NCBI GenBank assembly: GCA_937928045.1
Contig: CALFWO010000005.1
Location: 62,001 to 126,000 of the forward strand
From: an uncultured Saprospiraceae bacterium
Lineage (GTDB): Bacteria > Bacteroidota > Bacteroidia > Chitinophagales > Saprospiraceae
Direction: 5' to 3'
DNA length: 64,000 nt
Shown in pieces: positions 1-64,000 of this stretch. The notes below the pieces were generated by a model. It had not been told where the DNA came from and did no database searches. It saw nothing but the letters and a program-made list of their open reading frames with translations. Made by a program: the position numbers and the translations under genes. Position 1 is the first letter of the stretch, and the number at the start of each line of letters is the position of its first letter.

Positions 1-2390
1 GCATTTTTGCAAGTTGATAAAGCTTCCGATAAAAATATTTTAGCAGTAGCAAATTGATTCTTAGCTAAATATAGAATACCTTTTCCCCCAAGCAAAGGAA
101 TGATCATTCGAGGGTTTTTATCCCCTCCTATTTTTTCCATAGTTAGTGTTGCCAAGTCGTAATGCCGAATAGCCTCATCGTAGTTCTTTTTATTTCGATA
201 GATATGCCCAATGGTACTCATGATAGCCACATGGTAGGGGTGGGGTTCTTTGTAGATTGTTTTTAATATTTCTAATATCTCAACATAATTATTTAAGGCT
301 TTGTCGACGTTACCATTGGCGGAATAAATTCTTGCGAGATTTGAGGCAGAGGCTACAGTTTCTCTATGATTAGTTCCAAAGATTGCTTTACGTTGTTTCA
401 GACTTTCCTTGCCAGTTTCTATTCCTTTTTCATACTCTCCTGTATTGTAGTACAAGCTTGTAAGGTGATTTAAAGTAATTGCTAATTCTGAATGCGGGGC
501 ATCATGCAAAGCTTCTTGCATCGTCAAACATTTCTTGTAAAATATTCTAGCCTCTTCAAATTTCCCCATGTGTCTTTTTACAGAACCACATATCAATAAT
601 GCATCTGCGAATCTCTGGTCATTACCTATGGCATTTTCTTCAATCAAATTTAAATAGGAAGGAATTAAAGAATCGGCTTGAGCGAAATAACCCATTTGAT
701 CAAAGTTGTTTATTTTTAAATGATAAATATTAGCTTGGTGAAAAGGATCATATTGGCTAATGTTTTGCCTTTTTACAATTTGATACAGGCTGTCAGCTTT
801 CTTAATATAAGATGTAGCTAGGTCGAAATTTCCCAAGTCATGATTAGAGTTGGCAGCCTCGTAGTAGCTAAGCGATAAATTTTTAGAAGATATATTCGGT
901 GTATTTAAATTTAGATCAAGTGCAAGTTGTATAAGGCTATCGCCTTTCTCGTAATTGTTGACTCCATTGTATACTTGGCCAAGAATTGTCATCAATGACG
1001 CCTTGATTTCTGGCTCATTATTAAATTTATTTTCAAGATTGGCTGCGCCGTTATCCAAAAGAGATTCTACTGTAATTTGAGCTCCTTGATTTTCGTATGG
1101 ATTGGCAAGCGAAAAAATTTCAGTCAACATTTCTGTCAAGGTTTGACTTTTGGCCGATTCTGCAATAGCAATATTCCGCTCTTTGGTAAGATTAATGGTG
1201 TAATAAATAGTTAGACCAATTATCGTCGCCATTGCGATGGTGCTAAGGGTTGCTATTATCTTGTTTCTTTTAATGAATTTTTTAAAGCGGTAAATACGAT
1301 CTTCTTCTAGAATAGAAATTGGTAATCCGATTTGGAAATTTTCAATATCGCGAATAAATAAATCTACAGATGCATATCTTTCTGTGGGGTCAAGTGATAG
1401 TGCTTTTTTGCAAATAGCATCTAAATCTGTTTTTAGAAGATCTCTGTTTTTAGAAGCTACATGGCTAGGAGGGATGAATTTTCCGCTCATTACATTTTCC
1501 AAATATGCTTCTCGAGTAGTATCGTTTTTACCGAACGGCAGTTGATCTGTAATTAGAAAATAAAGTAAACTCCCGAGGCTATAGATATCACTTTGCGTGC
1601 TTACTGCTGAGTTATTCAGTTGTTCAGGAGAGGCAAAGGCCATTGTGTATCTGTTGTCTGTAGGAATGACATCAGTCTCTATATTTGGCTTTTCTTCCGA
1701 AGAGAGAAATCTTTGAGAAATACCGAAGTCTAAAATCTTTGGATTTCCTTTTTCGCTGACCAGAATGTTTTTTGGTTTGATGTCTAAGTGTAACACCAGT
1801 TGACTATGTGCATGGCCAATTCCATGAGCAATACTTTTGAATAAATTTAAGCGATCAGTGAGACTTGGTTTTTTTTCTTCAATATAAGCCTCTACATCTT
1901 GCCAAGGAAGATACTCCATTGTGAAATACATTCTTCCGTCATCCATGGAACCTCCATCGTAAAGTCTGCCAATATTTGGATGATTCAGTTTGGCTAATAT
2001 TTGTCTTTCTTCTTTGAATCTATTGACTGTCGCTTCAGAGTATTTCCTAGGCCGAACCAATTTGATAGCTACTTCTTGGTCAAATTCTTTGTCTTCTCTT
2101 TCTGCCAAAAAAACAGAGCCCATTCCTCCATAGCCCAACAGCTTTGTTAGACGATAAGGACCAACAATAGAATTGATCAAACCTTCATCTTCAAAAAAGC
2201 TCCAATCTCCAAATGGATTATTACCAAATATAGAATGTAGTTGAAATTCTTGACCAAGTAAGTCTGCGACTTCTTTATAAACTTCGGGGTCATTCGTCCT
2301 AAGTTTTTCTAAAGCACTTTCACGCTGTTTTCCTGAAAGCAATGACAACTCGTCAAATGCTTTTTGAATGGCTGTCCAATTGTTTGTCAT
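1..2390 (-). CDS. Serine/threonine protein kinase with TPR repeats (C-terminus beyond window)
   Basis: The reading frame starts at ATG 2390 and stays open to the window edge, giving about 796 residues without the C-terminus. The N-terminal half is a Hanks-type kinase: glycine loop GYGGMGSV near residue 86, lysine K110 in VAIK, catalytic loop HLDIKPKN at 201-208 (Leu replaces the usual Arg of HRD) and DFG at 221-223. A single membrane segment follows at about 377-398. The rest is a run of TPR-like repeats, presumably on the far side of the membrane. The start codon shares one base with the stop of the upstream sigma factor gene (TGATG), so the two are very likely translated together. The family is known to phosphorylate partner regulators; the sigma factor as substrate is an inference. 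Confidence 0.9.
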   Translation of the reverse strand, partial: MTNNWTAIQKAFDELSLLSGKQRESALEKLRTNDPEVYKEVADLLGQEFQLHSIFGNNPFGDWSFFEDEGLINSIVGPYRLTKLLGYGGMGSVFLAEREDKEFDQEVAIKLVRPRKYSEATVNRFKEERQILAKLNHPNIGRLYDGGSMDDGRMYFTMEYLPWQDVEAYIEEKKPSLTDRLNLFKSIAHGIGHAHSQLVLHLDIKPKNILVSEKGNPKILDFGISQRFLSSEEKPNIETDVIPTDNRYTMAFASPEQLNNSAVSTQSDIYSLGSLLYFLITDQLPFGKNDTTREAYLENVMSGKFIPPSHVASKNRDLLKTDLDAICKKALSLDPTERYASVDLFIRDIENFQIGLPISILEEDRIYRFKKFIKRNKIIATLSTIAMATIIGLTIYYTINLTKERNIAIAESAKSQTLTEMLTEIFSLANPYENQGAQITVESLLDNGAANLENKFNNEPEIKASLMTILGQVYNGVNNYEKGDSLIQLALDLNLNTPNISSKNLSLSYYEAANSNHDLGNFDLATSYIKKADSLYQIVKRQNISQYDPFHQANIYHLKINNFDQMGYFAQADSLIPSYLNLIEENAIGNDQRFADALLICGSVKRHMGKFEEARIFYKKCLTMQEALHDAPHSELAITLNHLTSLYYNTGEYEKGIETGKESLKQRKAIFGTNHRETVASASNLARIYSANGNVDKALNNYVEILEILKTIYKEPHPYHVAIMSTIGHIYRNKKNYDEAIRHYDLATLTMEKIGGDKNPRMIIPLLGGKGILYLAKNQFATAKIFLSEALSTCKN

Positions 2391-2947
2391 CAGGCACTCA
2401 TGTTAAGTCTGGCATGATTCATCTCTCTACTTAGCCAAGCTTTAGCAAGCGTCCATTCTCTTTTCACAGTTGCCACTGAAATATTCATCATTTTTGCGAT
2501 CTCCCCTTGATTAAATCCACTGAAAAACCAGTACTCAATAATTTTAGATCCTCGAGTACTTAGCTTTGCATACTTCTTCATGGCATCATCCAGTTCAATA
2601 ATATCTTCCATAGAACTTTCTGCTACCAACTCATTATTAGACATGGTGATTCTTACATGATCTCCTCCGCGCTTGTCTGTCTTTTTTTGAAGTGCATAGT
2701 TGATCAAAATTCTACGCATTGCAGTAGAGGCCATTGCAAAGAAGTGATCTTTATTAGCAAAATTCTGATTACGTTGAGCGGACATTTTAAGATAGGCTTC
2801 ATGGACGAGGTCGGTCGTATTCAAGGTCAAATCTTTAGACTCAAACTTCAATCTGCCATGCGCGATTCGCTTCATTTCCTCATATATATTTGGAAAATCT
2901 TCGGATTGCCACATGTTCGGTGTGAATTGTGGATTGTTTGGTTTCAT
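2390..2947 (-). CDS. ECF-type sigma factor (TIGR02999 / ECF43-like), partner of the adjacent kinase
   Basis: A 185-residue sigma-70 family protein with region 2 at about 20-95 (DLVHEAYLKM, then FFAMASTAMRRILINYA) and region 4 at about 125-180 with the helix-turn-helix QGEIAKMMNISVATVKREW. The usual acidic DAED in region 2.2 reads N43-T44-T45-D46 here, so threonines stand where acidic residues normally contact core polymerase. In the ECF43 group (EcfP/PknT of Vibrio) a kinase supplies the missing charge by threonine phosphorylation. The gene lies directly upstream of a membrane kinase with a one-base overlap and has no anti-sigma gene next to it. Control by phosphorylation is therefore an attractive inference, not shown by sequence alone. 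Confidence 0.9.
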   Translation of the reverse strand: MKPNNPQFTPNMWQSEDFPNIYEEMKRIAHGRLKFESKDLTLNTTDLVHEAYLKMSAQRNQNFANKDHFFAMASTAMRRILINYALQKKTDKRGGDHVRITMSNNELVAESSMEDIIELDDAMKKYAKLSTRGSKIIEYWFFSGFNQGEIAKMMNISVATVKREWTLAKAWLSREMNHARLNMSA

Positions 2948-3191
2948 CTCGGAGTTATTTGCTTACAAGATACCTCTTTCCGGCCAGAATATCAGGAGTT
3001 TAGGAGCGACAAAAAAGAATAAATTTTGGCACAATAGAAGATTTAAAACTTTATGATTTTGAACTCGTCTGAGGAAATTATTATCCGCCAAGGTGATTAA
3101 TACTTTCTTTTTATATGCAGATGAAGAGGAATAAGCAAATATTCCCTATTTTCATGGAACTTATTTTAAAATTTTGATAAAAAATCCTTTT

Positions 3192-5210
3192 ATGAAAAAA
3201 ATTATACTTTCTTTTTTTACACTGATTCTTTTCAGTTCGCTTTCTTTCGGTCAATCATTTAGTGATGATTTTGAAAGCTATTCTGCAGGAGATTGGTTGG
3301 GGTCTACGGCAGCACAATGGACCACTTGGAGTGGAAATACTGGTGGGGCCGATGATGTTCGTGTCTCAGACGAAGATGCAAGTAGTGGAACAAATTCTAT
3401 CAAACTGGGACCTTCTGCTGCCGGTGGGCCAGAAGATGTTGTACTCTATTTTACTGGCGATAAAATAACTTCAGGTCAATTGAACATGAACATGATGATG
3501 CGCGTAAAGTCGGCAGGATATTTTAATTATCAGGCGGAGACGGCTATTGGCGTAACATGGGCTATGGACTTGTTTTTTGAAGCGAATGGAAAGGGTAGTG
3601 TTACTGCTGGTGGAGTTGCCAATACACTTACTTTTGATTATCCAGCTGACGAATGGTTTAATGTAGCTGTTAATGTAAATTTAGATGCCAACAAATGGCA
3701 AGTGTTTATTGACGGAGGATGTGTAGGATCTTTTGCCAATCCGACAAACACAATTGCTTCCATAGATATTTTTCCAAGAGGAGGTGATGAGTTCTTTGTT
3801 GATGATTTCGCATATACCTATGTTGATGCAGCTCCTCCAATCACAAAAGATGCTAGCGCAACTTTGAATGTTACTGAAGAGCTTGGACTAGTTGGAACTA
3901 AGACTTCGATCATCGGAACATTGGCTAATTTGGGTACCGAGACTATAACATCTTTTGATGTAGAAGCTGTAATAGGAAGTCAAACAATCCCTTTCAGTCA
4001 AACAGGAATCAACTTAGCTGCTGGAGAAAGCATGGACTTTGATATCAATACAAACTTCGCGATGCCAGAGGGAGTTACCACCACTTCAATAAATATTTTA
4101 AGTGTTAACGGAGGAGCATTTGATGATCAAGATCAGTGTAATGATGCTCAGTCTAGAGATATTACTGCAGTTGTTCCTGCACCAAATAAGAAAATTGTCG
4201 TAGAAGAAGCAACTGGAACATGGTGTGGATGGTGCCCAAGAGGTACTGTTGCATTGGAGAAATTAACGTATAAGTATCCAGAAAGATTTATTGGAATTGC
4301 AGTTCATGACAATGATCCTATGGCCGACACTGACTATGATAGCGGACTAGGTGCGACGGCTTTTCCTAATGCAAAAGTGGATCGTGGTGCTTGGATGAAT
4401 CCTGCTAATGTTGAAGGGCCATTTATTGAAAATGTTCAAACTTCAGCAGTGGCTAAATTGGAAAATGGTGCAGAATGGAATGCAGATACCAGAGAATTAA
4501 AATTATCGCTAACGGTTACTGCAACTGAAGATATTTCTACTGGATATAAAGTAAATATGGCAATAACTGAAGATGGTGTAACCGGTACTGGAAATGGTTG
4601 GGCTCAAGCTAATTACTATTCTGGAGGGTCTGATTTATTTTCTTTAGATGGTACCAACTGGGCTGATCTTCCAGATCCAGTTCCTGCAAATCAAAGTGTT
4701 TATGATCACGTAGCTCGTGCAATTCTAGCACCATTTTCTGGGCTGCCAGATAGTTTTACAGAAACTTTAGCAACAGATGGTGAAAAAACTTTCAACTTCA
4801 CTTATACGATTCCTGCGGAATTCGATGAGACTAAAATGCACATTGTTTCTATGATTATTGCTCCAAATGGGACAATAAATAATGGAGAGGCAGTGACCAT
4901 TACTGAGGCAATTGAAAATGGATATACAGTATCTGCTACACATGATATTGCACTTGGGAATTCTACTAGCATATATCCTAATCCATTTTCAAACACTGCT
5001 ACCGTAAGTGTTAATTTGGAAGAAACGGCAGATGTTAATATAAGAGTTGTTGATCTTAATGGAAGAGTTGTAATGATGAAGGACTATGCCAAGCAATCTG
5101 GTTTCTTCAATATTCAATTTGATGGATCAAGTTTAAATGCTGGAGTTTATGTTATGCAAATTACAGCAAATGATAAATTTACTTCAAAGAGAATTTCCAT
5201 TATAAAGTAA
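3192..5210 (+). CDS. Omp28-like secreted protein with thioredoxin-type CxxC and T9SS sorting domain
   Basis: The ATG at 3192 is preferred over an in-frame TTG at 3174 because it places a clean signal peptide (MKKIILSFFTLILFSSLSFG) at the N-terminus; the product is 672 residues. After a concanavalin/LamG-like region (about 20-205) and an Ig-like stretch comes an Omp28-type thioredoxin-fold segment containing GTWCGWCPRG near residue 345. The last 80 residues form a T9SS type A sorting domain (SIYPNPFSN ... LNAGVYVMQI). The protein is predicted to be exported by T9SS and kept at or released from the cell surface. The WCxWC motif could be redox active, but its substrate is unknown. A strong terminator follows. 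Confidence 0.85.
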   Translation: MKKIILSFFTLILFSSLSFGQSFSDDFESYSAGDWLGSTAAQWTTWSGNTGGADDVRVSDEDASSGTNSIKLGPSAAGGPEDVVLYFTGDKITSGQLNMNMMMRVKSAGYFNYQAETAIGVTWAMDLFFEANGKGSVTAGGVANTLTFDYPADEWFNVAVNVNLDANKWQVFIDGGCVGSFANPTNTIASIDIFPRGGDEFFVDDFAYTYVDAAPPITKDASATLNVTEELGLVGTKTSIIGTLANLGTETITSFDVEAVIGSQTIPFSQTGINLAAGESMDFDINTNFAMPEGVTTTSINILSVNGGAFDDQDQCNDAQSRDITAVVPAPNKKIVVEEATGTWCGWCPRGTVALEKLTYKYPERFIGIAVHDNDPMADTDYDSGLGATAFPNAKVDRGAWMNPANVEGPFIENVQTSAVAKLENGAEWNADTRELKLSLTVTATEDISTGYKVNMAITEDGVTGTGNGWAQANYYSGGSDLFSLDGTNWADLPDPVPANQSVYDHVARAILAPFSGLPDSFTETLATDGEKTFNFTYTIPAEFDETKMHIVSMIIAPNGTINNGEAVTITEAIENGYTVSATHDIALGNSTSIYPNPFSNTATVSVNLEETADVNIRVVDLNGRVVMMKDYAKQSGFFNIQFDGSSLNAGVYVMQITANDKFTSKRISIIK

Positions 5211-5227
5211 TTAACTAACATATATTG

Positions 5228-5263
5228 AAAAAGCGCTTGTCGATATTTCGGCAAGCGCTTTTT
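5228..5263. terminator. Bidirectional intrinsic terminator between convergent genes
   Basis: A 12-bp perfect stem, AAAAAGCGCTTG at 5228-5239 paired with CAAGCGCTTTTT at 5252-5263, closes a 12-nt loop. It has an A-run on one side and a T-run on the other, so it can stop transcription in both directions. It sits between the Omp28-like gene (ends 5210) and the SprB-repeat gene on the other strand (ends 5287). Confidence 0.85.
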
Positions 5264-5286
5264 ATTTTCATTAATTGAATTCGCTA

Positions 5287-7962
5287 CTAATCTACTTTAA
5301 TGAACTTGTGAGAAGATATACCTTCACTTCCAATCAATTTTATAATGTAAGTTCCTTGAGGGAATTGGCTAATATTAATGATTTTATCGTCTGCGAATTT
5401 ATTATAAATAAGCTTGCCGCGGATGTCTTTGATATTAATAGATTCGATGGTTCTGTTAGAAGAAATATTTAGAATTCCGTTTGAAGGATTTGGAAAAATC
5501 AGTTCCGAATATCTCGAAGCTAAATCATTTGTCCCAACTGATGTTCCAAGCAATGTAGAAGACGTTGGAGATCCTTCTACTGAAAGATATTCGCCTGAGG
5601 AAGTAACGAGAGTCGCATTTCGAATTTCTAACGCTACAGGCATATTTCCTGAGAAAGATTTAAATGGTAAATACAAATTACCTATTGCCCCAAAGCCGCT
5701 TGCTGCTGTGCCATCGTTCCTAGTTAATACCACGTCCAATATTCCCGGAGCGATATCATCTATATTTATGGACCAAGGAGTATTTCCATTAGCGAGCCAA
5801 CCGGCGGCGATCACCTTCCCCTTTTCCCCTTCTACTAAAGTTTCGTCAAAGAGCAGCTGAAAAGCAACACCATAAGCATCGTCCAAAGTATTGGTATCAT
5901 CTCCTAATAAAATTTCAAATTGGTTTTGATCAGTTGCGCTAAATTCGACCGGAATATTAATGCTCAATGGAATTTCCATAGCCCTATTATTTCCAATTGA
6001 ACTCGTAAATTGATAATGAGAGCGCCCTAAATTCTGAAGTACTACATTGGTGTCTGCACCTTCGATCATTCCATTTCCGTCGCAATCTGCGAAGCGCTCA
6101 TCCAATGATGTTCCCGGGATGCTGTTACCCCAATCTGTAGATGGCTGCGCAAACCATTCAGAACTTTGCGGCGATCTTGGCGATCCAGTCGAGCCATTGG
6201 CCAAAGCTATATTTAATATATCAATAGCACTTACCATATTGTCATTGTTCGCATCTCCTGGCCATACACAATCTTCTTGAGGAGTCAATACAAAGTCACT
6301 GATCGACTGACATCCTGAAGTAGCAATGGTTGTAAGGGTGAATTGGAAAGGCGGGGGAGTTCCACCGCTGAAGTCAAAATCTGGCGAAAGTAAAATGGCA
6401 TCTTCACTTGTTGGATGATCAAAATTTTGAACAGGATACCAATTAAATGAATCAGTCATAGATGTGGCGTTGACCTCCAACGCAATGCTGTCCAATCCGC
6501 AGCTGAAATAATCAAACTTATAGTCTTCTATTGTAGAGGCTAATGAAAACGAATCTGTAATCAGTTGACAATTGGAACCATCCACAACCGTGAAAGCATA
6601 GTTGCCGGCGGACAATTGAGTCCTAGTTCCAGTAGAGCTGATTGAGCCATCTTCCCAGACAAACTGGAAGTCCGATTGTGTAAATGAAAGTTCGATTTCG
6701 ACGTTTCCATCTGAAGCTCCGAATGATGGACAATACATATTTTTAGTAACGGTGGGAATCGGCAGGCCTGCAATTTCAAATTCATAAGTATTTAGACAAT
6801 CATTAGCATCAGTAACCGAAAGGTGATAAATCCCTGGTGGAATATTTGATAAATCTTCTGTAGTTTCTCCATTGCTCCAAGTGTAAATTAGTGGGTTGGC
6901 AGCGTCAGGGTTAGCGAACACGTCTATAAATCCGTCCATGGCAGATGGGCAAGCCGAACCTCCAACATTTACAGAGAGAATGTGATAGTTAGAATAGTTC
7001 AAGATCCAAGATCCAACAGCCTCACAACCATTACTATCAGTTACGGTTACGTCGTATGTTCCTGGCGGGACATTGGTTAAATCTTCTTCAAAAGTAAAAT
7101 TGCTCCAAGCATAAGTGTAAGGCGCTGTTCCAAAGGTTGGACTAATGTCAATAATTCCGGTACTATCATCTGCACATTCAGGTCTGGTAAAAGATGGAAT
7201 GGGCAGCGTAGGAGTTCCAATTTCAAATATTTCAAAACTATCTACAGCAGCATTTCCATTGTTGTCCACCACAGTTAAAAAATATAACCCGGCGTTCAGC
7301 CCGTTTATATTTTGGTTTGTACTATTGAATCCATTTGGACTACCCCAGACAAATTGGTAAGGTTCTGATCCAAAAAAAGCAAAAGCGTCGATGCTTCCAT
7401 CTTGACCAATTTCGCAATTATTGTCTTGAGAGAATCCGTGAAGTAAAATATCTTGATTTGAACTTGGAGTGTCCGTAATATCGATAGTTGCTTCAGAAGA
7501 GCAAAACGAATGTGATGAAAAATCTTCGTATACAATTTCAAGAGGAGTTGTTCCATTTGGATCAATTAATACTTGAGAATCCACATTTAGTGTGTCTTGC
7601 GCTGTAAAACAGACTGTAAATAAATGTGAGGAAACTAATTTCGGAATTATAGGATTTGCGGGGAAAGTAACCCAAGTCAGCCTTGTTTCTCCTGCTTGCT
7701 GATCATTGTATATAAAGCTTCCTTCATTCAAGATGGGATTAACATTTAAGATGGTATCAAATTCTATGATTTCTGAATTCCAACTATTCGTCCACTGAAA
7801 TCCCGTGACATCCTCTACCGGAGTCATTATAAAATCTAAGCAAACTTGCTCATTGGGCAGAGTTTCTGTGGACTCGATAGCGATGAAAGTACAATTTTGG
7901 CTTTCGGCTTGAACTACAAAAAAGGTAATGAATACTAGGGTAAGCGCAATAAATTTATACAT
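5287..7962 (-). CDS. SprB-repeat secreted protein with cohesin-like, dockerin-like and T9SS sorting domains
   Basis: The start is set at ATG 7962, giving 891 residues and a signal peptide beginning MYKFIALTLVFITFFVVQA; an in-frame upstream start at 8013 would bury it. An N-terminal cohesin-like beta domain (about 20-140) is followed by at least three SprB-type repeats (pattern YxFxWSNG...Y.lTVtDxnGC). Two calcium-loop, dockerin-like stretches follow: GDANNDNMVSAIDILN and FADCDGNGMIEGADTNVVL. A second cohesin-like region and a C-terminal T9SS type A domain (LIFPNPSNGILNI) end the protein. SprB is the gliding adhesin of Flavobacterium; the repeats here suggest a surface adhesin. The paired cohesin and dockerin-like parts suggest interaction with other surface proteins. 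Confidence 0.85.
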   Translation of the reverse strand: MYKFIALTLVFITFFVVQAESQNCTFIAIESTETLPNEQVCLDFIMTPVEDVTGFQWTNSWNSEIIEFDTILNVNPILNEGSFIYNDQQAGETRLTWVTFPANPIIPKLVSSHLFTVCFTAQDTLNVDSQVLIDPNGTTPLEIVYEDFSSHSFCSSEATIDITDTPSSNQDILLHGFSQDNNCEIGQDGSIDAFAFFGSEPYQFVWGSPNGFNSTNQNINGLNAGLYFLTVVDNNGNAAVDSFEIFEIGTPTLPIPSFTRPECADDSTGIIDISPTFGTAPYTYAWSNFTFEEDLTNVPPGTYDVTVTDSNGCEAVGSWILNYSNYHILSVNVGGSACPSAMDGFIDVFANPDAANPLIYTWSNGETTEDLSNIPPGIYHLSVTDANDCLNTYEFEIAGLPIPTVTKNMYCPSFGASDGNVEIELSFTQSDFQFVWEDGSISSTGTRTQLSAGNYAFTVVDGSNCQLITDSFSLASTIEDYKFDYFSCGLDSIALEVNATSMTDSFNWYPVQNFDHPTSEDAILLSPDFDFSGGTPPPFQFTLTTIATSGCQSISDFVLTPQEDCVWPGDANNDNMVSAIDILNIALANGSTGSPRSPQSSEWFAQPSTDWGNSIPGTSLDERFADCDGNGMIEGADTNVVLQNLGRSHYQFTSSIGNNRAMEIPLSINIPVEFSATDQNQFEILLGDDTNTLDDAYGVAFQLLFDETLVEGEKGKVIAAGWLANGNTPWSINIDDIAPGILDVVLTRNDGTAASGFGAIGNLYLPFKSFSGNMPVALEIRNATLVTSSGEYLSVEGSPTSSTLLGTSVGTNDLASRYSELIFPNPSNGILNISSNRTIESINIKDIRGKLIYNKFADDKIINISQFPQGTYIIKLIGSEGISSHKFIKVD

Positions 7963-8102
7963 ATGTGAGATTGTAATCGAATTAACATGCAAATTAAAAG
8001 TTATATGAATCAAAAACCAGACCTTAGTCTGTTAAAGTTTTGATTTTTAGAATCTCAATCGACTTATGTCACTATTGAATTATTCTTCGTTATCTATTTG
8101 AT

Positions 8103-9785
8103 ATGTCTCGTGTAACAATTTTCAAGATAACTAGCTTGCTGATTATGTGCTTACTGGCCGTCAAATGTACGGCACAGTCAGGGGTTGATACCAGTCTTCT
8201 AATCGTTCAACATCGAGTGTATTTTGAATCAAACAGTGCTAATCTAAAGGAAGTAGATTTAGAGAAAATTGATAGCATAATTTCGCTTCAGTTGGATCAA
8301 AGTTCGGCTTTCTTTTTTCTTACAGGACATACTGATGATGTCGGGGATTCCGAATTCAATAAACGATTGTCTGAAAAAAGAGTGAATGCATTAGAGGCTG
8401 CTTTGGTAGATAGAAATGTATCCAGAAGTTCTATTAGGAAAAATGCTTTTGGAGAGTCCGATCCACTTGCTGATAATGATTCCGAGGCTGGGAGAAGTTT
8501 AAATAGACGAGCGACTCTGGCCTTATATTTACCTAAAAAATTATTGCCAATTACTGGGTCCATTCAAGATGATATCTCTAAAGAGGGTATACCCGGTTGG
8601 GTTGAAGTCAAATCAAAACATTATAGTCAGAAGGTAGAAACAGATGTTGAAGGGAAATTTGATGTAATGATTCCTTCTAATGAAGCGGTGACCATTGATT
8701 TAAATGCAGACAATTACTTTTTCAAAACAATTCGCTTATTCAAAGATTCCAATGCAGTCATAAAACCAATTACGGTTCCTTTAGGGCAGTTGGAAATTGG
8801 TAAAATATTTGAATTGGAATCGATGCTCTTTAGAGGAGGTATGGCGGTATTACTGCCAGAGTCGGAACCTATTTTGCCAAGATTAGAGCGAATGCTTCGA
8901 ATGAATCCTGAGGTTTGTATCGAAATCGCAGGGCATGTCAATCTCCCTTTTTCTCCAAAAACTAAGATTAAATCGAGTACTCATGGGTTATCCATTGCAA
9001 GATCTTTAATTGTACATGATTATTTGTATCAGCATGGAATAGATCCTGATCGATTGATGGCTAGAGGGTATGGAAACTGGGAAATGAAATTTCCAAGAGC
9101 CTATGATCAAGATGAGCAACAAAAAAATAGAAGGGTTGAAATCGTGGTGCAACCTTGTGATTCCACCACTGTTGCAATGAATGATACCATCTATATAAGG
9201 GAACGATATCTTTTGCCTGATAATCAATTGATCGAAGCATTGGAGGCTATAAGTCTCAATGATCAAAAGTATCGTAAACAGATCAAAAGTACTAGATCTA
9301 AATTTGGCAATGATAGCCAAGAGATGAAATCTTTATGGGAAAAAATTGATCAGACAGATCTAGAAAATTTAGCTGCAGTAGAAAAAATAATTGCAGAACA
9401 CGGTTGGGTAGGAGGGCCAAGATTTAGAAAAGGAAGCAGGGCCATTTTTTTGGTATTGCAACATTCAGAATTATCCATTCAGGAAAAGTATTTTCCGATG
9501 TTGGAGAGAGCAGTAGAAAGAGGAACAGCATCAAAAAGTGAATTGGCTTTGATGACTGATCGAGTAAAAGTAGGAAACAATAAACCTCAGATTTATGGTT
9601 CTCAACTCGTCAAAAATGTCGCTGGAAAGTATGAAGTAGCTCCAATTGAAAATATAAAAAATGTCAACTTCCGAAGATCTGAAATGGGTATGGAGCCAAT
9701 GAAAAGTTATTTAAATAAATTTGGGTTAAATTGGGATATAGAAAAAGAAAAATTACTGTCCAATGCAAAACCAGCCTCAAATTAA
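8103..9785 (+). CDS. Protein with two OmpA-like domains and a C-terminal DUF6624 domain
   Basis: 560 residues with a signal peptide ending near CTAQ (residues 22-25). Two peptidoglycan-binding OmpA domains are visible: the first at about 30-150 (GHTDDVGD ... LSEKRVNAL ... GRSLNRRATL), the second at about 235-350 (IEIAGHVNLP ... IARSLIVHDYL ... QQKNRRVEIV), joined by a carboxypeptidase-like beta domain. The last 190 residues match the DUF6624 pattern (LWEKIDQTDLENLAAVEKI, EHGWVGGPRF, LMTDRVKVGNNKPQIYGSQ), whose role is unknown. The protein is probably in the periplasm, tethered to the cell wall. It overlaps the next gene by 23 bases, so the pair is likely co-translated. Confidence 0.85.
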   Translation: MSRVTIFKITSLLIMCLLAVKCTAQSGVDTSLLIVQHRVYFESNSANLKEVDLEKIDSIISLQLDQSSAFFFLTGHTDDVGDSEFNKRLSEKRVNALEAALVDRNVSRSSIRKNAFGESDPLADNDSEAGRSLNRRATLALYLPKKLLPITGSIQDDISKEGIPGWVEVKSKHYSQKVETDVEGKFDVMIPSNEAVTIDLNADNYFFKTIRLFKDSNAVIKPITVPLGQLEIGKIFELESMLFRGGMAVLLPESEPILPRLERMLRMNPEVCIEIAGHVNLPFSPKTKIKSSTHGLSIARSLIVHDYLYQHGIDPDRLMARGYGNWEMKFPRAYDQDEQQKNRRVEIVVQPCDSTTVAMNDTIYIRERYLLPDNQLIEALEAISLNDQKYRKQIKSTRSKFGNDSQEMKSLWEKIDQTDLENLAAVEKIIAEHGWVGGPRFRKGSRAIFLVLQHSELSIQEKYFPMLERAVERGTASKSELALMTDRVKVGNNKPQIYGSQLVKNVAGKYEVAPIENIKNVNFRRSEMGMEPMKSYLNKFGLNWDIEKEKLLSNAKPASN

Positions 9786-11034
9786 AGTTCTAGCGATTCT
9801 AACTTGCTTGATGTTATTGGCAGCAGAAAAAATCTATAGCCAAGATCTTGTTGAAAATTTAGAAATCTATCTAAGTGAATATTTGAATGAAATTCCGTTG
9901 GCAGATGGAGATGAATTTGTATTGCCAACTGACACTGAGTTAGATTTATGGAAAGAAGGATTGAATACACTTTCAGATGTTGGTCAAATTGCAGCAGAAC
10001 CCATTTTTAACCAACTCAACTATCAAATAATTTCTTATCAGGACAGTTCACTACTGGAGACTGCCAATTATTTTTTAATTGAAGAAATGGAGCCGGCAGA
10101 AAATTTTTGGGGCACTTATGTGATTAATCGAAATCCTTGTAGACCAAATGTTGTGCTCCAGGCGCCACATACCAAACATGACAATAATACCGGCAAACAA
10201 GCGATTTATTGTTTTACAAGACTGTCTGCTAATGGATTGATGTTGGCCGGAACGCATCGTTGCAATAGTCTTGAATTTTCAAGCTGTGACGGAACTACTA
10301 GTACATGTTCAGCCGATCCAGATAAATTCCGCAATTCAGATTTGGCACATAATGATCAATCTATTTTTCAAGCGACAACTGAATGGCTAGCATTTGAAAA
10401 TGTGAACAACAACTTCATTCAATTACATGGTTTTTCTAAAAAGCCAGATGATCCATATCTTATATTGAGTAATGGATCTAAAGAGCCACCGCTTGTTGAT
10501 CGTTTGCTAATGTTGGCAGAAGCACTTTTTAATATTGATGATTCCTTGTCAGCTAAAATTCCGCACATCGATACAAACTGGAATCGACTCGTAGGTTTTA
10601 CCAATGTACAAGGACGAATGCTCAATGCCAGTTTAGAGCCATGTAATGATCCGGCAGAATTGAATAGCGGAAGATTTTTGCATGTCGAACAGGAGCGATT
10701 GCGATTGCGAGCGGACAGTATTGGTTGGGAAAAAATGAGGAGCGCGCTGGCCAGTGTATATGACTGTGAACCGGTGAGTATTGATCAAACAGTTCAAGAA
10801 GCTCAAATTGAAATATTTCCGAACCCTACTGTGGATTTGATAAATATAAAGGCCAATGGAATTAGCGCGTTACAATTATGGTCCATAAAAGGACAATTGT
10901 TGTTCAATGAAGAATATAACAATCTGTCTCATCTTGAAATTGATCTAAGGCGTTTTAATGAAACTTTAGTTTTTGTCCGTTTAGAACTAGGATCTAAGTT
11001 GGAGTGGAAGAAGGTAATGCTTGTGGGAAATTAA
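9763..11034 (+). CDS. Secreted protein of unknown function with T9SS sorting domain
   Basis: 423 residues with signal peptide (VLAILTCLMLLAAEKIYS) and a C-terminal T9SS type A domain from about residue 345 (IEIFPNPTVDLINI). The central 300 residues are not recognised with confidence. The arrangement of His and acidic residues (APHTKHDNNTG near 135, GTHRCN near 165, LAHNDQSIF near 195, FIQLHGFSKK near 222) recalls zinc-dependent amidohydrolases of the N-formylglutamate/poly-gamma-glutamate type, but this is only a pattern-level guess. The start lies inside the preceding OmpA-DUF6624 gene, so the two products probably work in the same envelope process. Confidence 0.75.
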   Translation: MQNQPQIKVLAILTCLMLLAAEKIYSQDLVENLEIYLSEYLNEIPLADGDEFVLPTDTELDLWKEGLNTLSDVGQIAAEPIFNQLNYQIISYQDSSLLETANYFLIEEMEPAENFWGTYVINRNPCRPNVVLQAPHTKHDNNTGKQAIYCFTRLSANGLMLAGTHRCNSLEFSSCDGTTSTCSADPDKFRNSDLAHNDQSIFQATTEWLAFENVNNNFIQLHGFSKKPDDPYLILSNGSKEPPLVDRLLMLAEALFNIDDSLSAKIPHIDTNWNRLVGFTNVQGRMLNASLEPCNDPAELNSGRFLHVEQERLRLRADSIGWEKMRSALASVYDCEPVSIDQTVQEAQIEIFPNPTVDLINIKANGISALQLWSIKGQLLFNEEYNNLSHLEIDLRRFNETLVFVRLELGSKLEWKKVMLVGN

Positions 11035-11111
11035 TGTCCGAATAGGTTAGGAATTTAGTGGATTGAATTCAATGATAATTTAAGTCGAAATAACAATTAA
11101 TAAATAGAATA

Positions 11112-11954
11112 TTGAAAGGGACGGCCTACTTAATTCAAGCAACCTTAATTTCACTTTGGTGGATTGGCTTGTTAGTAGACCAGAATTTTTATGATACATT
11201 TCAATTTCCAGGAATAGGAAAGAAAGCTTTTAATGCCTTGATGCTGCCAGACCTTTTGGTAGTAGCACTCTTGTCAGTGGTTCGGGCGTACAAGCAATGG
11301 CGAAATCTAGATCATGTAATTTTAGGGGGATTCGCCTTCGCGACGTTGTATTGCATTAATGCCACCATATTAACCGGCGGTGGATTTCTGGCAACTACGG
11401 TAATGATTCTAGGCTTGTGTTACAATCTATTCTTAGTCCATTCGGAAAAATTGTTCAGAAACTCATCCACAAGTAATGTTTTTATCAATGCTTTGAAAAC
11501 GTTATTTCAAATAGTTTGTGTTTGGATGATTACCCTTTTCGTATTTCCGGTATTGATTATGAATGCTTTTGGCATTGAGCCCTCAGCAACTATTTCAATG
11601 AAGGTTTCGGCAATCGCGTTGTTCATAGTGTTTAGCTTGCTCGGACTTTATAGCGCTATTGTCATGGTACGAATCGGAGAAGGAACTCCGTTGCCATTGG
11701 ATCAAACTCAAAAGCTTGTAACCAAGGGACCTTACAAGTATGTCAGAAATCCGATGGCTATTGCCGGTATTGGGCAAGGAATAGCCATCGCAATATTCTT
11801 TGGATCGATCCATTTGTTGAGCTACGTAATATTAGGAGCAATCCTATGGCATTTTGTAGTTAGGCCAATAGAAGAAAAGGACATGATCCAAAGATTTGGA
11901 GATGACTATGTGGAATATCGCAATCGTGTGAGGTGTTGGATTCCGAAATTTTGA
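11112..11954 (+). CDS. Membrane methyltransferase of the isoprenylcysteine/phosphatidylethanolamine methyltransferase type
   Basis: 280 residues with about seven hydrophobic segments. The C-terminal third holds the family signature: TKGPYKYVRNPMAIAG, then RPIEEKDMIQRFGDDYVEYRNRVRCWIP. In ICMT/PEMT-type enzymes this region binds S-adenosylmethionine and methylates lipid or prenyl substrates at the membrane. The substrate here cannot be read from the sequence. The chosen start is a TTG at 11112, because no ATG exists before the second membrane segment. The gene follows the secreted-protein pair at a 77-bp distance and converges on kynureninase with five bases between stops. Confidence 0.75.
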   Translation: MKGTAYLIQATLISLWWIGLLVDQNFYDTFQFPGIGKKAFNALMLPDLLVVALLSVVRAYKQWRNLDHVILGGFAFATLYCINATILTGGGFLATTVMILGLCYNLFLVHSEKLFRNSSTSNVFINALKTLFQIVCVWMITLFVFPVLIMNAFGIEPSATISMKVSAIALFIVFSLLGLYSAIVMVRIGEGTPLPLDQTQKLVTKGPYKYVRNPMAIAGIGQGIAIAIFFGSIHLLSYVILGAILWHFVVRPIEEKDMIQRFGDDYVEYRNRVRCWIPKF

Positions 11955-11959
11955 TGGCA

Positions 11960-13234
11960 TTAAGCTATGTCGAAAAAACTAACTAAAGCTTCACCAAATT
12001 TCCAAACATCTTCAAAGCTATTGTATAATGGTACAGGAGCTAGGCGAATTACATTTGGTTCTCTCCAATCACAAATCACTCCACGGCTAGCCAGATGATC
12101 AAAAATTGCTTTTCCATTTTCACCAGTTAATATTGACAATTGACTGCCGCGATCTTTTGAAGTCTTAGGTGTAATGATATTTAAATCTAAGCCGGGTCGA
12201 TTGACGGACTCGACTACAAATTCTAAATAGGCGGAAAGCAATTCTGATTTTTTTCTAATGGCTTCCATTCCCACTTCATCATGGAATTCAATGCTTGCTC
12301 GGTATGCCGCAAAAGAAAAAATTTGTGCGTTACTCAGTTGCCATCCTTCTGCACCTTCCATTGGAATAAATCCTTTTTCCATTTTGAATCGTTCCGCTTC
12401 ATGGTGTCCCCACCAGCCTGCAAATCTTGGCAAATCCGAATTCTTGCCATGTCGTTCATGTACGAACAATCCAGAAGGACCACCAGGTCCAGCATTCAAA
12501 TATTTATAACTGCACCAAACAGCAAAGTCAACATTCCAATCATGCAACTTTAATGGAACATTACCAGCGGCATGCGCGAGATCGACTCCGGCAACCGCTC
12601 CAACTTCGTGCGCGGTCTCGACAATTTTTTCTATATCATAAAATTGACCTGTGTAATAGTTTACCCCTCCGAAAATAACTAAAGCCACTTCATCACCATG
12701 TTCTTTAATGTTGTCCAGAATATCTTCAGTCCTTAGGCAATGTTCGCCGGTTCTTGGTGCTATTTCTACAATAGCTTGCTCTGGATCAAAACCATGAAAT
12801 TTGGATTGGGATTCCATAGCATATTGGTCCGATGGAAATGCACCAGCCTCCATAATAATCTTAAACCTTTTTGGGGTTGGCCGATAAAAGCTGACCAACA
12901 AAAGGTGAAGATTTGTTGTTAAAGTATTCATTACAACCACCTCAGAATCTTTGGCGCCAACGAGCCTTGCATTTTGAGGGGTTAAAAATTTATGGTAATA
13001 CATCCATGGAAATTCTCCACGGAAATGACCTTCGACGCCTTCCTTCGCCCAGTGGTCCAGTTCCGCTAAAATATAGTCGCGGGTATGTTTTGGTTGTAAA
13101 CCCAAGGAATTGCCACAAAAGTAAGTTACTGGCTTATTTTGGTGTAGCGGAAAATGGAATTTTGAACGATATTCCACCAAAGGATCTACCTTGTCTAAAG
13201 TTTGCGCGAAGGCAACTGTGTTTTCAAATTGCAT
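11960..13234 (-). CDS. kynU: Kynureninase
   Basis: 424 residues, the normal length for this PLP enzyme, which cleaves kynurenine or 3-hydroxykynurenine to anthranilate or 3-hydroxyanthranilate plus alanine in tryptophan breakdown. Visible marks are the N-terminal YFCGNSLGLQPK, the PLP-facing DLAHAAGN at about 220, the Schiff-base lysine in WCSYKYLNAGPGG, and the C-terminal GVICDWREPNVIRLAPVPLYNS motif. No other kynurenine-pathway gene is adjacent; a RidA-family gene of possible 2-aminomuconate deaminase type lies 43 kb away. A promoter-like TATCTTTG ends only four bases before the ATG (see separate entry). Confidence 0.95.
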   Translation of the reverse strand: MQFENTVAFAQTLDKVDPLVEYRSKFHFPLHQNKPVTYFCGNSLGLQPKHTRDYILAELDHWAKEGVEGHFRGEFPWMYYHKFLTPQNARLVGAKDSEVVVMNTLTTNLHLLLVSFYRPTPKRFKIIMEAGAFPSDQYAMESQSKFHGFDPEQAIVEIAPRTGEHCLRTEDILDNIKEHGDEVALVIFGGVNYYTGQFYDIEKIVETAHEVGAVAGVDLAHAAGNVPLKLHDWNVDFAVWCSYKYLNAGPGGPSGLFVHERHGKNSDLPRFAGWWGHHEAERFKMEKGFIPMEGAEGWQLSNAQIFSFAAYRASIEFHDEVGMEAIRKKSELLSAYLEFVVESVNRPGLDLNIITPKTSKDRGSQLSILTGENGKAIFDHLASRGVICDWREPNVIRLAPVPLYNSFEDVWKFGEALVSFFDIA

Positions 13235-13238
13235 GGTT

Positions 13239-13246
13239 CAAAGATA
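13239..13246 (-). promoter_or_regulatory. Bacteroidota -7 promoter element of kynU
   Basis: On the minus strand TATCTTTG is a perfect match to the TAnnTTTG element and ends four bases before the kynU start codon. Transcription would begin at or within a few bases of the ATG, implying a leaderless or nearly leaderless mRNA. The -33 side is only T-rich, without a clear TTTG, so the assignment is moderate. Confidence 0.45.
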
Positions 13247-13288
13247 GGGGAGTAAAGGGAAATAAAGTTACTTTAGTGTACTGTAAAA

Positions 13289-14437
13289 ATGAGAAATATG
13301 CAAAATAGCATCGTAGAAAAGGCGGAAGAATTTGTGATGACGTTTCTAAATAAGGAATTAGATTCCAAAATGACTTTTCATGATGTTGGACATACTGCAA
13401 AAGTCTGGGAGTCTGTTCGGTTGATATGTGGCAAGATGAATGTAACCAAGGCGTTAAAAGAGGAGTTAGAACTTGCAGCATTATTTCACGATTGCGGATA
13501 TGTAAGCGTGTATACTGGTCATGAAGAAGAAAGTGTTGTGATTGCTTCTGATTTTCTGAAGGCTCAAAACTATGATCCCGCAAAGATTAAAACCGTAGGT
13601 AAAATTATTTTGGCTACGAAGTTAGATCATCAGCCAAAGAATTTGTCAGAACAAATCATTCGAGATGCTGACATGAATCATTTGGCCAGTAAAAAGTATG
13701 TTTCGCTCATGAACAATTTAAGATTGGAAAGAGCGCAGTTTTTGAAAGAGGAAAATACAAAGGAGGAATGGAAGTCTAAAAATATTAATTTCTATCAAAA
13801 CCATCAATATCATACATCAGGAGCGGAGGAATTATTTGGGAAAGGTAAAATGAAAAATTTGCTTAAAATGACTAAAGAAAAAAAAGTTAAGAAAGTAAAC
13901 ACGGCTTTAGCTTCTAGTAAATCCGCGCAAATGGCTTTTAAAACAGCGCTCAGAAATCATATTGATTTGACAGCCCTTGCAGATAACAAGGCAAATATTA
14001 TGCTAAGTGTAAATGCTATATTGATTACCATTTCGATTCCTTACTTGCCAGGATATATTCAGGAGAACCCTATGTTACTAATTCCAGCGGGAATATTAAT
14101 CATTACAAGTATTGCTTCAGTGGTCACTGCAACAATGGCCACCCGGCCCATTGCTATGAATGGGATTTCCAAGCAAGAGAAGATTAAATCTGGGTCAGCT
14201 AATCTTTTCTTTTTTGGTAATTTTTATAGAATGAAAAAAGAAGAATATGTAGAAGCGATTTCTGGTGTGATCAATGATGAATCTATTTTAGAAAAATCAG
14301 TGATTAGTGATCTTTATCATTTAGGAGCTTCTCTTGGGGATAAATACAAAACGCTTAGACTTTGTTATACCATCTTCATGATAGGAATGACATTGACGGT
14401 TATCGCTGCAATTATTGTCTATATTCTCTCTTGCTAA
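13289..14437 (+). CDS. HD-domain phosphohydrolase fused to a Pycsar-type transmembrane effector domain
   Basis: 382 residues in two parts. Residues 1-190 form an HD domain with metal ligands H35, H67-D68 (LFHDCGY) and D126/D128 (IIRDADMNHL). Residues 215-382 match the Pycsar effector (DUF5706, PycTM) family: RNHIDLTALADNKANIMLSV, two membrane spans at about 240-283, the FFFGNFYRMKKEEY motif, and a final span at about 360-381. In Pycsar defence, PycTM-type proteins damage the membrane when a cyclase makes cCMP or cUMP. No nucleotide cyclase gene is seen in the window. The HD domain might hydrolyse the signal or another nucleotide; this is inference. The gene overlaps the convergent GAF gene by four bases. 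Confidence 0.88.
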   Translation: MRNMQNSIVEKAEEFVMTFLNKELDSKMTFHDVGHTAKVWESVRLICGKMNVTKALKEELELAALFHDCGYVSVYTGHEEESVVIASDFLKAQNYDPAKIKTVGKIILATKLDHQPKNLSEQIIRDADMNHLASKKYVSLMNNLRLERAQFLKEENTKEEWKSKNINFYQNHQYHTSGAEELFGKGKMKNLLKMTKEKKVKKVNTALASSKSAQMAFKTALRNHIDLTALADNKANIMLSVNAILITISIPYLPGYIQENPMLLIPAGILIITSIASVVTATMATRPIAMNGISKQEKIKSGSANLFFFGNFYRMKKEEYVEAISGVINDESILEKSVISDLYHLGASLGDKYKTLRLCYTIFMIGMTLTVIAAIIVYILSC

Positions 14438-16833
14438 GCAATTCTCAATTTATTTTTCACTTGTTCATCTCCTCTTGGGGTTACAGATACCCTCAGCGCT
14501 TTTAAGCCATTGACACCTTGCAGTCCGTCAATTTCTAATATTTCAATATTGTCTTCAATGTAGTCATCAGACTTCAGATATTTCAAATATTCAAGATATT
14601 CCTCTTTGGTGTTGTCGTTGTTGAATACAATGCTGATCTTCCCTGGTAAGGTTAGTCTTTCTCCAGTTCCAGAAACAATAGATTTGTCTATTCTTTTCTT
14701 GACGATTTCATATCTAACATTGTAAGCTCCGTCGATGTCGAATTGTTTTTCATCAGATCTGAATCGAATAGAGATAGGATGTTCATGTACAAAAATGAGC
14801 TGCGAGGTGCGCAAAGGAATTGGAAGTGTTTTCCCTTTTTCTTCACTTATTCGGGTTAACTCACACATATTGATTAATTGCCAGAGGCGTAAATTCTTAA
14901 GGTGTATTTGATCGAATTTTCCACTATTTAATATAGATTGGCCAATATAGATGTCGTATTCGACGCCATCCGTTTTGTATTTTTCAAAATAATGAGGGAT
15001 CATTTTCTGCGCCTCTTTCTGAGCGCTTTCCAAGTAGTCAGAGAGAATATTACTCATTGCAGTTACAGAATTCTCATAGGCCTTTCTTTGCAAATAAACC
15101 AAGTTGAGTTTTGGATGCAATTTTTCGAAATAAGCTTGAACTTGGCTTTCGATCTTTTTATTCATTCCTGAAAGTTGTTCTAAAAGTGGATGAAGATCGT
15201 TGTGAATAAAATGAACCAATCCCGTTTCATTAATATTAGCGGTGGGAGAAGTCAACGAGCTTATTTCTTTTTCAATCTCAATGATGGATTTCTTTATAAG
15301 TGGAAAAATAACTAAGCTGTTTGCTCTTTTTAAAATTATATGAATTAGCCTTAAGTTCTGCAACATGTCTGAGGCAATGGCATTATTTCTAATCTGGGAA
15401 GAGCCAACTATATCGGCCTGACCAAATAATGGATAAACTTTCGGCAACACGATTTCTTCAATTTCAAATTTAGAATTTGTAACTCTTTTTTCCATGAAAT
15501 TATTAGCCGCCTTGATGAACTTCCATTCAACACTAGGATGAATTGCGGTGTATTTTTCTCTTATTATCGCCTCAATCTGATTGTCAACTTCATTGCGACT
15601 TCGTTCAACCGCTATTTTAAAAAGATCTGTTATTTCTTCCATGTTTAATCGGTGGAAGTAATTAAATCCATAAGGCTTATGATGAGCAACCTCTAGCAAG
15701 CCAATGATTCTGTCATTAGCATTGAGTAAAGGAATGAGAAGAATTGATCGAATTCCTTTAGCAAGCAGTTTGTATTCGATTTGAGTCTTGGGTTCATGTT
15801 GTTCCAAGTCTTCAATGATCAATTCACTTTTATATTTACAAGCTCGATGATAAATGGAGTTGTTGTGCTTCGGAGCTAAAAGTAAATCTACATCTTCAGC
15901 AAGAATGTCATACCTGATTTTGTATTTATGGAAAACTGCATTCTCTAGTGGGAAGTCTATTGCTGTAAGGCCTAGTATTAATTCCGGAACATCGAAAAAG
16001 GTCCGCAACAGCTCTTCCATCTCGTCAATATTCTTTCGACTAAGCACACCTTCTTTTTTCAGTAGCTTCAATTTAATCCGCGAAAGAGATTCTTCGTGCG
16101 TAACATCAGTGAGATTAGCATGAACCAAACCATGGAATTGAAAAACCGAAGGAGGTAAAGTCTTTAGCCAAAGATTGGTATCGTAAAGATTTTTGATCAA
16201 ATGATTAAAAGTATCTTCAGTAATTTCTGGAGCATCTCCAGTAACTTCCAATCTTACAAAGTCGGTGTTAGGGAGTGTTTTAAAATATTTGGTTTTGCCT
16301 CCAGTTTTAGCCGAGAATATAAAAGGTACTTCGAATTTAACAGAGAACCCATAGTGCATTTCTAAAATCCTTATTCCGGCATGGATAACAAACATGGCCG
16401 GATTGGTATAAGCTGAGCGATCTAGAAATAATTCCATTTTTTCTTGCTTAACCAATTTGTACAATCCATTGGTGGAAAAAAAATGGTCAAAACTAAATGG
16501 CGCCATTGCTCTACCTAATGTGGAATCTTGGTTGGCTAAAGGAAATATAAAAGTCATCATCAGTTGGATGATTTCCTTATGCTTTTTTAAAACATTGACA
16601 TCTTCTATTGGTGCAATTAACTCAGGATATTTTTTTATGGTTTCTATTAATTGCTGCTTACTGGCTTGAATACTTTTATTATCAAAATCATAGGATTGCT
16701 CCATACTTTCGACTAGTGGAGCGAAACATAATTTGGATTCATATGGAAGCTGTTGAAAACCTTGTACACGATCGGAATTTCTCCAAGGTTGAGAAGACGC
16801 TTGGCTTCGAATGTTACTTAATTTTTTCTTCAT
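14434..16833 (-). CDS. GAF-domain protein of unknown function
   Basis: 799 residues, no signal peptide or membrane span, so cytoplasmic. A GAF-like domain is visible at about 320-410 (NSIYHRACKYKSELIIEDL ... IRSILLIPLLNANDRIIGLLEVAH), a fold that binds small ligands such as cyclic nucleotides. The remainder is mostly helical and not recognised; no kinase, cyclase or DNA-binding motif was found. It is the second gene of an operon, nine bases after the large phosphoesterase gene, and its end overlaps that of the HD-Pycsar gene by four bases. A sensing role for this gene group is plausible but unproven. Confidence 0.75.
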   Translation of the reverse strand: MKKKLSNIRSQASSQPWRNSDRVQGFQQLPYESKLCFAPLVESMEQSYDFDNKSIQASKQQLIETIKKYPELIAPIEDVNVLKKHKEIIQLMMTFIFPLANQDSTLGRAMAPFSFDHFFSTNGLYKLVKQEKMELFLDRSAYTNPAMFVIHAGIRILEMHYGFSVKFEVPFIFSAKTGGKTKYFKTLPNTDFVRLEVTGDAPEITEDTFNHLIKNLYDTNLWLKTLPPSVFQFHGLVHANLTDVTHEESLSRIKLKLLKKEGVLSRKNIDEMEELLRTFFDVPELILGLTAIDFPLENAVFHKYKIRYDILAEDVDLLLAPKHNNSIYHRACKYKSELIIEDLEQHEPKTQIEYKLLAKGIRSILLIPLLNANDRIIGLLEVAHHKPYGFNYFHRLNMEEITDLFKIAVERSRNEVDNQIEAIIREKYTAIHPSVEWKFIKAANNFMEKRVTNSKFEIEEIVLPKVYPLFGQADIVGSSQIRNNAIASDMLQNLRLIHIILKRANSLVIFPLIKKSIIEIEKEISSLTSPTANINETGLVHFIHNDLHPLLEQLSGMNKKIESQVQAYFEKLHPKLNLVYLQRKAYENSVTAMSNILSDYLESAQKEAQKMIPHYFEKYKTDGVEYDIYIGQSILNSGKFDQIHLKNLRLWQLINMCELTRISEEKGKTLPIPLRTSQLIFVHEHPISIRFRSDEKQFDIDGAYNVRYEIVKKRIDKSIVSGTGERLTLPGKISIVFNNDNTKEEYLEYLKYLKSDDYIEDNIEILEIDGLQGVNGLKALRVSVTPRGDEQVKNKLRIA

Positions 16834-16842
16834 GATCTTGAA

Positions 16843-19800
16843 TTAAAACGAAAATCCTAGTCTGAATGAAAATATATTATCATCATCAGAAGAAAAATAG
16901 TCTGTACTTAAAAGTAAGAAATCTAAAGGAGCAATCCATATTCCACCGCCATAGGCGTAGTGAAAGTCATCATTGATATCCGCAGAGCTGGTAGTTACGC
17001 GACCATAATCAAAGCCTCCATGAACGCCTAGCGAAAAAGGAAGCAAGTTATTGGACACGGAAAAAAGTTTTACTCTTAAGTCCGTATTATGGAAAAATGC
17101 ACTTTGGCCGGTAAAACGATCGACTCGAACTCCTCTCAGGTTGGATTGGCCACCAAGCCTAGCGCCTTGGAAAAACTGGAAATCACCAAAAGCAGATTCC
17201 ATGCCCACTTTTGTAGCAAGTACAATATTTTTATTTGGTGTTAGTGAAAAATAAAGGGTGAGGTCACTAGAAAGGAATTGACTTCCCAGAGATTCTTTGA
17301 GCTGATGTTTGTAATTCCAAAGTGCATTAATTTTAACCCCAGATTTGGGATGGCTTTTGTCATCTACATTTTCATATTTGAAAGCCGCTTCCATACCAGC
17401 AAATATTTGATCTTCGAAAGTATAAGATGGAAGGTCTAAATTAATATCCGAAATAAACCGCATTGGGCTTTTCTGTATTCTGGTATATTCTAAAAGTGGC
17501 CCGATTGAGAGAAGTCCATTTTGTGCGGCAAAGGATAATCCAAGTTTCGGATTGAATTTGCCAAAGGCTTTTCTAATTCTATTAAAACTTCGATCATTGG
17601 TTGTCCTAGAAGTATTGTTGCCAAGGCCAAAGAAGTTGTTTACATGTCTAAAAGAATGAAATTCGCCGGCAAGAATGAAATCTAAATTCCCAATAGCTTT
17701 TACAAAATTTCCTTCGTATTTAAAGTCAACTCCAGCAGTTGATGTAGATATACTTCCTTCGATACTGTGAATGGAACCGTAAGGATCTTTTTTAAATGCG
17801 TAATTGGTTCGTTGTAATTTCATTCCCAACTTTACACCATCATCAATATTAAATCCCAAGACTGGAAATGGAATCGTGAAGTCATATTCGTACTGAGGAT
17901 CCCTCCGATTGTAAATATTGATATAGGGACGAGAAGAAGTCTTGTCTTTAGACTCTTTGCCCAGTTCAAAAGTATTGTCCGTTGGGTAATCGTATACCAA
18001 GGTTTTTTTACTTCCGCTTTTGACTTTGGATTCATCTTTTATCAAGTCATGATCAAGTCCGCCGATGACCCTAAGTTTAATTCCTTTGTTAACTTGGCCA
18101 CTAATTATGAATTCATCTTTGCCAGATAACCCAAGTAAATGTATCGCTTTGGTTTCTGATCTTAGGAAAATTCGATCATAGAATTTTTTCTTCTGCTCTC
18201 CTTTTTTATTCAAATGGTATACGCGAACATGAGTTCGTTCATCGTCCAACCGGTCGACAACAAATCGTTCTCGTTCTTTGGTGCCGACGACATCTACTTT
18301 TTCATTTAGTAGAAGAAAATCATTTCTAGATATAGATGCTAAAGTTTTAAGCCGATGAGTTAATATTTCTTTTATTTCATCTGCGGAATTGTCATAAGCA
18401 AACTTAGGCCAAGTCGCAAACGCAGCTTCTATGACTTCTGGGGTTAATTTCTCCTGAGTATTTTTTATCGCTACTTGCCAATCTTCCCAAGTTAATTCTG
18501 TCATAAACGTTTGATTAAACAACCGTCCTCCCCAAGCAGACCACTTGGGACTTTTTACTTTCTTTTTGTAAACTTGCAATTGTTTTAAAAATGGTTGAAG
18601 TTGTCTCGCGATTGCAGCAGCAGCTCCGTCATATTTACTAAATGGCTGATCACGATCTCTTGGAACCGGCTGATATCTTTTTTTACCCTTTCCTTCTTTG
18701 AATACTGCCCATCGCCATTGATCATCATGGCGATCCCAATCACCAATCACAACATCCAACAAGTGCGCTTGAATAACAGATTTTTGATCGACTCGATGCT
18801 TGTAGTCCTCTTCTAATTCATCAATCAAATCAGGCGTGCTGATAAATTTTTCTGCAAAATCAAAGCTTGGATTTTCACTCCAGTTTTTTGCAGCTCGTTC
18901 TTCGACCAAATAGACTCCGTCTCCAAATAGATCGTTGTGAACCCCCAAGGCAGGCTGTTTTGGTATGAAATACAATTTGGGGTTCGCATGCAATACATCA
19001 ACCGCATCAGCAAGTTTGGCAGCGGCCAAGGGAGCAAAAGGATGAGTAGATAAAAAGTTATCTTCTACTAAAGTTTGGGTTGCCGCTATTTTATTAAATG
19101 GAAATGGAATAAACCTCGAAGCGTCTTTGGTCATACTGCGCATTGCCCATTGATGGCCTTCAGCATCTAGTAATCTTAAGGAATTGGTTTGGTTGCCTCC
19201 GCCTCTTTTAATGACTTCTGTACCACCATGGAATTTCGCCAAATCTAAAACCGGGAATTCATATTTTGGAATATAAATGTCTCGATAGTGTTCTCCCAAA
19301 ATAGCATTGTGTAATTTACCTTTTGGTTTTACCTCGTAGTCTAAAAGTTCTGTTTCAATGATTTCAACTCCGTTGTTGTAATTTGGAAAAGAATCTGGAA
19401 TGTTTGCCTCAGAAATTTCCAGAGGACCTTTTATTTTTTTGGTAAAAATTAATTTTCCAGGAATGTTGTCTTCATTGGCGGCGAAGTATGAAATCCAAGC
19501 TGAACCATCTTCATAAAAATCAATTTTCGAAAATCCTTCTTTGCCGTATACCATGTCGGCATCTCCTCCAAGTTTAACTGGACTTTCTTTGGAACCTGCT
19601 CCAGTTACACAATAAATTTGATCATTGTTTTCAATGTGTTGTAAATTGTGGTCATGTCCCGAAGCAAAAATGAATCGTCCATTTTTTTTAGCCGCACCAA
19701 CTAATTTGTTCCGCATGTTGCGATAAGTTGCATTGGTTACATCTTGTCTACTGCCAATAAATTTTCTGTAAAGCACGGCCATCGAACCAACAATGGGAAC

Positions 19801-20604
19801 AGGGATTTTCAAATTTTTATTGAATTGCGTCAAAGGAAAAAAATGTTCATTGAATGTGCTTGCTCCGCCATGAGTCCCATAGGTGTACATTGGATGATGT
19901 AAGGCAATAATGACATTCTTATTTCTATTTTTTCTTAAAGTTTCTTCAAAATAGAAATTGAATGCAAACCTATTTTTCATTGCGCAGCCATCATTGATTT
20001 CCGGTTCTTTGTCCCAGTCAAGTAGCCACCATTGCGTGTCAATGATAACTATGGATAATTGATCATTGACTTCTATAACTTCTGGTCCAGGGCATCCGTC
20101 GTCTGGAAGGAAGTAATTTTGCCAGTCATCTTTATCTTCAATTCCTGCGTTGAGTTTTTTCTCAATATATTTTTCTTGTCGGCGCAATCCTTTTTTGCCA
20201 TAAGTTCTCCAGTCATGGTTTCCTGGAATAAAAATTGGACGTCCCTTGTAATCTTTTATAGCTTCTAATTGTCTATCGAGGTGATTGATGCCTTCGGCCC
20301 GGAGTTCAGATTCTTCTTTTGGAGGAATTCCTCCTGGGTAGTTGTTGTCGCCTAAGAATATCACGGTACTATTTTCGGAATCACCGGCGATTTCATTTTT
20401 GAGTGCTTTTAATCCTTTACTCATTTCAGTTGGAGAGGAGTTTCCGGCATCTCCAATGAGATATACCGTATGTCGGATATTTTCTGCGGGTGCTGGAGTT
20501 ACAACAAAGTCATCTTGCTTTATCCTTAGACTTTTATTCGCGCAGGAGCTAGATAAAAGTAAAATCAACAAAATTTTTAAGAGCAGATTCAATCTATTTG
20601 GCAT
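16843..20604 (-). CDS. Very large lipoprotein: metallophosphoesterase, kinase-like middle region and outer-membrane barrel
   Basis: 1253 residues beginning with a lipoprotein signal (lipobox SSSC, Cys21). Residues 45-330 are a calcineurin-type metallophosphoesterase with all metal motifs: GDAGN (51-55), GDNNYPGG (85), GNHDW (128), HHPMYTYGTHGG (236) and GHDHN (316). A middle region (about 470-700) has GDWDRHDDQWRWA at 621 and RDRDQPF near 649, which resemble catalytic and metal-binding motifs of HipA/FAM20-like kinases. From about 880 the sequence is a beta-barrel of the surface-antigen/BamA type, ending in aromatic Phe (RLGFSF). The likely location is the outer membrane with the enzyme domains facing the periplasm. 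It heads a two-gene operon with the GAF protein. Confidence 0.85.
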   Translation of the reverse strand: MPNRLNLLLKILLILLLSSSCANKSLRIKQDDFVVTPAPAENIRHTVYLIGDAGNSSPTEMSKGLKALKNEIAGDSENSTVIFLGDNNYPGGIPPKEESELRAEGINHLDRQLEAIKDYKGRPIFIPGNHDWRTYGKKGLRRQEKYIEKKLNAGIEDKDDWQNYFLPDDGCPGPEVIEVNDQLSIVIIDTQWWLLDWDKEPEINDGCAMKNRFAFNFYFEETLRKNRNKNVIIALHHPMYTYGTHGGASTFNEHFFPLTQFNKNLKIPVPIVGSMAVLYRKFIGSRQDVTNATYRNMRNKLVGAAKKNGRFIFASGHDHNLQHIENNDQIYCVTGAGSKESPVKLGGDADMVYGKEGFSKIDFYEDGSAWISYFAANEDNIPGKLIFTKKIKGPLEISEANIPDSFPNYNNGVEIIETELLDYEVKPKGKLHNAILGEHYRDIYIPKYEFPVLDLAKFHGGTEVIKRGGGNQTNSLRLLDAEGHQWAMRSMTKDASRFIPFPFNKIAATQTLVEDNFLSTHPFAPLAAAKLADAVDVLHANPKLYFIPKQPALGVHNDLFGDGVYLVEERAAKNWSENPSFDFAEKFISTPDLIDELEEDYKHRVDQKSVIQAHLLDVVIGDWDRHDDQWRWAVFKEGKGKKRYQPVPRDRDQPFSKYDGAAAAIARQLQPFLKQLQVYKKKVKSPKWSAWGGRLFNQTFMTELTWEDWQVAIKNTQEKLTPEVIEAAFATWPKFAYDNSADEIKEILTHRLKTLASISRNDFLLLNEKVDVVGTKERERFVVDRLDDERTHVRVYHLNKKGEQKKKFYDRIFLRSETKAIHLLGLSGKDEFIISGQVNKGIKLRVIGGLDHDLIKDESKVKSGSKKTLVYDYPTDNTFELGKESKDKTSSRPYINIYNRRDPQYEYDFTIPFPVLGFNIDDGVKLGMKLQRTNYAFKKDPYGSIHSIEGSISTSTAGVDFKYEGNFVKAIGNLDFILAGEFHSFRHVNNFFGLGNNTSRTTNDRSFNRIRKAFGKFNPKLGLSFAAQNGLLSIGPLLEYTRIQKSPMRFISDINLDLPSYTFEDQIFAGMEAAFKYENVDDKSHPKSGVKINALWNYKHQLKESLGSQFLSSDLTLYFSLTPNKNIVLATKVGMESAFGDFQFFQGARLGGQSNLRGVRVDRFTGQSAFFHNTDLRVKLFSVSNNLLPFSLGVHGGFDYGRVTTSSADINDDFHYAYGGGIWIAPLDFLLLSTDYFSSDDDNIFSFRLGFSF

Positions 20605-20733
20605 CTATATACTTTTAGGATATCGAAACATCAAGGTTAAGATAACCATACGAATAGGAAACTAAAAGGTAAAGGCAGTTAATTTCTGATGGGTGTCATT
20701 ACTTAGGAGTATGCTAATCGGAATATTGATAGT

Positions 20734-21219
20734 TTAGGCAAAGAGTTCTCCTTGAATTGCGAAGCTCTTAGGATTTTCGAGTTGGAGCAAAAATCGCTTA
20801 GTGTCTAATCCGTAAAAATATCCTTGTAGCTCTCCGTTTTTTGCAATCACTCTATGGCAAGGGACAATGATGGCGATGGGGTTATGTCTATTGGCCATGC
20901 CTACAGCGCGACTGGCATTTTTATCACCAATTTTTTCCGCAATTGCACCATATGAAGTGGTCCGTCCAAACGGAATTTTTAACAATTCATTCCAAACAGA
21001 TTTTTGGAAATCGCCATGTTCGGACCAATCAAATTGTAAATCAAATTCAGTGCGTTTTCCAGCAAAGTATTCCTCCAATTGACTTTTGCATTCTTGCACA
21101 ATACCTGCTCCTTCTTTTTCCATCTTAAGCGCCCGCTTAATTTTATTGACAGAAATCAATCCTTCAGAAGAAGCTTTAATTTCAAGACGGCCAATTGGAG
21201 AGTCATAATATGCGATCAT
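20734..21219 (-). CDS. ogt: Methylated-DNA--protein-cysteine S-methyltransferase
   Basis: 161 residues, the size of Ogt-type proteins. It repairs O6-alkylguanine by suicidal transfer of the alkyl group to its own cysteine. The active site IVPCHRVIAKNGELQGYFYG is present near residue 117, with the upstream helix PFGRTTSYGAIAEKIG (about 83-98) and RAVGMANRHNPIAI supplying the DNA-binding and recognition parts. The segment after the active site reads GYFYGLDTKRFLL instead of the usual GYagG..rKr.LL, a mild variation. It stands alone between the phosphoesterase operon and a divergent small gene. Confidence 0.93.
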   Translation of the reverse strand: MIAYYDSPIGRLEIKASSEGLISVNKIKRALKMEKEGAGIVQECKSQLEEYFAGKRTEFDLQFDWSEHGDFQKSVWNELLKIPFGRTTSYGAIAEKIGDKNASRAVGMANRHNPIAIIVPCHRVIAKNGELQGYFYGLDTKRFLLQLENPKSFAIQGELFA

Positions 21220-21392
21220 ATCTACAAGGATAGTGAAAAATTATAGACTCACCACATTTTGTAATTGTATATTTTATGGAGGATAAAATCAATCAATAGT
21301 TAAATAGAAAAAGTTGATCGTGATTAAGAATAGAATGTTGTTTCTTTGATTATTATCATGAACTATTCTAATCAAGCTAAAAACTAAATACG

Positions 21393-21857
21393 ATGAAAAA
21401 AGGTATGCAATTTCTTTCCGTATTATTTATTCCATTGTTCTTCGTTGTTTCAATTTCTGCTCAGGAAGCTCAGGAAAAATTGGAAACTTCTACTGATGAG
21501 ATCAACTTATCTGAAAGGAAAGCCGTTCTCAAGACGATAAAGAATTTTTATATCGGTGATCATACTGGAAGTATTGAGCATAAAAAACTTTCGATGCATG
21601 AAAAAGGTGCGTATCGCTATGTGAATAAAAATGGAGAATATTCCGAGAGTATTTTTCAATTGGAATCGGACGATGCAGATCCAAACTATAAAGAAGAATT
21701 ACTGAGCGTAGAAATATATGACAAACTTGCTGTGGCAAGATTAAGACTAGATCAATTTAATTATGACTTGCCTGAGTATAAAGTGATGATACTACATAAA
21801 GCAAATGGCGATTGGAAAATTACAAGTATTACTTGGGGCTTTGAAATTATTCAATAA
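21393..21857 (+). CDS. Exported NTF2-like (putative lumazine-binding family) protein
   Basis: 154 residues with a signal peptide (MQFLSVLFIPLFFVVSISA). The mature part is a single NTF2-like/SnoaL fold of the putative lumazine-binding type: ERKAVLKTIKNFYIGDHTG at about 42, an acidic middle, YDKLAVARLRLD and KVMILHKANGDWKITSITWG at the C-terminus. Members of this family are small exported proteins of unknown substrate; the family name does not prove lumazine binding. The ATG at 21393 is followed by a second ATG four codons later, either of which keeps the signal peptide. No operon partner. Confidence 0.75.
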   Translation: MKKGMQFLSVLFIPLFFVVSISAQEAQEKLETSTDEINLSERKAVLKTIKNFYIGDHTGSIEHKKLSMHEKGAYRYVNKNGEYSESIFQLESDDADPNYKEELLSVEIYDKLAVARLRLDQFNYDLPEYKVMILHKANGDWKITSITWGFEIIQ

Positions 21858-21978
21858 AATGATGACGATAGCTAAACTCTTAATGAGTTGGAAAAAACTT
21901 GTTTCATTTGATGCAATTGAAAAATATTATTGCCAAAATGGCAAATGCAAATTGCGATAGATTTGAAGCAGTTTATAT

Positions 21979-23034
21979 TTAAATCAAATGGTATTTTTTA
22001 ATGAGTGCCGTTATTTTTCTAGTTTCAATTAAAAAACCATCATGGCCAAATTCGGAATGAAGCAACGCAAATTTTCCGTTCGGCATATGCTTAGATAAAA
22101 ACTGTTGTTCTAATGGTGGAATCAATCGGTCTGAGTCAATTCCAATTATTAAAGTATTTTGATGCATCTGAGAGAGCGTCTTTTCAATTCCACCACGACC
22201 TCTTCCTAAGTTGTGTGTATCCAATGTGTTGAGTAAATGCCAATAACAATGCGCATAAAATCGTTTGACTAATTTTTCGCCTTGGTATTGTACATAAGAA
22301 CTTGCAGGGAAATCCCTTGTTCGGTCATCTGGCGAAGACTGGGTTGCATTGTAGGCCTCGTAAGTTCGATAGTTACTCAAGGCCATACCTCTTGCAGCGC
22401 GCAAACCTTTTTGACCAGCATCGTCTCTGTTTTTACTAAATTCATTATCAGCTTTCAGGGCCATGCGTTGCCCTTCGTGTATTGCGATACTCCAAGGCGT
22501 TTCGTAGGCACTGCTCACTAATATTAACAATTGATTGATTAACTCCGGAAAGATAATTCCGAACTCCATTGCTTGATGCCCTCCGCAAGAACCTCCGACG
22601 CAAAGTTGAATTTTTTTGACACCCAAACGTTTTGCCAATAGTCTATGAACTTTTACTTGATCGCGAATCGTTATTTTTGGGAAGTCCATACCGTAGGCAC
22701 GACCAGAAATTGGATCTAATGATCTGGCGCCCGTAGTTCCATAGCAAGAGCCTAATATATTGGCACAGACGACGTAGTACTTATCGGTATCGAAAGCAAG
22801 TCCTGGACCGACCATATTCGGCCACCATTCTTTTACTGCAGAATTCGCAGTGAGTGCATGACAAACCCAAATGACATTGTCACCTTTCGCATTCAGTTTG
22901 CCATAAGTGTGATATCCAATGCCGAGTTCTGGAAGTTCTCCTCCGAGTTCCAGCGGAAATTTGTAAGAAGAGCGAATGTACTTCAATCGCTCTATCTCGA
23001 TTGGTAATTTGTAATCTATATTAGCCACAACCAT
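21979..23034 (-). CDS. metX: Homoserine O-acetyltransferase (MetX family)
   Basis: 351 residues of the alpha/beta-hydrolase acyltransferase family that activates homoserine for methionine synthesis. The N-terminal ELPELGIGYHTYGKLNA, the oxyanion region NVIWVCHALTANS, the nucleophile elbow CVGGSCGGHQAMEF and the late acid and base motifs (GIDSDRLIPP, FGHDGFL) are all present. The residue after the nucleophilic Ser is Cys rather than the more usual Leu or Met. It is the last gene of an osmC-metZ-metX operon, one base after the metZ stop. Because the partner enzyme is MetZ-like, which prefers O-succinylhomoserine, the acyl donor used here is uncertain. Confidence 0.92.
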   Translation of the reverse strand: MVVANIDYKLPIEIERLKYIRSSYKFPLELGGELPELGIGYHTYGKLNAKGDNVIWVCHALTANSAVKEWWPNMVGPGLAFDTDKYYVVCANILGSCYGTTGARSLDPISGRAYGMDFPKITIRDQVKVHRLLAKRLGVKKIQLCVGGSCGGHQAMEFGIIFPELINQLLILVSSAYETPWSIAIHEGQRMALKADNEFSKNRDDAGQKGLRAARGMALSNYRTYEAYNATQSSPDDRTRDFPASSYVQYQGEKLVKRFYAHCYWHLLNTLDTHNLGRGRGGIEKTLSQMHQNTLIIGIDSDRLIPPLEQQFLSKHMPNGKFALLHSEFGHDGFLIETRKITALIKKYHLI

Positions 23035-23035
23035 G

Positions 23036-24199
23036 TTATATTTTTTGGAGTGCTTGTGTTAAATCGTTTTTCAAGTCATCAATGTGTTCTAGCCCAACAC
23101 TTAATCTGATTAGTCCATCCGTAATGCCAATTGATAATCTGTCAGCTTCTGATAATTTATAATGGGTTGTACTCGCTGGATGTGAAATGATGGTTCTAGT
23201 ATCTCCAAGGTTTGCAGAAAGTGAAAGTAGCCCAACCGAATTCATTAATTTAACTCCAGCTGTCAACCCGTCGGACAATTCAAAAGTTACAATTCCTCCG
23301 CCTTGAGACATTTGCTTTTTGGCAATTTCGAATTGAGGATGAGTAGAAAGAAAAGGGTAATTGACCTTTTTGATTCCTGGTTGTTCAGAAAGCCAAGTCG
23401 CTAGGCTCATTGCATTTTCACAATGACGATCCATGCGTACATGAAGGGTTTCCAAAGACTTGGAAAGAATCCAAGCGTTAAATGGCGAGAGAGATGGCCC
23501 AGAATTTCTACAAAATTGATAGATCGGTTCCATTAATTTTTTACTCCCGCATACCACTCCTCCTAAAACCCGACCTTGCCCGTCGATAAACTTGGTAGCA
23601 GAATGTATGATAATATCAGCCCCGAATTTTGCAGGCTGTTGAAGGTAAGGTGTCGCAAAACAATTGTCTACTGCAAAAATCAAACTGTGCTCTTTGCAGA
23701 GTGATCCGATTACTTCCAAATCTAATATTTCTAGTCCCGGATTCGAAGGCGTCTCAATGAAAACCATTTTTGTATTTGGCTGGACTTGCGCTTTCCACTT
23801 ATTCGAATCCGAGCGATCTAGCCAATCAAAGGTAATGCCCCACTTTGGTAAATATTTGGAGACCATGTTGAATGTAGAACCAAACAATGCTCTGGAGGCC
23901 AACAAGTGATCACCAGATTTTAGATGACCCAACAAAGCTGCAAAATTAGCTGCCATCCCGCTAGCTGTGCTAATGGCCATTTCCACACCCTCTAATGCGG
24001 CCATTTTTTCCTCAAACTCAGTACAGTTTGGGTTAGTGAATCTGGAGTATATATTTCCTTCTTGCTCACCAGCAAATAATTGCCGCATCTGTTCAGCATC
24101 TTCATAAATATAGGAAGAGGTCGGGAAAATGGGGGTTGAATGTTCGCGCTGTTCGGTTGTGCTCAGCTTATTACGAATCGCTTTGGTTTCAAAATTCAT
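23036..24199 (-). CDS. metZ: O-succinylhomoserine sulfhydrylase (MetZ-like PLP enzyme)
   Basis: 387 residues of the Cys/Met-metabolism PLP family. Diagnostic parts are YSRFTNPNCTEFEEKMAALEG near 50, ASGMAANFAALLGHL near 80 (cofactor phosphate binding), VDNCFATPYLQQP near 180 and the Schiff-base lysine in HSATKFIDGQGRVLGG near 203. The SATKFIDGQGR form is typical of MetZ, which makes homocysteine directly from the acylated homoserine and sulfide. Cystathionine gamma-synthase is the main alternative. Its ATG overlaps the osmC stop by one base (TAATG), and metX follows after one base, so all three are one transcript. Confidence 0.9.
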   Translation of the reverse strand: MNFETKAIRNKLSTTEQREHSTPIFPTSSYIYEDAEQMRQLFAGEQEGNIYSRFTNPNCTEFEEKMAALEGVEMAISTASGMAANFAALLGHLKSGDHLLASRALFGSTFNMVSKYLPKWGITFDWLDRSDSNKWKAQVQPNTKMVFIETPSNPGLEILDLEVIGSLCKEHSLIFAVDNCFATPYLQQPAKFGADIIIHSATKFIDGQGRVLGGVVCGSKKLMEPIYQFCRNSGPSLSPFNAWILSKSLETLHVRMDRHCENAMSLATWLSEQPGIKKVNYPFLSTHPQFEIAKKQMSQGGGIVTFELSDGLTAGVKLMNSVGLLSLSANLGDTRTIISHPASTTHYKLSEADRLSIGITDGLIRLSVGLEHIDDLKNDLTQALQKI

Positions 24200-24618
24200 T
24201 ACCCTGGATTTAATGAAAGCGTGTAAGATATCGGAGCAGATTTTTCTATGACTTTTCCTACTGAGCAGTAGGTGTTTATAGACATTTCAATGGCTTTTTT
24301 TGCTTTTTCTTCTTTAATTTCTCCCCAAAGTGTGAAGTGAAGAATTATATTTTTAAAAACCGTTACATCATTTTCTTTTGCGGTCTCGGCTTCTACATTT
24401 ACTTTTAGGTCATCAAGTTGTTGACGCATCTTTTTTAATATCACTACGACATCAATACTAGCACAGCCGGCCAATCCCATCATCAAAGTTTGCATCGGAC
24501 GAACACCTAAATTTTCACCTCCAATGGCTGGAGATCCGTCCATAATAATCGAATTGCCATCTTCGTTTGTAGCTTCAAAGTGAACAGCTTTATTAAGTCT
24601 TTTTAATTCAATATTCAT
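24199..24618 (-). CDS. OsmC/Ohr family protein heading the metZ-metX operon
   Basis: 139 residues from ATG 24618; an in-frame TTG nine bases upstream is less likely. The OsmC fold is indicated by RPMQTLMMGLAGCASIDVVVILKKMRQ near 40-65, containing the first redox cysteine, and by INTYCSVGKVIEKSAPISY near the C-terminus, containing the second. Family members reduce organic peroxides with paired cysteines. Its place as first gene of a methionine operon suggests a link to sulfur or thiol chemistry, but that is inference. Length is normal for the YhfA-like branch. Confidence 0.85.
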   Translation of the reverse strand: MNIELKRLNKAVHFEATNEDGNSIIMDGSPAIGGENLGVRPMQTLMMGLAGCASIDVVVILKKMRQQLDDLKVNVEAETAKENDVTVFKNIILHFTLWGEIKEEKAKKAIEMSINTYCSVGKVIEKSAPISYTLSLNPG

Positions 24619-25062
24619 TTTATGCAATTTTAAAAGTTTTGGACTTGAAGATAAGAAGGGCTAAGTACTCTATATTCAACACAAATTCCAAAGTTTTAAT
24701 TCTTAATTAACTCGAATCAGTCAATCCTTTTACAGTAGTGGGAATTTTAACTCTTAGTTGTTGATATTTCCTAAATGAAATATACTCGCCTCTAGTAGGG
24801 CATCCACATTTCCTTTTTAGAAGTTGTATTCAAATTATTCAATTTTTCAAAGCTACCTACAGCAATTATTTGGAAAGGGACAGTAGTTATTTGGTCGTTC
24901 TTGCAAGATTTTTACTGGCATGATTTATTGTGAGAACCTCAATTTCTCAAATTGAAAAGAGGCTTCTATTAAATGAAAAACCTCTTTGATCGATCATATA
25001 TATAGATTCAACTCTCCTTTTCTCAACAAAAAGAATGTTCAGAGTGATTGCTAGATACAAAC
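24619..25062. other. Intergenic region upstream of the methionine operon
   Basis: This 444-base AT-rich stretch separates the osmC-metZ-metX operon (reads away, minus strand) from the end of the SDR gene. No open frame with coding character and no SAM-I-type riboswitch core were seen. A 7-bp inverted repeat, AAAGAGG at 24956-24962 with CCTCTTT at 24981-24987, followed on the minus strand by a short T-run, may be the terminator of the SDR gene that ends at 25063. Confidence 0.4.
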
Positions 25063-26535
25063 TTATATTGCGTTATCTGAAGAATTATTTGGGGAATAGG
25101 TTTCCAAGTTTTTTATCATTCCAGAAAAAACAAAAAAGTGAAGTGGTACAACACTATACCAATATAACCTACCCAAGATACCATGAGGACGAAAAGTGGC
25201 AGTTTGTTTTAGTATGTCTATTCCATTTTTATTTTTTTCAATTTTAAACTCAAGCCAAGCTTCACCGGGTAATTTCATTTCCGCAAATAATAACATCCTG
25301 GCGTTTTTTTTATCCGCAATAAGAACTCTCCAAAAGTCTAAAGCGTCTCCTGGATTAATTTCGTTTGGCAAGGTTCGCCCTCTTCTTAGCCCAACGCCAC
25401 CGACGAGTTTATCCATATACCCTCTTATTTTCCAAAGCCAGTTGAAAGCATACCAACCGCGATTTCCACCGATAGACCATATGTTTTCGATGACCTTTTT
25501 TTTGCTTTGGGTCAATGGTTTTTCTTTGTAATCCTTGAAACAGCCAAAAGTAGGCACTTTTCTATATTTGAAAAGATTGCCCTTGTTTGTACTAGAGCTC
25601 ATTGCATCTGTCCAAGAAGAAGTAATATCGTTTTGTTGAATTTTTTGGAAGGCTAATTCAACCGCACGTTTGTAAGGTGTCAAATTTATTCCCAGTTTTT
25701 CAGCCAGGTCATTTGGTTGTGCGATAACATCCACCTTCATGCTGTTGACCAAGTTTACCGCCAATTTGTAACTGGTTGAAGTGACAAAGTTTAGCCAGTA
25801 GCTGGATAATCGTGGAGATAAGATAGGTAGCGTAATAATTATTCTCTTGAGTTTTCTTACTTCACCGAATTGATACAACATCTCCTTATAGGTCAAAATA
25901 TCTGGCCCGCCAATATCGAATGTTTTTCCTAAGCTATCTTCTCTGTGTAGAACGCTGATTAGAAATTGGAGAACATCGCGAATGGCTATAGGTTGACATT
26001 TTGATCGCAACCATTTGGGAGCGATCATAAGCGGAAGTTTTTCAACGATATCCCTGATGATTTCAAAACTTGCGGAGCCAGAACCAACAATAATTCCAGC
26101 TTTCAAAGTGGTTAATTGGGGTTTGGCGCTTTTGAGAATATCTTCAACATTTTTTCTTGATTTCAAGTGTTTGGAGAGGCCTTGGTCGTTGGTAATTCCG
26201 CTGAGGTAGATAATTTGTTTGCAAGAGCTTTTATTGATGTAGTTTCGAAAATTTTCGGCTATAGTAGCCTCGAGTATATCGAAATCTACAGTTGAGCTGG
26301 ACATTGAGTGCATGAGGTAATAAGCGGCATCTATATCCTTTGGAAGCTTTTCAAGAGATCTAGGGTCACTGAAATCTCCTTCAATAACCTCATAGGTTCC
26401 AGTTCCTTTTAAAGGAATTGGTTCAAACCGAGTTTTGTCTCTAACTACACAGACAAATTCATACGGCAAATGCAGCATATTTATCAGTAAACGCTTGCCA
26501 ATATAGCCAGTTGTCCCGGTAATTAGAATTTTCAT
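25063..26535 (-). CDS. SDR-family NAD(P)-binding protein with DUF2867 C-terminal domain
   Basis: 490 residues. The N-terminal Rossmann fold starts MKILITGTTGYIGKRLLI (glycine-rich TGxxGxxG) and continues like atypical extended SDR proteins (EGDFSDPRSLEKL, AAYYLMHSM, IIYLSGITNDQG). From about residue 320 the chain matches the DUF2867 addition (GRTLPNEINPGDALDFWRVL, LFAEMKLPGEAWLEFKI, TATFRPHGILGRLYWYSVVPLHFFVFSGM), ending in one or two hydrophobic segments that may touch the membrane. Substrate unknown. The gene stands alone, divergent from tRNA-Phe. Confidence 0.85.
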   Translation of the reverse strand: MKILITGTTGYIGKRLLINMLHLPYEFVCVVRDKTRFEPIPLKGTGTYEVIEGDFSDPRSLEKLPKDIDAAYYLMHSMSSSTVDFDILEATIAENFRNYINKSSCKQIIYLSGITNDQGLSKHLKSRKNVEDILKSAKPQLTTLKAGIIVGSGSASFEIIRDIVEKLPLMIAPKWLRSKCQPIAIRDVLQFLISVLHREDSLGKTFDIGGPDILTYKEMLYQFGEVRKLKRIIITLPILSPRLSSYWLNFVTSTSYKLAVNLVNSMKVDVIAQPNDLAEKLGINLTPYKRAVELAFQKIQQNDITSSWTDAMSSSTNKGNLFKYRKVPTFGCFKDYKEKPLTQSKKKVIENIWSIGGNRGWYAFNWLWKIRGYMDKLVGGVGLRRGRTLPNEINPGDALDFWRVLIADKKNARMLLFAEMKLPGEAWLEFKIEKNKNGIDILKQTATFRPHGILGRLYWYSVVPLHFFVFSGMIKNLETYSPNNSSDNAI

Positions 26536-26629
26536 AATTTTTTTGGATAATTATTTTATACATAACCGCTTATTTTTCAGGTAGTTCAATAGAGATGATT
26601 AAATCCTTTCGGAAAAAACAGAATCAATC

Positions 26630-26660
26630 TTGTGCGGAATAAAAAAACCGCCTATTTTTG
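26630..26660 (+). promoter_or_regulatory. Promoter of tRNA-Phe
   Basis: TTG at 26630-26632 and TATTTTTG at 26653-26660 are separated by 20 bases and match the Bacteroidota TTTG / TAnnTTTG consensus. The start point would lie near 26665, about 45 bases before the tRNA. Confidence 0.6.
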
Positions 26661-26711
26661 CGGCACCTTATTTGAAAAAAGAAGGTAATTGAAGATGTAA
26701 TTCTTCGGTAA

Positions 26712-26784
26712 GGTACCTTAGCTCAGTTGGTAGAGCAATGGACTGAAAATCCATGTGTCCCTGGTTCGATTCCTGGAGGTACCA
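26712..26784 (+). tRNA. tRNA-Phe (anticodon GAA)
   Basis: A full 73-base cloverleaf: acceptor GGTACCT paired with AGGTACC, D-stem GCTC/GAGC, anticodon stem ATGGA/TCCAT with loop CTGAAAA (GAA at positions 34-36), 5-base variable loop, T-loop TTCGATT and discriminator A. The CCA end is not encoded. The T-stem is CCTGG/CCTGG, which leaves a U-U mismatch at its centre (51:63). A promoter lies upstream and a terminator six bases downstream, so it is a single-gene transcript. Confidence 0.97.
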
Positions 26785-26789
26785 CAAAG

Positions 26790-26828
26790 AAAGCTTCGTT
26801 TTGAGATATTCAAGACGAGGCTTTTTTT
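26790..26828 (+). terminator. Intrinsic terminator of tRNA-Phe
   Basis: Arms 26790-26804 and 26810-26824 form a 15-bp stem with two G-U wobbles and a 5-base loop, followed by a T-run to 26828. It begins six bases after the tRNA. Confidence 0.85.
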
Positions 26829-26925
26829 ATGGAATCCAATTGATTTTAAGTGGATTGGAACATATATTGCTGAAAATGAATGCAACTATTGCATTGCTCC
26901 ATTGATCTTATTTAAAATCCCTCGA

Positions 26926-27501
26926 ATGAAAAATTGCATCTCATTTCTTGTTATTTTCCTATGCATTGGTTCCGTTTTCGGTCAAGTTAAGTTGAATCCG
27001 CACTTTGGCCTTAATATCATTGCCAATGATACTTCGATTGATACCTTGAATATTTCTGGTGGAGTTGGGTTTAGTGGAGGGGTATATCTCAGAATTGGCA
27101 CAGATAGTAATTTGTACGGTGTTACAGGCTTACAATATGCCGGGTTAAATATGGCCGCGTATTCTTCAGATGGTTCGGTGGAGTTAGGCAAAGCTGAAAC
27201 GAAATTTATCAAAATTCCCTTCAATCTTGCCTTGAAATTCATAAACTTGAAAGTCGTCAGCGCATATGTTCAAGGTGGGGTAACAGGTTCTTTCGCTTTT
27301 AATAAAGAACAAGATATCTTGCCGAACTTAGGACCACTTATCAGGAGTAAGGGATTTGTTCTTGGTGGTAATTTTGGAGCAGGCGTTGATATACTTTTCG
27401 CCACTTTTTTTGTAAACTACGAAACAGGACTTTCTAAGCTCTTGAACGATGCAGATGAATCTAGCAATGTTTTAACCTTCACTGCGGGATTTAAGTTTTA
27501 A
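26926..27501 (+). CDS. Outer-membrane beta-barrel protein (porin-like, PF13568 type)
   Basis: 191 residues from ATG 26926, chosen because it gives a signal peptide (MKNCISFLVIFLCIGSVFGQ) and clears the tRNA terminator; the longer open frame starting at 26755 would overlap the tRNA. The mature part alternates short polar and aromatic beta strands (GGVGFSGGVYLRIG, YGVTGLQYAGL, FKIPFNLALKF, GFVLGGNFGAGVDIL) and ends VLTFTAGFKF, an outer-membrane barrel signature. A role as small porin or structural barrel is likely; ligand unknown. Confidence 0.78.
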   Translation: MKNCISFLVIFLCIGSVFGQVKLNPHFGLNIIANDTSIDTLNISGGVGFSGGVYLRIGTDSNLYGVTGLQYAGLNMAAYSSDGSVELGKAETKFIKIPFNLALKFINLKVVSAYVQGGVTGSFAFNKEQDILPNLGPLIRSKGFVLGGNFGAGVDILFATFFVNYETGLSKLLNDADESSNVLTFTAGFKF

Positions 27502-27631
27502 TAGCTAAGTAGATTGATTAAAAATTCCTATTTATATTTTCTCATCTTGTGTTGCTTTCGACTGATTCATTGCAACTGGAAAGTAGGATAAAAATCAAGC
27601 AGAATAGTGAAACAAATTTTTTCCTTATCAA

Positions 27632-28378
27632 CTATACTGCAAGCATAATAACGGCCATTGCTACCATCGTCAAATCTTCAATAATAGTTACCGTGGACAT
27701 TGGGAGATTAAAAACATTTCCTAGGCAAGCACATTTTATTTTTTGTTTATTAAGGTTGGATTGAATCACACCGATGCTACTGATTCCAAGGATTAAGATC
27801 GTAGCTAAATTTGTATAGTATGGCGCAATATTCGTGAGATATAAAATTCCTAAGGTTAGTTCAATAAAAGGATAAATATAACCCCAAGGTTTCCACTTGC
27901 TCGCGACAATATCATACATGCTGTAACTCTGCGCGAACCCCTGAACATTCAGTAACTTAAAAAAGGAAAAAACGATGAAGAACCCGGCCATAAAATGTCT
28001 CATCCATCGCATCGCAGAAAATTCATTGAATGGGAATTGGGCGAGAAGTGTTACTCCGGAAATAAATAAAATAATTAAGATTAATGGGCGATAAGTGGTT
28101 GTGTTGACTTCTGGAATAAGATCTTCATCAATGGCATTCATTTCGCCATTCAAAGGCGAAATTTTATAGTGTCCAATTAATAATTGTAAGGTTTCTAAAG
28201 GAATGACGCGATCCATTTCGATTTTAGCCGTGCCGCTTTCCAAGTCAACCAATACATCCTTAATACCGCTTTCAGATTTTAGTCCAGTTTTCACTGAATT
28301 CACACAACCCATACAGGTCATTCCTTCTATTCGAAAAGTTTTATTCACAGTATTAAAGGTAGTTCTTATTACAATCAT
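27632..28378 (-). CDS. Heavy-metal-associated (HMA) domain fused to a MauE/DoxX-type membrane domain
   Basis: 248 residues. Residues 12-75 form an HMA domain with metal ligands in GMTCMGCVNSVKTG (C22, C25). Residues 95-248 contain four to five membrane spans in the MauE/DoxX arrangement (MRWMRHFMAGFFIVFSFFKLLN, WGYIYPFIELTLGILYL) with a late KCACLGNVFNLPMSTVTIIED motif; the CxC pair is typical of MauE-like redox membrane proteins. A combined metal-binding and electron or thiol transfer role at the inner membrane is likely. The gene is divergent from the TCCSGG outer-membrane/DUF3179 pair, sharing the 147-base region 28379-28525. Confidence 0.85.
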   Translation of the reverse strand: MIVIRTTFNTVNKTFRIEGMTCMGCVNSVKTGLKSESGIKDVLVDLESGTAKIEMDRVIPLETLQLLIGHYKISPLNGEMNAIDEDLIPEVNTTTYRPLILIILFISGVTLLAQFPFNEFSAMRWMRHFMAGFFIVFSFFKLLNVQGFAQSYSMYDIVASKWKPWGYIYPFIELTLGILYLTNIAPYYTNLATILILGISSIGVIQSNLNKQKIKCACLGNVFNLPMSTVTIIEDLTMVAMAVIMLAV

Positions 28379-28525
28379 TTAATAGTTCTTTTTGTTTAGG
28401 TTTTATTTACAAATTCAGTAGAAATTTCCTTTGTGAAGTCTGATCGAGGACAATCCAATTGATGACTGCGGACACTAATGCCTAAAAAAACAGTGCCTTA
28501 TAAATTCACTTGTTAAATTGCAATT

Positions 28526-29506
28526 ATGAGAATTTTCATTGCTCTAATGATCTGTATCAGTTTTCTAACCAATTCACTATTTGGACAAACTTGTTGTTCA
28601 GGTGGAGTTCCGGTTTCTGCAAATTTGGGTTTGCCTGCAGTGGAAGGGAAAGTAGTTCAACTAAATGTAAGTGTTGATCATAGTAGAGTTAGAAGATTGT
28701 TAAGTGAAAGGACATTGCTTGAGGACGAATCAAGAGAGCGAATAACAAATACAATTTTATTTGAAGGTGGATATTCGTTTAACGATAAATGGTCTGCAGA
28801 TGTTTTTGTTTCTTTCGTGCAGCAAATTAGAAACGTCAACCAATTTTCAATACTTAGTCGTTCTCAAACAGTAGGAAAAGGCGATGCCGCTGTTTTACTT
28901 AAATATAAATTGCTAAAGAAGGATCGGGTAACTTGGAGTGTAGGCACCGGTCCAAAGTTTCCAACAGGAGCCAGTGATTTGAGAGATGAAAATGGTTTAA
29001 GATACGTTGCGGATTTACAACCTGGCTCTGGAGCCTTTGACTTGCTTTTTTGGACGAACTTTCAAGCAGTATTTAAATCTAGACCGTCAACGGGATTGGC
29101 CATTCAGAATGTATTTGCCAGGAAAGGAGTTAATAGGAATTATTTAGGTAGCGAACATTACCAATTTGGGAATGAATGGCAGACTGCATTGAGTATCTCA
29201 GATAGATTTATAATTAAAAATTTAATAATAGATCCAGCAATTAGTTTTCGTTATAGAAAAGCCTATGATGATAAGATAAATGATTCGAATGTTCCAAGTA
29301 CCGGAGGCCAATGGATATTCCTAGAACCTAGCTTGACTTATTGGTCAAATCCTGACCAGCATTTTTCGTTAAATTTTTCAGCACCCTTTTTTTCAGAAGT
29401 GGTTGGTACTCAATTGTCTCCAACACTTCGTATCAATATAGGATATTATCGAAAACTTAATTTAGAGAAGAAACAGCTTAAATCAATTCCAAATGTTAAG
29501 TATTAG
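28526..29506 (+). CDS. Predicted outer-membrane barrel protein with N-terminal TCCSGG motif
   Basis: 326 residues with signal peptide MRIFIALMICISFLTNSLFGQ. The mature protein begins TCCSGGVPVSANLGL, a vicinal cysteine pair that could bind metal or form a disulfide. The rest is a series of amphipathic beta strands (ILFEGGYSFNDKWSADVFVSF, WSVGTGPKFPTGASDL, FLEPSLTYWSN, LRINIGYYRKL) like the MetA-pathway phenol-degradation/transporter barrels. Function unknown. It overlaps the DUF3179 gene by 14 bases, so the two are translationally coupled. Confidence 0.7.
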   Translation: MRIFIALMICISFLTNSLFGQTCCSGGVPVSANLGLPAVEGKVVQLNVSVDHSRVRRLLSERTLLEDESRERITNTILFEGGYSFNDKWSADVFVSFVQQIRNVNQFSILSRSQTVGKGDAAVLLKYKLLKKDRVTWSVGTGPKFPTGASDLRDENGLRYVADLQPGSGAFDLLFWTNFQAVFKSRPSTGLAIQNVFARKGVNRNYLGSEHYQFGNEWQTALSISDRFIIKNLIIDPAISFRYRKAYDDKINDSNVPSTGGQWIFLEPSLTYWSNPDQHFSLNFSAPFFSEVVGTQLSPTLRINIGYYRKLNLEKKQLKSIPNVKY

Positions 29507-30554
29507 AAGAATCAAATTGTTCAATTTTGTATTTGCAATTTTACTCCTGGGGAGTTGTAATAGTGACGAGAACCCTAGCGGAGGAGAATGGTTGATTGAT
29601 AGTAATCAAGTGCTAGATGGTGGGCCAGGTAAAGATGGAATTCCTTCTGTTGATAATCCAGACTTTATTTCAATAAATGAAGTTGATTTTTTAGCAAATG
29701 ATGATCTAGTCATTTTAGCTAAAGTTGGTGATGATGTCAAGATATATCCACATGTAATATTGGATTGGCATGAGATCGTAAATGATAATGTTGGAGGAAA
29801 AGCTTTGGCTATAACTTACTGTCCACTTACTGGAACTGCTGTAGCTTGGGACGCCAATGTAAATGGAAAGAATACCACTTTTGGAGTTTCTGGTCTTTTA
29901 TATACCACTAATCTTATGCCCTACGATAGAGAGTCGAATTCGACCTGGTCGCAAATGAGGTTGGATTGTGTAAATGGAGAACTAATTGGAACAGCCATTG
30001 AAACTTTCCATTTAGTGGAGACAGAATGGAATATTGCTACAAGTATGTTTCCTGATGCCCAGGTTTTGAGTACGAATACAGGTTTTTCTAGAAACTATGG
30101 CCAATACCCTTATGGTGATTATAAAACATCGAACTCCGTGATTTTTCCTTTGCCAAATGGTTTGGATACAAGAATCCCAAGCAAAGAAAGAGTGCTTGGA
30201 ATTCAAGAAGAATTGGGCAGTTTGGCCTTTCGATTTAGAGACTTTAATAATTTTGGAATTGTCAGTATACAGGAAGATATGGTTGCTGGAAAATCAATTG
30301 TCGCTTTTGGTAGTCAAGCAGAAAATTTTTTAGTGGCTTTTGAAAATGATTTGAATGGTGAAAAAGTAAATTTTGTTGCCATACCAAGAGATGGGCAGAT
30401 CGTTGCAGCGGATGATTCTGGTAACAGCTACAATGTATTTGGTGAAATAGTAGAAGGTCCGGATTCGGGAGCCAAACTAGAAGAGGTTTCTAATTATATA
30501 GGATATTGGCTGGGTTGGTCAAGTTTTCATTTGGACATACCAATATCCCAATAA
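29493..30554 (+). CDS. DUF3179 lipoprotein
   Basis: 353 residues with a lipoprotein signal (LLLGSC, Cys near residue 22). The DUF3179 hallmark ALAITYCPLTGTAVAWD occurs near 110, followed by TFGVSGLLYTTNLMPYDRESNSTWSQM, where a conserved Tyr-Asp-Arg and Trp-Ser-Gln set would line a pocket. The C-terminus returns to ...NYIGYWLGWSSFHLD, also typical. The family has no firmly established activity. Linkage to an HMA-MauE gene and a Cys-Cys outer-membrane protein suggests periplasmic metal or thiol handling, which is inference. Confidence 0.88.
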   Translation: MLSIRRIKLFNFVFAILLLGSCNSDENPSGGEWLIDSNQVLDGGPGKDGIPSVDNPDFISINEVDFLANDDLVILAKVGDDVKIYPHVILDWHEIVNDNVGGKALAITYCPLTGTAVAWDANVNGKNTTFGVSGLLYTTNLMPYDRESNSTWSQMRLDCVNGELIGTAIETFHLVETEWNIATSMFPDAQVLSTNTGFSRNYGQYPYGDYKTSNSVIFPLPNGLDTRIPSKERVLGIQEELGSLAFRFRDFNNFGIVSIQEDMVAGKSIVAFGSQAENFLVAFENDLNGEKVNFVAIPRDGQIVAADDSGNSYNVFGEIVEGPDSGAKLEEVSNYIGYWLGWSSFHLDIPISQ

Positions 30555-30661
30555 GTAAATAAAACGTTGCCTGTTTCTGTTTTTTATTAATATCGTAGAC
30601 CAAATATCATATTTTGTCGATTCTATTTCATTCTGCTAAGAATTAATATCATCTTGTAGGT

Positions 30662-30991
30662 ATGAATTGGATAATTGGACTTCTCGTAAACGCCGCCGCC
30701 TTTTACATCGCCGCTAAAATTCTTAGCGGAGTGACCATCAGGGGCTTTTGGCCAGCTGTTTTATTGGTAATCAGCGTCTGTGTACTCAATGTATTTCTAG
30801 GCCCCGTACTTAAAGTATTTTCTTTAGGGCTTCTTTCCTTGGGAATTATGAAATGGGTACTGAATGCGATTTTGATAAAGATTGCGGACTATTTCATAGA
30901 AGATGTTGAAGTCAAAAGTATGCTCTGGGCATTTGTTTTAGCGGCGATGGTAAGTTTTATCGACGGTGGATTGAATAGTTTGTTGAACTAG
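30662..30991 (+). CDS. Small four-span membrane protein of the 'phage holin family 4' superfamily (PF04020)
   Basis: 109 residues, almost entirely four hydrophobic helices: WIIGLLVNAAAFYIAAKIL, GFWPAVLLVISVCVLNVFLG, VFSLGLLSLGIMKWVLNAILI, MLWAFVLAAMVSFIDGGLN. This pattern is the PF04020 family, named after phage holins but encoded on most bacterial chromosomes. No phage gene is nearby, so lysis is not implied. A second small membrane gene follows after 27 bases. Confidence 0.8.
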   Translation: MNWIIGLLVNAAAFYIAAKILSGVTIRGFWPAVLLVISVCVLNVFLGPVLKVFSLGLLSLGIMKWVLNAILIKIADYFIEDVEVKSMLWAFVLAAMVSFIDGGLNSLLN

Positions 30992-31018
30992 ACGATAATA
31001 AACTTTAAATTTATTTGA

Positions 31019-31204
31019 ATGAATACCAAGTCAAAAAAAATATTGGTGGGATGCTCGTTTATCGCACTTTTGATTCTTGGTGTTTTTAAGTCATTGCCTT
31101 TCATAATTGGATTCGCATCCAATGTAATTTACATATTGTTTCTTTTCATTATTCTTTTGGCGATAATATTCGGCGTAGTTTTCTTGATTCGCCGTATTAA
31201 ATAA
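31019..31204 (+). CDS. Small two-span membrane protein
   Basis: 61 residues: a lysine-rich start (MNTKSKKILVG) and two hydrophobic helices (residues 8-28 and 33-56) ending RRIK, which suggests both ends face the cytoplasm. No family was recognised. It probably shares a transcript with the PF04020 gene upstream (27-base gap). Confidence 0.6.
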   Translation: MNTKSKKILVGCSFIALLILGVFKSLPFIIGFASNVIYILFLFIILLAIIFGVVFLIRRIK

Positions 31205-31257
31205 TTCTTCAAAAGAGCCGCAGAATACCAATTTCAATCATCCGTTAAATTAATCCC

Positions 31258-31265
31258 TATCTTTG
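31258..31265 (+). promoter_or_regulatory. -7 promoter element of the DEAD-box helicase gene
   Basis: TATCTTTG matches TAnnTTTG perfectly and lies 18 bases before the chosen ATG at 31284, predicting a leader of about a dozen bases. The -33 side (ATTTCAA near 31231) is only a partial match. Confidence 0.45.
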
Positions 31266-31283
31266 TGGTTCAATTACGACCGC

Positions 31284-32528
31284 ATGAAATTCGAGGATTA
31301 TCCCATTGCACCAGAGATCAAAAAAGCCATCAATAAACTTGGTTTTCGAAGACCGACGGATATACAATACAAAGCGATACCTAATATTCTAAGAGGTGAA
31401 GATGTGCTTGCTGTTGCTCAAACGGGTACAGGAAAGACCGCAGCATTTGCAATTCCTATATTGCATGCGATCAATCAGCAAAAAGAGAACCAACGAAGAG
31501 TTGACGGTCTTAAATGTATCGTTCTCGTACCGACACATGAATTGGCCTTGCAGATCACAGGAGTTTTCGAGGAACTGGCGAGGTATACTCGAGTTAAAGT
31601 GATGGCTTTGATTGGCGGAGTGGAACAAGATCCGCAGATTAAAAAACTGGAGAACCGAGTAGATATCGTGATTGCCACTCCCGGTCGAATGTTTGACCTT
31701 ATTGCTCAAGGACATATGAAAATTCATCGTGTAAATACCTTGATACTGGATGAGGCTGATCACATGTTGGATTTAGGTTTTCTTGGAGATATTTATGATT
31801 TGGTGAAAAAGCTTCCGAGGAAAAGACAAACTCTATTTTTCTCTGCAACAATTAATAAGCGAATCAAGAAATTGGCTTATTCATTGATTGATCAAAAGGC
31901 CATTCGGATTCAGATTTCTCCAAAAGATTTAGTATCAAAAAATGTAGAGCATTTTGTCTCTTTCATTGATATGGATAACAAGCGTTTTTTTCTAGAACGA
32001 TTTATTCAGGAAAATCAAGAAGAAAAAATATTGGTATTTGTTCGTACAAAGGTGAGAGCCGAGCGTGTGCTCAAAGCAATGGAGCGTGTGAATGTAACAG
32101 GAATAACTTTGCATGGAGATAAGACGCAAGAGGAAAGAACAAAGATCTTAAATACTTTTAGAGAAGGTGGAAAAAAATTGCTGATCACCACGGATGTTGC
32201 CGCTCGAGGAATAGATATTCCAGATGTAGATTTTGTGGTGAATTATGACTTGCCTGATAAGGCAGAAAATTATGTTCACCGAGTTGGTAGAACTGGTCGG
32301 GGAGATCGCCAAGGTCAAGCTTATTCTTTTTGTAGTGATGGAGAAAAAGAAATGCTAAAGGAAATCGAAGGCTTTTTGCAGAAAGAAGTTACTGTTTTGA
32401 AGATCAGCGAAGCTGATGTTAAAGAGACCGTAGTTTTTTCAAATCCGGGACAAACAGATCTGGAAAAATTATTGGAGTATGGTGAAGAATTGAAAAAGCG
32501 AAATAAGAAACGAAAGAAAAAAAAGTAA
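31284..32528 (+). CDS. DEAD-box ATP-dependent RNA helicase (RhlE-like)
   Basis: 414 residues from ATG 31284 (MKFEDYPI); an in-frame TTG at 31263 overlaps the promoter element. All helicase motifs are present in order: Q motif GFRRPTDIQYKAIP, motif I AQTGTGKTAA, Ia VPTHELALQ, GG, ATPGR, motif II DEAD, motif III SAT, then in the second domain FVRTK, HGDKTQEERT, TDVAARGIDIPDVDFVVNYD and HRVGRTGR. The C-terminus is short and basic (KKRNKKRKKKK), suited to RNA binding. The likely role is remodelling of ribosomal or messenger RNA, as for RhlE-type helicases. Confidence 0.93.
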   Translation: MKFEDYPIAPEIKKAINKLGFRRPTDIQYKAIPNILRGEDVLAVAQTGTGKTAAFAIPILHAINQQKENQRRVDGLKCIVLVPTHELALQITGVFEELARYTRVKVMALIGGVEQDPQIKKLENRVDIVIATPGRMFDLIAQGHMKIHRVNTLILDEADHMLDLGFLGDIYDLVKKLPRKRQTLFFSATINKRIKKLAYSLIDQKAIRIQISPKDLVSKNVEHFVSFIDMDNKRFFLERFIQENQEEKILVFVRTKVRAERVLKAMERVNVTGITLHGDKTQEERTKILNTFREGGKKLLITTDVAARGIDIPDVDFVVNYDLPDKAENYVHRVGRTGRGDRQGQAYSFCSDGEKEMLKEIEGFLQKEVTVLKISEADVKETVVFSNPGQTDLEKLLEYGEELKKRNKKRKKKK

Positions 32529-32530
32529 TT

Positions 32531-33127
32531 CTATTCTAACTTAGAAATCACTTTTTCTAAGCTATTGACTAAATGAACTTCGTTGCTATGAATATCAGAA
32601 GTAAGTAATTCAAGTAAAAATAATACATCTTCATTAGTCGTGCTTTTATTCATTTCGAAAAGTTTGGTCATTACTTTGTCGCCAAGTACACCATAGTTTT
32701 CCAAGTATTTATAAATCCTGGTTAGATTCTAGGAGGTTTCCAAATCATATTTAACCAATAGTTGTGAAGATCTCGCAGTTTCAAAAGCATAATCTTCTAT
32801 GCTTGGAATTCCTGGGCCAGTCCAATTGGGAATTTGTCCAAAACCATTGCCTTCTCCGAAAAAAGATTCATTTAGGAAATTGGAATCTTTGCTGTCTAAA
32901 AATACAGCAATACTACTGTCTAATTTTTCATGATAATCCCTAACACTTTCCACTCTGGCCTTATTGTCTGTCAATTCCTTCTTTATTAGGGACAAGCTTT
33001 TGGTTATTTTATTTTTCTCCGTGCGATTGTTGCGGAAGTCTGTGATAGCAAAACCTAGTACTACACCGAAGGCTACAATTAATAATTCGATTGTATATTT
33101 CAATAAATTTTTCTTAATGTTAGCCAT
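32531..33127 (-). pseudogene. Membrane-anchored DUF6090-like gene split by an in-frame TAG
   Basis: From ATG 33127 the frame encodes 132 residues: a membrane span at about 11-29 (YTIELLIVAFGVVLGFAI) and a helical periplasmic part ending LLVKYDLETS, then TAG at 32731-32729. The same frame continues beyond the TAG for 65 sense codons to a second TAG at 32533-32531 and reads like protein (NLTRIYKYLENYGVLGDKV ... VNSLEKVISKLE). In the Bacteroidota DUF6090-like family the helix after D-L-E normally continues in just this way. The simplest reading is a recent nonsense mutation, or a sequencing error. The gene follows the dipeptidase after four bases. Confidence 0.7.
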
Positions 33128-33131
33128 AATT

Positions 33132-34421
33132 TTAATTTGATGAATAGGATTCTACCGCCTCCCAAACTCGAAATAAATTTCCAGAACAAATTTTCTCTAT
33201 ATCCTCATCTCTGTATCCACGCTTGATTAACTCGGCAATTAAATTCGGGTAATCTGCCACGTCCTTTAAACCAGTTGGTAAACTATCTCCAACACCATCG
33301 AAATCTGAACCGAATCCTACATGATCGATACCGGCAAGTTGTACAGCATGATCAATATGATTAGCAACCATTGTTAAGTCAGAAAATAAATTTGGATGCT
33401 CCAAGTAGAATTTTTCTTTAATAGGTTCAGCAGCCTCATCATTGAGTTTTAATCCTTTTTCTTCGAGCAGTTTACTCAATTTTTTTCTCCGTTGATCTCT
33501 TTGATCTCGGATCTTTTTCTCAATAAAAGTAGAACCAAAATTGATCATCATGACACCCCCGTTTTCTCCTAACTTCCGAATCATGTCATCGCTCATATTT
33601 CGCTCAAATCCCGGAACAAATTTTCGACAAGAAGAATGTGAAGCAATGACTGGAACTTTTGTTAATTCCATCACTTGGTAAAATGTTTTATCCGAAACAT
33701 GAGAGATGTCAACCATGATTTTTTGCTTATTCATTTCTTTGACAACCTCCACTCCGAAGGGAGAAAGTCCTTGCCAAGTGCCGGTCGTGTCATAGGAAGA
33801 ATCGCAAATTAAATTGTCTTTAGAATGCGTTAGCGTGATGTAAGAAATACCACGTTTTTTAAAATATGCCACATTTTTCAAATCATCTTCAAGTCCAGAA
33901 CCATTTTCCATTCCCATCGGCAAAGCAACCAATCCAGCGCTTATCGCTCGCTTCGTTTCAAAGGAAGTTTTGGCCAATTGGAAATAGGAAGGATTCTTGG
34001 CACAGATAGATTCTACCATATTAATCAATGTGTCAGCTACCTCCTTTGATCGGCCTGGAGTTTCTTGATACCTTGCGGGTAAATAGATTGACATAAAAGG
34101 AGCGTCCAGACCGCCGATTTTGCAACGTTCATGATCGAAATCTCCTTTGTCTGATTTTATTGGAATTTCTAAAAACTCTTTGGTGAGTTGAAAATTTTGA
34201 ATACGAAGCCGATATGGAAGATCTACATGACCATCCGTTATTATAAATTTCTTTGCCAATTCTTTTGCCTTAGTAAGCCTTGCTGCTTGAGCAGAAACTG
34301 GTGTACTTGCAGTGGGGCTATCTGTTGCTTTGGTCACCACCTTTGGGGAGCAACTTCCAAGCAAGAAGACCATCATTGTTAAAAATAAAATGGTTGAATG
34401 GAACTGGAATCTATTGATCAT
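33132..34421 (-). CDS. Membrane dipeptidase (peptidase family M19), lipoprotein
   Basis: 429 residues from ATG 34421, giving a lipoprotein signal (FLTMMVFLLGSCS, Cys near 24). M19 zinc dipeptidases split dipeptides, including those with D-residues. Visible ligand motifs are ITDGHVDLPYRL near 60 (His-x-Asp), LPMGMENGSGLEDD near 165 (bridging Glu), VDISHVSDKTF near 240, VIASHSSCRKFVPG near 260 and HVGFGSDFDGVGD near 365. The protein is predicted to be anchored in the envelope and to process peptides from outside or from wall turnover. Its partner gene just downstream carries a nonsense codon. Confidence 0.92.
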   Translation of the reverse strand: MINRFQFHSTILFLTMMVFLLGSCSPKVVTKATDSPTASTPVSAQAARLTKAKELAKKFIITDGHVDLPYRLRIQNFQLTKEFLEIPIKSDKGDFDHERCKIGGLDAPFMSIYLPARYQETPGRSKEVADTLINMVESICAKNPSYFQLAKTSFETKRAISAGLVALPMGMENGSGLEDDLKNVAYFKKRGISYITLTHSKDNLICDSSYDTTGTWQGLSPFGVEVVKEMNKQKIMVDISHVSDKTFYQVMELTKVPVIASHSSCRKFVPGFERNMSDDMIRKLGENGGVMMINFGSTFIEKKIRDQRDQRRKKLSKLLEEKGLKLNDEAAEPIKEKFYLEHPNLFSDLTMVANHIDHAVQLAGIDHVGFGSDFDGVGDSLPTGLKDVADYPNLIAELIKRGYRDEDIEKICSGNLFRVWEAVESYSSN

Positions 34422-34530
34422 TGGAGTCTTGTTTGTGCTAAGATAACTATTGACCACTAATAATTATACTTCCGGCCGACAACCAAGAATCCGTGTATTT
34501 TGTATTAACTTTACTGAAAATATACTTGCT

Positions 34531-35034
34531 TTGAATTTTAAGATTTCTCTTATAGCTTTGGTACTGGTAATTTTGCAAGCCTGCTCTTTTGGCGAAGGCC
34601 AAGGAGCATTGATCGCCAATGAATATTTTAGCCCGCATCCAAATGACTATATTACAGTTAGTTCAGCGAGTGGCAATTCAACCAATAATTTGAAAAAGGG
34701 ATTTTATCATTACCAAAAAGGAGAATACCAAGCAGCTCTTGAAAGTTTCAAAAAGTCGAACACCGTTGGCAATCCTCGTTTGCAATTGTATATGGCCGTT
34801 GCTCATATTGATTTGGGGAATTTTGTCCAAGCAGAAAAGATCTTAGAAGGTCTGATTGTTGTGAACGGTTCAGAGTACATCGACATTGCTTACTGGTATT
34901 TATCGTTAGCATATCTTAAGCAAGAGAAAATTCCAGCCGCTGAAGCCATTTTTCAAGCTTTTGCTACGCGAGAAGCAGGCCGTTATCGTCAGAGTGAATC
35001 TGCTGAAATATTAGAAAAACTCCAAGCAAAGTAA
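34531..35034 (+). CDS. Small TPR lipoprotein
   Basis: About 167 residues if translation starts at TTG 34531, which gives a lipoprotein signal (ISLIALVLVILQAC). The frame is open further upstream to 34450, so the start is uncertain. The mature protein has three TPR-like helix pairs (GFYHYQKGEYQAALESFKKS, YMAVAHIDLGNFVQAEKIL, YWYLSLAYLKQEKIPAAEAIF). Such proteins act as scaffolds; no partner is obvious. The gene is divergent from the dipeptidase gene. Confidence 0.65.
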   Translation: MNFKISLIALVLVILQACSFGEGQGALIANEYFSPHPNDYITVSSASGNSTNNLKKGFYHYQKGEYQAALESFKKSNTVGNPRLQLYMAVAHIDLGNFVQAEKILEGLIVVNGSEYIDIAYWYLSLAYLKQEKIPAAEAIFQAFATREAGRYRQSESAEILEKLQAK

Positions 35035-35096
35035 ATTATTGTTTCTCCTAAGTACATTGAATTTCTTCTTTTGTTATTTATTGCATTTATTGTGTA

Positions 35097-36203
35097 GTGC
35101 AATCAAAAAGAAATATTCTTGTTTTATGCAGTCGCTCACCTGTAGCCTTGGAGATGATTCGAAGTTTTTACCGAGCTGGACATCGAGTGATTATTGCCGA
35201 CGCTAAATCTTCCGCACTTTGTCGTTGGTCAAAGTTCAAGCATCAATTTTATCATATCCCACCTCCAGTTCAAGCTTTTAGTGATTTTAAGGAAGCAGTT
35301 CGGAATATTGTAGAAAAAGAAAAAATAACAGACTGTATTCCTGTGTACGAGGAGTCATTTTATATCTCAAAAATCCGAGATGAACTGAATTGTAAAGTTT
35401 GGATGCCCGGTATTGATCTTACTAGGAAATTGCACAGGAAGGATAAATTCATTGAAATAGCGAAAGATTTTTTTGATGTTCCTTTTACTTTGAATTATGC
35501 TGATTTTGATGATTTTTCAAATTTAGATCAATTTATATTTAAACCTATTTATTCCCGATTTGCTAATAATATATTTATTCAGCCGTTGAAGAAAGAGTTA
35601 ATAGATGGTGTGAAAAACAAGTCTCATTGGATTGCTCAAGAATTTATCAAAGGAAAAGAAATTTGTGCGTATTCTATTTGGGACAATGGAGAAATGAAAG
35701 CTTGTTGTTTCTATCAACCTAAAATTAGATTTGGCAAAGGAGCTAGTATACATTTTGAACCAAGTCAATATAATGATCTCAAAATGAGCATTAAAAAATT
35801 TGGTGAAGCGCATCAATATCAAGGCCAATTGTCATTTGATTTTATCGAGAAAAATGGAAAGTACTATGTCATTGAATGTAATCCCAGAGCCACAAGTGGT
35901 GCACATCTGTTTTCTAGTTATCTATCTAAAATATATTTTGAATCTCAGATATCTGACTATGATAATTTGTCGACGAAGGGGCTTAAGTTTTTGATGTTAA
36001 TGAATAAACCATCGTTGCTTTTTTCCAAAAAATTTCGAGCGACAAAAGATGTTTTATTTGATTCAAAAGATTTGTTGCCAATGATTATGCAAGTAGTGAG
36101 TATGGTAGAAATAATTGCCTTAGCTTGGAGGAAAGGATTGACCATATTGGAGGCTACAACATATGATATTGAATGGAATGGAGATGAAATAGATTTTAAA
36201 TAG
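35097..36203 (+). CDS. ATP-grasp family protein
   Basis: 368 residues starting at GTG 35097. The N-terminus (NILVLCSRSPVALEMIRSF, VIIADAKSS) is a carbamoyl-phosphate-synthase-like preATP-grasp domain. The ATP-grasp core shows FIFKPIYSR near 145, WIAQEFIKGKEICAYSI near 180 and GQLSFDFIEKNGKYYVIECNPRATSGAHL at about 240-268, where acidic and Asn residues bind magnesium-ATP. These enzymes join an acid to an amine through an acyl phosphate; the substrates are not readable. It is the first of three tightly packed genes with an SDR (five-base gap) and an MBL hydrolase. Confidence 0.82.
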   Translation: MQSKRNILVLCSRSPVALEMIRSFYRAGHRVIIADAKSSALCRWSKFKHQFYHIPPPVQAFSDFKEAVRNIVEKEKITDCIPVYEESFYISKIRDELNCKVWMPGIDLTRKLHRKDKFIEIAKDFFDVPFTLNYADFDDFSNLDQFIFKPIYSRFANNIFIQPLKKELIDGVKNKSHWIAQEFIKGKEICAYSIWDNGEMKACCFYQPKIRFGKGASIHFEPSQYNDLKMSIKKFGEAHQYQGQLSFDFIEKNGKYYVIECNPRATSGAHLFSSYLSKIYFESQISDYDNLSTKGLKFLMLMNKPSLLFSKKFRATKDVLFDSKDLLPMIMQVVSMVEIIALAWRKGLTILEATTYDIEWNGDEIDFK

Positions 36204-36208
36204 AAGCT

Positions 36209-37231
36209 ATGAATTTTGACCAAATTAAAAAAATTGTAGTTACTGGTGCCTCTGGATTTTTAGGCGGAAGGGTGCTTAAAGATTTAAGAAAAAAATATCC
36301 CAACGCGCGATTAGTCGGCACGGGAAGAAGAAATCATCGCAAGAAAGAATTTGAAGATTTAGGTTGTGAATTCTTGGCCGGAGATCTAACAGACAGGCAA
36401 TTTTGTGTCGAGCTGTTAAAAGGAGCCGATCTAATTATTCATTGTGCAGCGCTATCATCGCCCTGGGGTAAATACGAAGTATTTTATAAATCAAACGTAG
36501 AAGCTACGCGAAACTTACTAACCATAGCTCAAAATGAAAATGTGAGAAAATTTATTTTCATTGCCACACCAAGTGTTTATTTCAATTACAAAGAAAGATG
36601 GAATGTCAAGGAGTCTGATCCGTTGCCTGAACCAATTATCAATCATTATGCTTCAACAAAACTGGAGGCCGAAGGAATGGTCTTGGGATTGAATCGACCA
36701 GAATTTCAAACAGTAGCTTTGAGACCTAGAGCGATTATTGGCGCTGAAGATACAGTCATCATGCCTAGGGTATTGCGCGCATATCATGAGGGTAAATTAA
36801 GAATCATTGGAGACGGAAAAAACAAAGTCGATCTGACAGCGGTGGTAAATGTAATAGAAGCAGTGCGTTGTTGTATTGAAGCGTCAATTTCAGCAATGGG
36901 GCAGAGTTATAACATCACCAATGGTGAACCCATTTTGCTTTGGGAGGAGATCAATGAAATGTTACGCCGATTAAATTTACCAATAGTCACTAGGAAATTG
37001 CCTTATTGGATTGCCAACTTAGCGGCTTCTGGTTCTGAGAAGTTAGCATTCTTTAACGGAGGAAAAGAACCAGCATTGACGACTTATGGCATTGGTATAT
37101 TAGCGCTCAATTTTACCATGGATATTACTAAAGCAAGAAAACAATTGAGATTCATTCCTAAGATGACTACTCGAGAAGCTGTTGAAGAGTTTGTTAACTG
37201 GTATAAAACCCAATCGGATGCCAAAGCTTAA
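36209..37231 (+). CDS. NAD-dependent epimerase/3-beta-HSD-type SDR
   Basis: 340 residues. Extended-SDR features: VVTGASGFLGGRVLKDL (dinucleotide binding) at 11-27, the acidic GDLTDRQ near 60, FIATPSVYF, and the catalytic NHYASTKLEAEGM (YxxxK) near 147-159, then LRPRAIIGAEDTVIMPR. The closest recognisable group is the 3-beta-hydroxysteroid dehydrogenase/OleD-like branch, acting on hydroxy or keto groups of lipophilic substrates. Five bases separate it from the ATP-grasp gene, and it overlaps the MBL gene by 14 bases, so the three form an operon. Confidence 0.85.
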   Translation: MNFDQIKKIVVTGASGFLGGRVLKDLRKKYPNARLVGTGRRNHRKKEFEDLGCEFLAGDLTDRQFCVELLKGADLIIHCAALSSPWGKYEVFYKSNVEATRNLLTIAQNENVRKFIFIATPSVYFNYKERWNVKESDPLPEPIINHYASTKLEAEGMVLGLNRPEFQTVALRPRAIIGAEDTVIMPRVLRAYHEGKLRIIGDGKNKVDLTAVVNVIEAVRCCIEASISAMGQSYNITNGEPILLWEEINEMLRRLNLPIVTRKLPYWIANLAASGSEKLAFFNGGKEPALTTYGIGILALNFTMDITKARKQLRFIPKMTTREAVEEFVNWYKTQSDAKA

Positions 37232-38066
37232 ATTTGAACTGCGGAGCAGTGGCTATTGTACTTCGCATAAGAATCATGTCTTGGCAGGAGCCAAAAGAGA
37301 AACCATTCGCTTTTATGCCACTTGGGCTTATATTTATCATCCTACTAAAGGACATATATTATTTGATACAGGATATACCAAAAGATTCTACGCTGCGACT
37401 AAAAAATTTCCAAGTATCATTTATGGGAAAATGACTCCGACATTCATTGGTGAAAAAGAAGAAGCTTGGTATCAACTCCAGGAGAAAGGTGTTAATCCAA
37501 AAGATATTAATTATATCATCATCTCTCATTTTCATGCTGATCATGTTGCAGGCTTGAAAGATTTTCCAAATGCGAAATTTGTCGCCTCGATAGAAGCATA
37601 TCATGATGTAAAAGATAAGACAGGAATAGCAGCGGTTCGCAGAGCTTTTATCCCAGAGTTATTGCCTGAAGATTTCGAGTCACGATTACAATTAGTAAAT
37701 ATTTGTGAAGGTGGCTGTAATGATAATCACCTAGGGCAATTGTTTGATCTTTTTGATGATGGTTCTTTTTTATTATGTGATTTGACCGGGCATGCAAAGG
37801 GACAAATTGGAGCTTTGCTAGAAACTGAAGAAGGTCGAATATTGTTGGCAGCAGACGCAGCTTGGGTTGAGGAGAATTATAAAAATATGCATCTACCTTC
37901 TCAGATTGTGAGGTTGTTTTTTGATAGTTGGGTGGATTATAAGGTTAGTTTGAAAAAGGTGCATGATTTTTATTTGGCGAATCGGGAAGTGGTGATTATA
38001 CCTTGCCATTGTGCAGCGACGATAGAGCGAGTGGGTATTCACGAGGATGTTTCTGAAATTGGATAA
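37218..38066 (+). CDS. MBL-fold metallo-hydrolase
   Basis: 282 residues from ATG 37218. The metallo-beta-lactamase metal motif IIISHFHADHVAGL is near residue 110, with later ligands at DLTGHAKGQIGALL near 200, AADAAW near 223 and a final His in VVIIPCHCAATIE. The N-terminus ILFDTGY is typical of lactonase-like members. Substrate unknown. Translation is probably coupled to the preceding SDR gene (14-base overlap). The three-gene set ends here and is followed by a repeat-rich stretch and a dead gene, so further members of the pathway may have been lost on this side. Confidence 0.87.
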   Translation: MPKLKFELRSSGYCTSHKNHVLAGAKRETIRFYATWAYIYHPTKGHILFDTGYTKRFYAATKKFPSIIYGKMTPTFIGEKEEAWYQLQEKGVNPKDINYIIISHFHADHVAGLKDFPNAKFVASIEAYHDVKDKTGIAAVRRAFIPELLPEDFESRLQLVNICEGGCNDNHLGQLFDLFDDGSFLLCDLTGHAKGQIGALLETEEGRILLAADAAWVEENYKNMHLPSQIVRLFFDSWVDYKVSLKKVHDFYLANREVVIIPCHCAATIERVGIHEDVSEIG

Positions 38067-38085
38067 GGCGCATTGTGTGGGTTTT

Positions 38086-38146
38086 CGCGAATTGACGATA
38101 TTGCATGAATGATATTCGCGGGTATGGCTAAAGCAATATTTTGCTT
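38086..38146. repeat. Pair of short inverted repeats after the MBL gene
   Basis: CGCGAAT at 38086-38092 pairs with ATTCGCG at 38114-38120 (21-base spacer), and AAGCAA at 38131-38136 pairs with TTGCTT at 38141-38146 (TATT loop). Neither has the T-run of a normal terminator. The spacing and palindromic form resemble a REP-type intergenic repeat, but no second copy was found in this window. Confidence 0.45.
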
Positions 38147-38186
38147 ATATCTATGATTAGTCGCAACCCAAGAAAGAAAATAATAT

Positions 38187-38558
38187 GTGCTACACGAAGA
38201 AATAGTACAAAAAATAATTTAAGCGTAATACAACGTTTACAATCGAATGGGTTATAGTTTTTTGGAACATATATGAACATACGCTAATAATAAAGTTGAC
38301 TAAATATGAATTACTGTTTTCAAAACAAGAAAGTATTGTCGTTATAATGATCAACAAGTATTCAGTCAATTTAAAGCAGATATTGTTGTTGATGGTAAAG
38401 TGATGTTAGAATTAAAGGCAGTATCAAAATTGATTGAGGCACTTGAGGTGCAATTGTTAAATTATGTGAAAGCGACTAAATACGAAGTTGGACTGCCCTT
38501 GAATTTTGAAACCAAACCTGAATTTAAACGGAGAATACTTACCAATATCAATGAATAA
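38187..38558 (+). pseudogene. Decayed GxxExxY-family gene
   Basis: Three frame segments line up with a GxxExxY protein. Segment one (38187-38270): LHEEIVQKII, stop codons at 38220 and 38226, then YNVYNRMGYSFLEH, including the G-x-x-x-E signature. Segment two, shifted by one base (38272-38340): YEHTLIIKLTKYELLFSKQ then ESIVV. Segment three, back in the first frame (38343-38558): YNDQQVFSQFKADIVVDGKV, LELKAVSKLIEALEVQLLNY and VGLPLNFETKPEFKR. At least two in-frame stops and two frameshifts show the gene is dead. The family is a small PD-(D/E)xK-like protein of unclear role. The 3' end overlaps the start of the formyltransferase gene by eight bases. Confidence 0.8.
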
Positions 38559-39348
38559 TATTCAACGATCTACAAGCCACAAAATTATCTTAGTCTTAAA
38601 TAAAGAAGAAGTGCTACTCCTGGCGCCCTTGGCCCAATTCCTATCTCGGAACGCCAATAATATCCACGCCATTTATCACACCCCGTTTTTTCCCCCACAA
38701 GCAGACAAATCAGATTATATAAGAACAACACTGAAAATATCCAACAAGATTTATTGGCTAAAATATATCATTAGGCTGGTTAGAAATAAAATATTTGGTT
38801 CATTCATATTTCCTTTACGTTGGAGAAAAAAATACAGTCTAAATAGTCTTGTTGATTCTTATGGAATTCAGTTTCTCGAATTGCTGGATGTTAATGATGG
38901 TGATTTTGTGCAAAAAATAAAAAATGAAAAAATAACAACGGCATTTTCTCTAACTTCTCAATTGTACCGAAAAGAAATTATAAATATTCCTGGATTTAAA
39001 ATTTATAACTTTCATCCAAGTTTGTTACCAAACAACAAAGGACGTTGGCCAATCTTTTGGGGAATAGTTAAAGGCGAAGAACATGGAATAACATGTCATG
39101 AGATTAATGAACAAATTGATGCTGGAGAAATTGTTTTACAGAAGAACCTAGGGGAATTGGCCGGTAATAATATTGAACAAGTAATGGAGGTTGTAATGAA
39201 GGAAATGCCCTTAGTAATGTCTACTGTTTTGAATCAAATATTAACCGATAATTTGTCTAAAGTAATAAGTAAGCATCCCAGTTTTTATGGTAAAACCCCA
39301 GATCAAATTAACATTGCAAAATATTGGGACAAAATGAAAAATATTTAA
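38551..39348 (+). CDS. Formyltransferase-fold protein (methionyl-tRNA formyltransferase-like)
   Basis: 265 residues from ATG 38551. The hydroxymethyl/formyl-transferase core motif appears at about 165-185: FKIYNFHPSLLPNNKGRWPIFWGI, with the catalytic Asn and His of the N-x-H-x-S-L-L-P pattern. The catalytic Asp follows in NEQIDAGEIVLQ near 207. The C-terminal OB-like domain of true Fmt is absent, so this is more likely a formyltransferase acting on an amino sugar or small molecule than the essential initiator-tRNA enzyme. The gene is AT-rich and begins within the remains of a GxxExxY gene, suggesting a locus that has gained and lost genes. Confidence 0.8.
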   Translation: MNNIQRSTSHKIILVLNKEEVLLLAPLAQFLSRNANNIHAIYHTPFFPPQADKSDYIRTTLKISNKIYWLKYIIRLVRNKIFGSFIFPLRWRKKYSLNSLVDSYGIQFLELLDVNDGDFVQKIKNEKITTAFSLTSQLYRKEIINIPGFKIYNFHPSLLPNNKGRWPIFWGIVKGEEHGITCHEINEQIDAGEIVLQKNLGELAGNNIEQVMEVVMKEMPLVMSTVLNQILTDNLSKVISKHPSFYGKTPDQINIAKYWDKMKNI

Positions 39349-39373
39349 TCGCACTTGTCAAATAAACTTAGAG

Positions 39374-39736
39374 ATGAAAAATGAATTGCTGCAAGTTATC
39401 CCAGTTTTACCGAGCCTAGATATTAAGCGAGATGTAAAGTGGTATGAAAAACACACCGGCTTTAATTGTATCTACCAGGATAAAATGTATGCAGTTTTGA
39501 GAAGAGGAGCGATTGGCCTTCATTTGCAATGGCATGCTGATACAATAGATGATCCTTTGCTTGGAGGTTCAGTTATTCGAATTAGCGTTGAAAATATTCA
39601 ACCAATTTTTCAGGAGTTTATTCAGTATGGCACTGTGACTGAAGACAAACTGAGATTGAAAACCGCTTGGAATACCAATGAATTTGGATTTTATGATTTG
39701 AATAAAAATGCCATATTTATCACGGAGGCTTTATAA
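39374..39736 (+). CDS. VOC-family (glyoxalase/bleomycin-resistance-like) protein
   Basis: 120 residues with the repeated beta-alpha-beta-beta-beta pattern of the VOC fold: VIPVLPSLDIKRDVKWYEKHTGF at the start, YAVLRRGAIGLHLQWH, then VIRISVENIQPIFQEFIQ and FGFYDLNKNAIFITEAL, where the final Glu is a typical metal or ligand position. Stand-alone members bind or modify small molecules; the substrate is unknown. It lies 25 bases after the formyltransferase gene. Confidence 0.78.
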   Translation: MKNELLQVIPVLPSLDIKRDVKWYEKHTGFNCIYQDKMYAVLRRGAIGLHLQWHADTIDDPLLGGSVIRISVENIQPIFQEFIQYGTVTEDKLRLKTAWNTNEFGFYDLNKNAIFITEAL

Positions 39737-39739
39737 ATA

Positions 39740-40936
39740 CTAACGATAAAAATAGATCGGAAAAGATTCCCCTTTTTTAAATTCGTTTCGACCTCTTGGC
39801 AATTCGATAAAAGCATCAGCTTCAACTAAATTGGCCAAATCTCCTGAGCCATTTCCCTTCTTGGGAATTGCCAATATTTGACCTTTGTCATTGTAACCAA
39901 TTTCCACTTCTAAAAAATATGTAAGATCAGGTTTGAAATAGACATCAGATTGTAAAATACCATAGGGTCTTGCGCTTCGCGAACCTATTAGACTTATTTC
40001 TAGCCAACTCAAGAAATACCGTTGCATGCATAAGAACGAAGACACTGGATTTCCGGGCAAAGCAAAGATGGTACATTGATTCTTATATTGACCGAACCAA
40101 AAAGGTTTGCCAGGGCGCTGTTTGATCTTATGGAATAATTTTTCAACTTTCAATTCTTCAAGAATCCTAGGAATGTAATCAAACTTGCCTTTGGATACTC
40201 CGCCGCTCAAAATAATGACATCATATTTTTCCAAGTACCCTTCAAGCTTTTTTCTAATCTCTTCCGGCTCATCATTGATGTGATCACTTGCCGCATCAAT
40301 CTTGTAGGCACGAAGGGTGGTGACCAAGCGATAAACATTGGAGCGACGAATTTGATGCGCCGCTGGCTGTTCCGTTATTTTGACCAATTCATCTCCAGTA
40401 GAAAGAACCATAACGCTTGGTAATTTAGCCACCAATGCCTTGGCTTTTCCAATGCTTGCTCCAACACCAATTTCCGCCGGAGAGATTTTCGTGTGCTTTG
40501 GAATAATCAAATCTCCAGATAGTCGATCTTCTCCTTTGAAGTGTACATTCTGCGCTTTAGTCACTTGATCCACTTGAATGGTTGCCGTTCCATTTTTAAT
40601 GAGTACATCTTCATAGCGGATCACAGTATCTAAGTTTTTTGGAAGTACGGAGCCAGTCATTACTTCCAAGCAAGCCAATGGATTTTGTAAAGTCATCTGG
40701 ATGGAGCCAGCTGCGGCAACTCCTTCAATGGGAAATGTTTTTTGACCGCTTTCAAAGGTTTGATATTGAATAGCTATTCCGTCCATAGTTACTCGATTGT
40801 AAGGAGGAAGGTCGCGATCGGCATGCCAATCTTCTCTAAGAATGCGATAGATACTATCCGAAAGATTTATTTCCTCCGATCCAAAATCTCTGGTAGTGGA
40901 AATAATAATCTCTAAAGCTTCTTCAACTGTTATCAT
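39740..40936 (-). CDS. moeA: Molybdopterin molybdenumtransferase MoeA
   Basis: 398 residues, normal for MoeA, which inserts molybdate into molybdopterin-AMP. Motifs in order: ADRDLPPYNRVTMDGIA near 35, EVMTGSVLPKNLDTVIRYED near 90, PKHTKISPAEIGVGASIGKA near 135, VMVLSTGDELV near 175, DVIILSGGVSKGKFDYIPRIL near 235 and PGKPFWFGQY then ALPGNPVSSFLC near 290. It is the last gene of the xdhC-moaA-moeA operon, 11 bases after moaA. Confidence 0.95.
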   Translation of the reverse strand: MITVEEALEIIISTTRDFGSEEINLSDSIYRILREDWHADRDLPPYNRVTMDGIAIQYQTFESGQKTFPIEGVAAAGSIQMTLQNPLACLEVMTGSVLPKNLDTVIRYEDVLIKNGTATIQVDQVTKAQNVHFKGEDRLSGDLIIPKHTKISPAEIGVGASIGKAKALVAKLPSVMVLSTGDELVKITEQPAAHQIRRSNVYRLVTTLRAYKIDAASDHINDEPEEIRKKLEGYLEKYDVIILSGGVSKGKFDYIPRILEELKVEKLFHKIKQRPGKPFWFGQYKNQCTIFALPGNPVSSFLCMQRYFLSWLEISLIGSRSARPYGILQSDVYFKPDLTYFLEVEIGYNDKGQILAIPKKGNGSGDLANLVEADAFIELPRGRNEFKKGESFPIYFYR

Positions 40937-40947
40937 AAATGTATTGC

Positions 40948-41937
40948 TTAGCCTCCGATAGAAGCCATCGATTCAAAAGATTGATTGCCGTGACGATTTT
41001 TTCTTTCCGCTTCAAATCCGTCTTTGGCGCGGTTGCCTACTGCTTCTAGGATGGCAGTTTTAATTTGTGCCTTGTTAGCACCTGAGCGTAAGATATCTCT
41101 TAGGTTAAATACTCCCGAATCATACAAACATGTTTTGATCAATCCTTTTGGAGTCATTCTCAATCGATTGCATGTTCCGCAAAAATTACGCGAATAAGCC
41201 GGGATAATACCAAAGCTTCCTTTAAACCCTTTGATTCTATAATTCACTGAAGTCGAAAATAGTGGATCAGGTATTTTTTCAATATTGGAAAATTCATTGG
41301 AAATGAAATCTAATATTTTTATATAATTCCATTCTAACTGTTGGTAATGTACTTTGTCTCCATTGAATGGCATTTCTTCAATAAAACGAACGGCAATGTC
41401 CTTGTCTTTTGTCAAAGCGACCATTGTAAGAATGTCTTCAATGTTTTTATCCTTCATGACTACTGCATTCAACTTGACATTGAGTTTTCTGTCTATCATC
41501 TCTTCCATGCAAGCATAGACCTCGTCAAAATAATCTCTGCGCGTAATGTCAAAGAATCTTTTTTTATCCAAAGTGTCCAGACTTAAGTTAAACGAGTTGA
41601 TTCCCAGTTTAACCAAGTCATTCAAATGTTTCCTTGTAGTTGTGCCGTTGGTCGTGATCGGTACATTGGTTATACCCGGGATGTTTACTAATTTTTCAAG
41701 AAACTCCATCAATCCTTTTCGAACGAAAGGCTCTCCGCCTGTAATTCGAACTTTTGAAACACCCAGTTCTGCAAATATTGTAATCAGCTGCTCAAGCTCC
41801 TCGTAGGATAACAACTCTTTTTTTTCCACAAAATTAATTCCTTCCTCGGGCATGCAATAAAAACAACGCAAGTTGCATCTGTCCGTTACGGCTAGGCGCA
41901 AATAATTAACTGTTCTATTGTGGTTGTCTTTTAACAT
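40948..41937 (-). CDS. moaA: GTP 3',8-cyclase MoaA (radical SAM)
   Basis: 329 residues. MoaA converts GTP to 3',8-cyclo-7,8-dihydro-GTP, the first step of molybdopterin synthesis. The radical-SAM cluster motif DRCNLRCFYC gives C21, C25 and C28; the second iron-sulfur cluster ligands lie in NFCGTCNRLRMTPKG and KTCLYD near 255-280. The C-terminal Gly-Gly tail (MASIGG), needed for MoaA activity in the family, is present. moaC, moaD and moaE are not in the window. Five bases separate it from xdhC and 11 from moeA. Confidence 0.96.
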   Translation of the reverse strand: MLKDNHNRTVNYLRLAVTDRCNLRCFYCMPEEGINFVEKKELLSYEELEQLITIFAELGVSKVRITGGEPFVRKGLMEFLEKLVNIPGITNVPITTNGTTTRKHLNDLVKLGINSFNLSLDTLDKKRFFDITRRDYFDEVYACMEEMIDRKLNVKLNAVVMKDKNIEDILTMVALTKDKDIAVRFIEEMPFNGDKVHYQQLEWNYIKILDFISNEFSNIEKIPDPLFSTSVNYRIKGFKGSFGIIPAYSRNFCGTCNRLRMTPKGLIKTCLYDSGVFNLRDILRSGANKAQIKTAILEAVGNRAKDGFEAERKNRHGNQSFESMASIGG

Positions 41938-41942
41938 TTATT

Positions 41943-43064
41943 TTACTGGGAATAGTTATGTTCTCTTTCGTGTATGGTACCTGTTCTAAATTTTAAGGGA
42001 CGCGCATCTCTTTTTCTAAATATACTAACAATTTCAGCAGCGATAGAAAGGGAAATTTCTTCTGGAGATTCAGCCCCGATATCTAGACCAACTGGCCCAT
42101 GAATATGAGCAATGTTTTTTAAATCATCACAGTGCACTTTTTCTCTTAGTTCTTCATTTAGTTTTTCGAATCTTTTACGTGGTCCGAGCATTCCCAAATA
42201 GGGTAGGTCTTTTCGGATAAAAAATGGTAGCATTTGTAGGTCCCTTCTATAATCATGCGTCATTAAAATAACAGCCGTGTATTCATCAATTGGAATATTG
42301 CTGGCTTCCGAATAATCATAGATTTTTTCCACCTTGTCGGCAATGGATTTTAAAACCTTACCTTTTTTACCTACTACAGATACTTGCCAACCCAGTTCAT
42401 TTGCGACTCCAATCAAAGCATTGACATCGTAGTTATTGCCAATAATTACAAGTCGCGTTTCTGGTCGCAAGTATTCTGAAAGTAGTTCTATTTTTTCTCC
42501 AGCAGCATTTTCGAAATGAAAAACTTTTGGTTTTTTTCGCTCCAATGTTGCATCAATTGCCGATGCCAAATCCAAGACATTAATTCCTCCAATTGATGCC
42601 TCTTGATAGTCATCAACAAGTAGTTGATTTACACCAAGAAGTGATCGATCCGTACTTGCGATAATCTTAAGCAATATTGCGGGCCGATCAGCTTCAATTG
42701 TTTGCCTTAGCAATTCAATGGAGTTGTTGGTGTCTGCCAAGTTGATTGGGGAAAAAAGAATTTCAATTCGTCCATTGCAACCAAGGCCGATTCCAATTTG
42801 ATGATCTTCTTCTTCTAATGTATCATAAACCACTTTGGAAACCGCTTTTTTATGGATGGCCATTTGTGCTTTTTTCAAGGCATTGCCTTCCAAGCACCCA
42901 CCGCTGATTCCTCCTACGAAAAGCCCTTTTGAGCTTACGAGCATTCGAGCTCCAATTCTGCGATAAGAGGATTCTTCAACTTTTACGACGGTGGCCAAAG
43001 CCATGTCAGCACCGGTTTGTCGCCATGCGTCATAAGCTGCTATTATTTTTCTTATTTCCTTCAT
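41943..43064 (-). CDS. XdhC/CoxI family protein (molybdenum-cofactor insertase)
   Basis: 373 residues. XdhC-type chaperones bind and sulfurate the molybdenum cofactor before insertion into xanthine-dehydrogenase-family enzymes. The N-terminal XdhC/CoxI domain shows VVKVEESSYRRIGARMLVS and VGGISGGCLEGNALKKA (Cys in GGC) and the C-terminal Rossmann-like domain shows LVIIGNNYDVNAL, AVILMTHDYRRDLQ, LGMLGPRKRF and GPVGLDIGAESPEEISLSIAAEIV. It heads the xdhC-moaA-moeA operon, indicating that the organism makes a molybdenum hydroxylase encoded elsewhere. Confidence 0.93.
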   Translation of the reverse strand: MKEIRKIIAAYDAWRQTGADMALATVVKVEESSYRRIGARMLVSSKGLFVGGISGGCLEGNALKKAQMAIHKKAVSKVVYDTLEEEDHQIGIGLGCNGRIEILFSPINLADTNNSIELLRQTIEADRPAILLKIIASTDRSLLGVNQLLVDDYQEASIGGINVLDLASAIDATLERKKPKVFHFENAAGEKIELLSEYLRPETRLVIIGNNYDVNALIGVANELGWQVSVVGKKGKVLKSIADKVEKIYDYSEASNIPIDEYTAVILMTHDYRRDLQMLPFFIRKDLPYLGMLGPRKRFEKLNEELREKVHCDDLKNIAHIHGPVGLDIGAESPEEISLSIAAEIVSIFRKRDARPLKFRTGTIHEREHNYSQ

Positions 43065-43187
43065 TGCAATTTATCCAAGTATGCTTCCAGAGGGAGGATG
43101 GCTAAAATACAGGAATTATGCTCATGTAGCGTGCGAATCTGATAATTTTAATTGAATGGTTTTGGTACTGACTGATGTGCAGAAATA

Positions 43188-43577
43188 CTACTTAGGTTCA
43201 ATCAAATCCCATTTGTGTCCATAGCGATCTATGAATACAATGACCTGTCCATATGCTTCATTCCTTGGCATTGCTATAAATTCAACTCCTGCTTTTTTGT
43301 AAGCGTTGTAATCGCGTTGGAAATTGTCGGTATGAAGAAATAGAAAAACACGTCCACCACATTGATCACCAATTGCAGCCACTTGTCTGGGGTTTTTGGC
43401 TCGAGCCAAGAGAAGGTTGCATCCGCCAGTATTTCCAGGAGAAATGACCACCCATCTTTTCCCATTTCCCATGTCAGTATTTTCTACCAAGGTGAAATTT
43501 AGGACATTGGTGTAATAGTCAATGGCTTCGTCGTATTCTGGTACTAAAAGTGCGATCTGTGTTAACTGTCGAGACAT
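43188..43577 (-). CDS. VOC-family protein
   Basis: 129 residues with a complete VOC fold: QIALLVPEYDEAIDYYTNVLNF at the start, then GGCNLLLARA, GGRVFLFLHTDNFQRDYNAYK and a final VIFIDRYGHKWDLIEP. The ending D-R-Y-G-x-x-W/D-L-I-E pattern is that of glyoxalase or dioxygenase-like members; the terminal Glu is a possible metal ligand. It is not part of the molybdenum operon (124 bases downstream of it on the map, upstream in transcription), although it reads the same way. Confidence 0.8.
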   Translation of the reverse strand: MSRQLTQIALLVPEYDEAIDYYTNVLNFTLVENTDMGNGKRWVVISPGNTGGCNLLLARAKNPRQVAAIGDQCGGRVFLFLHTDNFQRDYNAYKKAGVEFIAMPRNEAYGQVIVFIDRYGHKWDLIEPK

Positions 43578-43703
43578 GTTTTTTCGTAAGATATGTAGGA
43601 GTTTGTAGAAAAAAATAATTCTTTAATCGATCATTTCGTTAATAATCATCATGGTGTCTATTTGAACTCAACATGGGTTTGAAAACATTACAAATGGAAA
43701 GGG

Positions 43704-43735
43704 TTGACTAAATTGACTGCTGTTACTTAGTTTTG
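43704..43735 (+). promoter_or_regulatory. Promoter of rlmF
   Basis: TTG at 43704-43706 and TAGTTTTG at 43728-43735, 21 bases apart, match the Bacteroidota consensus. The -7 element ends 33 bases before the ATG at 43769. Confidence 0.55.
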
Positions 43736-43768
43736 ATTCAAGCAGAATTTTTCAATACCTTCGCCACA

Positions 43769-44719
43769 ATGGCGACACCAAAAAATTCTACTGAAAAAAT
43801 AAATTTACATCCACGTAATAAACATCGAAATGCATATGACTTTCAGTCTTTGATCAAGGCTGTACCACAATTGAAAAAATGCATTACGGAAAACAAAGCA
43901 GGGGTCAAGACCATTAAATTTTCAGACCCGATATCTGTGATTCTGCTGAATAGAGCATTGCTGAAACATCACTATAAAATTCAACATTGGAATATTCCGA
44001 AAGGGTTTTTGTGTCCTCCGGTTCCTGGGCGAGCAGATTATATTCACTATGTAGCAGATTTACTTAGTGGAGGTAAAGACCAATTAATTCCCAAAGGAAA
44101 TAAAATCAACATTTTTGATATTGGAACTGGTTCAAATCTGATTTATCCTTTGTTGGCCAATAAAATTTATGGTTGGAATGCAGTAGGAACGGACATTGAT
44201 CCAAATTCATTGTCCAATGCAACTTTGTTAGTTAAAGAGAATAAATTAAAAAAGGCCATCAAGATTAAAACCCAGACTAAAAAGGGAAGAATCTTTCATG
44301 ATTGTATTCAGCCGGAAGAATTTTATGATCTAGTTGTTTGTAATCCTCCTTTTCATCTAACAGAAAAAGAAGCCAATAAAGGAACTGAGCGAAAATGGAG
44401 AAATCTTGGAAAAGGAAAAGGTGGAGGTTTGAATTTTGGCGGTAAAAAGAATGAATTGATTTATCCAGGAGGCGAAATGGATTTTATTCAAAAAATCATG
44501 ACTGAAAGTAAAATCTTTGAAAGACAAATTTTGTGGTGTACAACGCTAGTCGCCAAGGAGGCTCACTTGCCCAAGTTGAAGCGAAAACTGTCAAAACTCG
44601 AACCGAAAGAGGTAAGAGTGATCAAGATGGGACAAGGAAATAAGCAAAGTCGTATTCTTGCTTGGACATTTATGGATACAAGGCAAATGGCTGCTTGGAA
44701 AAAATTTAGATGGGTTTAG
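43769..44719 (+). CDS. rlmF: 23S rRNA (adenine(1618)-N6)-methyltransferase RlmF
   Basis: 316 residues from ATG 43769; a TTG at 43733 lies inside the promoter. RlmF methylates A1618 of 23S rRNA. The N-terminus LHPRNKHRNAYDFQSLIKAVPQL is diagnostic, as is NIPKGFLCPPVPGRADYIHYVADLL near 86. The SAM site is FDIGTGSNLIYPLLANKIYGW near 122, with acidic GTDIDPNSL. The catalytic loop VVCNPPFHLTEKEANKGTERKWRNLG (NPPF) is at about 200-222. All family marks are present, so the call is firm. Confidence 0.96.
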   Translation: MATPKNSTEKINLHPRNKHRNAYDFQSLIKAVPQLKKCITENKAGVKTIKFSDPISVILLNRALLKHHYKIQHWNIPKGFLCPPVPGRADYIHYVADLLSGGKDQLIPKGNKINIFDIGTGSNLIYPLLANKIYGWNAVGTDIDPNSLSNATLLVKENKLKKAIKIKTQTKKGRIFHDCIQPEEFYDLVVCNPPFHLTEKEANKGTERKWRNLGKGKGGGLNFGGKKNELIYPGGEMDFIQKIMTESKIFERQILWCTTLVAKEAHLPKLKRKLSKLEPKEVRVIKMGQGNKQSRILAWTFMDTRQMAAWKKFRWV

Positions 44720-44835
44720 ACCAAAATTACTAGAAAATCATAGCCTTGTTGACACGTCGAATACAATTCCTATAAATAGCATGGCATTCATCCGATCTAT
44801 TCCATAACTTGCTGATCCACTTTTGCATAGAAGTA

Positions 44836-47256
44836 ATGAAGTTTATCCAAATAGCTACAGCCCTAGTTTTGTGTTTATTGCTTTCAATAGACATCAACGC
44901 GCAAGTTGTGATAAATGAACTCATGTCGAAGAACGATATCACCTTAGAAGATGAATTTGGAGATTTCCCGGATTGGATAGAGTTGAAAAATATTGGTAGT
45001 TCAAATGTTGATCTTACCGGTTTTTTTCTAACCGACAATCCTGAAAATATGGCCAAATGGAAATTCCCTTCAGTAGTGATTCCAGCCAATTCGTATCTTA
45101 TAATATTTGCATCAGGGAGAGCTGATGGAGTACAAGATCTACATGTAGATTTCAAATTATCTAGTGTCGGAGAATATATTGGTCTTTCTGATACTCAAGG
45201 AAACATCGTAGATGAAATAAAAGTACCAGAATTAAGTGCTGATTTCAGTTATGCCAGACTGCCTGATGGTATTGGCGATTTTTCATTTACAAACATGCCC
45301 AGTCCTTCATTGGAGAATTCTTTGAATGGATCTATTGAACAGCTAGCTACACCTCGAATTATTTTTGATGAATATTTCAATGCAGAAAATGCGACCATAA
45401 AGATTGATGGAGAAGGAGAGATTTACTATACGCTAGATGGTTCGATTCCTTCCGAATCTAGCGTTTTGTATACTGCATCATTTTCAATTGACAATTCTTT
45501 CTGTATTCGAGCAAGAAGTTTCGCTATTGGTAAAGTAGCTTCTGCAGTTGAAAGTCAAACTGTATTCGTAGATGTTGATCATGATCTTGCAGTTATTGCC
45601 TTAATGTCTGATCCAATTAACCTTTGGGATGAAGAAAAAGGAATTTTAGTTAAAGGACCAAACGCTGATTCCGTAGCTCCATTTTATGGTGCAAACTTTT
45701 GGTTGAATAAATCAATTCCAATGGAGATCATGTTGTTCGATGAACAACAAGAATTGAAACTTCAGCAAAAGGCAAAAGCGGAAGTTCACGGTGGGCGAGG
45801 TGCGAGAACGCTTCCACAAAAACCGTTAAGGATTACGGCTACAAAAACTTACGGACCAGATAAATTTAATTTTCCTTTTTTCGACTATAGAGATATTATT
45901 GAATACAAACATTTGGTGCTGCGAAACTCTTCGGGTGACTGGGGGAATGCGCACATTAGAGATGCCTATCTCTGTAAATATATTGAGACTGAAGGATTGA
46001 ATGTCGATGTGCCGGGATATCGTCCTGCGGCGGTTTACATGAATGGAGAATATTATGGTATCATGAATATGAGGGATAAGTTAGACGAGTTTTTTTTGAA
46101 TGAGAAACACGGAGCAGATCCTTTGAATGTTGATTTTTTAGAAAGAGATACGATTACCTTAGCTGGAGATTTTAATATCTTTTTTGAAATGTTTGATTTC
46201 GTAATTTCAAATGATTTGAGTTTACAAGAGAATTTTGATTCGGTGGGAAGATTGTTTGAAATAGGAGAAGTTACTGATTATTTTATTCTAGAAACAATGC
46301 TCAATAATTTTGATTGGCCTCAAAATAATATTAAATATTGGCGGGAAAAAAAGGCTGGAGCTAAATGGAGATATGTACTTTTTGATTTGGATGGTTGCTG
46401 CGGAAGATATCCTTGGAGCGAAGCTTTGAGAGACAATATAAACTCTAGGTTTGAAGATTATGCTGATAATTATCTTATTCGAATAATGGGTGCACTTTTT
46501 GAAAATACCGAGTATAGGAATCAGTTCATCAATCGATATTCCGATATATTAAATACAAGTTTTAGATCAGAGAAAATCATTGACTATACTTATGAATCTG
46601 CTGACCTGGTAAGTGATGAAATGCGCAAACATTTCAAAAGATGGTACGAAGGATCATTTGAAACTTGGCAAGATGTCAGAATTCCTTTTCTGGCCCAATT
46701 TTTTGAAGAACGCCCAACATTTGTTCGAGCGCAACTTCAGCATTTTTTTGATATTGACACAACTTTTCAACTTAACATTTCCACATTTCCAATTGGAGCA
46801 GGGAAAATGAAACTGAATACTATTTCCCCAGAAGAATTGCCTTGGTCAGGAACCTACTTTAAAAATATTCCTATAGATCTCGAGGTCATTCCAAATCCCG
46901 GATTTACTTTTAGTCATTGGCAATTCGATTCCGCAAATGACAATAACCCTTCATCCGCTTCATTTCAAAAAGCTTTTCAAGCAGATCAGACAATAATTGC
47001 TGTTTTTGAAGAAGAAAACATTGAAGGTGACCCAATCCTTTTTCCAAATCCAGCTACTGATTTTATTCAAATCATTTTACCCAAGAATTTTAATCCCACA
47101 ACTACCCAAATCTTTGATGCGCTTGGAAAGGAAATCTATTATTTTAAAGGATTTCAAGGGCAAATCGATGTCTCAAACTATACAGCCGGGTTATACTTTC
47201 TAAGACTATTAGGTAAAGATGGTGTTGTAAAGCAATCTAAGTTTTTCGTTGAATAA
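44836..47256 (+). CDS. Secreted CotH-kinase-family protein with lamin-tail and T9SS sorting domains
   Basis: 806 residues from ATG 44836, giving the signal peptide MKFIQIATALVLCLLLSIDI. A lamin-tail domain comes first (VVINELMSKNDITLEDEFGD, DWIELKNIGSSNVDLTGFFLTD), then a chitobiase-like segment (YYTLDGSIPS). The CotH kinase region spans about 300-640: AEVHGGRGARTLPQKPLRI, HLVLRNSSGDWGNAHIRDA, VYMNGEYYGIMNMRDKLDE, and YVLFDLDGCCG, where the DLD resembles the metal-binding acid pair of spore CotH kinases. A T9SS type A domain ends it (ILFPNPATDFIQI). The likely role is a cell-surface protein that phosphorylates or binds other surface proteins. Confidence 0.87.
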   Translation: MKFIQIATALVLCLLLSIDINAQVVINELMSKNDITLEDEFGDFPDWIELKNIGSSNVDLTGFFLTDNPENMAKWKFPSVVIPANSYLIIFASGRADGVQDLHVDFKLSSVGEYIGLSDTQGNIVDEIKVPELSADFSYARLPDGIGDFSFTNMPSPSLENSLNGSIEQLATPRIIFDEYFNAENATIKIDGEGEIYYTLDGSIPSESSVLYTASFSIDNSFCIRARSFAIGKVASAVESQTVFVDVDHDLAVIALMSDPINLWDEEKGILVKGPNADSVAPFYGANFWLNKSIPMEIMLFDEQQELKLQQKAKAEVHGGRGARTLPQKPLRITATKTYGPDKFNFPFFDYRDIIEYKHLVLRNSSGDWGNAHIRDAYLCKYIETEGLNVDVPGYRPAAVYMNGEYYGIMNMRDKLDEFFLNEKHGADPLNVDFLERDTITLAGDFNIFFEMFDFVISNDLSLQENFDSVGRLFEIGEVTDYFILETMLNNFDWPQNNIKYWREKKAGAKWRYVLFDLDGCCGRYPWSEALRDNINSRFEDYADNYLIRIMGALFENTEYRNQFINRYSDILNTSFRSEKIIDYTYESADLVSDEMRKHFKRWYEGSFETWQDVRIPFLAQFFEERPTFVRAQLQHFFDIDTTFQLNISTFPIGAGKMKLNTISPEELPWSGTYFKNIPIDLEVIPNPGFTFSHWQFDSANDNNPSSASFQKAFQADQTIIAVFEEENIEGDPILFPNPATDFIQIILPKNFNPTTTQIFDALGKEIYYFKGFQGQIDVSNYTAGLYFLRLLGKDGVVKQSKFFVE

Positions 47257-47349
47257 ATTTATTTTTCACCCGAATGGGTGTACCGCATTTGTGTTGTAAG
47301 TTTCAAATTTGTTCATAAACCTGTTGTACAACACGGCGCCATCATACGG

Positions 47350-47412
47350 TTCATAAAAGAAATTATTTTGGCTAGCTGTAATTTGCTCTGATACAATAAT
47401 TTCTTTTATGAA
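47350..47412. repeat. Perfect 18-bp inverted repeat over a start codon
   Basis: TTCATAAAAGAAATTATT at 47350-47367 is exactly complementary to 47395-47412, with a 27-base spacer. The right arm includes ATG 47408, the start of a 68-residue gene that heads the histidine kinase operon. In mRNA the hairpin would bury the start codon and ribosome-binding region. There is no GC core or T-run after it, so an ordinary terminator is unlikely. Confidence 0.85.
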
Positions 47413-47614
47413 AATTATAAAATTGAAGCCTAAAAATGAAGAAGGTAATGCCCAAAAGCAACTTGGGGTAGTCAATAAATCTTTGGACCAGATTGAAAAA
47501 ATTCTGGCAAATCATTTTAACCAAAAAGAAGATAACTTTGAATCACCTCAAACGTCTAAAAGCTCAGTGACTAGATTTATTGTTTGGTTAAAAGAAATGA
47601 TTAAAACTAACTAA
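47408..47614 (+). CDS. Small protein preceding a two-component system
   Basis: 68 residues (MKIIKLKPKNEEG ... WLKEMIKTN), lysine-rich, hydrophilic and mostly helical, with no recognised domain. Coding is supported by the 10-base gap to the downstream histidine kinase and by the absence of another candidate in the space. Its start codon lies in the right arm of a perfect inverted repeat, so its synthesis may be controlled by mRNA structure. It could be an accessory factor of the two-component pair; that is inference. Confidence 0.5.
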   Translation: MKIIKLKPKNEEGNAQKQLGVVNKSLDQIEKILANHFNQKEDNFESPQTSKSSVTRFIVWLKEMIKTN

Positions 47615-47624
47615 TATCCGACAG

Positions 47625-49625
47625 ATGTCCCTCAAAAAGTATTTGATTTTTCCCTTGGTCTTTATTGCGTTTGCATTTCAGAGCCCAGAAGTCAAAATAG
47701 ATTTAGAAGAATTTTGGAACGGTCTCTTAAAGAATATTGATCGCGGCCAGTCTGATTTGGCCATGGAACAACTCGATAGCCTATATCAGCTTTCGGTTCA
47801 AAGAAATGACACTTTTTACTTGATCAAATTTTATGAGACGGCTGGTGAGATGGCATATTATCACCAAGACTATGAAAAGAGTTTAGCATATTGTAAAGCA
47901 AATTTAAAGTTAGTTTCGACAAATGAAGATTATGGTATGCAAAGTCTTTTGAATGCTAGAATTGGGAACATTCAAAGACATTTTGGCCGCATTGATTCCG
48001 CATTTATTTACGTCTATCGTGCGAAAAATTTACTTCCAAAAATAGACCGCACTGAAAATGATTACCCTATAATTTACGTTTACAATGATTTGGCAATGTT
48101 GCATGTAGAATCCAGTCAAATAGATTCTTCAATATACTACTATTTGGAATTATTGAATATCACTCCTCCAACAGATTCTTTTCGACAACATACGATCAAT
48201 ATGAATATTTCTGGCGTGTTTAGAAGTTTGAATAACACCGAAAAAGAGGAACATTATTTGAATCAAGCATTTAAGTATTGCGATTCGGACAAGTTTGTCG
48301 GATCTAGAGCAGGTATTATGGGGATTCAAGCAGCTTTTTACAGGCGTAAAAAAGAATATCATAAAGCGTTAGATATTATTGACGAAGCTATTGCATTGCA
48401 ATTGAAACACAATAAACGATTGAAACTGAATGATAATTATTTAACAAAGGCTAGCATTTTGATTCAATTAGAACGATACAATGAAGCGAGTAAAATATTG
48501 GATGATATTTCTGAATTGGAAAAAACAAAAAATAAAGAAGTCGCTACTAGTTATTTTCTTAATAAATTAATATTAGCGATAGAAACGAATGAAAGTAGAT
48601 CAATCCCTGGTTTGTTGGCAAAGACTAAAACACTTGTCACCAATTTAAGCTTTTTGAGACCTCAGCTTGAGTATTATGGAATAGCCGCTAAGTACTATAA
48701 GAAAACGGGCAACTATAAAATGGCGAATGACTTATTAGAAAAATATACGAACACCTTTAGGGAACTGACTAATTTGGAGAGCATTCAAATCGCAAAGAAT
48801 CTTGAATCTGAATTTGAATTTGAGAAAAACAATTTAAAAATCGCTGCTTTAGAAGAACAAGAATTACTTTCTCAGAAAAATTTAGCTAGGCAGCGATATT
48901 TGCTTCTCGGAGGAGGCTTGGTATTAGGGGTGATCACCTTCCTTTCTTTTTTCCTCTTTGGACAGAACAACAAAATTAAAAGTCAAAAAGGAATCATAGA
49001 AAAAGCATTAGCTGAAAAGGACACTTTGCTACGGGAAATACATCATCGTGTCAAAAATAATTTACAATTGGTATCTAGCCTCTTAACCTTGCAATCTAGG
49101 TCCATTACTGACGAATCTGCCATAGCCGCTATTAATGATGGTAAGGCAAGGGTGAGATCAATGGCTTTGATTCATCAGAATTTGTACAATAGAGAAAACC
49201 TAACAGGGATTTCTGTTCGACAATATGTTCAAAAGCTTTGTAATGAAATATTCAATACTTATAATATACAATCGGAAAGAATTACTTTAGAACTGGACAT
49301 TCAAGAATTGGAATTAGATGTAGATACTGTTGTTCCTTTGGGTTTGATTATAAATGAGTTGCTGACGAATTCATTGAAGTATGCATTTCCAAATGAAGAA
49401 AATGGAAAGATAACCATCAAATTGTCGGAAAAGAATCAAAAACTGGAATTCGAACTGCTCGACAATGGAATTGGAATGGATGAAGAAATGTTTCGCTCCT
49501 CTGGCTCATTCGGAAATCGGTTGGTGAGAATTTTAGCCGAACAACTAGAAGGAAAGATTTTGCTTAGTAACAATAATGGAACACGTATAAAAATAATTAT
49601 TGATCATTTCAAATTAGCAGCTTAA
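47625..49625 (+). CDS. Sensor histidine kinase with TPR sensor domain (HisKA_2 type)
   Basis: 666 residues. A signal-like N-terminus (YLIFPLVFIAFAF) leads into several TPR repeats (about 30-400), then a coiled-coil and a membrane span at about 425-446 (YLLLGGGLVLGVITFLSFFLFG). The kinase core has the HisKA_2 motif LLREIHHRVKNNLQLVSSLL with phospho-acceptor H473 and an HATPase domain (PLGLIINELLTNSLKYAF N-box, LLDNGIGMDE G1, GSFGNRLVRIL). The periplasmic TPR part presumably senses a protein or peptide. Its response regulator lies 21 bases downstream. Confidence 0.92.
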   Translation: MSLKKYLIFPLVFIAFAFQSPEVKIDLEEFWNGLLKNIDRGQSDLAMEQLDSLYQLSVQRNDTFYLIKFYETAGEMAYYHQDYEKSLAYCKANLKLVSTNEDYGMQSLLNARIGNIQRHFGRIDSAFIYVYRAKNLLPKIDRTENDYPIIYVYNDLAMLHVESSQIDSSIYYYLELLNITPPTDSFRQHTINMNISGVFRSLNNTEKEEHYLNQAFKYCDSDKFVGSRAGIMGIQAAFYRRKKEYHKALDIIDEAIALQLKHNKRLKLNDNYLTKASILIQLERYNEASKILDDISELEKTKNKEVATSYFLNKLILAIETNESRSIPGLLAKTKTLVTNLSFLRPQLEYYGIAAKYYKKTGNYKMANDLLEKYTNTFRELTNLESIQIAKNLESEFEFEKNNLKIAALEEQELLSQKNLARQRYLLLGGGLVLGVITFLSFFLFGQNNKIKSQKGIIEKALAEKDTLLREIHHRVKNNLQLVSSLLTLQSRSITDESAIAAINDGKARVRSMALIHQNLYNRENLTGISVRQYVQKLCNEIFNTYNIQSERITLELDIQELELDVDTVVPLGLIINELLTNSLKYAFPNEENGKITIKLSEKNQKLEFELLDNGIGMDEEMFRSSGSFGNRLVRILAEQLEGKILLSNNNGTRIKIIIDHFKLAA

Positions 49626-49646
49626 AAACAATCTAGAAATACCTAT

Positions 49647-50255
49647 ATGGCCAAACAACGAATATTTATTTTAGAAGATGAAGCTTTAATTGCTGAAGAA
49701 ATAGCTTCTACACTGGAGTTGCTAGGCTACCAAGTGGTTGGTCGTGCAAGAAGTGCTGATGCAGCCTTGGATAAATTGAAAAGTCTGGAGCCTGATTTGG
49801 CTCTATTGGATATCAATGTCAAAGGAATTCTTACCGGAATAGACGTGGCAAAAATAATTAAAGAAAAATATAAATTCCCTTACATTTTTCTAACCTCATA
49901 CTCCGACACAGCAACATTAGAACAAGTAAAACCAACCATGCCTTACGGCTATATCGTAAAACCCTTTACAGACAAAGATTTAAAATCTACAATCGAAATC
50001 GCGCTATTCAATTATGCTCAAGATCAGAAAGATATTTTCCCAACTCAAGATAAGTTGAATGAAGAATTAGTCAATAAACTTTCCAGCAGAGAGTATGATA
50101 TTTATAAATTATTATTTGAAGGATTGACATACCAAGAGGTGGGAGATAAACTTTTCATTAGTATCAATACTGTGAAGTCTTATCAGAAAACATTATTCTC
50201 AAAACTTGGAGTAAAGAGCCGATCCGAAGCGGTAAGGAAAGTGTTCAAGGAATAA
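49647..50255 (+). CDS. Response regulator with receiver and LuxR-type DNA-binding domains
   Basis: 202 residues. The receiver (1-120) has the acidic pair D11/E12, phospho-acceptor D55 in LALLDIN, T83/S84 in FLTSYSD and K105 in YIVKPFT. The LuxR-type helix-turn-helix follows at about 140-200 (LSSREYDIYKLLFEGLTYQEVGDKLFISINTVKSYQKTLFSKLGV). It is the partner of the upstream TPR histidine kinase and probably a transcription factor; targets are not evident. A strong terminator follows its stop. Confidence 0.93.
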   Translation: MAKQRIFILEDEALIAEEIASTLELLGYQVVGRARSADAALDKLKSLEPDLALLDINVKGILTGIDVAKIIKEKYKFPYIFLTSYSDTATLEQVKPTMPYGYIVKPFTDKDLKSTIEIALFNYAQDQKDIFPTQDKLNEELVNKLSSREYDIYKLLFEGLTYQEVGDKLFISINTVKSYQKTLFSKLGVKSRSEAVRKVFKE

Positions 50256-50286
50256 ATCGAGGAAATTTCATCTAAGAATATGGATA

Positions 50287-50326
50287 AAAAAAGAGCTATT
50301 TGGTGTTGACCAAATAGCTCTTTTTT
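50287..50326. terminator. Bidirectional intrinsic terminator
   Basis: An 18-bp perfect stem (50287-50304 with 50309-50326) and a GTTG loop, with six A at one end and six T at the other. It lies between the response regulator (ends 50255) and the convergent gene ending at 50344, and can serve both. Confidence 0.92.
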
Positions 50327-50343
50327 CTAATCTAATATAGAGT

Positions 50344-51057
50344 TTATTGAGGCCGTCCAATGTCACTAATATTCTGTGATCCGCTATGTTGGTGACCACT
50401 ATTGTCATGTCCTTGCGGTGGAGCTTGCAAGATCTGCTCTTCGGGCATTCCCAGCATGCCGTTCGGAATGAACGAAAGTACGATCAACAAACCAAGTAGT
50501 CCACTCAGGATTGTTTTTATCAAAGAAGAATTATAGCTCGGCGCTTTTTCTTTTACAATTAGTACCGCATCATCGGCAATAAAAACATTGTTTTCCTCTA
50601 AAATTCTCTTAGACTCAGCAAAAGACTCGTGGTCATATAATCCGTCCACAGTCATAAACATATTCATTGAGTCAGGATTGAAATGAGTATCCTTGATAAT
50701 AACATGAGCCGGAGGGGGTCGATTATTTATTGTGTCAAAATCAGATATCTGGCTTAGGGAATAAACTGGATAAGAGGCCTCTAGTATTCTACCGCTTTCA
50801 TTTTCTTTAGCAACATAAGAGTCGCTTAATAATGCCAATTCTTTTAACTTTAAATATCTTGGAATTTCACTTTTGGGTAATTCCATAAGCTCATCCACTG
50901 TCATGGCTTCAGTGTCGCTCGAAGAGGATAAAAACATAAGATCCTTAGCCGAGCCTGAGAAAAACATAAAAGCTAATCCAATACCTATTATCCGATAGAT
51001 AAAACCAAATCGCTTTAGAATGCCCAAAATTGGAGAAAGAAATGATAAGAATTTCAT
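50344..51057 (-). CDS. Two-span membrane protein with His-rich tail, downstream of the channel gene
   Basis: 237 residues, no recognised family. One membrane span near the N-terminus (IYRIIGIGLAFMFFSG, about 20-36), a soluble central part of about 140 residues, a second span at about 183-203 (TILSGLLGLLIVLSFI), and a Gln/His/Gly-rich tail (GHDNSGHQHSGSQN). The topology puts the central part outside the cytoplasm. It reads in the same direction as the CASTOR/POLLUX-like channel gene and starts 49 bases after it, so it may be an accessory subunit; the His-rich tail could bind metal ions. Confidence 0.65.
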   Translation of the reverse strand: MKFLSFLSPILGILKRFGFIYRIIGIGLAFMFFSGSAKDLMFLSSSSDTEAMTVDELMELPKSEIPRYLKLKELALLSDSYVAKENESGRILEASYPVYSLSQISDFDTINNRPPPAHVIIKDTHFNPDSMNMFMTVDGLYDHESFAESKRILEENNVFIADDAVLIVKEKAPSYNSSLIKTILSGLLGLLIVLSFIPNGMLGMPEEQILQAPPQGHDNSGHQHSGSQNISDIGRPQ

Positions 51058-51106
51058 TGATTTTCGTTTAGTTTGTTTCTGTTATTAAATGGAAGATAGT
51101 TAAATT

Positions 51107-53041
51107 TTATAACTCATCTTCAGATAGCACTACCAGAAAATCATTTTCAGTAATTTCAATGGCTTCATCTTTGGGTATATTCAATCGAACGCCAAAGTTG
51201 TCATCCATGTCTTTCATTTGATCTCCTTTTCTAATCCCTAAACAAATTTCTTCTCGTTTATTAGCAATACCCATGGCATCAGCAAATCGTATTTTTTGAG
51301 GGAAACTATCAAAGTACAAGTCGGCTGGTTTGATGTAAATTTCACTGCCATCTTCTGAAAATATATCATCATAGAACATCTTAATCTTAGGTTCCTCACT
51401 TAATTGAGCAAGAACCATCGTTATCAATCTATTACTAATGATAAAATCATCAACGGCAGTTTGATTAATCAATTGTTGATTTTCGGAATTCAATACTTGC
51501 GTCATGATCTTTGGAGCAGATTTTCCCTTGACCATTCCTCTCAATAACAATAAAATAATTAAGGTATCCGAATCAACTTTATCAGCATTACTAATATTTG
51601 GATGCTGAGATAAGATCAATAAATTTTCATATTGAGAAGGATCGATTTCTTCGAGATCTTCTCTTCTCATAGGATTTTTATCAATCAGATTGATTCTTAA
51701 ATCTGGGTAATCTTCCTGCAATTGTTTGACCTTCGATTTCATAGTATCATTTGGTTCATGATACATTATGTCGAATCGAGAATTTTCTAAAAGATACTCT
51801 CCTGCTTCATCAATGATAACATCGGCAACGGAGTGCCAACCAAGAATCAAAGTAGCCTTTTCAGTTTTCTCCAGCCGCTTGTCTACTAAGTTCAAATCTT
51901 TAGGCGTATAAAGTTGATTTTCTTTGTAATCTATTGTAGAATCATCTTCCGCAAAAATGATTACCTCGTCCTCTTTTTTCATTTTACGATCTATCGGCGG
52001 CCGCAAAACCAAACCTTCTTCTTCATTGTAAATACCCAAAGGAATACCATCTTCAAAGTGGAAAGCTAAATCGAAAAAATTAACATCGCCCCAATCGCCT
52101 TCTGTAAAATAAACTTCACCGCCATCGAACGATAACATTTCGTTGTAAACCAATTGTAATCCACTAGTCAACGATGTTTGCATCATAAGTTTTCCCATGA
52201 TGGTCCAAGTATCTAAAGTGATCATGTTGTCATCGTCAAAGTACTCGATGATTTTTCTTTTCTCCTCTGAAAACACTTCAGAAATTACCGGTGTATCACT
52301 TTCTGAATCCTGGCAAGCTTTAATCGCCATGATGGACTTAATGGCCTGTACATCTGAATCCAGTTTTTCTTCATCAGATGCATTTTCTGAACACTTTGCC
52401 AAAATTATTACAGACTTTGCTGTAGTAATATTGATCCGATTTAATTCCGTGATGTTAGAGGAGTTTCCATTTGTAAATATAATCTCAGTAGTTAGCGTGT
52501 CGGGCAATCTTTTCGCAATCAAATCTTCCATTTCCTCTTTGGGATGTTCTGCAAGGATGACCACACATCCCCGCTTTTCACTTTCGTTTGCCAGGATGAT
52601 CTCACGAATAATATCAACCACACGATCGTTCCAACCTAAGATTACAGTATGGCCTTTTTCTAAAACCTTTCCCCTTGCCTTTCGAAAGTTGTAAAGCAAT
52701 TGATTAATAGAAGAAGTGATGAATGCAATCAACATCGAGAGAATGATTACACCGGTAAATCCTGCAAGAATCGTTGTAATTTTTAAGAACGCTGGAGAAT
52801 CGGTATCTCGTCCCATACTTCCCGGAGAGGTCATTTCTAAAAAGATTAACCATATGTGATCGCCAAAATCACCTAAGTATTGCATCTCAGGAAAAATCAA
52901 AAGAATCAAATATCTGATCGCTATAATTAGTGCAAAACCGGAAAGAAAGACAATCAATAAACTTTTAAAAATGGAGGAACCTCCTTTGTTCAAAAAGCGC
53001 TCGAAACGATAGGCCATGCGCTGTCGAAAATTAGTTTTCAT
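51107..53041 (-). CDS. CASTOR/POLLUX-type ion channel with two RCK-like domains
   Basis: 644 residues. Two membrane segments at about 24-48 and 82-113 flank a pore-like stretch (FGDHIWLIFLEMTSPGSMGRD). The cytoplasmic part has paired Rossmann/RCK-like domains (KGHTVILGWNDRVVDIIREII near 129, KATLILGWHSVADVIIDEAG near 388) and the family sequence AKSVIILAKCSENASDEEKLDSDVQAIKSIMA. This is the plant CASTOR/POLLUX/SYM8 family, which also occurs in bacteria. The family passes cations, with calcium gating shown for plant members. Ion selectivity here is not readable. Confidence 0.88.
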   Translation of the reverse strand: MKTNFRQRMAYRFERFLNKGGSSIFKSLLIVFLSGFALIIAIRYLILLIFPEMQYLGDFGDHIWLIFLEMTSPGSMGRDTDSPAFLKITTILAGFTGVIILSMLIAFITSSINQLLYNFRKARGKVLEKGHTVILGWNDRVVDIIREIILANESEKRGCVVILAEHPKEEMEDLIAKRLPDTLTTEIIFTNGNSSNITELNRINITTAKSVIILAKCSENASDEEKLDSDVQAIKSIMAIKACQDSESDTPVISEVFSEEKRKIIEYFDDDNMITLDTWTIMGKLMMQTSLTSGLQLVYNEMLSFDGGEVYFTEGDWGDVNFFDLAFHFEDGIPLGIYNEEEGLVLRPPIDRKMKKEDEVIIFAEDDSTIDYKENQLYTPKDLNLVDKRLEKTEKATLILGWHSVADVIIDEAGEYLLENSRFDIMYHEPNDTMKSKVKQLQEDYPDLRINLIDKNPMRREDLEEIDPSQYENLLILSQHPNISNADKVDSDTLIILLLLRGMVKGKSAPKIMTQVLNSENQQLINQTAVDDFIISNRLITMVLAQLSEEPKIKMFYDDIFSEDGSEIYIKPADLYFDSFPQKIRFADAMGIANKREEICLGIRKGDQMKDMDDNFGVRLNIPKDEAIEITENDFLVVLSEDEL

Positions 53042-53154
53042 ATAGTTTTCGTTTTTCTTGAGGACTAAAGATAATAAAATGATTTAGAGCGCTAATCAAT
53101 ACGAAGTAGTAGGAATTATGTTCAACAGAGCTATGGTTACAATAATTATTTGGG

Positions 53155-53292
53155 TGTCGCCTAACGGCCGGGCTGTCCACGGTTTCGCCATTCACCTGCC
53201 TTATTAGACAGGAAGGCTCATCTCGACACGAAGTGATCGAGATGCTGACTCAGCACCATTACCATCCCTGACACGAGGGCACTGGCGGATGA
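53155..53292. other. GC-rich, hairpin-dense intergenic block of unknown nature
   Basis: GC content over 53161-53290 is 73 of 130 bases (56%), against AT-rich DNA on both sides. It contains several hairpins: GCCTT/AAGGC (53198-53217); an 11-bp stem with GAA loop and one bulged A (53219-53244); TGCTGA/TCAGCA (53243-53255); and CCCT/AGGG (53266-53279). No frame with coding character was found. A structured RNA or a remnant of a repeat element are both possible. Confidence 0.55.
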
Positions 53293-53305
53293 TATTTTTG
53301 ACTCA

Positions 53306-53602
53306 ATGGAAGTCCTTGATAATTTGATTATTTTTAGGAAAACAATTTTTGAAATGGAGTATAAAATTTATGTTGGAACCGTAATTAAAATTAAAAACGG
53401 TTTCATGCAAGGTTATTTTAAGATTATGTATTGCGGGATGATCAATAACGAAACATTCGTGCTTTCTCCATTTGTGTCTAAGGGCTATCAAGGTTTTAGC
53501 CCTAACATTTACTACGAAATAGATTCAACGGTTATTCAAATATTCAACAGAGAATTTGACGTAATTGAAGTTACTCGGGACTACATCATAATTGGAGACT
53601 GA
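53306..53602 (+). CDS. Small protein of unknown function
   Basis: 98 residues from ATG 53306, or 82 from an internal ATG at 53354. The sequence is rich in beta-forming residues (YKIYVGTVIKIKNGFMQGYFKIMYCG, FDVIEVTRDYIIIGD) and contains no signal peptide or membrane span. No family recognised. It follows the GC-rich block directly and is convergent with the lyase gene, with three bases between the stops, so it lies in a spot that may have taken up foreign DNA. Confidence 0.5.
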   Translation: MEVLDNLIIFRKTIFEMEYKIYVGTVIKIKNGFMQGYFKIMYCGMINNETFVLSPFVSKGYQGFSPNIYYEIDSTVIQIFNREFDVIEVTRDYIIIGD

Positions 53603-53605
53603 TAA

Positions 53606-55036
53606 TTATTCCTCTGGTTTTCTCATTAAGGTATCCAAGTATCCTTTTATTAGCGCCTCTAAATCTCCAGTTCCTTTTAAGTCGCCAATCATGCCGTAAA
53701 GTGCGGCTGACCTTTTCCCTTCCACTCCTCCTTTTTTTAGGGCTAAATTCTGCACCTTTTGATAGGTTTGCGATGGTAAAATTTTGCGAAGAATTTTACT
53801 TGCACCGATTTGAATATTCTTATTAAGGGTGGCCAATGAAACGCGCTTTACCTTGGCAATACATTCCAATAGATCTTTTTTGAATTCTTCAATATAGTTT
53901 TCATGATTAGGACTCACAGAAATATGCAGACAAGCTGGATCTTGCTGGCGATCCATTAACCATCCTTTTAGATACATCTCATCGCCTAATTCATAAATAT
54001 CAAAACTGGTGGATCGGAAAGAGAAAATACAAATATCTGGAGATCCTACTACTTCAAGATCTGGAATTGCAGTGATAATATCCTGCAACTGTTTTGCCAC
54101 GCGCATAGAAATGGAAACTTCATTGTCATATCCTTTTCTACCCAATAGTTTCAAGGTCGTCCAAGCTACTGCGATTGCACCAGCCGGCCGAGTACCTGCG
54201 ATCGTAGGAGAACCATACATACCTCCAGGCCAGCCAGTATAAACATAAAATTGCGCCTTACGCAATTCTGGATCATTGTATAGTACAACAGAAGAACCTT
54301 TCGAAGCAAAACCATATTTGTGAATGTCTGCAGAAATAGATGTTACGCCAGGAACACTAAGATTGAACTTTGGAGCCTGCTCTAAAAAAGGCAATACAAA
54401 ACCTCCGACACAAGCATCGACATGCAAAAGTATATTTCGTTTTTTTGCTAACTGACCCAATGCCTCAATTGGATCAACAACACCTTGCGGATAAGATGGG
54501 GCAGATCCTACGATTAATATGGTATTTTCGTTCATCGCTGATTCCACTAATTTAGGATCAGCACGAAAGTCCTTTCCACATGGAACGATTACCGGTTTTA
54601 AAGAAAAATAATCACAAGCCTTATTGAAGGCAGGATGCGCGGAATTTGAAAATAATACCTCCGGCTGTTTGATTGTTGGTTTATGAATTTTACTCCATTC
54701 CTTTGCCGATTTCAAGGCCATCATAATACTTTCAGTGCCTCCAGAAGTCATAGATCCAACAGCGGAAGCTCCGCCACCTAATAAAGAAATACACATATCG
54801 ACGACTTCTCCTTCCAATTTTCTTAAGCTGGGAAAAGCTGCCGGATTCAATGCGTTTTCCGCAAAGTAAATCCGTTGTGCTTCTTGTAAACATTCGTAAA
54901 TGGCCGCAGATGGTTTATAGATATAGCTAAATGATCGACCATGTTCCCAGTCGAGGTCATTGCTCTTGTTATCTTTAAGCTGTTGGATTAAATCTTCAGC
55001 AACAGTTCCATTTTGTGGAAATTCATGTCTCGCCAT
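53606..55036 (-). CDS. PLP-dependent sphingosine-1-phosphate-lyase-like enzyme
   Basis: 476 residues of the group II decarboxylase/S1P lyase superfamily. S1P lyases cleave long-chain base phosphates into an aldehyde and phosphoethanolamine. Marks: NALNPAAFPSLRKLEGEVVDM near 80, GSMTSGGTESIMMALKSAKEW near 118 (cofactor phosphate), HVDACVGGFVLPF near 205, and the Schiff-base lysine in SISADIHKYGFASKGSS near 240; GWPGGMYGSPTIAGTRPAG near 270 is typical of the lyase rather than glutamate decarboxylase. Some Bacteroidota make sphingolipids, so a breakdown enzyme is plausible, but substrate assignment is inferred from family resemblance. Confidence 0.85.
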   Translation of the reverse strand: MARHEFPQNGTVAEDLIQQLKDNKSNDLDWEHGRSFSYIYKPSAAIYECLQEAQRIYFAENALNPAAFPSLRKLEGEVVDMCISLLGGGASAVGSMTSGGTESIMMALKSAKEWSKIHKPTIKQPEVLFSNSAHPAFNKACDYFSLKPVIVPCGKDFRADPKLVESAMNENTILIVGSAPSYPQGVVDPIEALGQLAKKRNILLHVDACVGGFVLPFLEQAPKFNLSVPGVTSISADIHKYGFASKGSSVVLYNDPELRKAQFYVYTGWPGGMYGSPTIAGTRPAGAIAVAWTTLKLLGRKGYDNEVSISMRVAKQLQDIITAIPDLEVVGSPDICIFSFRSTSFDIYELGDEMYLKGWLMDRQQDPACLHISVSPNHENYIEEFKKDLLECIAKVKRVSLATLNKNIQIGASKILRKILPSQTYQKVQNLALKKGGVEGKRSAALYGMIGDLKGTGDLEALIKGYLDTLMRKPEE

Positions 55037-55143
55037 TGGGGAAAGATAAGGAAAATGAAATTTTACCTCAGTTGGCTTTAATCAATAACTTTTTTGTTTT
55101 TTTGCATGATAATCGAATAAACAGATTCTAATACAATAACACA

Positions 55144-55899
55144 ATGGAAAATATTCTCACATTACTTTTATTAGTGCTACTTCAATGTGTACTTGGATTT
55201 GATAATCTTTTATACATCTCATTGGAGTCCAAACGAGCACCTGCTGACAAACAAGCTTATGTTCGAAAAGTGGGAATCTTTATTGCCATCGCCTTAAGAA
55301 TCGTTTTGCTATTCCTGTTGGTCAACCTAATAGAATATACACAGTCTGAACTTTTTGGATTTAATCAAGATGGTGTGCTGGAAGGTCATTTTAATGGCCA
55401 CAGTTTAATCGTATTGGCCGGTGGAATATTCATCATCTATACTTCGATAAAAGAAATTTGGCACATGATGAGGATGGAAGAGCATGAAGATGCTGCAAAT
55501 AAAAAGACTTCAACAGTTGCCAAGGTGATCATGTGGATTGTGATTATGAACCTTGTTTTTTCTTTTGATTCTATTCTTTCTGCAATAGCCTTGACAGATG
55601 TTTTCTGGGTAATGGCTGCAGCGATAGTTATCAGTGGATTTCTAATGGTTTACCTAGCGGATACCGTATCAAATTTTTTGGAAAAAAATAAAATGTATGA
55701 GGTTCTAGGGCTATTTGTCTTGTTCTTAGTGGGAATTATGCTTGTTACCGAAGGTGGACACCTTGCCCACCTAAAGATTTTAGGCAATGAAATCACGCCA
55801 ATGAATAAGACCACTTTTTACTTCATCCTCTTTATACTTGTAGTTGTGGATGTTGTTCAAGGAAGGTATCAGAAAAAATTAAGCGCAAGAAAACCTTAA
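55144..55899 (+). CDS. TerC-family integral membrane protein
   Basis: 251 residues with seven or so hydrophobic helices. The family marks are the intramembrane acidic motifs LLQCVLGFDNLLYISLES near 13-30 and MNLVFSFDSILSAIALTD near 133-150, where Asp residues probably coordinate a divalent metal. TerC/Alx-type proteins are linked to manganese export and to metal loading of exported proteins; the tellurite label is historical. There is no ter cluster here. The 3' end overlaps the convergent RidA gene by four bases. Confidence 0.88.
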   Translation: MENILTLLLLVLLQCVLGFDNLLYISLESKRAPADKQAYVRKVGIFIAIALRIVLLFLLVNLIEYTQSELFGFNQDGVLEGHFNGHSLIVLAGGIFIIYTSIKEIWHMMRMEEHEDAANKKTSTVAKVIMWIVIMNLVFSFDSILSAIALTDVFWVMAAAIVISGFLMVYLADTVSNFLEKNKMYEVLGLFVLFLVGIMLVTEGGHLAHLKILGNEITPMNKTTFYFILFILVVVDVVQGRYQKKLSARKP

Positions 55900-56318
55900 T
55901 CAATCCAAGCAACACATTTCAGCTCAATGGCAATTGGAGTAGGCAAGGAGTCTATTCCAACTGTCGTTCGACAAGGCTGATGATCTTTGAAATATTCAGC
56001 ATATATCTTATTGTAAACTCCAAAGTCTCTTTTCATATCAGTCAAAAAGACGGTGATGTCCACAAGATTTTCCCACTTAGCTCCAGAAGCTTCTAGGACT
56101 TTTTGAACATTCTGCAGAACCGAATGACACTGAGCAGCAAAATCGAACTCTGTATAGTTTCCAGCCTTGGATTGTACCAAACCTGGTACACCATCCGTCT
56201 CCGGATCTCTTGGCCCAATACCAGAAAGAAAGAGCAAATTTCCTACCTTTCGCGCGTGAGGATAAGCACCCACTGGCTTAGGGGCTGCTGAAGCTTGAAT
56301 TTTATTATTTTTATCCAT
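55896..56318 (-). CDS. RidA-family protein (2-aminomuconate-deaminase-like)
   Basis: 140 residues from ATG 56318 (MDKNNKIQ). RidA fold marks: APKPVGAYPHARKVGNLLFLSGIGPRDP, then FDFAAQCHSVLQNVQKVLEASGAKWENLVDITVFLTDM and QPCRTTVGIDSLPTPIAIELKCVA, with the substrate-binding Arg (PCRTTVG) near residue 116. RidA proteins hydrolyse reactive enamines or imines. This longer form with GPRDPETDGVPG resembles 2-aminomuconate deaminases of tryptophan breakdown, which would fit with the kynureninase elsewhere in the window, but the exact substrate is uncertain. Confidence 0.85.
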   Translation of the reverse strand: MDKNNKIQASAAPKPVGAYPHARKVGNLLFLSGIGPRDPETDGVPGLVQSKAGNYTEFDFAAQCHSVLQNVQKVLEASGAKWENLVDITVFLTDMKRDFGVYNKIYAEYFKDHQPCRTTVGIDSLPTPIAIELKCVAWID

Positions 56319-56485
56319 CCAAAGACCGAGTTTAATGTGAGCGTGCAAGATACAATTCTTGGGCTGACAAGGAGAGTTTGGGGCTTGAATAATAGTGGCC
56401 TATTATTCTACGTTTAGCTCTTGAAACCGTAACAAATGACCCTTAAATCCATATAATATTGGCAACAGTTTAACGACACAATACC

Positions 56486-57928
56486 ATGCGATTCATAGTT
56501 TTTAACTTATTCATAGGGCTTTTACTGTCATTACCGGCAATGGCCGTCCCAAATGTTCTCATCTCCGGAAAAATTAATTTTGGCAATCAAGTACAAAAAA
56601 TTGAAGTCACGGTTAATGAAAAGTACTTGAATGGAGATCTGACTAGTTATACTGGAACGCCTGACCGGGAAGGTCATTTCGCATTTAATATTGAACTGAA
56701 AGAAGCTCAGCTTGTCAGCATTCGATACAACAATAAGCGAGGAGTTTTATTCCTTGAACCAAGTGATACTTTGCACATTGAATTGAATGCTGCTCAATTT
56801 CCAAAGGGTATGCAGTTTGGTGGAAAAGGTGGAAAGAATAATGCCTATTTGGATAGCTATTACCAGAAAAACCCACCAGAATTAAATCAATTCAAATTAA
56901 AGCAGTATCAAACAGGAAATTACTGGTATGTGAATACACCGCAGATGGACCAATGGATGTTGGCCCAAACGCCTGTAATTTTTCGAGGGACCATGGACAA
57001 ACGCAAAATGGAAGCTCAATCCATGCTAGATTTGAATCGAGCGAATTACCCAGATGCGCTCACGCCAGCTTTTGTGGAGTTTATCAATACTGAGATCATC
57101 TATGATTGGGCATATCACTTGATGTTGTACGGTGTCGTTTTCAAAAACAAATATGGCATTACAAATGAGTATTTCGGATTTCTTCAGGAGACTCCGGTAG
57201 ATATTCCAACCATTGGTAACTATTGGTACCGTGAATTCTTAAAAGGATATTTTGAAAAAAAGTTTAAGGACCAAGGCGAAGTTGGAACACCAGAGTTAGA
57301 GAAATATAAGCTGGCTCAAGAATTTTTGACCGATAAGTCTTTGTATTATTTTCAGTCAGAAATGATTGCCAAAGGATTTAGATCTAATGAGCCAATGAAT
57401 ATGGTTAGCAAGTATTTTGAATTTTCCGAGGTTAATCCTTACGCCCACTTTGGTGAAAAGGCGGCAGCAAATTTTGAGGAAGCAGTGAAATTTGCAAGTG
57501 GAAGTCCTGCACCAGGATTTAGCTTGATAAATGCAGGTGGAGAAACGGTTGGCCTAGAAGATATGCGCGGTAATGTAGTCTATTTAAACTTTTGGGCAAG
57601 TTGGTGTAAACCATGCATTCAAAAAATGGACAAGTTAAAATCCATTCAGCCAATACTTGAAAAAGAAGGCGTGAAATTTGTAAATATATCTTTGGATAAA
57701 ACAAAAGAAGCTTGGGCTTCCGCTTTAAATAGATACCAGTTCAATAATTCGGGTATTCACTTGTTTGCAAATTCAGAAATTGAATCAGGGATTGCTTCGG
57801 AATATGGCGTAAGGATCTTACCGCAATATTATATCATCAATAAAGATGGTGCCTTTGCAACCAAGCCAAAGAAAAAAGACATTCTAGCCATTCAACAAAC
57901 GCTCAAGGAACTTAACCGACAAAATTGA
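56486..57928 (+). CDS. TlpA-like thioredoxin-fold protein
   Basis: 480 residues with signal peptide MRFIVFNLFIGLLLSLPAMA. The N-terminal 330 residues form a beta-rich domain and a helical linker as in Bacteroidota TlpA/AhpC-TSA proteins. The C-terminal thioredoxin fold (about 345-480) starts ASGSPAPGFSLINAGGETVGL and has the redox site YLNFWASWCKPCIQKMDKL (CKPC) near 372, with the cis-Pro region RILPQYYIINKDG. A periplasmic disulfide reductase role is expected. The stop overlaps the TTG start of the TonB-like gene by four bases (TTGA), indicating coupling. Confidence 0.9.
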   Translation: MRFIVFNLFIGLLLSLPAMAVPNVLISGKINFGNQVQKIEVTVNEKYLNGDLTSYTGTPDREGHFAFNIELKEAQLVSIRYNNKRGVLFLEPSDTLHIELNAAQFPKGMQFGGKGGKNNAYLDSYYQKNPPELNQFKLKQYQTGNYWYVNTPQMDQWMLAQTPVIFRGTMDKRKMEAQSMLDLNRANYPDALTPAFVEFINTEIIYDWAYHLMLYGVVFKNKYGITNEYFGFLQETPVDIPTIGNYWYREFLKGYFEKKFKDQGEVGTPELEKYKLAQEFLTDKSLYYFQSEMIAKGFRSNEPMNMVSKYFEFSEVNPYAHFGEKAAANFEEAVKFASGSPAPGFSLINAGGETVGLEDMRGNVVYLNFWASWCKPCIQKMDKLKSIQPILEKEGVKFVNISLDKTKEAWASALNRYQFNNSGIHLFANSEIESGIASEYGVRILPQYYIINKDGAFATKPKKKDILAIQQTLKELNRQN

Positions 57929-58671
57929 TTAAATACTTCTTTCTTCCTGCTTTATTTTTTTTCGGCTTAATCAATCTTCCACTTCAAGCACAGATTGCAG
58001 AGGGTGAATCCATGCCAGTGTATGGCGATTGTAAAGGGGGGAAAAAAAGTGAGGTAACCAATTGCTCCAATCAAAACCTCATCAACTTTATCTCTGCTAA
58101 TCTTGAGTATCCACCTGCCGCTTCCATGGAGCAGATAGAAGGAACTGTTGTTTTGGGTTTTACTATAAATGAAAATGGGGCAGTTACCGAAGCAGAAGTA
58201 ATACGAGATATTGGTGGAGGATGTGGAGCAGAAGGTTTAAGACTGCTTGAAATGATGCCGAATTGGAAGCCAGGTATCAAAGACGGCCTGCCAGTGAAGG
58301 TTAATTTGAAACTTCCTATTTCCTTTAACTTAGGAAATGAACGCCCCGAACCGGACCAAGCTTATAGAATCTTGTGGGGAACTATATCCAATCGATCAAC
58401 AATAACCCCCGCAGAATTAAACGCCAATCTTATTGCCCAAGTATTTGTCTTAGATGAGTCAGGGAATAAAATTCCAATGAATGAATTGCTATTCTCCATC
58501 ACCAAAAAGCGGCGCTACCAAGATGCCTCTTCCACTGGAGCCATCACCGCAGACATGAAAGCATTGGTGCAAAAGGTAAAACAAAAGCAAATATTCACCG
58601 CAGTTGCAACTGTACAAGTAGATGGTCGTTTTGTATTTGTAGAAAAGGAATGGGAAGTGGTGAAAGAGTAG
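57925..58671 (+). CDS. TonB C-terminal domain protein with extra C-terminal domain
   Basis: 248 residues starting at TTG 57925, embedded in the TGA of tlpA. A signal peptide (YFFLPALFFFGLINLPLQA) leads to a TonB C-terminal domain at about 50-130: LINFISANLEYPPAASMEQIEGTVVLGFTINENGAVTEAEVIRDIGGGC, ending MPNWKPGIKDGLPVKVNLKLPISF. No N-terminal membrane anchor of the usual TonB or BlaR type is present, so it is an exported TonB-like domain, not a classical energiser. The last 100 residues form a second unrecognised domain (YRILWGTISNRSTIT to the end). Confidence 0.82.
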   Translation: MIKYFFLPALFFFGLINLPLQAQIAEGESMPVYGDCKGGKKSEVTNCSNQNLINFISANLEYPPAASMEQIEGTVVLGFTINENGAVTEAEVIRDIGGGCGAEGLRLLEMMPNWKPGIKDGLPVKVNLKLPISFNLGNERPEPDQAYRILWGTISNRSTITPAELNANLIAQVFVLDESGNKIPMNELLFSITKKRRYQDASSTGAITADMKALVQKVKQKQIFTAVATVQVDGRFVFVEKEWEVVKE

Positions 58672-58888
58672 TTTGCATAATATCCTTAAAGAAGTCGCTT
58701 AAATTTTCAATTAATTTTTAGTGAATTAGTATTTACAACAATTGTTGCATTGAGGTTGATGTATATTTCTTGATAGTGCGCTACGAAATTCTCCACCTCT
58801 TGCCTTAAAAATATATATTGTTATATTGGGAATGAGTTATGACGTAAATTATTCATAAATTTTAGATCAACTTCCAAAAATTAGAACT

Positions 58889-59239
58889 ATGTCTTCTTCC
58901 AAATTTGACGAACATCTGGACAAATGCATGGCCCAAGCCGATAAATTAGGGCTAAATGTAGAGCGCAAACTTATGCATCGCGTTTTACTCAGCTTAGGAC
59001 CAACGATATACAATCGTGATAGTTCGACTGTTGCTGCTAGTGATCCTGAGGAGATGGCTTATGTAAAAAATAATTTTTTGAAAAAGAAATTAGGGATGAC
59101 GGATGATGATGAAATGGATGGGGTGTTGTTGAAGGTGAAGGAGGAGATGAAGGAAAGAGGAACCCCTCAAAAATTTAGAGCAGTATTTTATGTATCTATT
59201 GTTTTAAAGCTGAAATTAGACTTGGAATCAATTTTTTAA
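58889..59239 (+). CDS. DUF2853 family protein
   Basis: 116 residues matching the small DUF2853 family throughout: FDEHLDKCMAQADKLGLNVERKLMHRVLLSLGPTIYNRDSSTVAASDPEE, then VKNNFLKKKLGM and RAVFYVSIVLKLKL. The family is cytoplasmic, helical and of unknown role. The last 12 bases overlap the 3' end of the convergent CHAT gene. The preceding 217 bases (58672-58888) contain no other visible gene. Confidence 0.85.
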   Translation: MSSSKFDEHLDKCMAQADKLGLNVERKLMHRVLLSLGPTIYNRDSSTVAASDPEEMAYVKNNFLKKKLGMTDDDEMDGVLLKVKEEMKERGTPQKFRAVFYVSIVLKLKLDLESIF

Positions 59240-62011
59240 TTTGTATAGTAGTCCTAAAGCTCCTAAGATTAAAAATAGAATTAGTAGCACTAAAGTGTTG
59301 GAATTTCTTTTTTTAAATATGATATCCGAATTACCAGTCGCTGTAAGACCCGCCCAATAAAATGGATGTTTTAATTCGTTTGGCATTGTGTTTAGGAAAT
59401 TAATTTGGGCAACTCTTAAAGAATTTGAAATGGATTTTCCTTCGTCTAACTTTTGATAAAATGAATCAAAAATTTCTTTCATGGAGTAATCACTTGCATC
59501 CCATAAGTTTGAAATAACTACAGATGCTCCATTTCTGAAAAAATTATTCGCTAAGGTCATTTTCCCTTCTCCCTGAATAGTTTTTCCTCTTCCGGAGTTA
59601 CAGGCACTTAGAACTACCAAATTGGTTGAGTTGTTTTTAGGGAATATTTCATTAACTTCCACAAGTTCAAATGAATCTTTTATTCCGGTTGATAAAACGA
59701 GGTTAGTTGTTTTGTCTGAATTTTGTCCAGTGATAGTGTGAGTAGCAAAATGAATGATGTTGGATTCCTTAAAGTATTTTATTATATTTTCTTCAGTAGA
59801 TCTCTCTTCTAGCAAAACCGTAGTTTTTATATTTTGTTCAATGGACTTTACTTCCTCAATATTGTAAATTAATTTAGACAAATCATTTCTGATCAGCGAT
59901 CCACTTTTTGAAGAATTGAATTTTGGTGCAACAGCTAATACGTTAGGATTGCTTGTTTTATCCGATTTTTTACGGTTCAAAATATAGGAGCCTATAGATG
60001 GAGAGTAGGAGAAATTGTATTTGTGAATTAACCATTCATAGCTACTAAAATTTGTTATATCTTTTGGAGTATTTGAAATAAGTGCACCGAAAGGAATATC
60101 AAAAAGACTTGCATGCGGAATGATAACAACATTTTGAGTTATTCGACTTTCTAAAGGTTCGATTAGTAATTTATAGAGATTATGATTGACGGAGACATAA
60201 TTTTTGTAGTTTTTAGCTTCCGGCGAAATATGAAAATCATCTAATTTTGATATAGCATGTTTTAAATAGTTAGTAGAGTCAATGGCGACACGATTAAAAT
60301 AATTTCCATTTGCACTAATTACCATTGAGTACAAAAAATTTCTATACACTATGTAGCTTATGAAAGTTTCATCTTTCGCATGAGCAATCTTTTGAATTTC
60401 TTTGAATGATACTGAATTAAGCGATTTGATCTCATCAAAAAAGTGACTGAAATTATTTTGAATAGAATCGATTAATATTTTGTAATCAACTCTTTTCTTT
60501 AAAATCTGTAAAGTAGCATTGTAGCAAATTGATTCATTTTTTTTTCGAATCAGTAGTTTAGCTTTGAGATTGAGGATTTCATTTCTTAATGTATTTTCTT
60601 TCTTAAGAATAGGGATGTCATTTGAGTTATCAAAAAAAATATTGTCACGACTTGTGTAATGGTTGAATATAAATGACTTGTAATTTTCGAAAAAGTCGAA
60701 AATTATTTCGAAAGGAATGATTTGGTTCTTGCCTTGATAGTAGTCCCAAAGGAATAGAATTTTTTCTCCAAAAGCTATTAGGTCTTCTTCGGAAAATTTC
60801 AAGTCTGAAAGGTTTTCGTTCCCAAAGTAAATTTTCGTTTTTAAATTGTCAATAGAGGATTTACTGTACGACCAAAGCTTATTTGTCAAATCAAGTGTTG
60901 AATCTCTAACTTGTTGGTTAAATAATTGGATTAAAAGAAATTCTATCATATTTCTTTTCAACTCCATAAAGCTATATGGCTCAAATAATTCAGCATTTAA
61001 ATGCTTTATTCCTTCCTCTCCGTTTTTCGCGGCAAGTTTTAGTTCATTACTGTCCATGTAGTTCATTCCCTGAAACAACAAAACCTTAGCCCGCAAAACT
61101 GGTACCCCTTTAAACCTCTCGCTCAGCGCCAAAGCCTCATCACTTACTTTTTGCTCTTCCTCAACTTCCCCGGCAAATAAATGATAATAGGATTTGTTCA
61201 ACAAAAATGAAATATATGTCGCAGTATCGATCGGAGATTGCTGATTTAATAATTGTTGCGCCTTGCTCACATGATAATCAAGCCTAGATTGATTTCCTAA
61301 AAATAGATGTAGCCTTATACTCAAAGTGTGAGCTCGAGCCAAGGTCTTGCCATCTGTCAATGGATTTTCCCGATACCAATTTTGGATTGAATCCATCAAA
61401 CCTAAGGCGGCATCATTTTCATATTGCATTGTTTTTACCACACCTTTTACATACAACATCTCAGCGAACAATTGGGAATCTTGCATGCCTGCTTGCAGCA
61501 AGTGATAGCCAATCAAATCTACCCATTCTAATGCCAAGTCATATTGCAGTTTGTCAATATAACTCATAGCTACTATTTCTAAAATTCTTGATAGTGCTTT
61601 AGGGTTCTCTGAAATCCTTCGATCTAATGCAAATAATAATTTTTTCCCATATACCAATACAGAGTCTGGCAATCCCATCTCATGATAGGCGTTACAAAGA
61701 AGTTCCCAATTCTTTAATATTAAATTTGAATCTATAGAAGGGTCGTTGCCATAATTTTTCTCCAACGCTTGACCATATAGAATGGCCCGCTTATATTCAA
61801 ATTGAGAAAAATAATTGGAAGATATATTTTGTAATTGGCAGCGAATGTTATCCGTCTCGGAAGTGGAAAGTAAATCTTTGAGAAAAATAGCATCTCCATG
61901 TTCGCTGATCTTAGAGTAATCTATAGTAACTAGGCCGCAATCCTGACCAAGTAGGTTTACAGAAAGAAAAGTAAAAATGAAAATCAAATGGAGACCATAA
62001 GTCTTTCTCAT
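59228..62011 (-). CDS. Exported TPR-CHAT protease-like protein with C-terminal membrane anchor
   Basis: 927 residues from ATG 62011, which supplies the signal peptide MRKTYGLHLIFIFTFLSVNLLG. Residues 60-420 are TPR-like helices. The CHAT domain (caspase-like protease) occupies about 600-895 with the catalytic His in IIHFATHTITG (H758) and Cys in VVLSACNSGRG (C804), followed by GEGKMTLANNFFRNGASVVISNLW. A single span, TLVLLILFLILGALGLLY, ends the chain. Signal peptide plus C-terminal anchor place the protease domain outside the cytoplasm. Substrate unknown; TPR-CHAT proteins in other systems (for example Craspase) are activated by partner proteins. Confidence 0.9.
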   Translation of the reverse strand: MRKTYGLHLIFIFTFLSVNLLGQDCGLVTIDYSKISEHGDAIFLKDLLSTSETDNIRCQLQNISSNYFSQFEYKRAILYGQALEKNYGNDPSIDSNLILKNWELLCNAYHEMGLPDSVLVYGKKLLFALDRRISENPKALSRILEIVAMSYIDKLQYDLALEWVDLIGYHLLQAGMQDSQLFAEMLYVKGVVKTMQYENDAALGLMDSIQNWYRENPLTDGKTLARAHTLSIRLHLFLGNQSRLDYHVSKAQQLLNQQSPIDTATYISFLLNKSYYHLFAGEVEEEQKVSDEALALSERFKGVPVLRAKVLLFQGMNYMDSNELKLAAKNGEEGIKHLNAELFEPYSFMELKRNMIEFLLIQLFNQQVRDSTLDLTNKLWSYSKSSIDNLKTKIYFGNENLSDLKFSEEDLIAFGEKILFLWDYYQGKNQIIPFEIIFDFFENYKSFIFNHYTSRDNIFFDNSNDIPILKKENTLRNEILNLKAKLLIRKKNESICYNATLQILKKRVDYKILIDSIQNNFSHFFDEIKSLNSVSFKEIQKIAHAKDETFISYIVYRNFLYSMVISANGNYFNRVAIDSTNYLKHAISKLDDFHISPEAKNYKNYVSVNHNLYKLLIEPLESRITQNVVIIPHASLFDIPFGALISNTPKDITNFSSYEWLIHKYNFSYSPSIGSYILNRKKSDKTSNPNVLAVAPKFNSSKSGSLIRNDLSKLIYNIEEVKSIEQNIKTTVLLEERSTEENIIKYFKESNIIHFATHTITGQNSDKTTNLVLSTGIKDSFELVEVNEIFPKNNSTNLVVLSACNSGRGKTIQGEGKMTLANNFFRNGASVVISNLWDASDYSMKEIFDSFYQKLDEGKSISNSLRVAQINFLNTMPNELKHPFYWAGLTATGNSDIIFKKRNSNTLVLLILFLILGALGLLYKLKN

Positions 62012-62121
62012 TTCAGGAAGTTTATAAAACAATATACCAACTGAATGCAAGAAAAACGAATGGGTACAATCCCATTTAAAATCAAAAAAGCAAAAACATT
62101 GTTATGGGAGGGTAAAAAAAA

Positions 62122-62277
62122 AGCGAGCATGGATCAATTTTACCCCCCAATAAAAAGATCCTACTCGCTAGTTTAAGGTCACTTCTGACCTCAAGATTTT
62201 TGCATTATATCCCTACTGATTACTGTTCGAAATATTGTTAACCAGGGGAGGGCAACATTCCTTACAGAGGGGGGAAT
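62122..62277 (+). ncRNA. Candidate structured RNA element, copy 1 of 2
   Basis: Three hairpins. A: AGCGAG (62122-62127) with CTCGCT (62164-62169), and GGATC (62131-62135) with GATCC (62157-62161), closing a loop that contains AATTTTACCCCCCAATA (62136-62152). B: AGGTCA/TGACCT with a CTTC tetraloop (62176-62191), followed by T5. C: ATTCC (62257-62261) with GGAAT (62273-62277), loop containing CAGAGGGG. The same three-part layout recurs at 62322-62449. The strand is uncertain: on the minus strand hairpin A is followed by nine T, as in a terminator. Confidence 0.55.
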
Positions 62278-62290
62278 CACAAAAACCAGT

Positions 62291-62322
62291 TTTGTACGGT
62301 TAATACTAATATTTTCAATTTG
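62291..62322 (+). promoter_or_regulatory. Promoter-like sequence before RNA element copy 2
   Basis: TTTG at 62291-62294 and TCAATTTG at 62315-62322 are 20 bases apart; the second matches TAnnTTTG at all fixed positions but one. Transcription would begin near 62324-62328, just where hairpin A of copy 2 begins. Confidence 0.45.
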
Positions 62323-62449
62323 TAGTGAGCAAGGAGGCCAATTTTACCCCCCAATATAACTGGCCTCACTCACTACGTATAAGACCGCATTTGGCCTTAG
62401 TTTCTAAGTGTCGTTTTGCTCAAATGATTCCTTTTGCAGAGGGCGGAAT
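62322..62449 (+). ncRNA. Candidate structured RNA element, copy 2 of 2
   Basis: Hairpin A: GTAGTGAG (62322-62329) with CTCACTAC (62369-62376) and GAGGCCA (62334-62340) with TGGCCTC (62361-62367), loop containing AATTTTACCCCCCAATA (62340-62356), identical to copy 1 although the stems differ. Hairpin B: AAG-CC/GG-CTT at 62381-62398. Hairpin C: ATTCC (62427-62431) with GGAAT (62445-62449), loop with CAGAGGGC. Paired stems of unrelated sequence around an invariant loop argue for conserved RNA structure. A promoter-like sequence ends where the element begins. Confidence 0.6.
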
Positions 62450-62547
62450 TGGTCAAGACGTCAGTAAATTTTTTTCCGATTATATCCCGGATAACTTTCA
62501 AACATCTCCCATTTGAGGACATCTACTATTAGGCAAAGACTATGCCA

Positions 62548-62799
62548 CTAGAGTGCCGCCGTAGAACTCTTTTTTATACTTTTTACCTGAACCTCTATCG
62601 CTGCATTGGCGTTTTTTTGATCTAACAGTTTGTTATAGACTTGCTTATACAAGCTGTAATCTGAAAATTCTTGATACGGAATTGTTTGATCTAATCCTAA
62701 ATGCAATAAAATTTGAAAACAAAGCTTCTGTTCACGATAGTAGAATTTCGTGATTAAGTTTTGAACGGAAGAGCCTTGGATTATCCTTATATCTTTCAT
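62548..62799 (-). CDS. Possible small protein of unknown function
   Basis: 83 residues from ATG 62799 (MKDIRIIQGSSVQNLITKFYYREQ at the start, then QKLCFQILLHLGLDQTI and YKQVYNKLLDQ). Mixed helix composition, no signal or membrane span, no family recognised. It is divergent from htpG, with 220 bases between starts. On the minus strand the next recognisable signal downstream is the hairpin-plus-T9 at 62114-62169, which may end its transcript. Coding is plausible but not certain. Confidence 0.4.
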   Translation of the reverse strand: MKDIRIIQGSSVQNLITKFYYREQKLCFQILLHLGLDQTIPYQEFSDYSLYKQVYNKLLDQKNANAAIEVQVKSIKKSSTAAL

Positions 62800-63019
62800 A
62801 TCTATTTAGTTGGATTACCAATTTTATTGCAAATTTGAAACCAAGCTCTTGTGAATGAGGCCAACTAGATGTTTCTTTTGTGACAGTCTTCTCTGCCAAA
62901 TTCAATAGCCCAGCCATATGTTTCTTTCCTTTTTCGGTCAATATGACAGACAAATTCCAATGGCATGCGCTTTGAACCCTTATAAAACATAAGGATTTAA
63001 CCATAAAAACGAGATAACT

Positions 63020-64000
63020 ATGCAAAAAGGGCAGATATCGGTAGAAGCTGATAATATATTTCCCATAATCAAGCAGTTCCTTTACTCTGATCAAGAGATA
63101 TTTCTAAGAGAACTGGTATCCAATGCAATTGACGCAACTAGTAAATTGAGTACCCTAAGCTCCAGAGGCGATTTCAAAGGAGAATTGGGTGACCTGACTT
63201 TGCAAATCAAATTGGACAAAGAAGCTGGAACTTTAACCATCTCCGATCGCGGTATTGGAATGACAGAGAAAGAAGTAGGCAAATACTTGAATCAAGTGGC
63301 CTTTTCTTCAGCAGAAGACTTTTTGAAAAAATACAAGGACGAAGCAAGCATCATTGGACACTTTGGACTAGGATTTTATTCCGCATTCATGGTGGCCGAT
63401 AGAGTAGAGGTGATTACCAAATCATACAAACGTGGACAAAAAGCAACACGTTGGATGTGTGAAGGAAATCCAGAATACTTCATCGAAGCGCACGATAAGA
63501 AAGAAAGAGGAACAGATATCATCTTGCACATCTCTGATGACGCAAAGGAATATTTAGAGGAGCCAAGAATTCAAACCCTGTTGAGCAAGTATTGTAAGTT
63601 CTTGCCATTCCCAATTCAGTTTGGAGAAAAAACTGAGACCGAATATGAAGGCGAAGGAGAAGATCGAACTTCAAAGGAAGTTACCTCACCTAATATTGTC
63701 AACAACCCTAAACCAGCTTGGAAGAAATCCCCAAGAAGTTTAAAGGAGCAGGAATACAAAGATTTTTACAACGAGCTCTATCCATATAGTACACCACCAT
63801 TATTTTGGATTCACCTCAATATTGATTTTCCATTTAACCTAACGGGAATTTTATATTTCCCGAAGCTTGGGAACTCAATGGAAGTGCAAAAGAATAAAAT
63901 TCAGTTGTACAGTAATCAAGTATACGTCACCGATGACGTGAAAGAGATTGTACCTGAATTTTTAACCTTATTGCATGGTGTCATCGATTCTCCGGACATT
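63020..64000 (+). CDS. htpG: Molecular chaperone HtpG (Hsp90), N-terminal part
   Basis: 327 codons from ATG 63020 run off the window; HtpG is normally about 600 residues. The ATP-binding GHKL domain is complete: FLRELVSNAIDATSKL near 28, LTISDRGIGMTEKEV near 73, IIGHFGLGFYSAFMVAD near 110 and GTDIILHI near 165. The middle domain begins with KPAWKKSPRSLKEQEYKDFY, LFWIHLNIDFPFNLTGILYFP and LYSNQVYVTDDVKEIVPEFL, where the conserved Arg/Lys positions contact ATP. It folds and remodels client proteins in the cytoplasm. No clear -33/-7 promoter could be picked in front of it. Confidence 0.97.
   Translation, partial: MQKGQISVEADNIFPIIKQFLYSDQEIFLRELVSNAIDATSKLSTLSSRGDFKGELGDLTLQIKLDKEAGTLTISDRGIGMTEKEVGKYLNQVAFSSAEDFLKKYKDEASIIGHFGLGFYSAFMVADRVEVITKSYKRGQKATRWMCEGNPEYFIEAHDKKERGTDIILHISDDAKEYLEEPRIQTLLSKYCKFLPFPIQFGEKTETEYEGEGEDRTSKEVTSPNIVNNPKPAWKKSPRSLKEQEYKDFYNELYPYSTPPLFWIHLNIDFPFNLTGILYFPKLGNSMEVQKNKIQLYSNQVYVTDDVKEIVPEFLTLLHGVIDSPDI

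Follow-up and report, generated by a model that had tools for sequence, protein, structure and literature searches.

A family-wide structured RNA with six-G loops, linked to htpG and sigma-54-like promoters in Saprospiraceae

The 64-kb stretch of Saprospiraceae DNA considered here (the window) ends inside htpG, the gene for HSP90, which runs off the window on the plus strand (63020–64000). On the minus strand, divergent from htpG, lie a small open reading frame for a conserved protein of 83 residues (62548–62799), a tandem element with the features of a structured RNA and, directly downstream of the latter, a gene for a large protein with a C-terminal CHAT domain (59228–62050). The tandem element is marked by an 18-mer, CAATTTTACCCCCCAATA, found at 62135–62152 and 62339–62356, which bears out the spacing of 204 nucleotides reported in a first-pass annotation of this DNA; the window holds no third site with up to three mismatches, and none of 100 shuffles contained two sites by chance. 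Read on the plus strand, each copy has a long paired stem (P1), then a short hairpin (HP2) and, last, a G-run-bearing segment of the form ATTCC..GGAAT. The two P1 stems had been described as completely different in sequence yet paired; long paired stems are indeed present, but the sequences are partly alike, with GAG..CTC common to both.

On the minus strand, the predicted primary transcript extends from 62521 to 62114 and would carry two modules with a loop of six guanines (G6), its start being set 19 nt from the centre of a sigma-54-like motif, after PMC4591121, and its end in a T-run. Sequence and covariation place the hairpins within these modules. The 5′ copy, module B (62318–62403), comprises an HP2 and a P1 hairpin (62322–62376) with its G6 loop at 62347–62352, without a T-run. 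The 3′-most copy, module A (62116–62197), comprises an HP2 hairpin (62175–62192) and a terminator-like P1 hairpin (62122–62169) with its G6 loop at 62143–62148, followed by a U-run at 62121–62114. Modules A and B score 91.4 and 84 bits with our covariance model R1, of which both are seed members, so that these matches arise by construction. The linker between them (62245–62274, minus strand) holds two C-rich blocks complementary to the G6 loops, CCCCCC at 62269–62274 and CCCTCCCC at 62245–62252. The minus-strand transcript (410 nt, 62113–62522) folds at −125.9 kcal/mol (z = −5.1; none of 100 shuffles equally stable); plus-strand folds around the single copies (181 and 151 nt) gave z = −0.3 and −3.3, at lengths that differ from that of the 410-nt fold and preclude a direct comparison. 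A U-run after the hairpin, a feature of Rho-independent terminators, is present for module A and lacking for module B.

For comparison across relatives we assembled 62 loci from 62 genomes, 22 high-scoring and 40 mostly lower-scoring, hand-picked from more than 100 positive genomes (L049, the second contig of genome G018, is excluded from the 62-locus counts and included in the linker count below). Already in a structure-free alignment with three initial relatives (G001, a congener with two copies, G018 and G033), several stem mismatches appeared as A-C on the plus strand and hence as G-U on the minus strand. Across 65 distinct copies, the non-Watson-Crick stem cells of the minus strand comprise 305 G-U and 19 A-C; 121 of the former belong to two near-constant U-G pairs closing the loop, and 184 G-U against 19 A-C remain when these are removed. 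Because G-U cells far outnumber A-C cells on the minus strand, we read the RNA on that strand, where a structured RNA is almost certainly encoded. The loop, annotated as C6 in the first pass on what proved to be the wrong strand, is most likely G6, and the module order becomes HP2, then the long P1 hairpin with its UUGGGGGGUA-type loop, often followed by a U-run.

The same annotation had proposed a selected RNA structure with compensatory changes around a fixed loop, and the relatives agree. In an alignment of 69 copies (65 distinct), double changes occur at 24 of 28 pairs and 96.4% of cells are paired, against 88.7% after shuffling, values that none of 500 shuffles reached. A second set of 49 copies (48 distinct) from 40 other genomes showed double changes at 27/28 pairs, with 90.6% of cells paired against 70.5%. 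Both alignments were fitted to the model, which flatters these figures; shifting the paired columns against each other by one to three positions lowers pairing to 37–50% in the first set and 39–49% in the second. The models cover P1 and HP2 only, leaving the putative third hairpin outside them, and one copy (G018b), whose 3′ arm was misaligned, was omitted from seed A6. Sequence comparison thus strongly supports P1 and HP2 in the relatives.

The longest G-run is exactly six in 97 of 98 copies from the 62 loci and seven in the other, with UA next in 89, a constancy to be read knowing that G6 loops were used to seed the models; G5 loops occur in two relatives that the models miss (L279, L281). 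Two to four modelled copies are present in 24 of the loci and one in the other 38. By eye, more G6-loop hairpins lie upstream of the modelled copy in L165, L177, L179, L195, L196 and L198, mostly outside the model matches, and the copy numbers may therefore be underestimates. The contigs L049 and L102, which come from one genome, each break off within the tandem array, and short-read assemblies may therefore miscount copies. P1 appears terminator-like in many last copies. A T-run of at least five follows only 40/62 last copies, versus 18/36 inner copies, which counts against a general role of the last hairpin as terminator.

Model R1 matches 103 of 298 Saprospiraceae genomes at E ≤ 0.1 and 90 at E ≤ 0.001; the 13 with a best E between these values may include chance matches. 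At the looser threshold, positives comprise 73/217 nearly complete genomes and 50/112 genera. Further copies with compensatory changes do occur in relatives, an outcome that favours the first-pass annotation, which had named their absence as a refutation. Model R2 matches 47 of 348 genomes in a sample of the order and 3 of 295 in a sample of the class, all of them Saprospiraceae. A loose DNA pattern run over genome contigs gave 51 loci, 26 of which have model matches at E ≤ 1e-7, again all in Saprospiraceae, while the remaining 25 have none at E ≤ 0.01; four viral contigs also fit the pattern, without any model match up to E 1.

Among 30 family genomes negative in the genome-wide model searches, chosen for completeness, seven have, in the 1 kb ahead of htpG, a hairpin on the RNA strand with a loop of G5 or longer, against one on the opposite strand. 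Six of the seven are plausible, five of these with a T-run, and one is doubtful (L275); outside the family, no such hairpin was found upstream of htpG at 28 loci (at most 27 genomes, a few counted twice). When R2 was given nine such loci alone, seven matched, five at E < 0.01, and three of the seven (L259, L260, L262) are absent from the hairpin calls. Judging from these sequences, the RNA family is wider than the covariance model.

At gathering score, Rfam 15 has nothing on the element, its single hit in the window being a tRNA elsewhere, and nothing in 20 homologous loci. A search of 61900–62700 at E ≤ 5 returned two sub-gathering plus-strand matches only, rli31 and RsaOG, and six more loci at E ≤ 1 gave one sub-gathering match away from the RNA. 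Since no gathering-score match falls on the element, we rejected a known RNA family, in keeping with the first-pass view that the element is unnamed. The closest idea offered there, the actinobacterial 6C RNA with its six-C loop, finds no support: the loops are alike only if the other strand is read, the supported strand having G6, and no 6C match on the element was found at gathering score or up to E 5. A mobile repeat was rejected as well, since most listed genomes with matches have them at one place and 50/62 loci lie beside htpG; the exceptions with matches on two contigs include G018, G142, G209 and G308. By eye, hairpins bearing this very G6 loop sequence also stand alone elsewhere in two genomes of one genus (L235, L236).

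Several features of the locus go beyond the first-pass annotation, namely the frequent neighbour htpG, the sigma-54-like promoters, the intervening small ORF and the terminator-like last P1. The RNA lies divergently upstream of htpG in 50 of the 62 loci, with a median distance of 486 nt between the start of htpG and the first HP2; the 12 loci with no htpG beside the RNA all belong to the 40 mostly lower-scoring ones, and none to the 22 high-scoring. In 17/62 loci (htpG itself is missing in two, L193 and L200), the stretch separating htpG from the RNA encodes, in the RNA's direction, a conserved protein of about 83 residues; the protein was undetected in the 45 others, which keep the RNA. Its predicted structure has a confident β4-α-β core (mean pLDDT 84). 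Searches with this protein gave marginal scattered matches only in Pfam, NCBIfam and PHROGs and no match among PDB sequences, and the Foldseek candidates, at best E 0.068 with low TM, were not accepted. Downstream of the RNA the gene varies among the 22 loci compared, a peptidase-like gene (named by eye) being frequent, and we therefore rejected a role as leader or attenuator for the CHAT gene found there in the window. In L183, a 1403-residue protein (63–4274, minus strand), which may be Cas9-like by its N-terminus, adjoins a weakly scoring RNA copy without htpG.

Sites resembling sigma-54 −24/−12 promoters were scored with a matrix built from 19 E. coli ChIP-seq sites printed in PMC4591121. 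The putative promoter of the RNA, GTGGCATAGTCTTTGCC (62532–62548, minus strand, 11.1 bits), overlaps the stop codon of the small ORF by one base; that of htpG, ATGGCATGCGCTTTGAA (62960–62976, plus strand), scores 13.8 bits, and a weak site lies upstream of the small ORF (62828–62844, minus strand, 8.2 bits). The window contains 12 sites of at least 11 bits on both strands, and 37 of at least 8 bits. Because the score of GTGGCATAGTCTTTGCC is by itself modest, the claim of a promoter for the RNA rests on its conserved position. The strongest sigma-54-like sites of the window, of 15.5 and 15.1 bits, are at 54084–54100 and 55581–55597, both on the minus strand.

Upstream of the RNA, the matrix finds a site of at least 8 bits in 41/62 loci, compared with 8 on the opposite strand and 3 downstream. 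A weighted sigma-54 consensus, with a scoring zone within 260 nt upstream of the first copy, reaches at least 12.5 of 16.5 in 47/62 loci (15 on the opposite strand and 6 downstream; shuffles average 5.9 and peak at 12) and at least 14 in 26/62 (opposite strand 3, downstream 0, shuffle mean 0.52); the downstream control was scored only in loci that were long enough (over 200 nt for the matrix), so its denominator can be below 62. Shuffles for the consensus keep dinucleotides, and those for the linkers and htpG sites keep base composition only. A textbook −24/−12 motif ahead of the RNA is seen in lower-scoring loci too. In 15 of the 17 loci with the small ORF, the top-scoring upstream site starts no more than 10 nt from the stop codon of that ORF, at the same offset in ten, although four of the 15 score below 8 bits (L089, L092, L098, L193). 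No site of at least 8 bits lies upstream in 21/62 loci, and some lineages may use another promoter for the RNA. In loci without a good sigma-54 site (L096, L168, L171, L177, L192, L194) we noticed by eye a CATACCAA-like or GTACCAA-like motif upstream, perhaps another promoter or a regulator site. Taken together, these patterns suggest that the RNA is very probably sigma-54-dependent.

Ahead of htpG itself, a site of at least 8 bits is found at 32 of 49 loci with the RNA (9 on the opposite strand, shuffle mean 1.45; one of the 50 loci was dropped because the htpG start was not aligned), in 16 of 30 model-negative family genomes (opposite strand 4, shuffle mean 0.95) and, outside the family, in 19 of 30 loci from 27 genomes (opposite strand 1, shuffle mean 0.75), where two genomes, both below threshold, are counted twice. 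RpoN is encoded in 278/298 family genomes, that of the window included, and is so widespread that its presence does not tell RNA carriers from the rest. One report on Flavobacterium psychrophilum places htpG, dnaK, grpE-dnaJ, groES-groEL (GroESL) and lon under sigma-54-motif promoters (PMC9723704), and a comparative study of predicted sigma-54 targets in Bacteroidota reports enrichment for chaperone genes (PMC12316311). Because the RNA and htpG both have sigma-54-like sites and predicted sigma-54 targets in Bacteroidota include chaperone genes, the RNA appears to belong to the same sigma-54 chaperone regulon as its neighbour.

These observations can be joined in a model that we consider somewhat favoured overall (probability roughly 0.55): a sigma-54-dependent RNA of the chaperone regulon whose G6 loops most likely act by titration or as decoys. 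Activator-dependent sigma-54 RNA polymerase would start a noncoding RNA at about 62521 on the minus strand, heading away from htpG, and the transcript would end in the U-run of the last hairpin, at about 62114. Together, the RNA and the divergently transcribed htpG would form part of a sigma-54 chaperone (protein-quality) regulon of these Bacteroidota. Each module would present a short HP2 and then a long hairpin with a GGGGGG(UA) loop, the last often doubling as terminator, and we infer that the loops dock a common partner, which could be an RNA-binding protein or a set of C-rich RNAs, and take it out of circulation when folding stress sets in. The C-rich blocks in the linkers of tandem copies could pair with the loops and may gate them. 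We favour docking of a common partner because the loop is near-constant in length and sequence and several loops share a transcript in 24/62 loci; caution is due because the 38 single-copy loci would make a weak sponge, and neither CsrA nor Hfq turned up as a candidate partner in the 37 genomes searched. That the docked partner is a new RNA-binding protein, perhaps the 83-residue β-rich protein itself, which would make a two-part regulator in the sigma-54/HSP90 response, is a rather improbable extension.

The main rival of titration or a decoy is a trans-acting base-pairing small RNA under sigma-54 control, in which the G6(UA) loop would seed pairing with UACCCCCC-type sites in mRNAs and repress or stabilise them. 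A conserved loop held in covarying stems does look like a seed, and two perfect loop complements lie upstream of genes: a 13-nt one in the genome of the window, 77 nt ahead of a predicted gene with a signal-peptide-like start (L221), which is an isolated lead, and one in a relative, 51 nt ahead of a deformylase-like gene named by eye (L237). However, TACCCCCC is not enriched in the window's own genome, with 18 occurrences, two of them the element itself, against 24 for the reversed control, and loop complements are not clearly enriched in 36 RNA-positive genomes, with eight non-element sites against four in controls, at least two of the eight (L235, L236) being themselves hairpins by eye. mRNA targets recognised through loop complementarity were rejected on this lack of enrichment. 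Hfq, moreover, was found in none of 37 genomes (that of the window, 23 further ones of the family and 13 from other families of the order), where a control search was positive in 5 of 14 named genomes. We regard this base-pairing mechanism as tentative, and give titration or a decoy about an even chance over classical pairing with mRNAs.

A scaffold, in which G6 loops and linker C-blocks pair mainly with each other, within or between RNAs, and build a compact or multimeric particle, seems less probable again. In its favour, C-rich blocks able to pair with G6 occur in 24 of 27 linkers from 23 high-scoring loci (shuffle mean 0.63) and in only one of 23 downstream control segments; in tandem loci, such blocks are the recurring feature at the position of the third hairpin. 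The first-pass proposal that the loop pairs with a nearby run of the complementary base survives in this complementarity, with C and G exchanged. Against the scaffold, a C-block is found in only 12 of 23 first segments, G6 persists in several single-copy loci of lower score whose transcript shows no obvious C-block by eye, and the G6 side hardly varies, so that covariation is uninformative on this pairing.

It is very unlikely that the element is a mere cluster of terminators or a transcribed spacer of the small ORF, with no function in trans. The terminator-like P1 of many last copies and the small ORF just upstream in 17/62 loci would fit, but the conserved G6 loop, HP2 and a separate promoter are all more than a terminator requires, most loci keep the RNA with the ORF undetected, and a sigma-54-like site separates the two in 15 of the 17. 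A plus-strand C6-loop leader of htpG, acting as thermometer or riboswitch, is suggested by copies that lie upstream of htpG on its own strand and is hardly credible, since stem mismatches would be A-C on that strand and an mRNA from the htpG site at 62960 would not contain the copies, the site lying between them and htpG; we rejected the plus-strand reading on both counts.

Known RNAs offer comparisons for the favoured titration or decoy model. The sponge RNAs RsmY/Z carry several hairpins, each showing a G-containing loop motif, GGA. So do CsrB and CsrC (PMC5027483). The window RNA, with two modules, resembles them in this, though only 24 of the 62 loci have more than one modelled copy and 38 have one, and its motif is GGGGGGUA. 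Repeated GGA loop motifs are thus not what these copies show, and CsrA was found in none of the same 37 genomes, with a control search positive in 3 of the 14 named genomes. GlmY of E. coli combines a sigma-54 promoter with a small structured RNA and shows that sigma-54-driven decoy RNAs exist (PMC7073468); it is by analogy with GlmY that we propose a decoy. The likeness is functional only: GlmY comes from another phylum, no relation to it was found through Rfam, and the RNA described here is htpG-linked, often tandem and equipped with G6 loops. The F. psychrophilum regulon resembles our locus in having HtpG and other chaperones under sigma-54-motif promoters; in the available text of that report no RNA figures among those promoters, whereas the Saprospiraceae RNA gene shares the htpG locus (PMC9723704).

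The structured RNA described here is new, occurs across the family and is linked to htpG and sigma-54-like promoters; its strand and structure are well supported, and its regulation is strongly suggested by sequence. Among the best literature matches on small RNAs of Saprospiraceae or Bacteroidetes with sigma-54, and on htpG-linked noncoding RNA, this RNA is undescribed, and the same matches describe no regulatory RNA of Saprospiraceae. Little is understood of how bacteria that lack Hfq and CsrA regulate their genes after transcription. The RNA offers a concrete handle on this, with a defined predicted transcript, a nearly constant six-G loop and protein-folding stress as the predicted inducer, and could serve as bait for finding a new RNA-binding protein. 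A two-part RNA-protein regulator, if true, would be a proteostasis counterpart of the Csr/RapZ circuits in genomes where neither CsrA nor Hfq was found. More generally, the sigma-54 chaperone regulon would gain an RNA arm.
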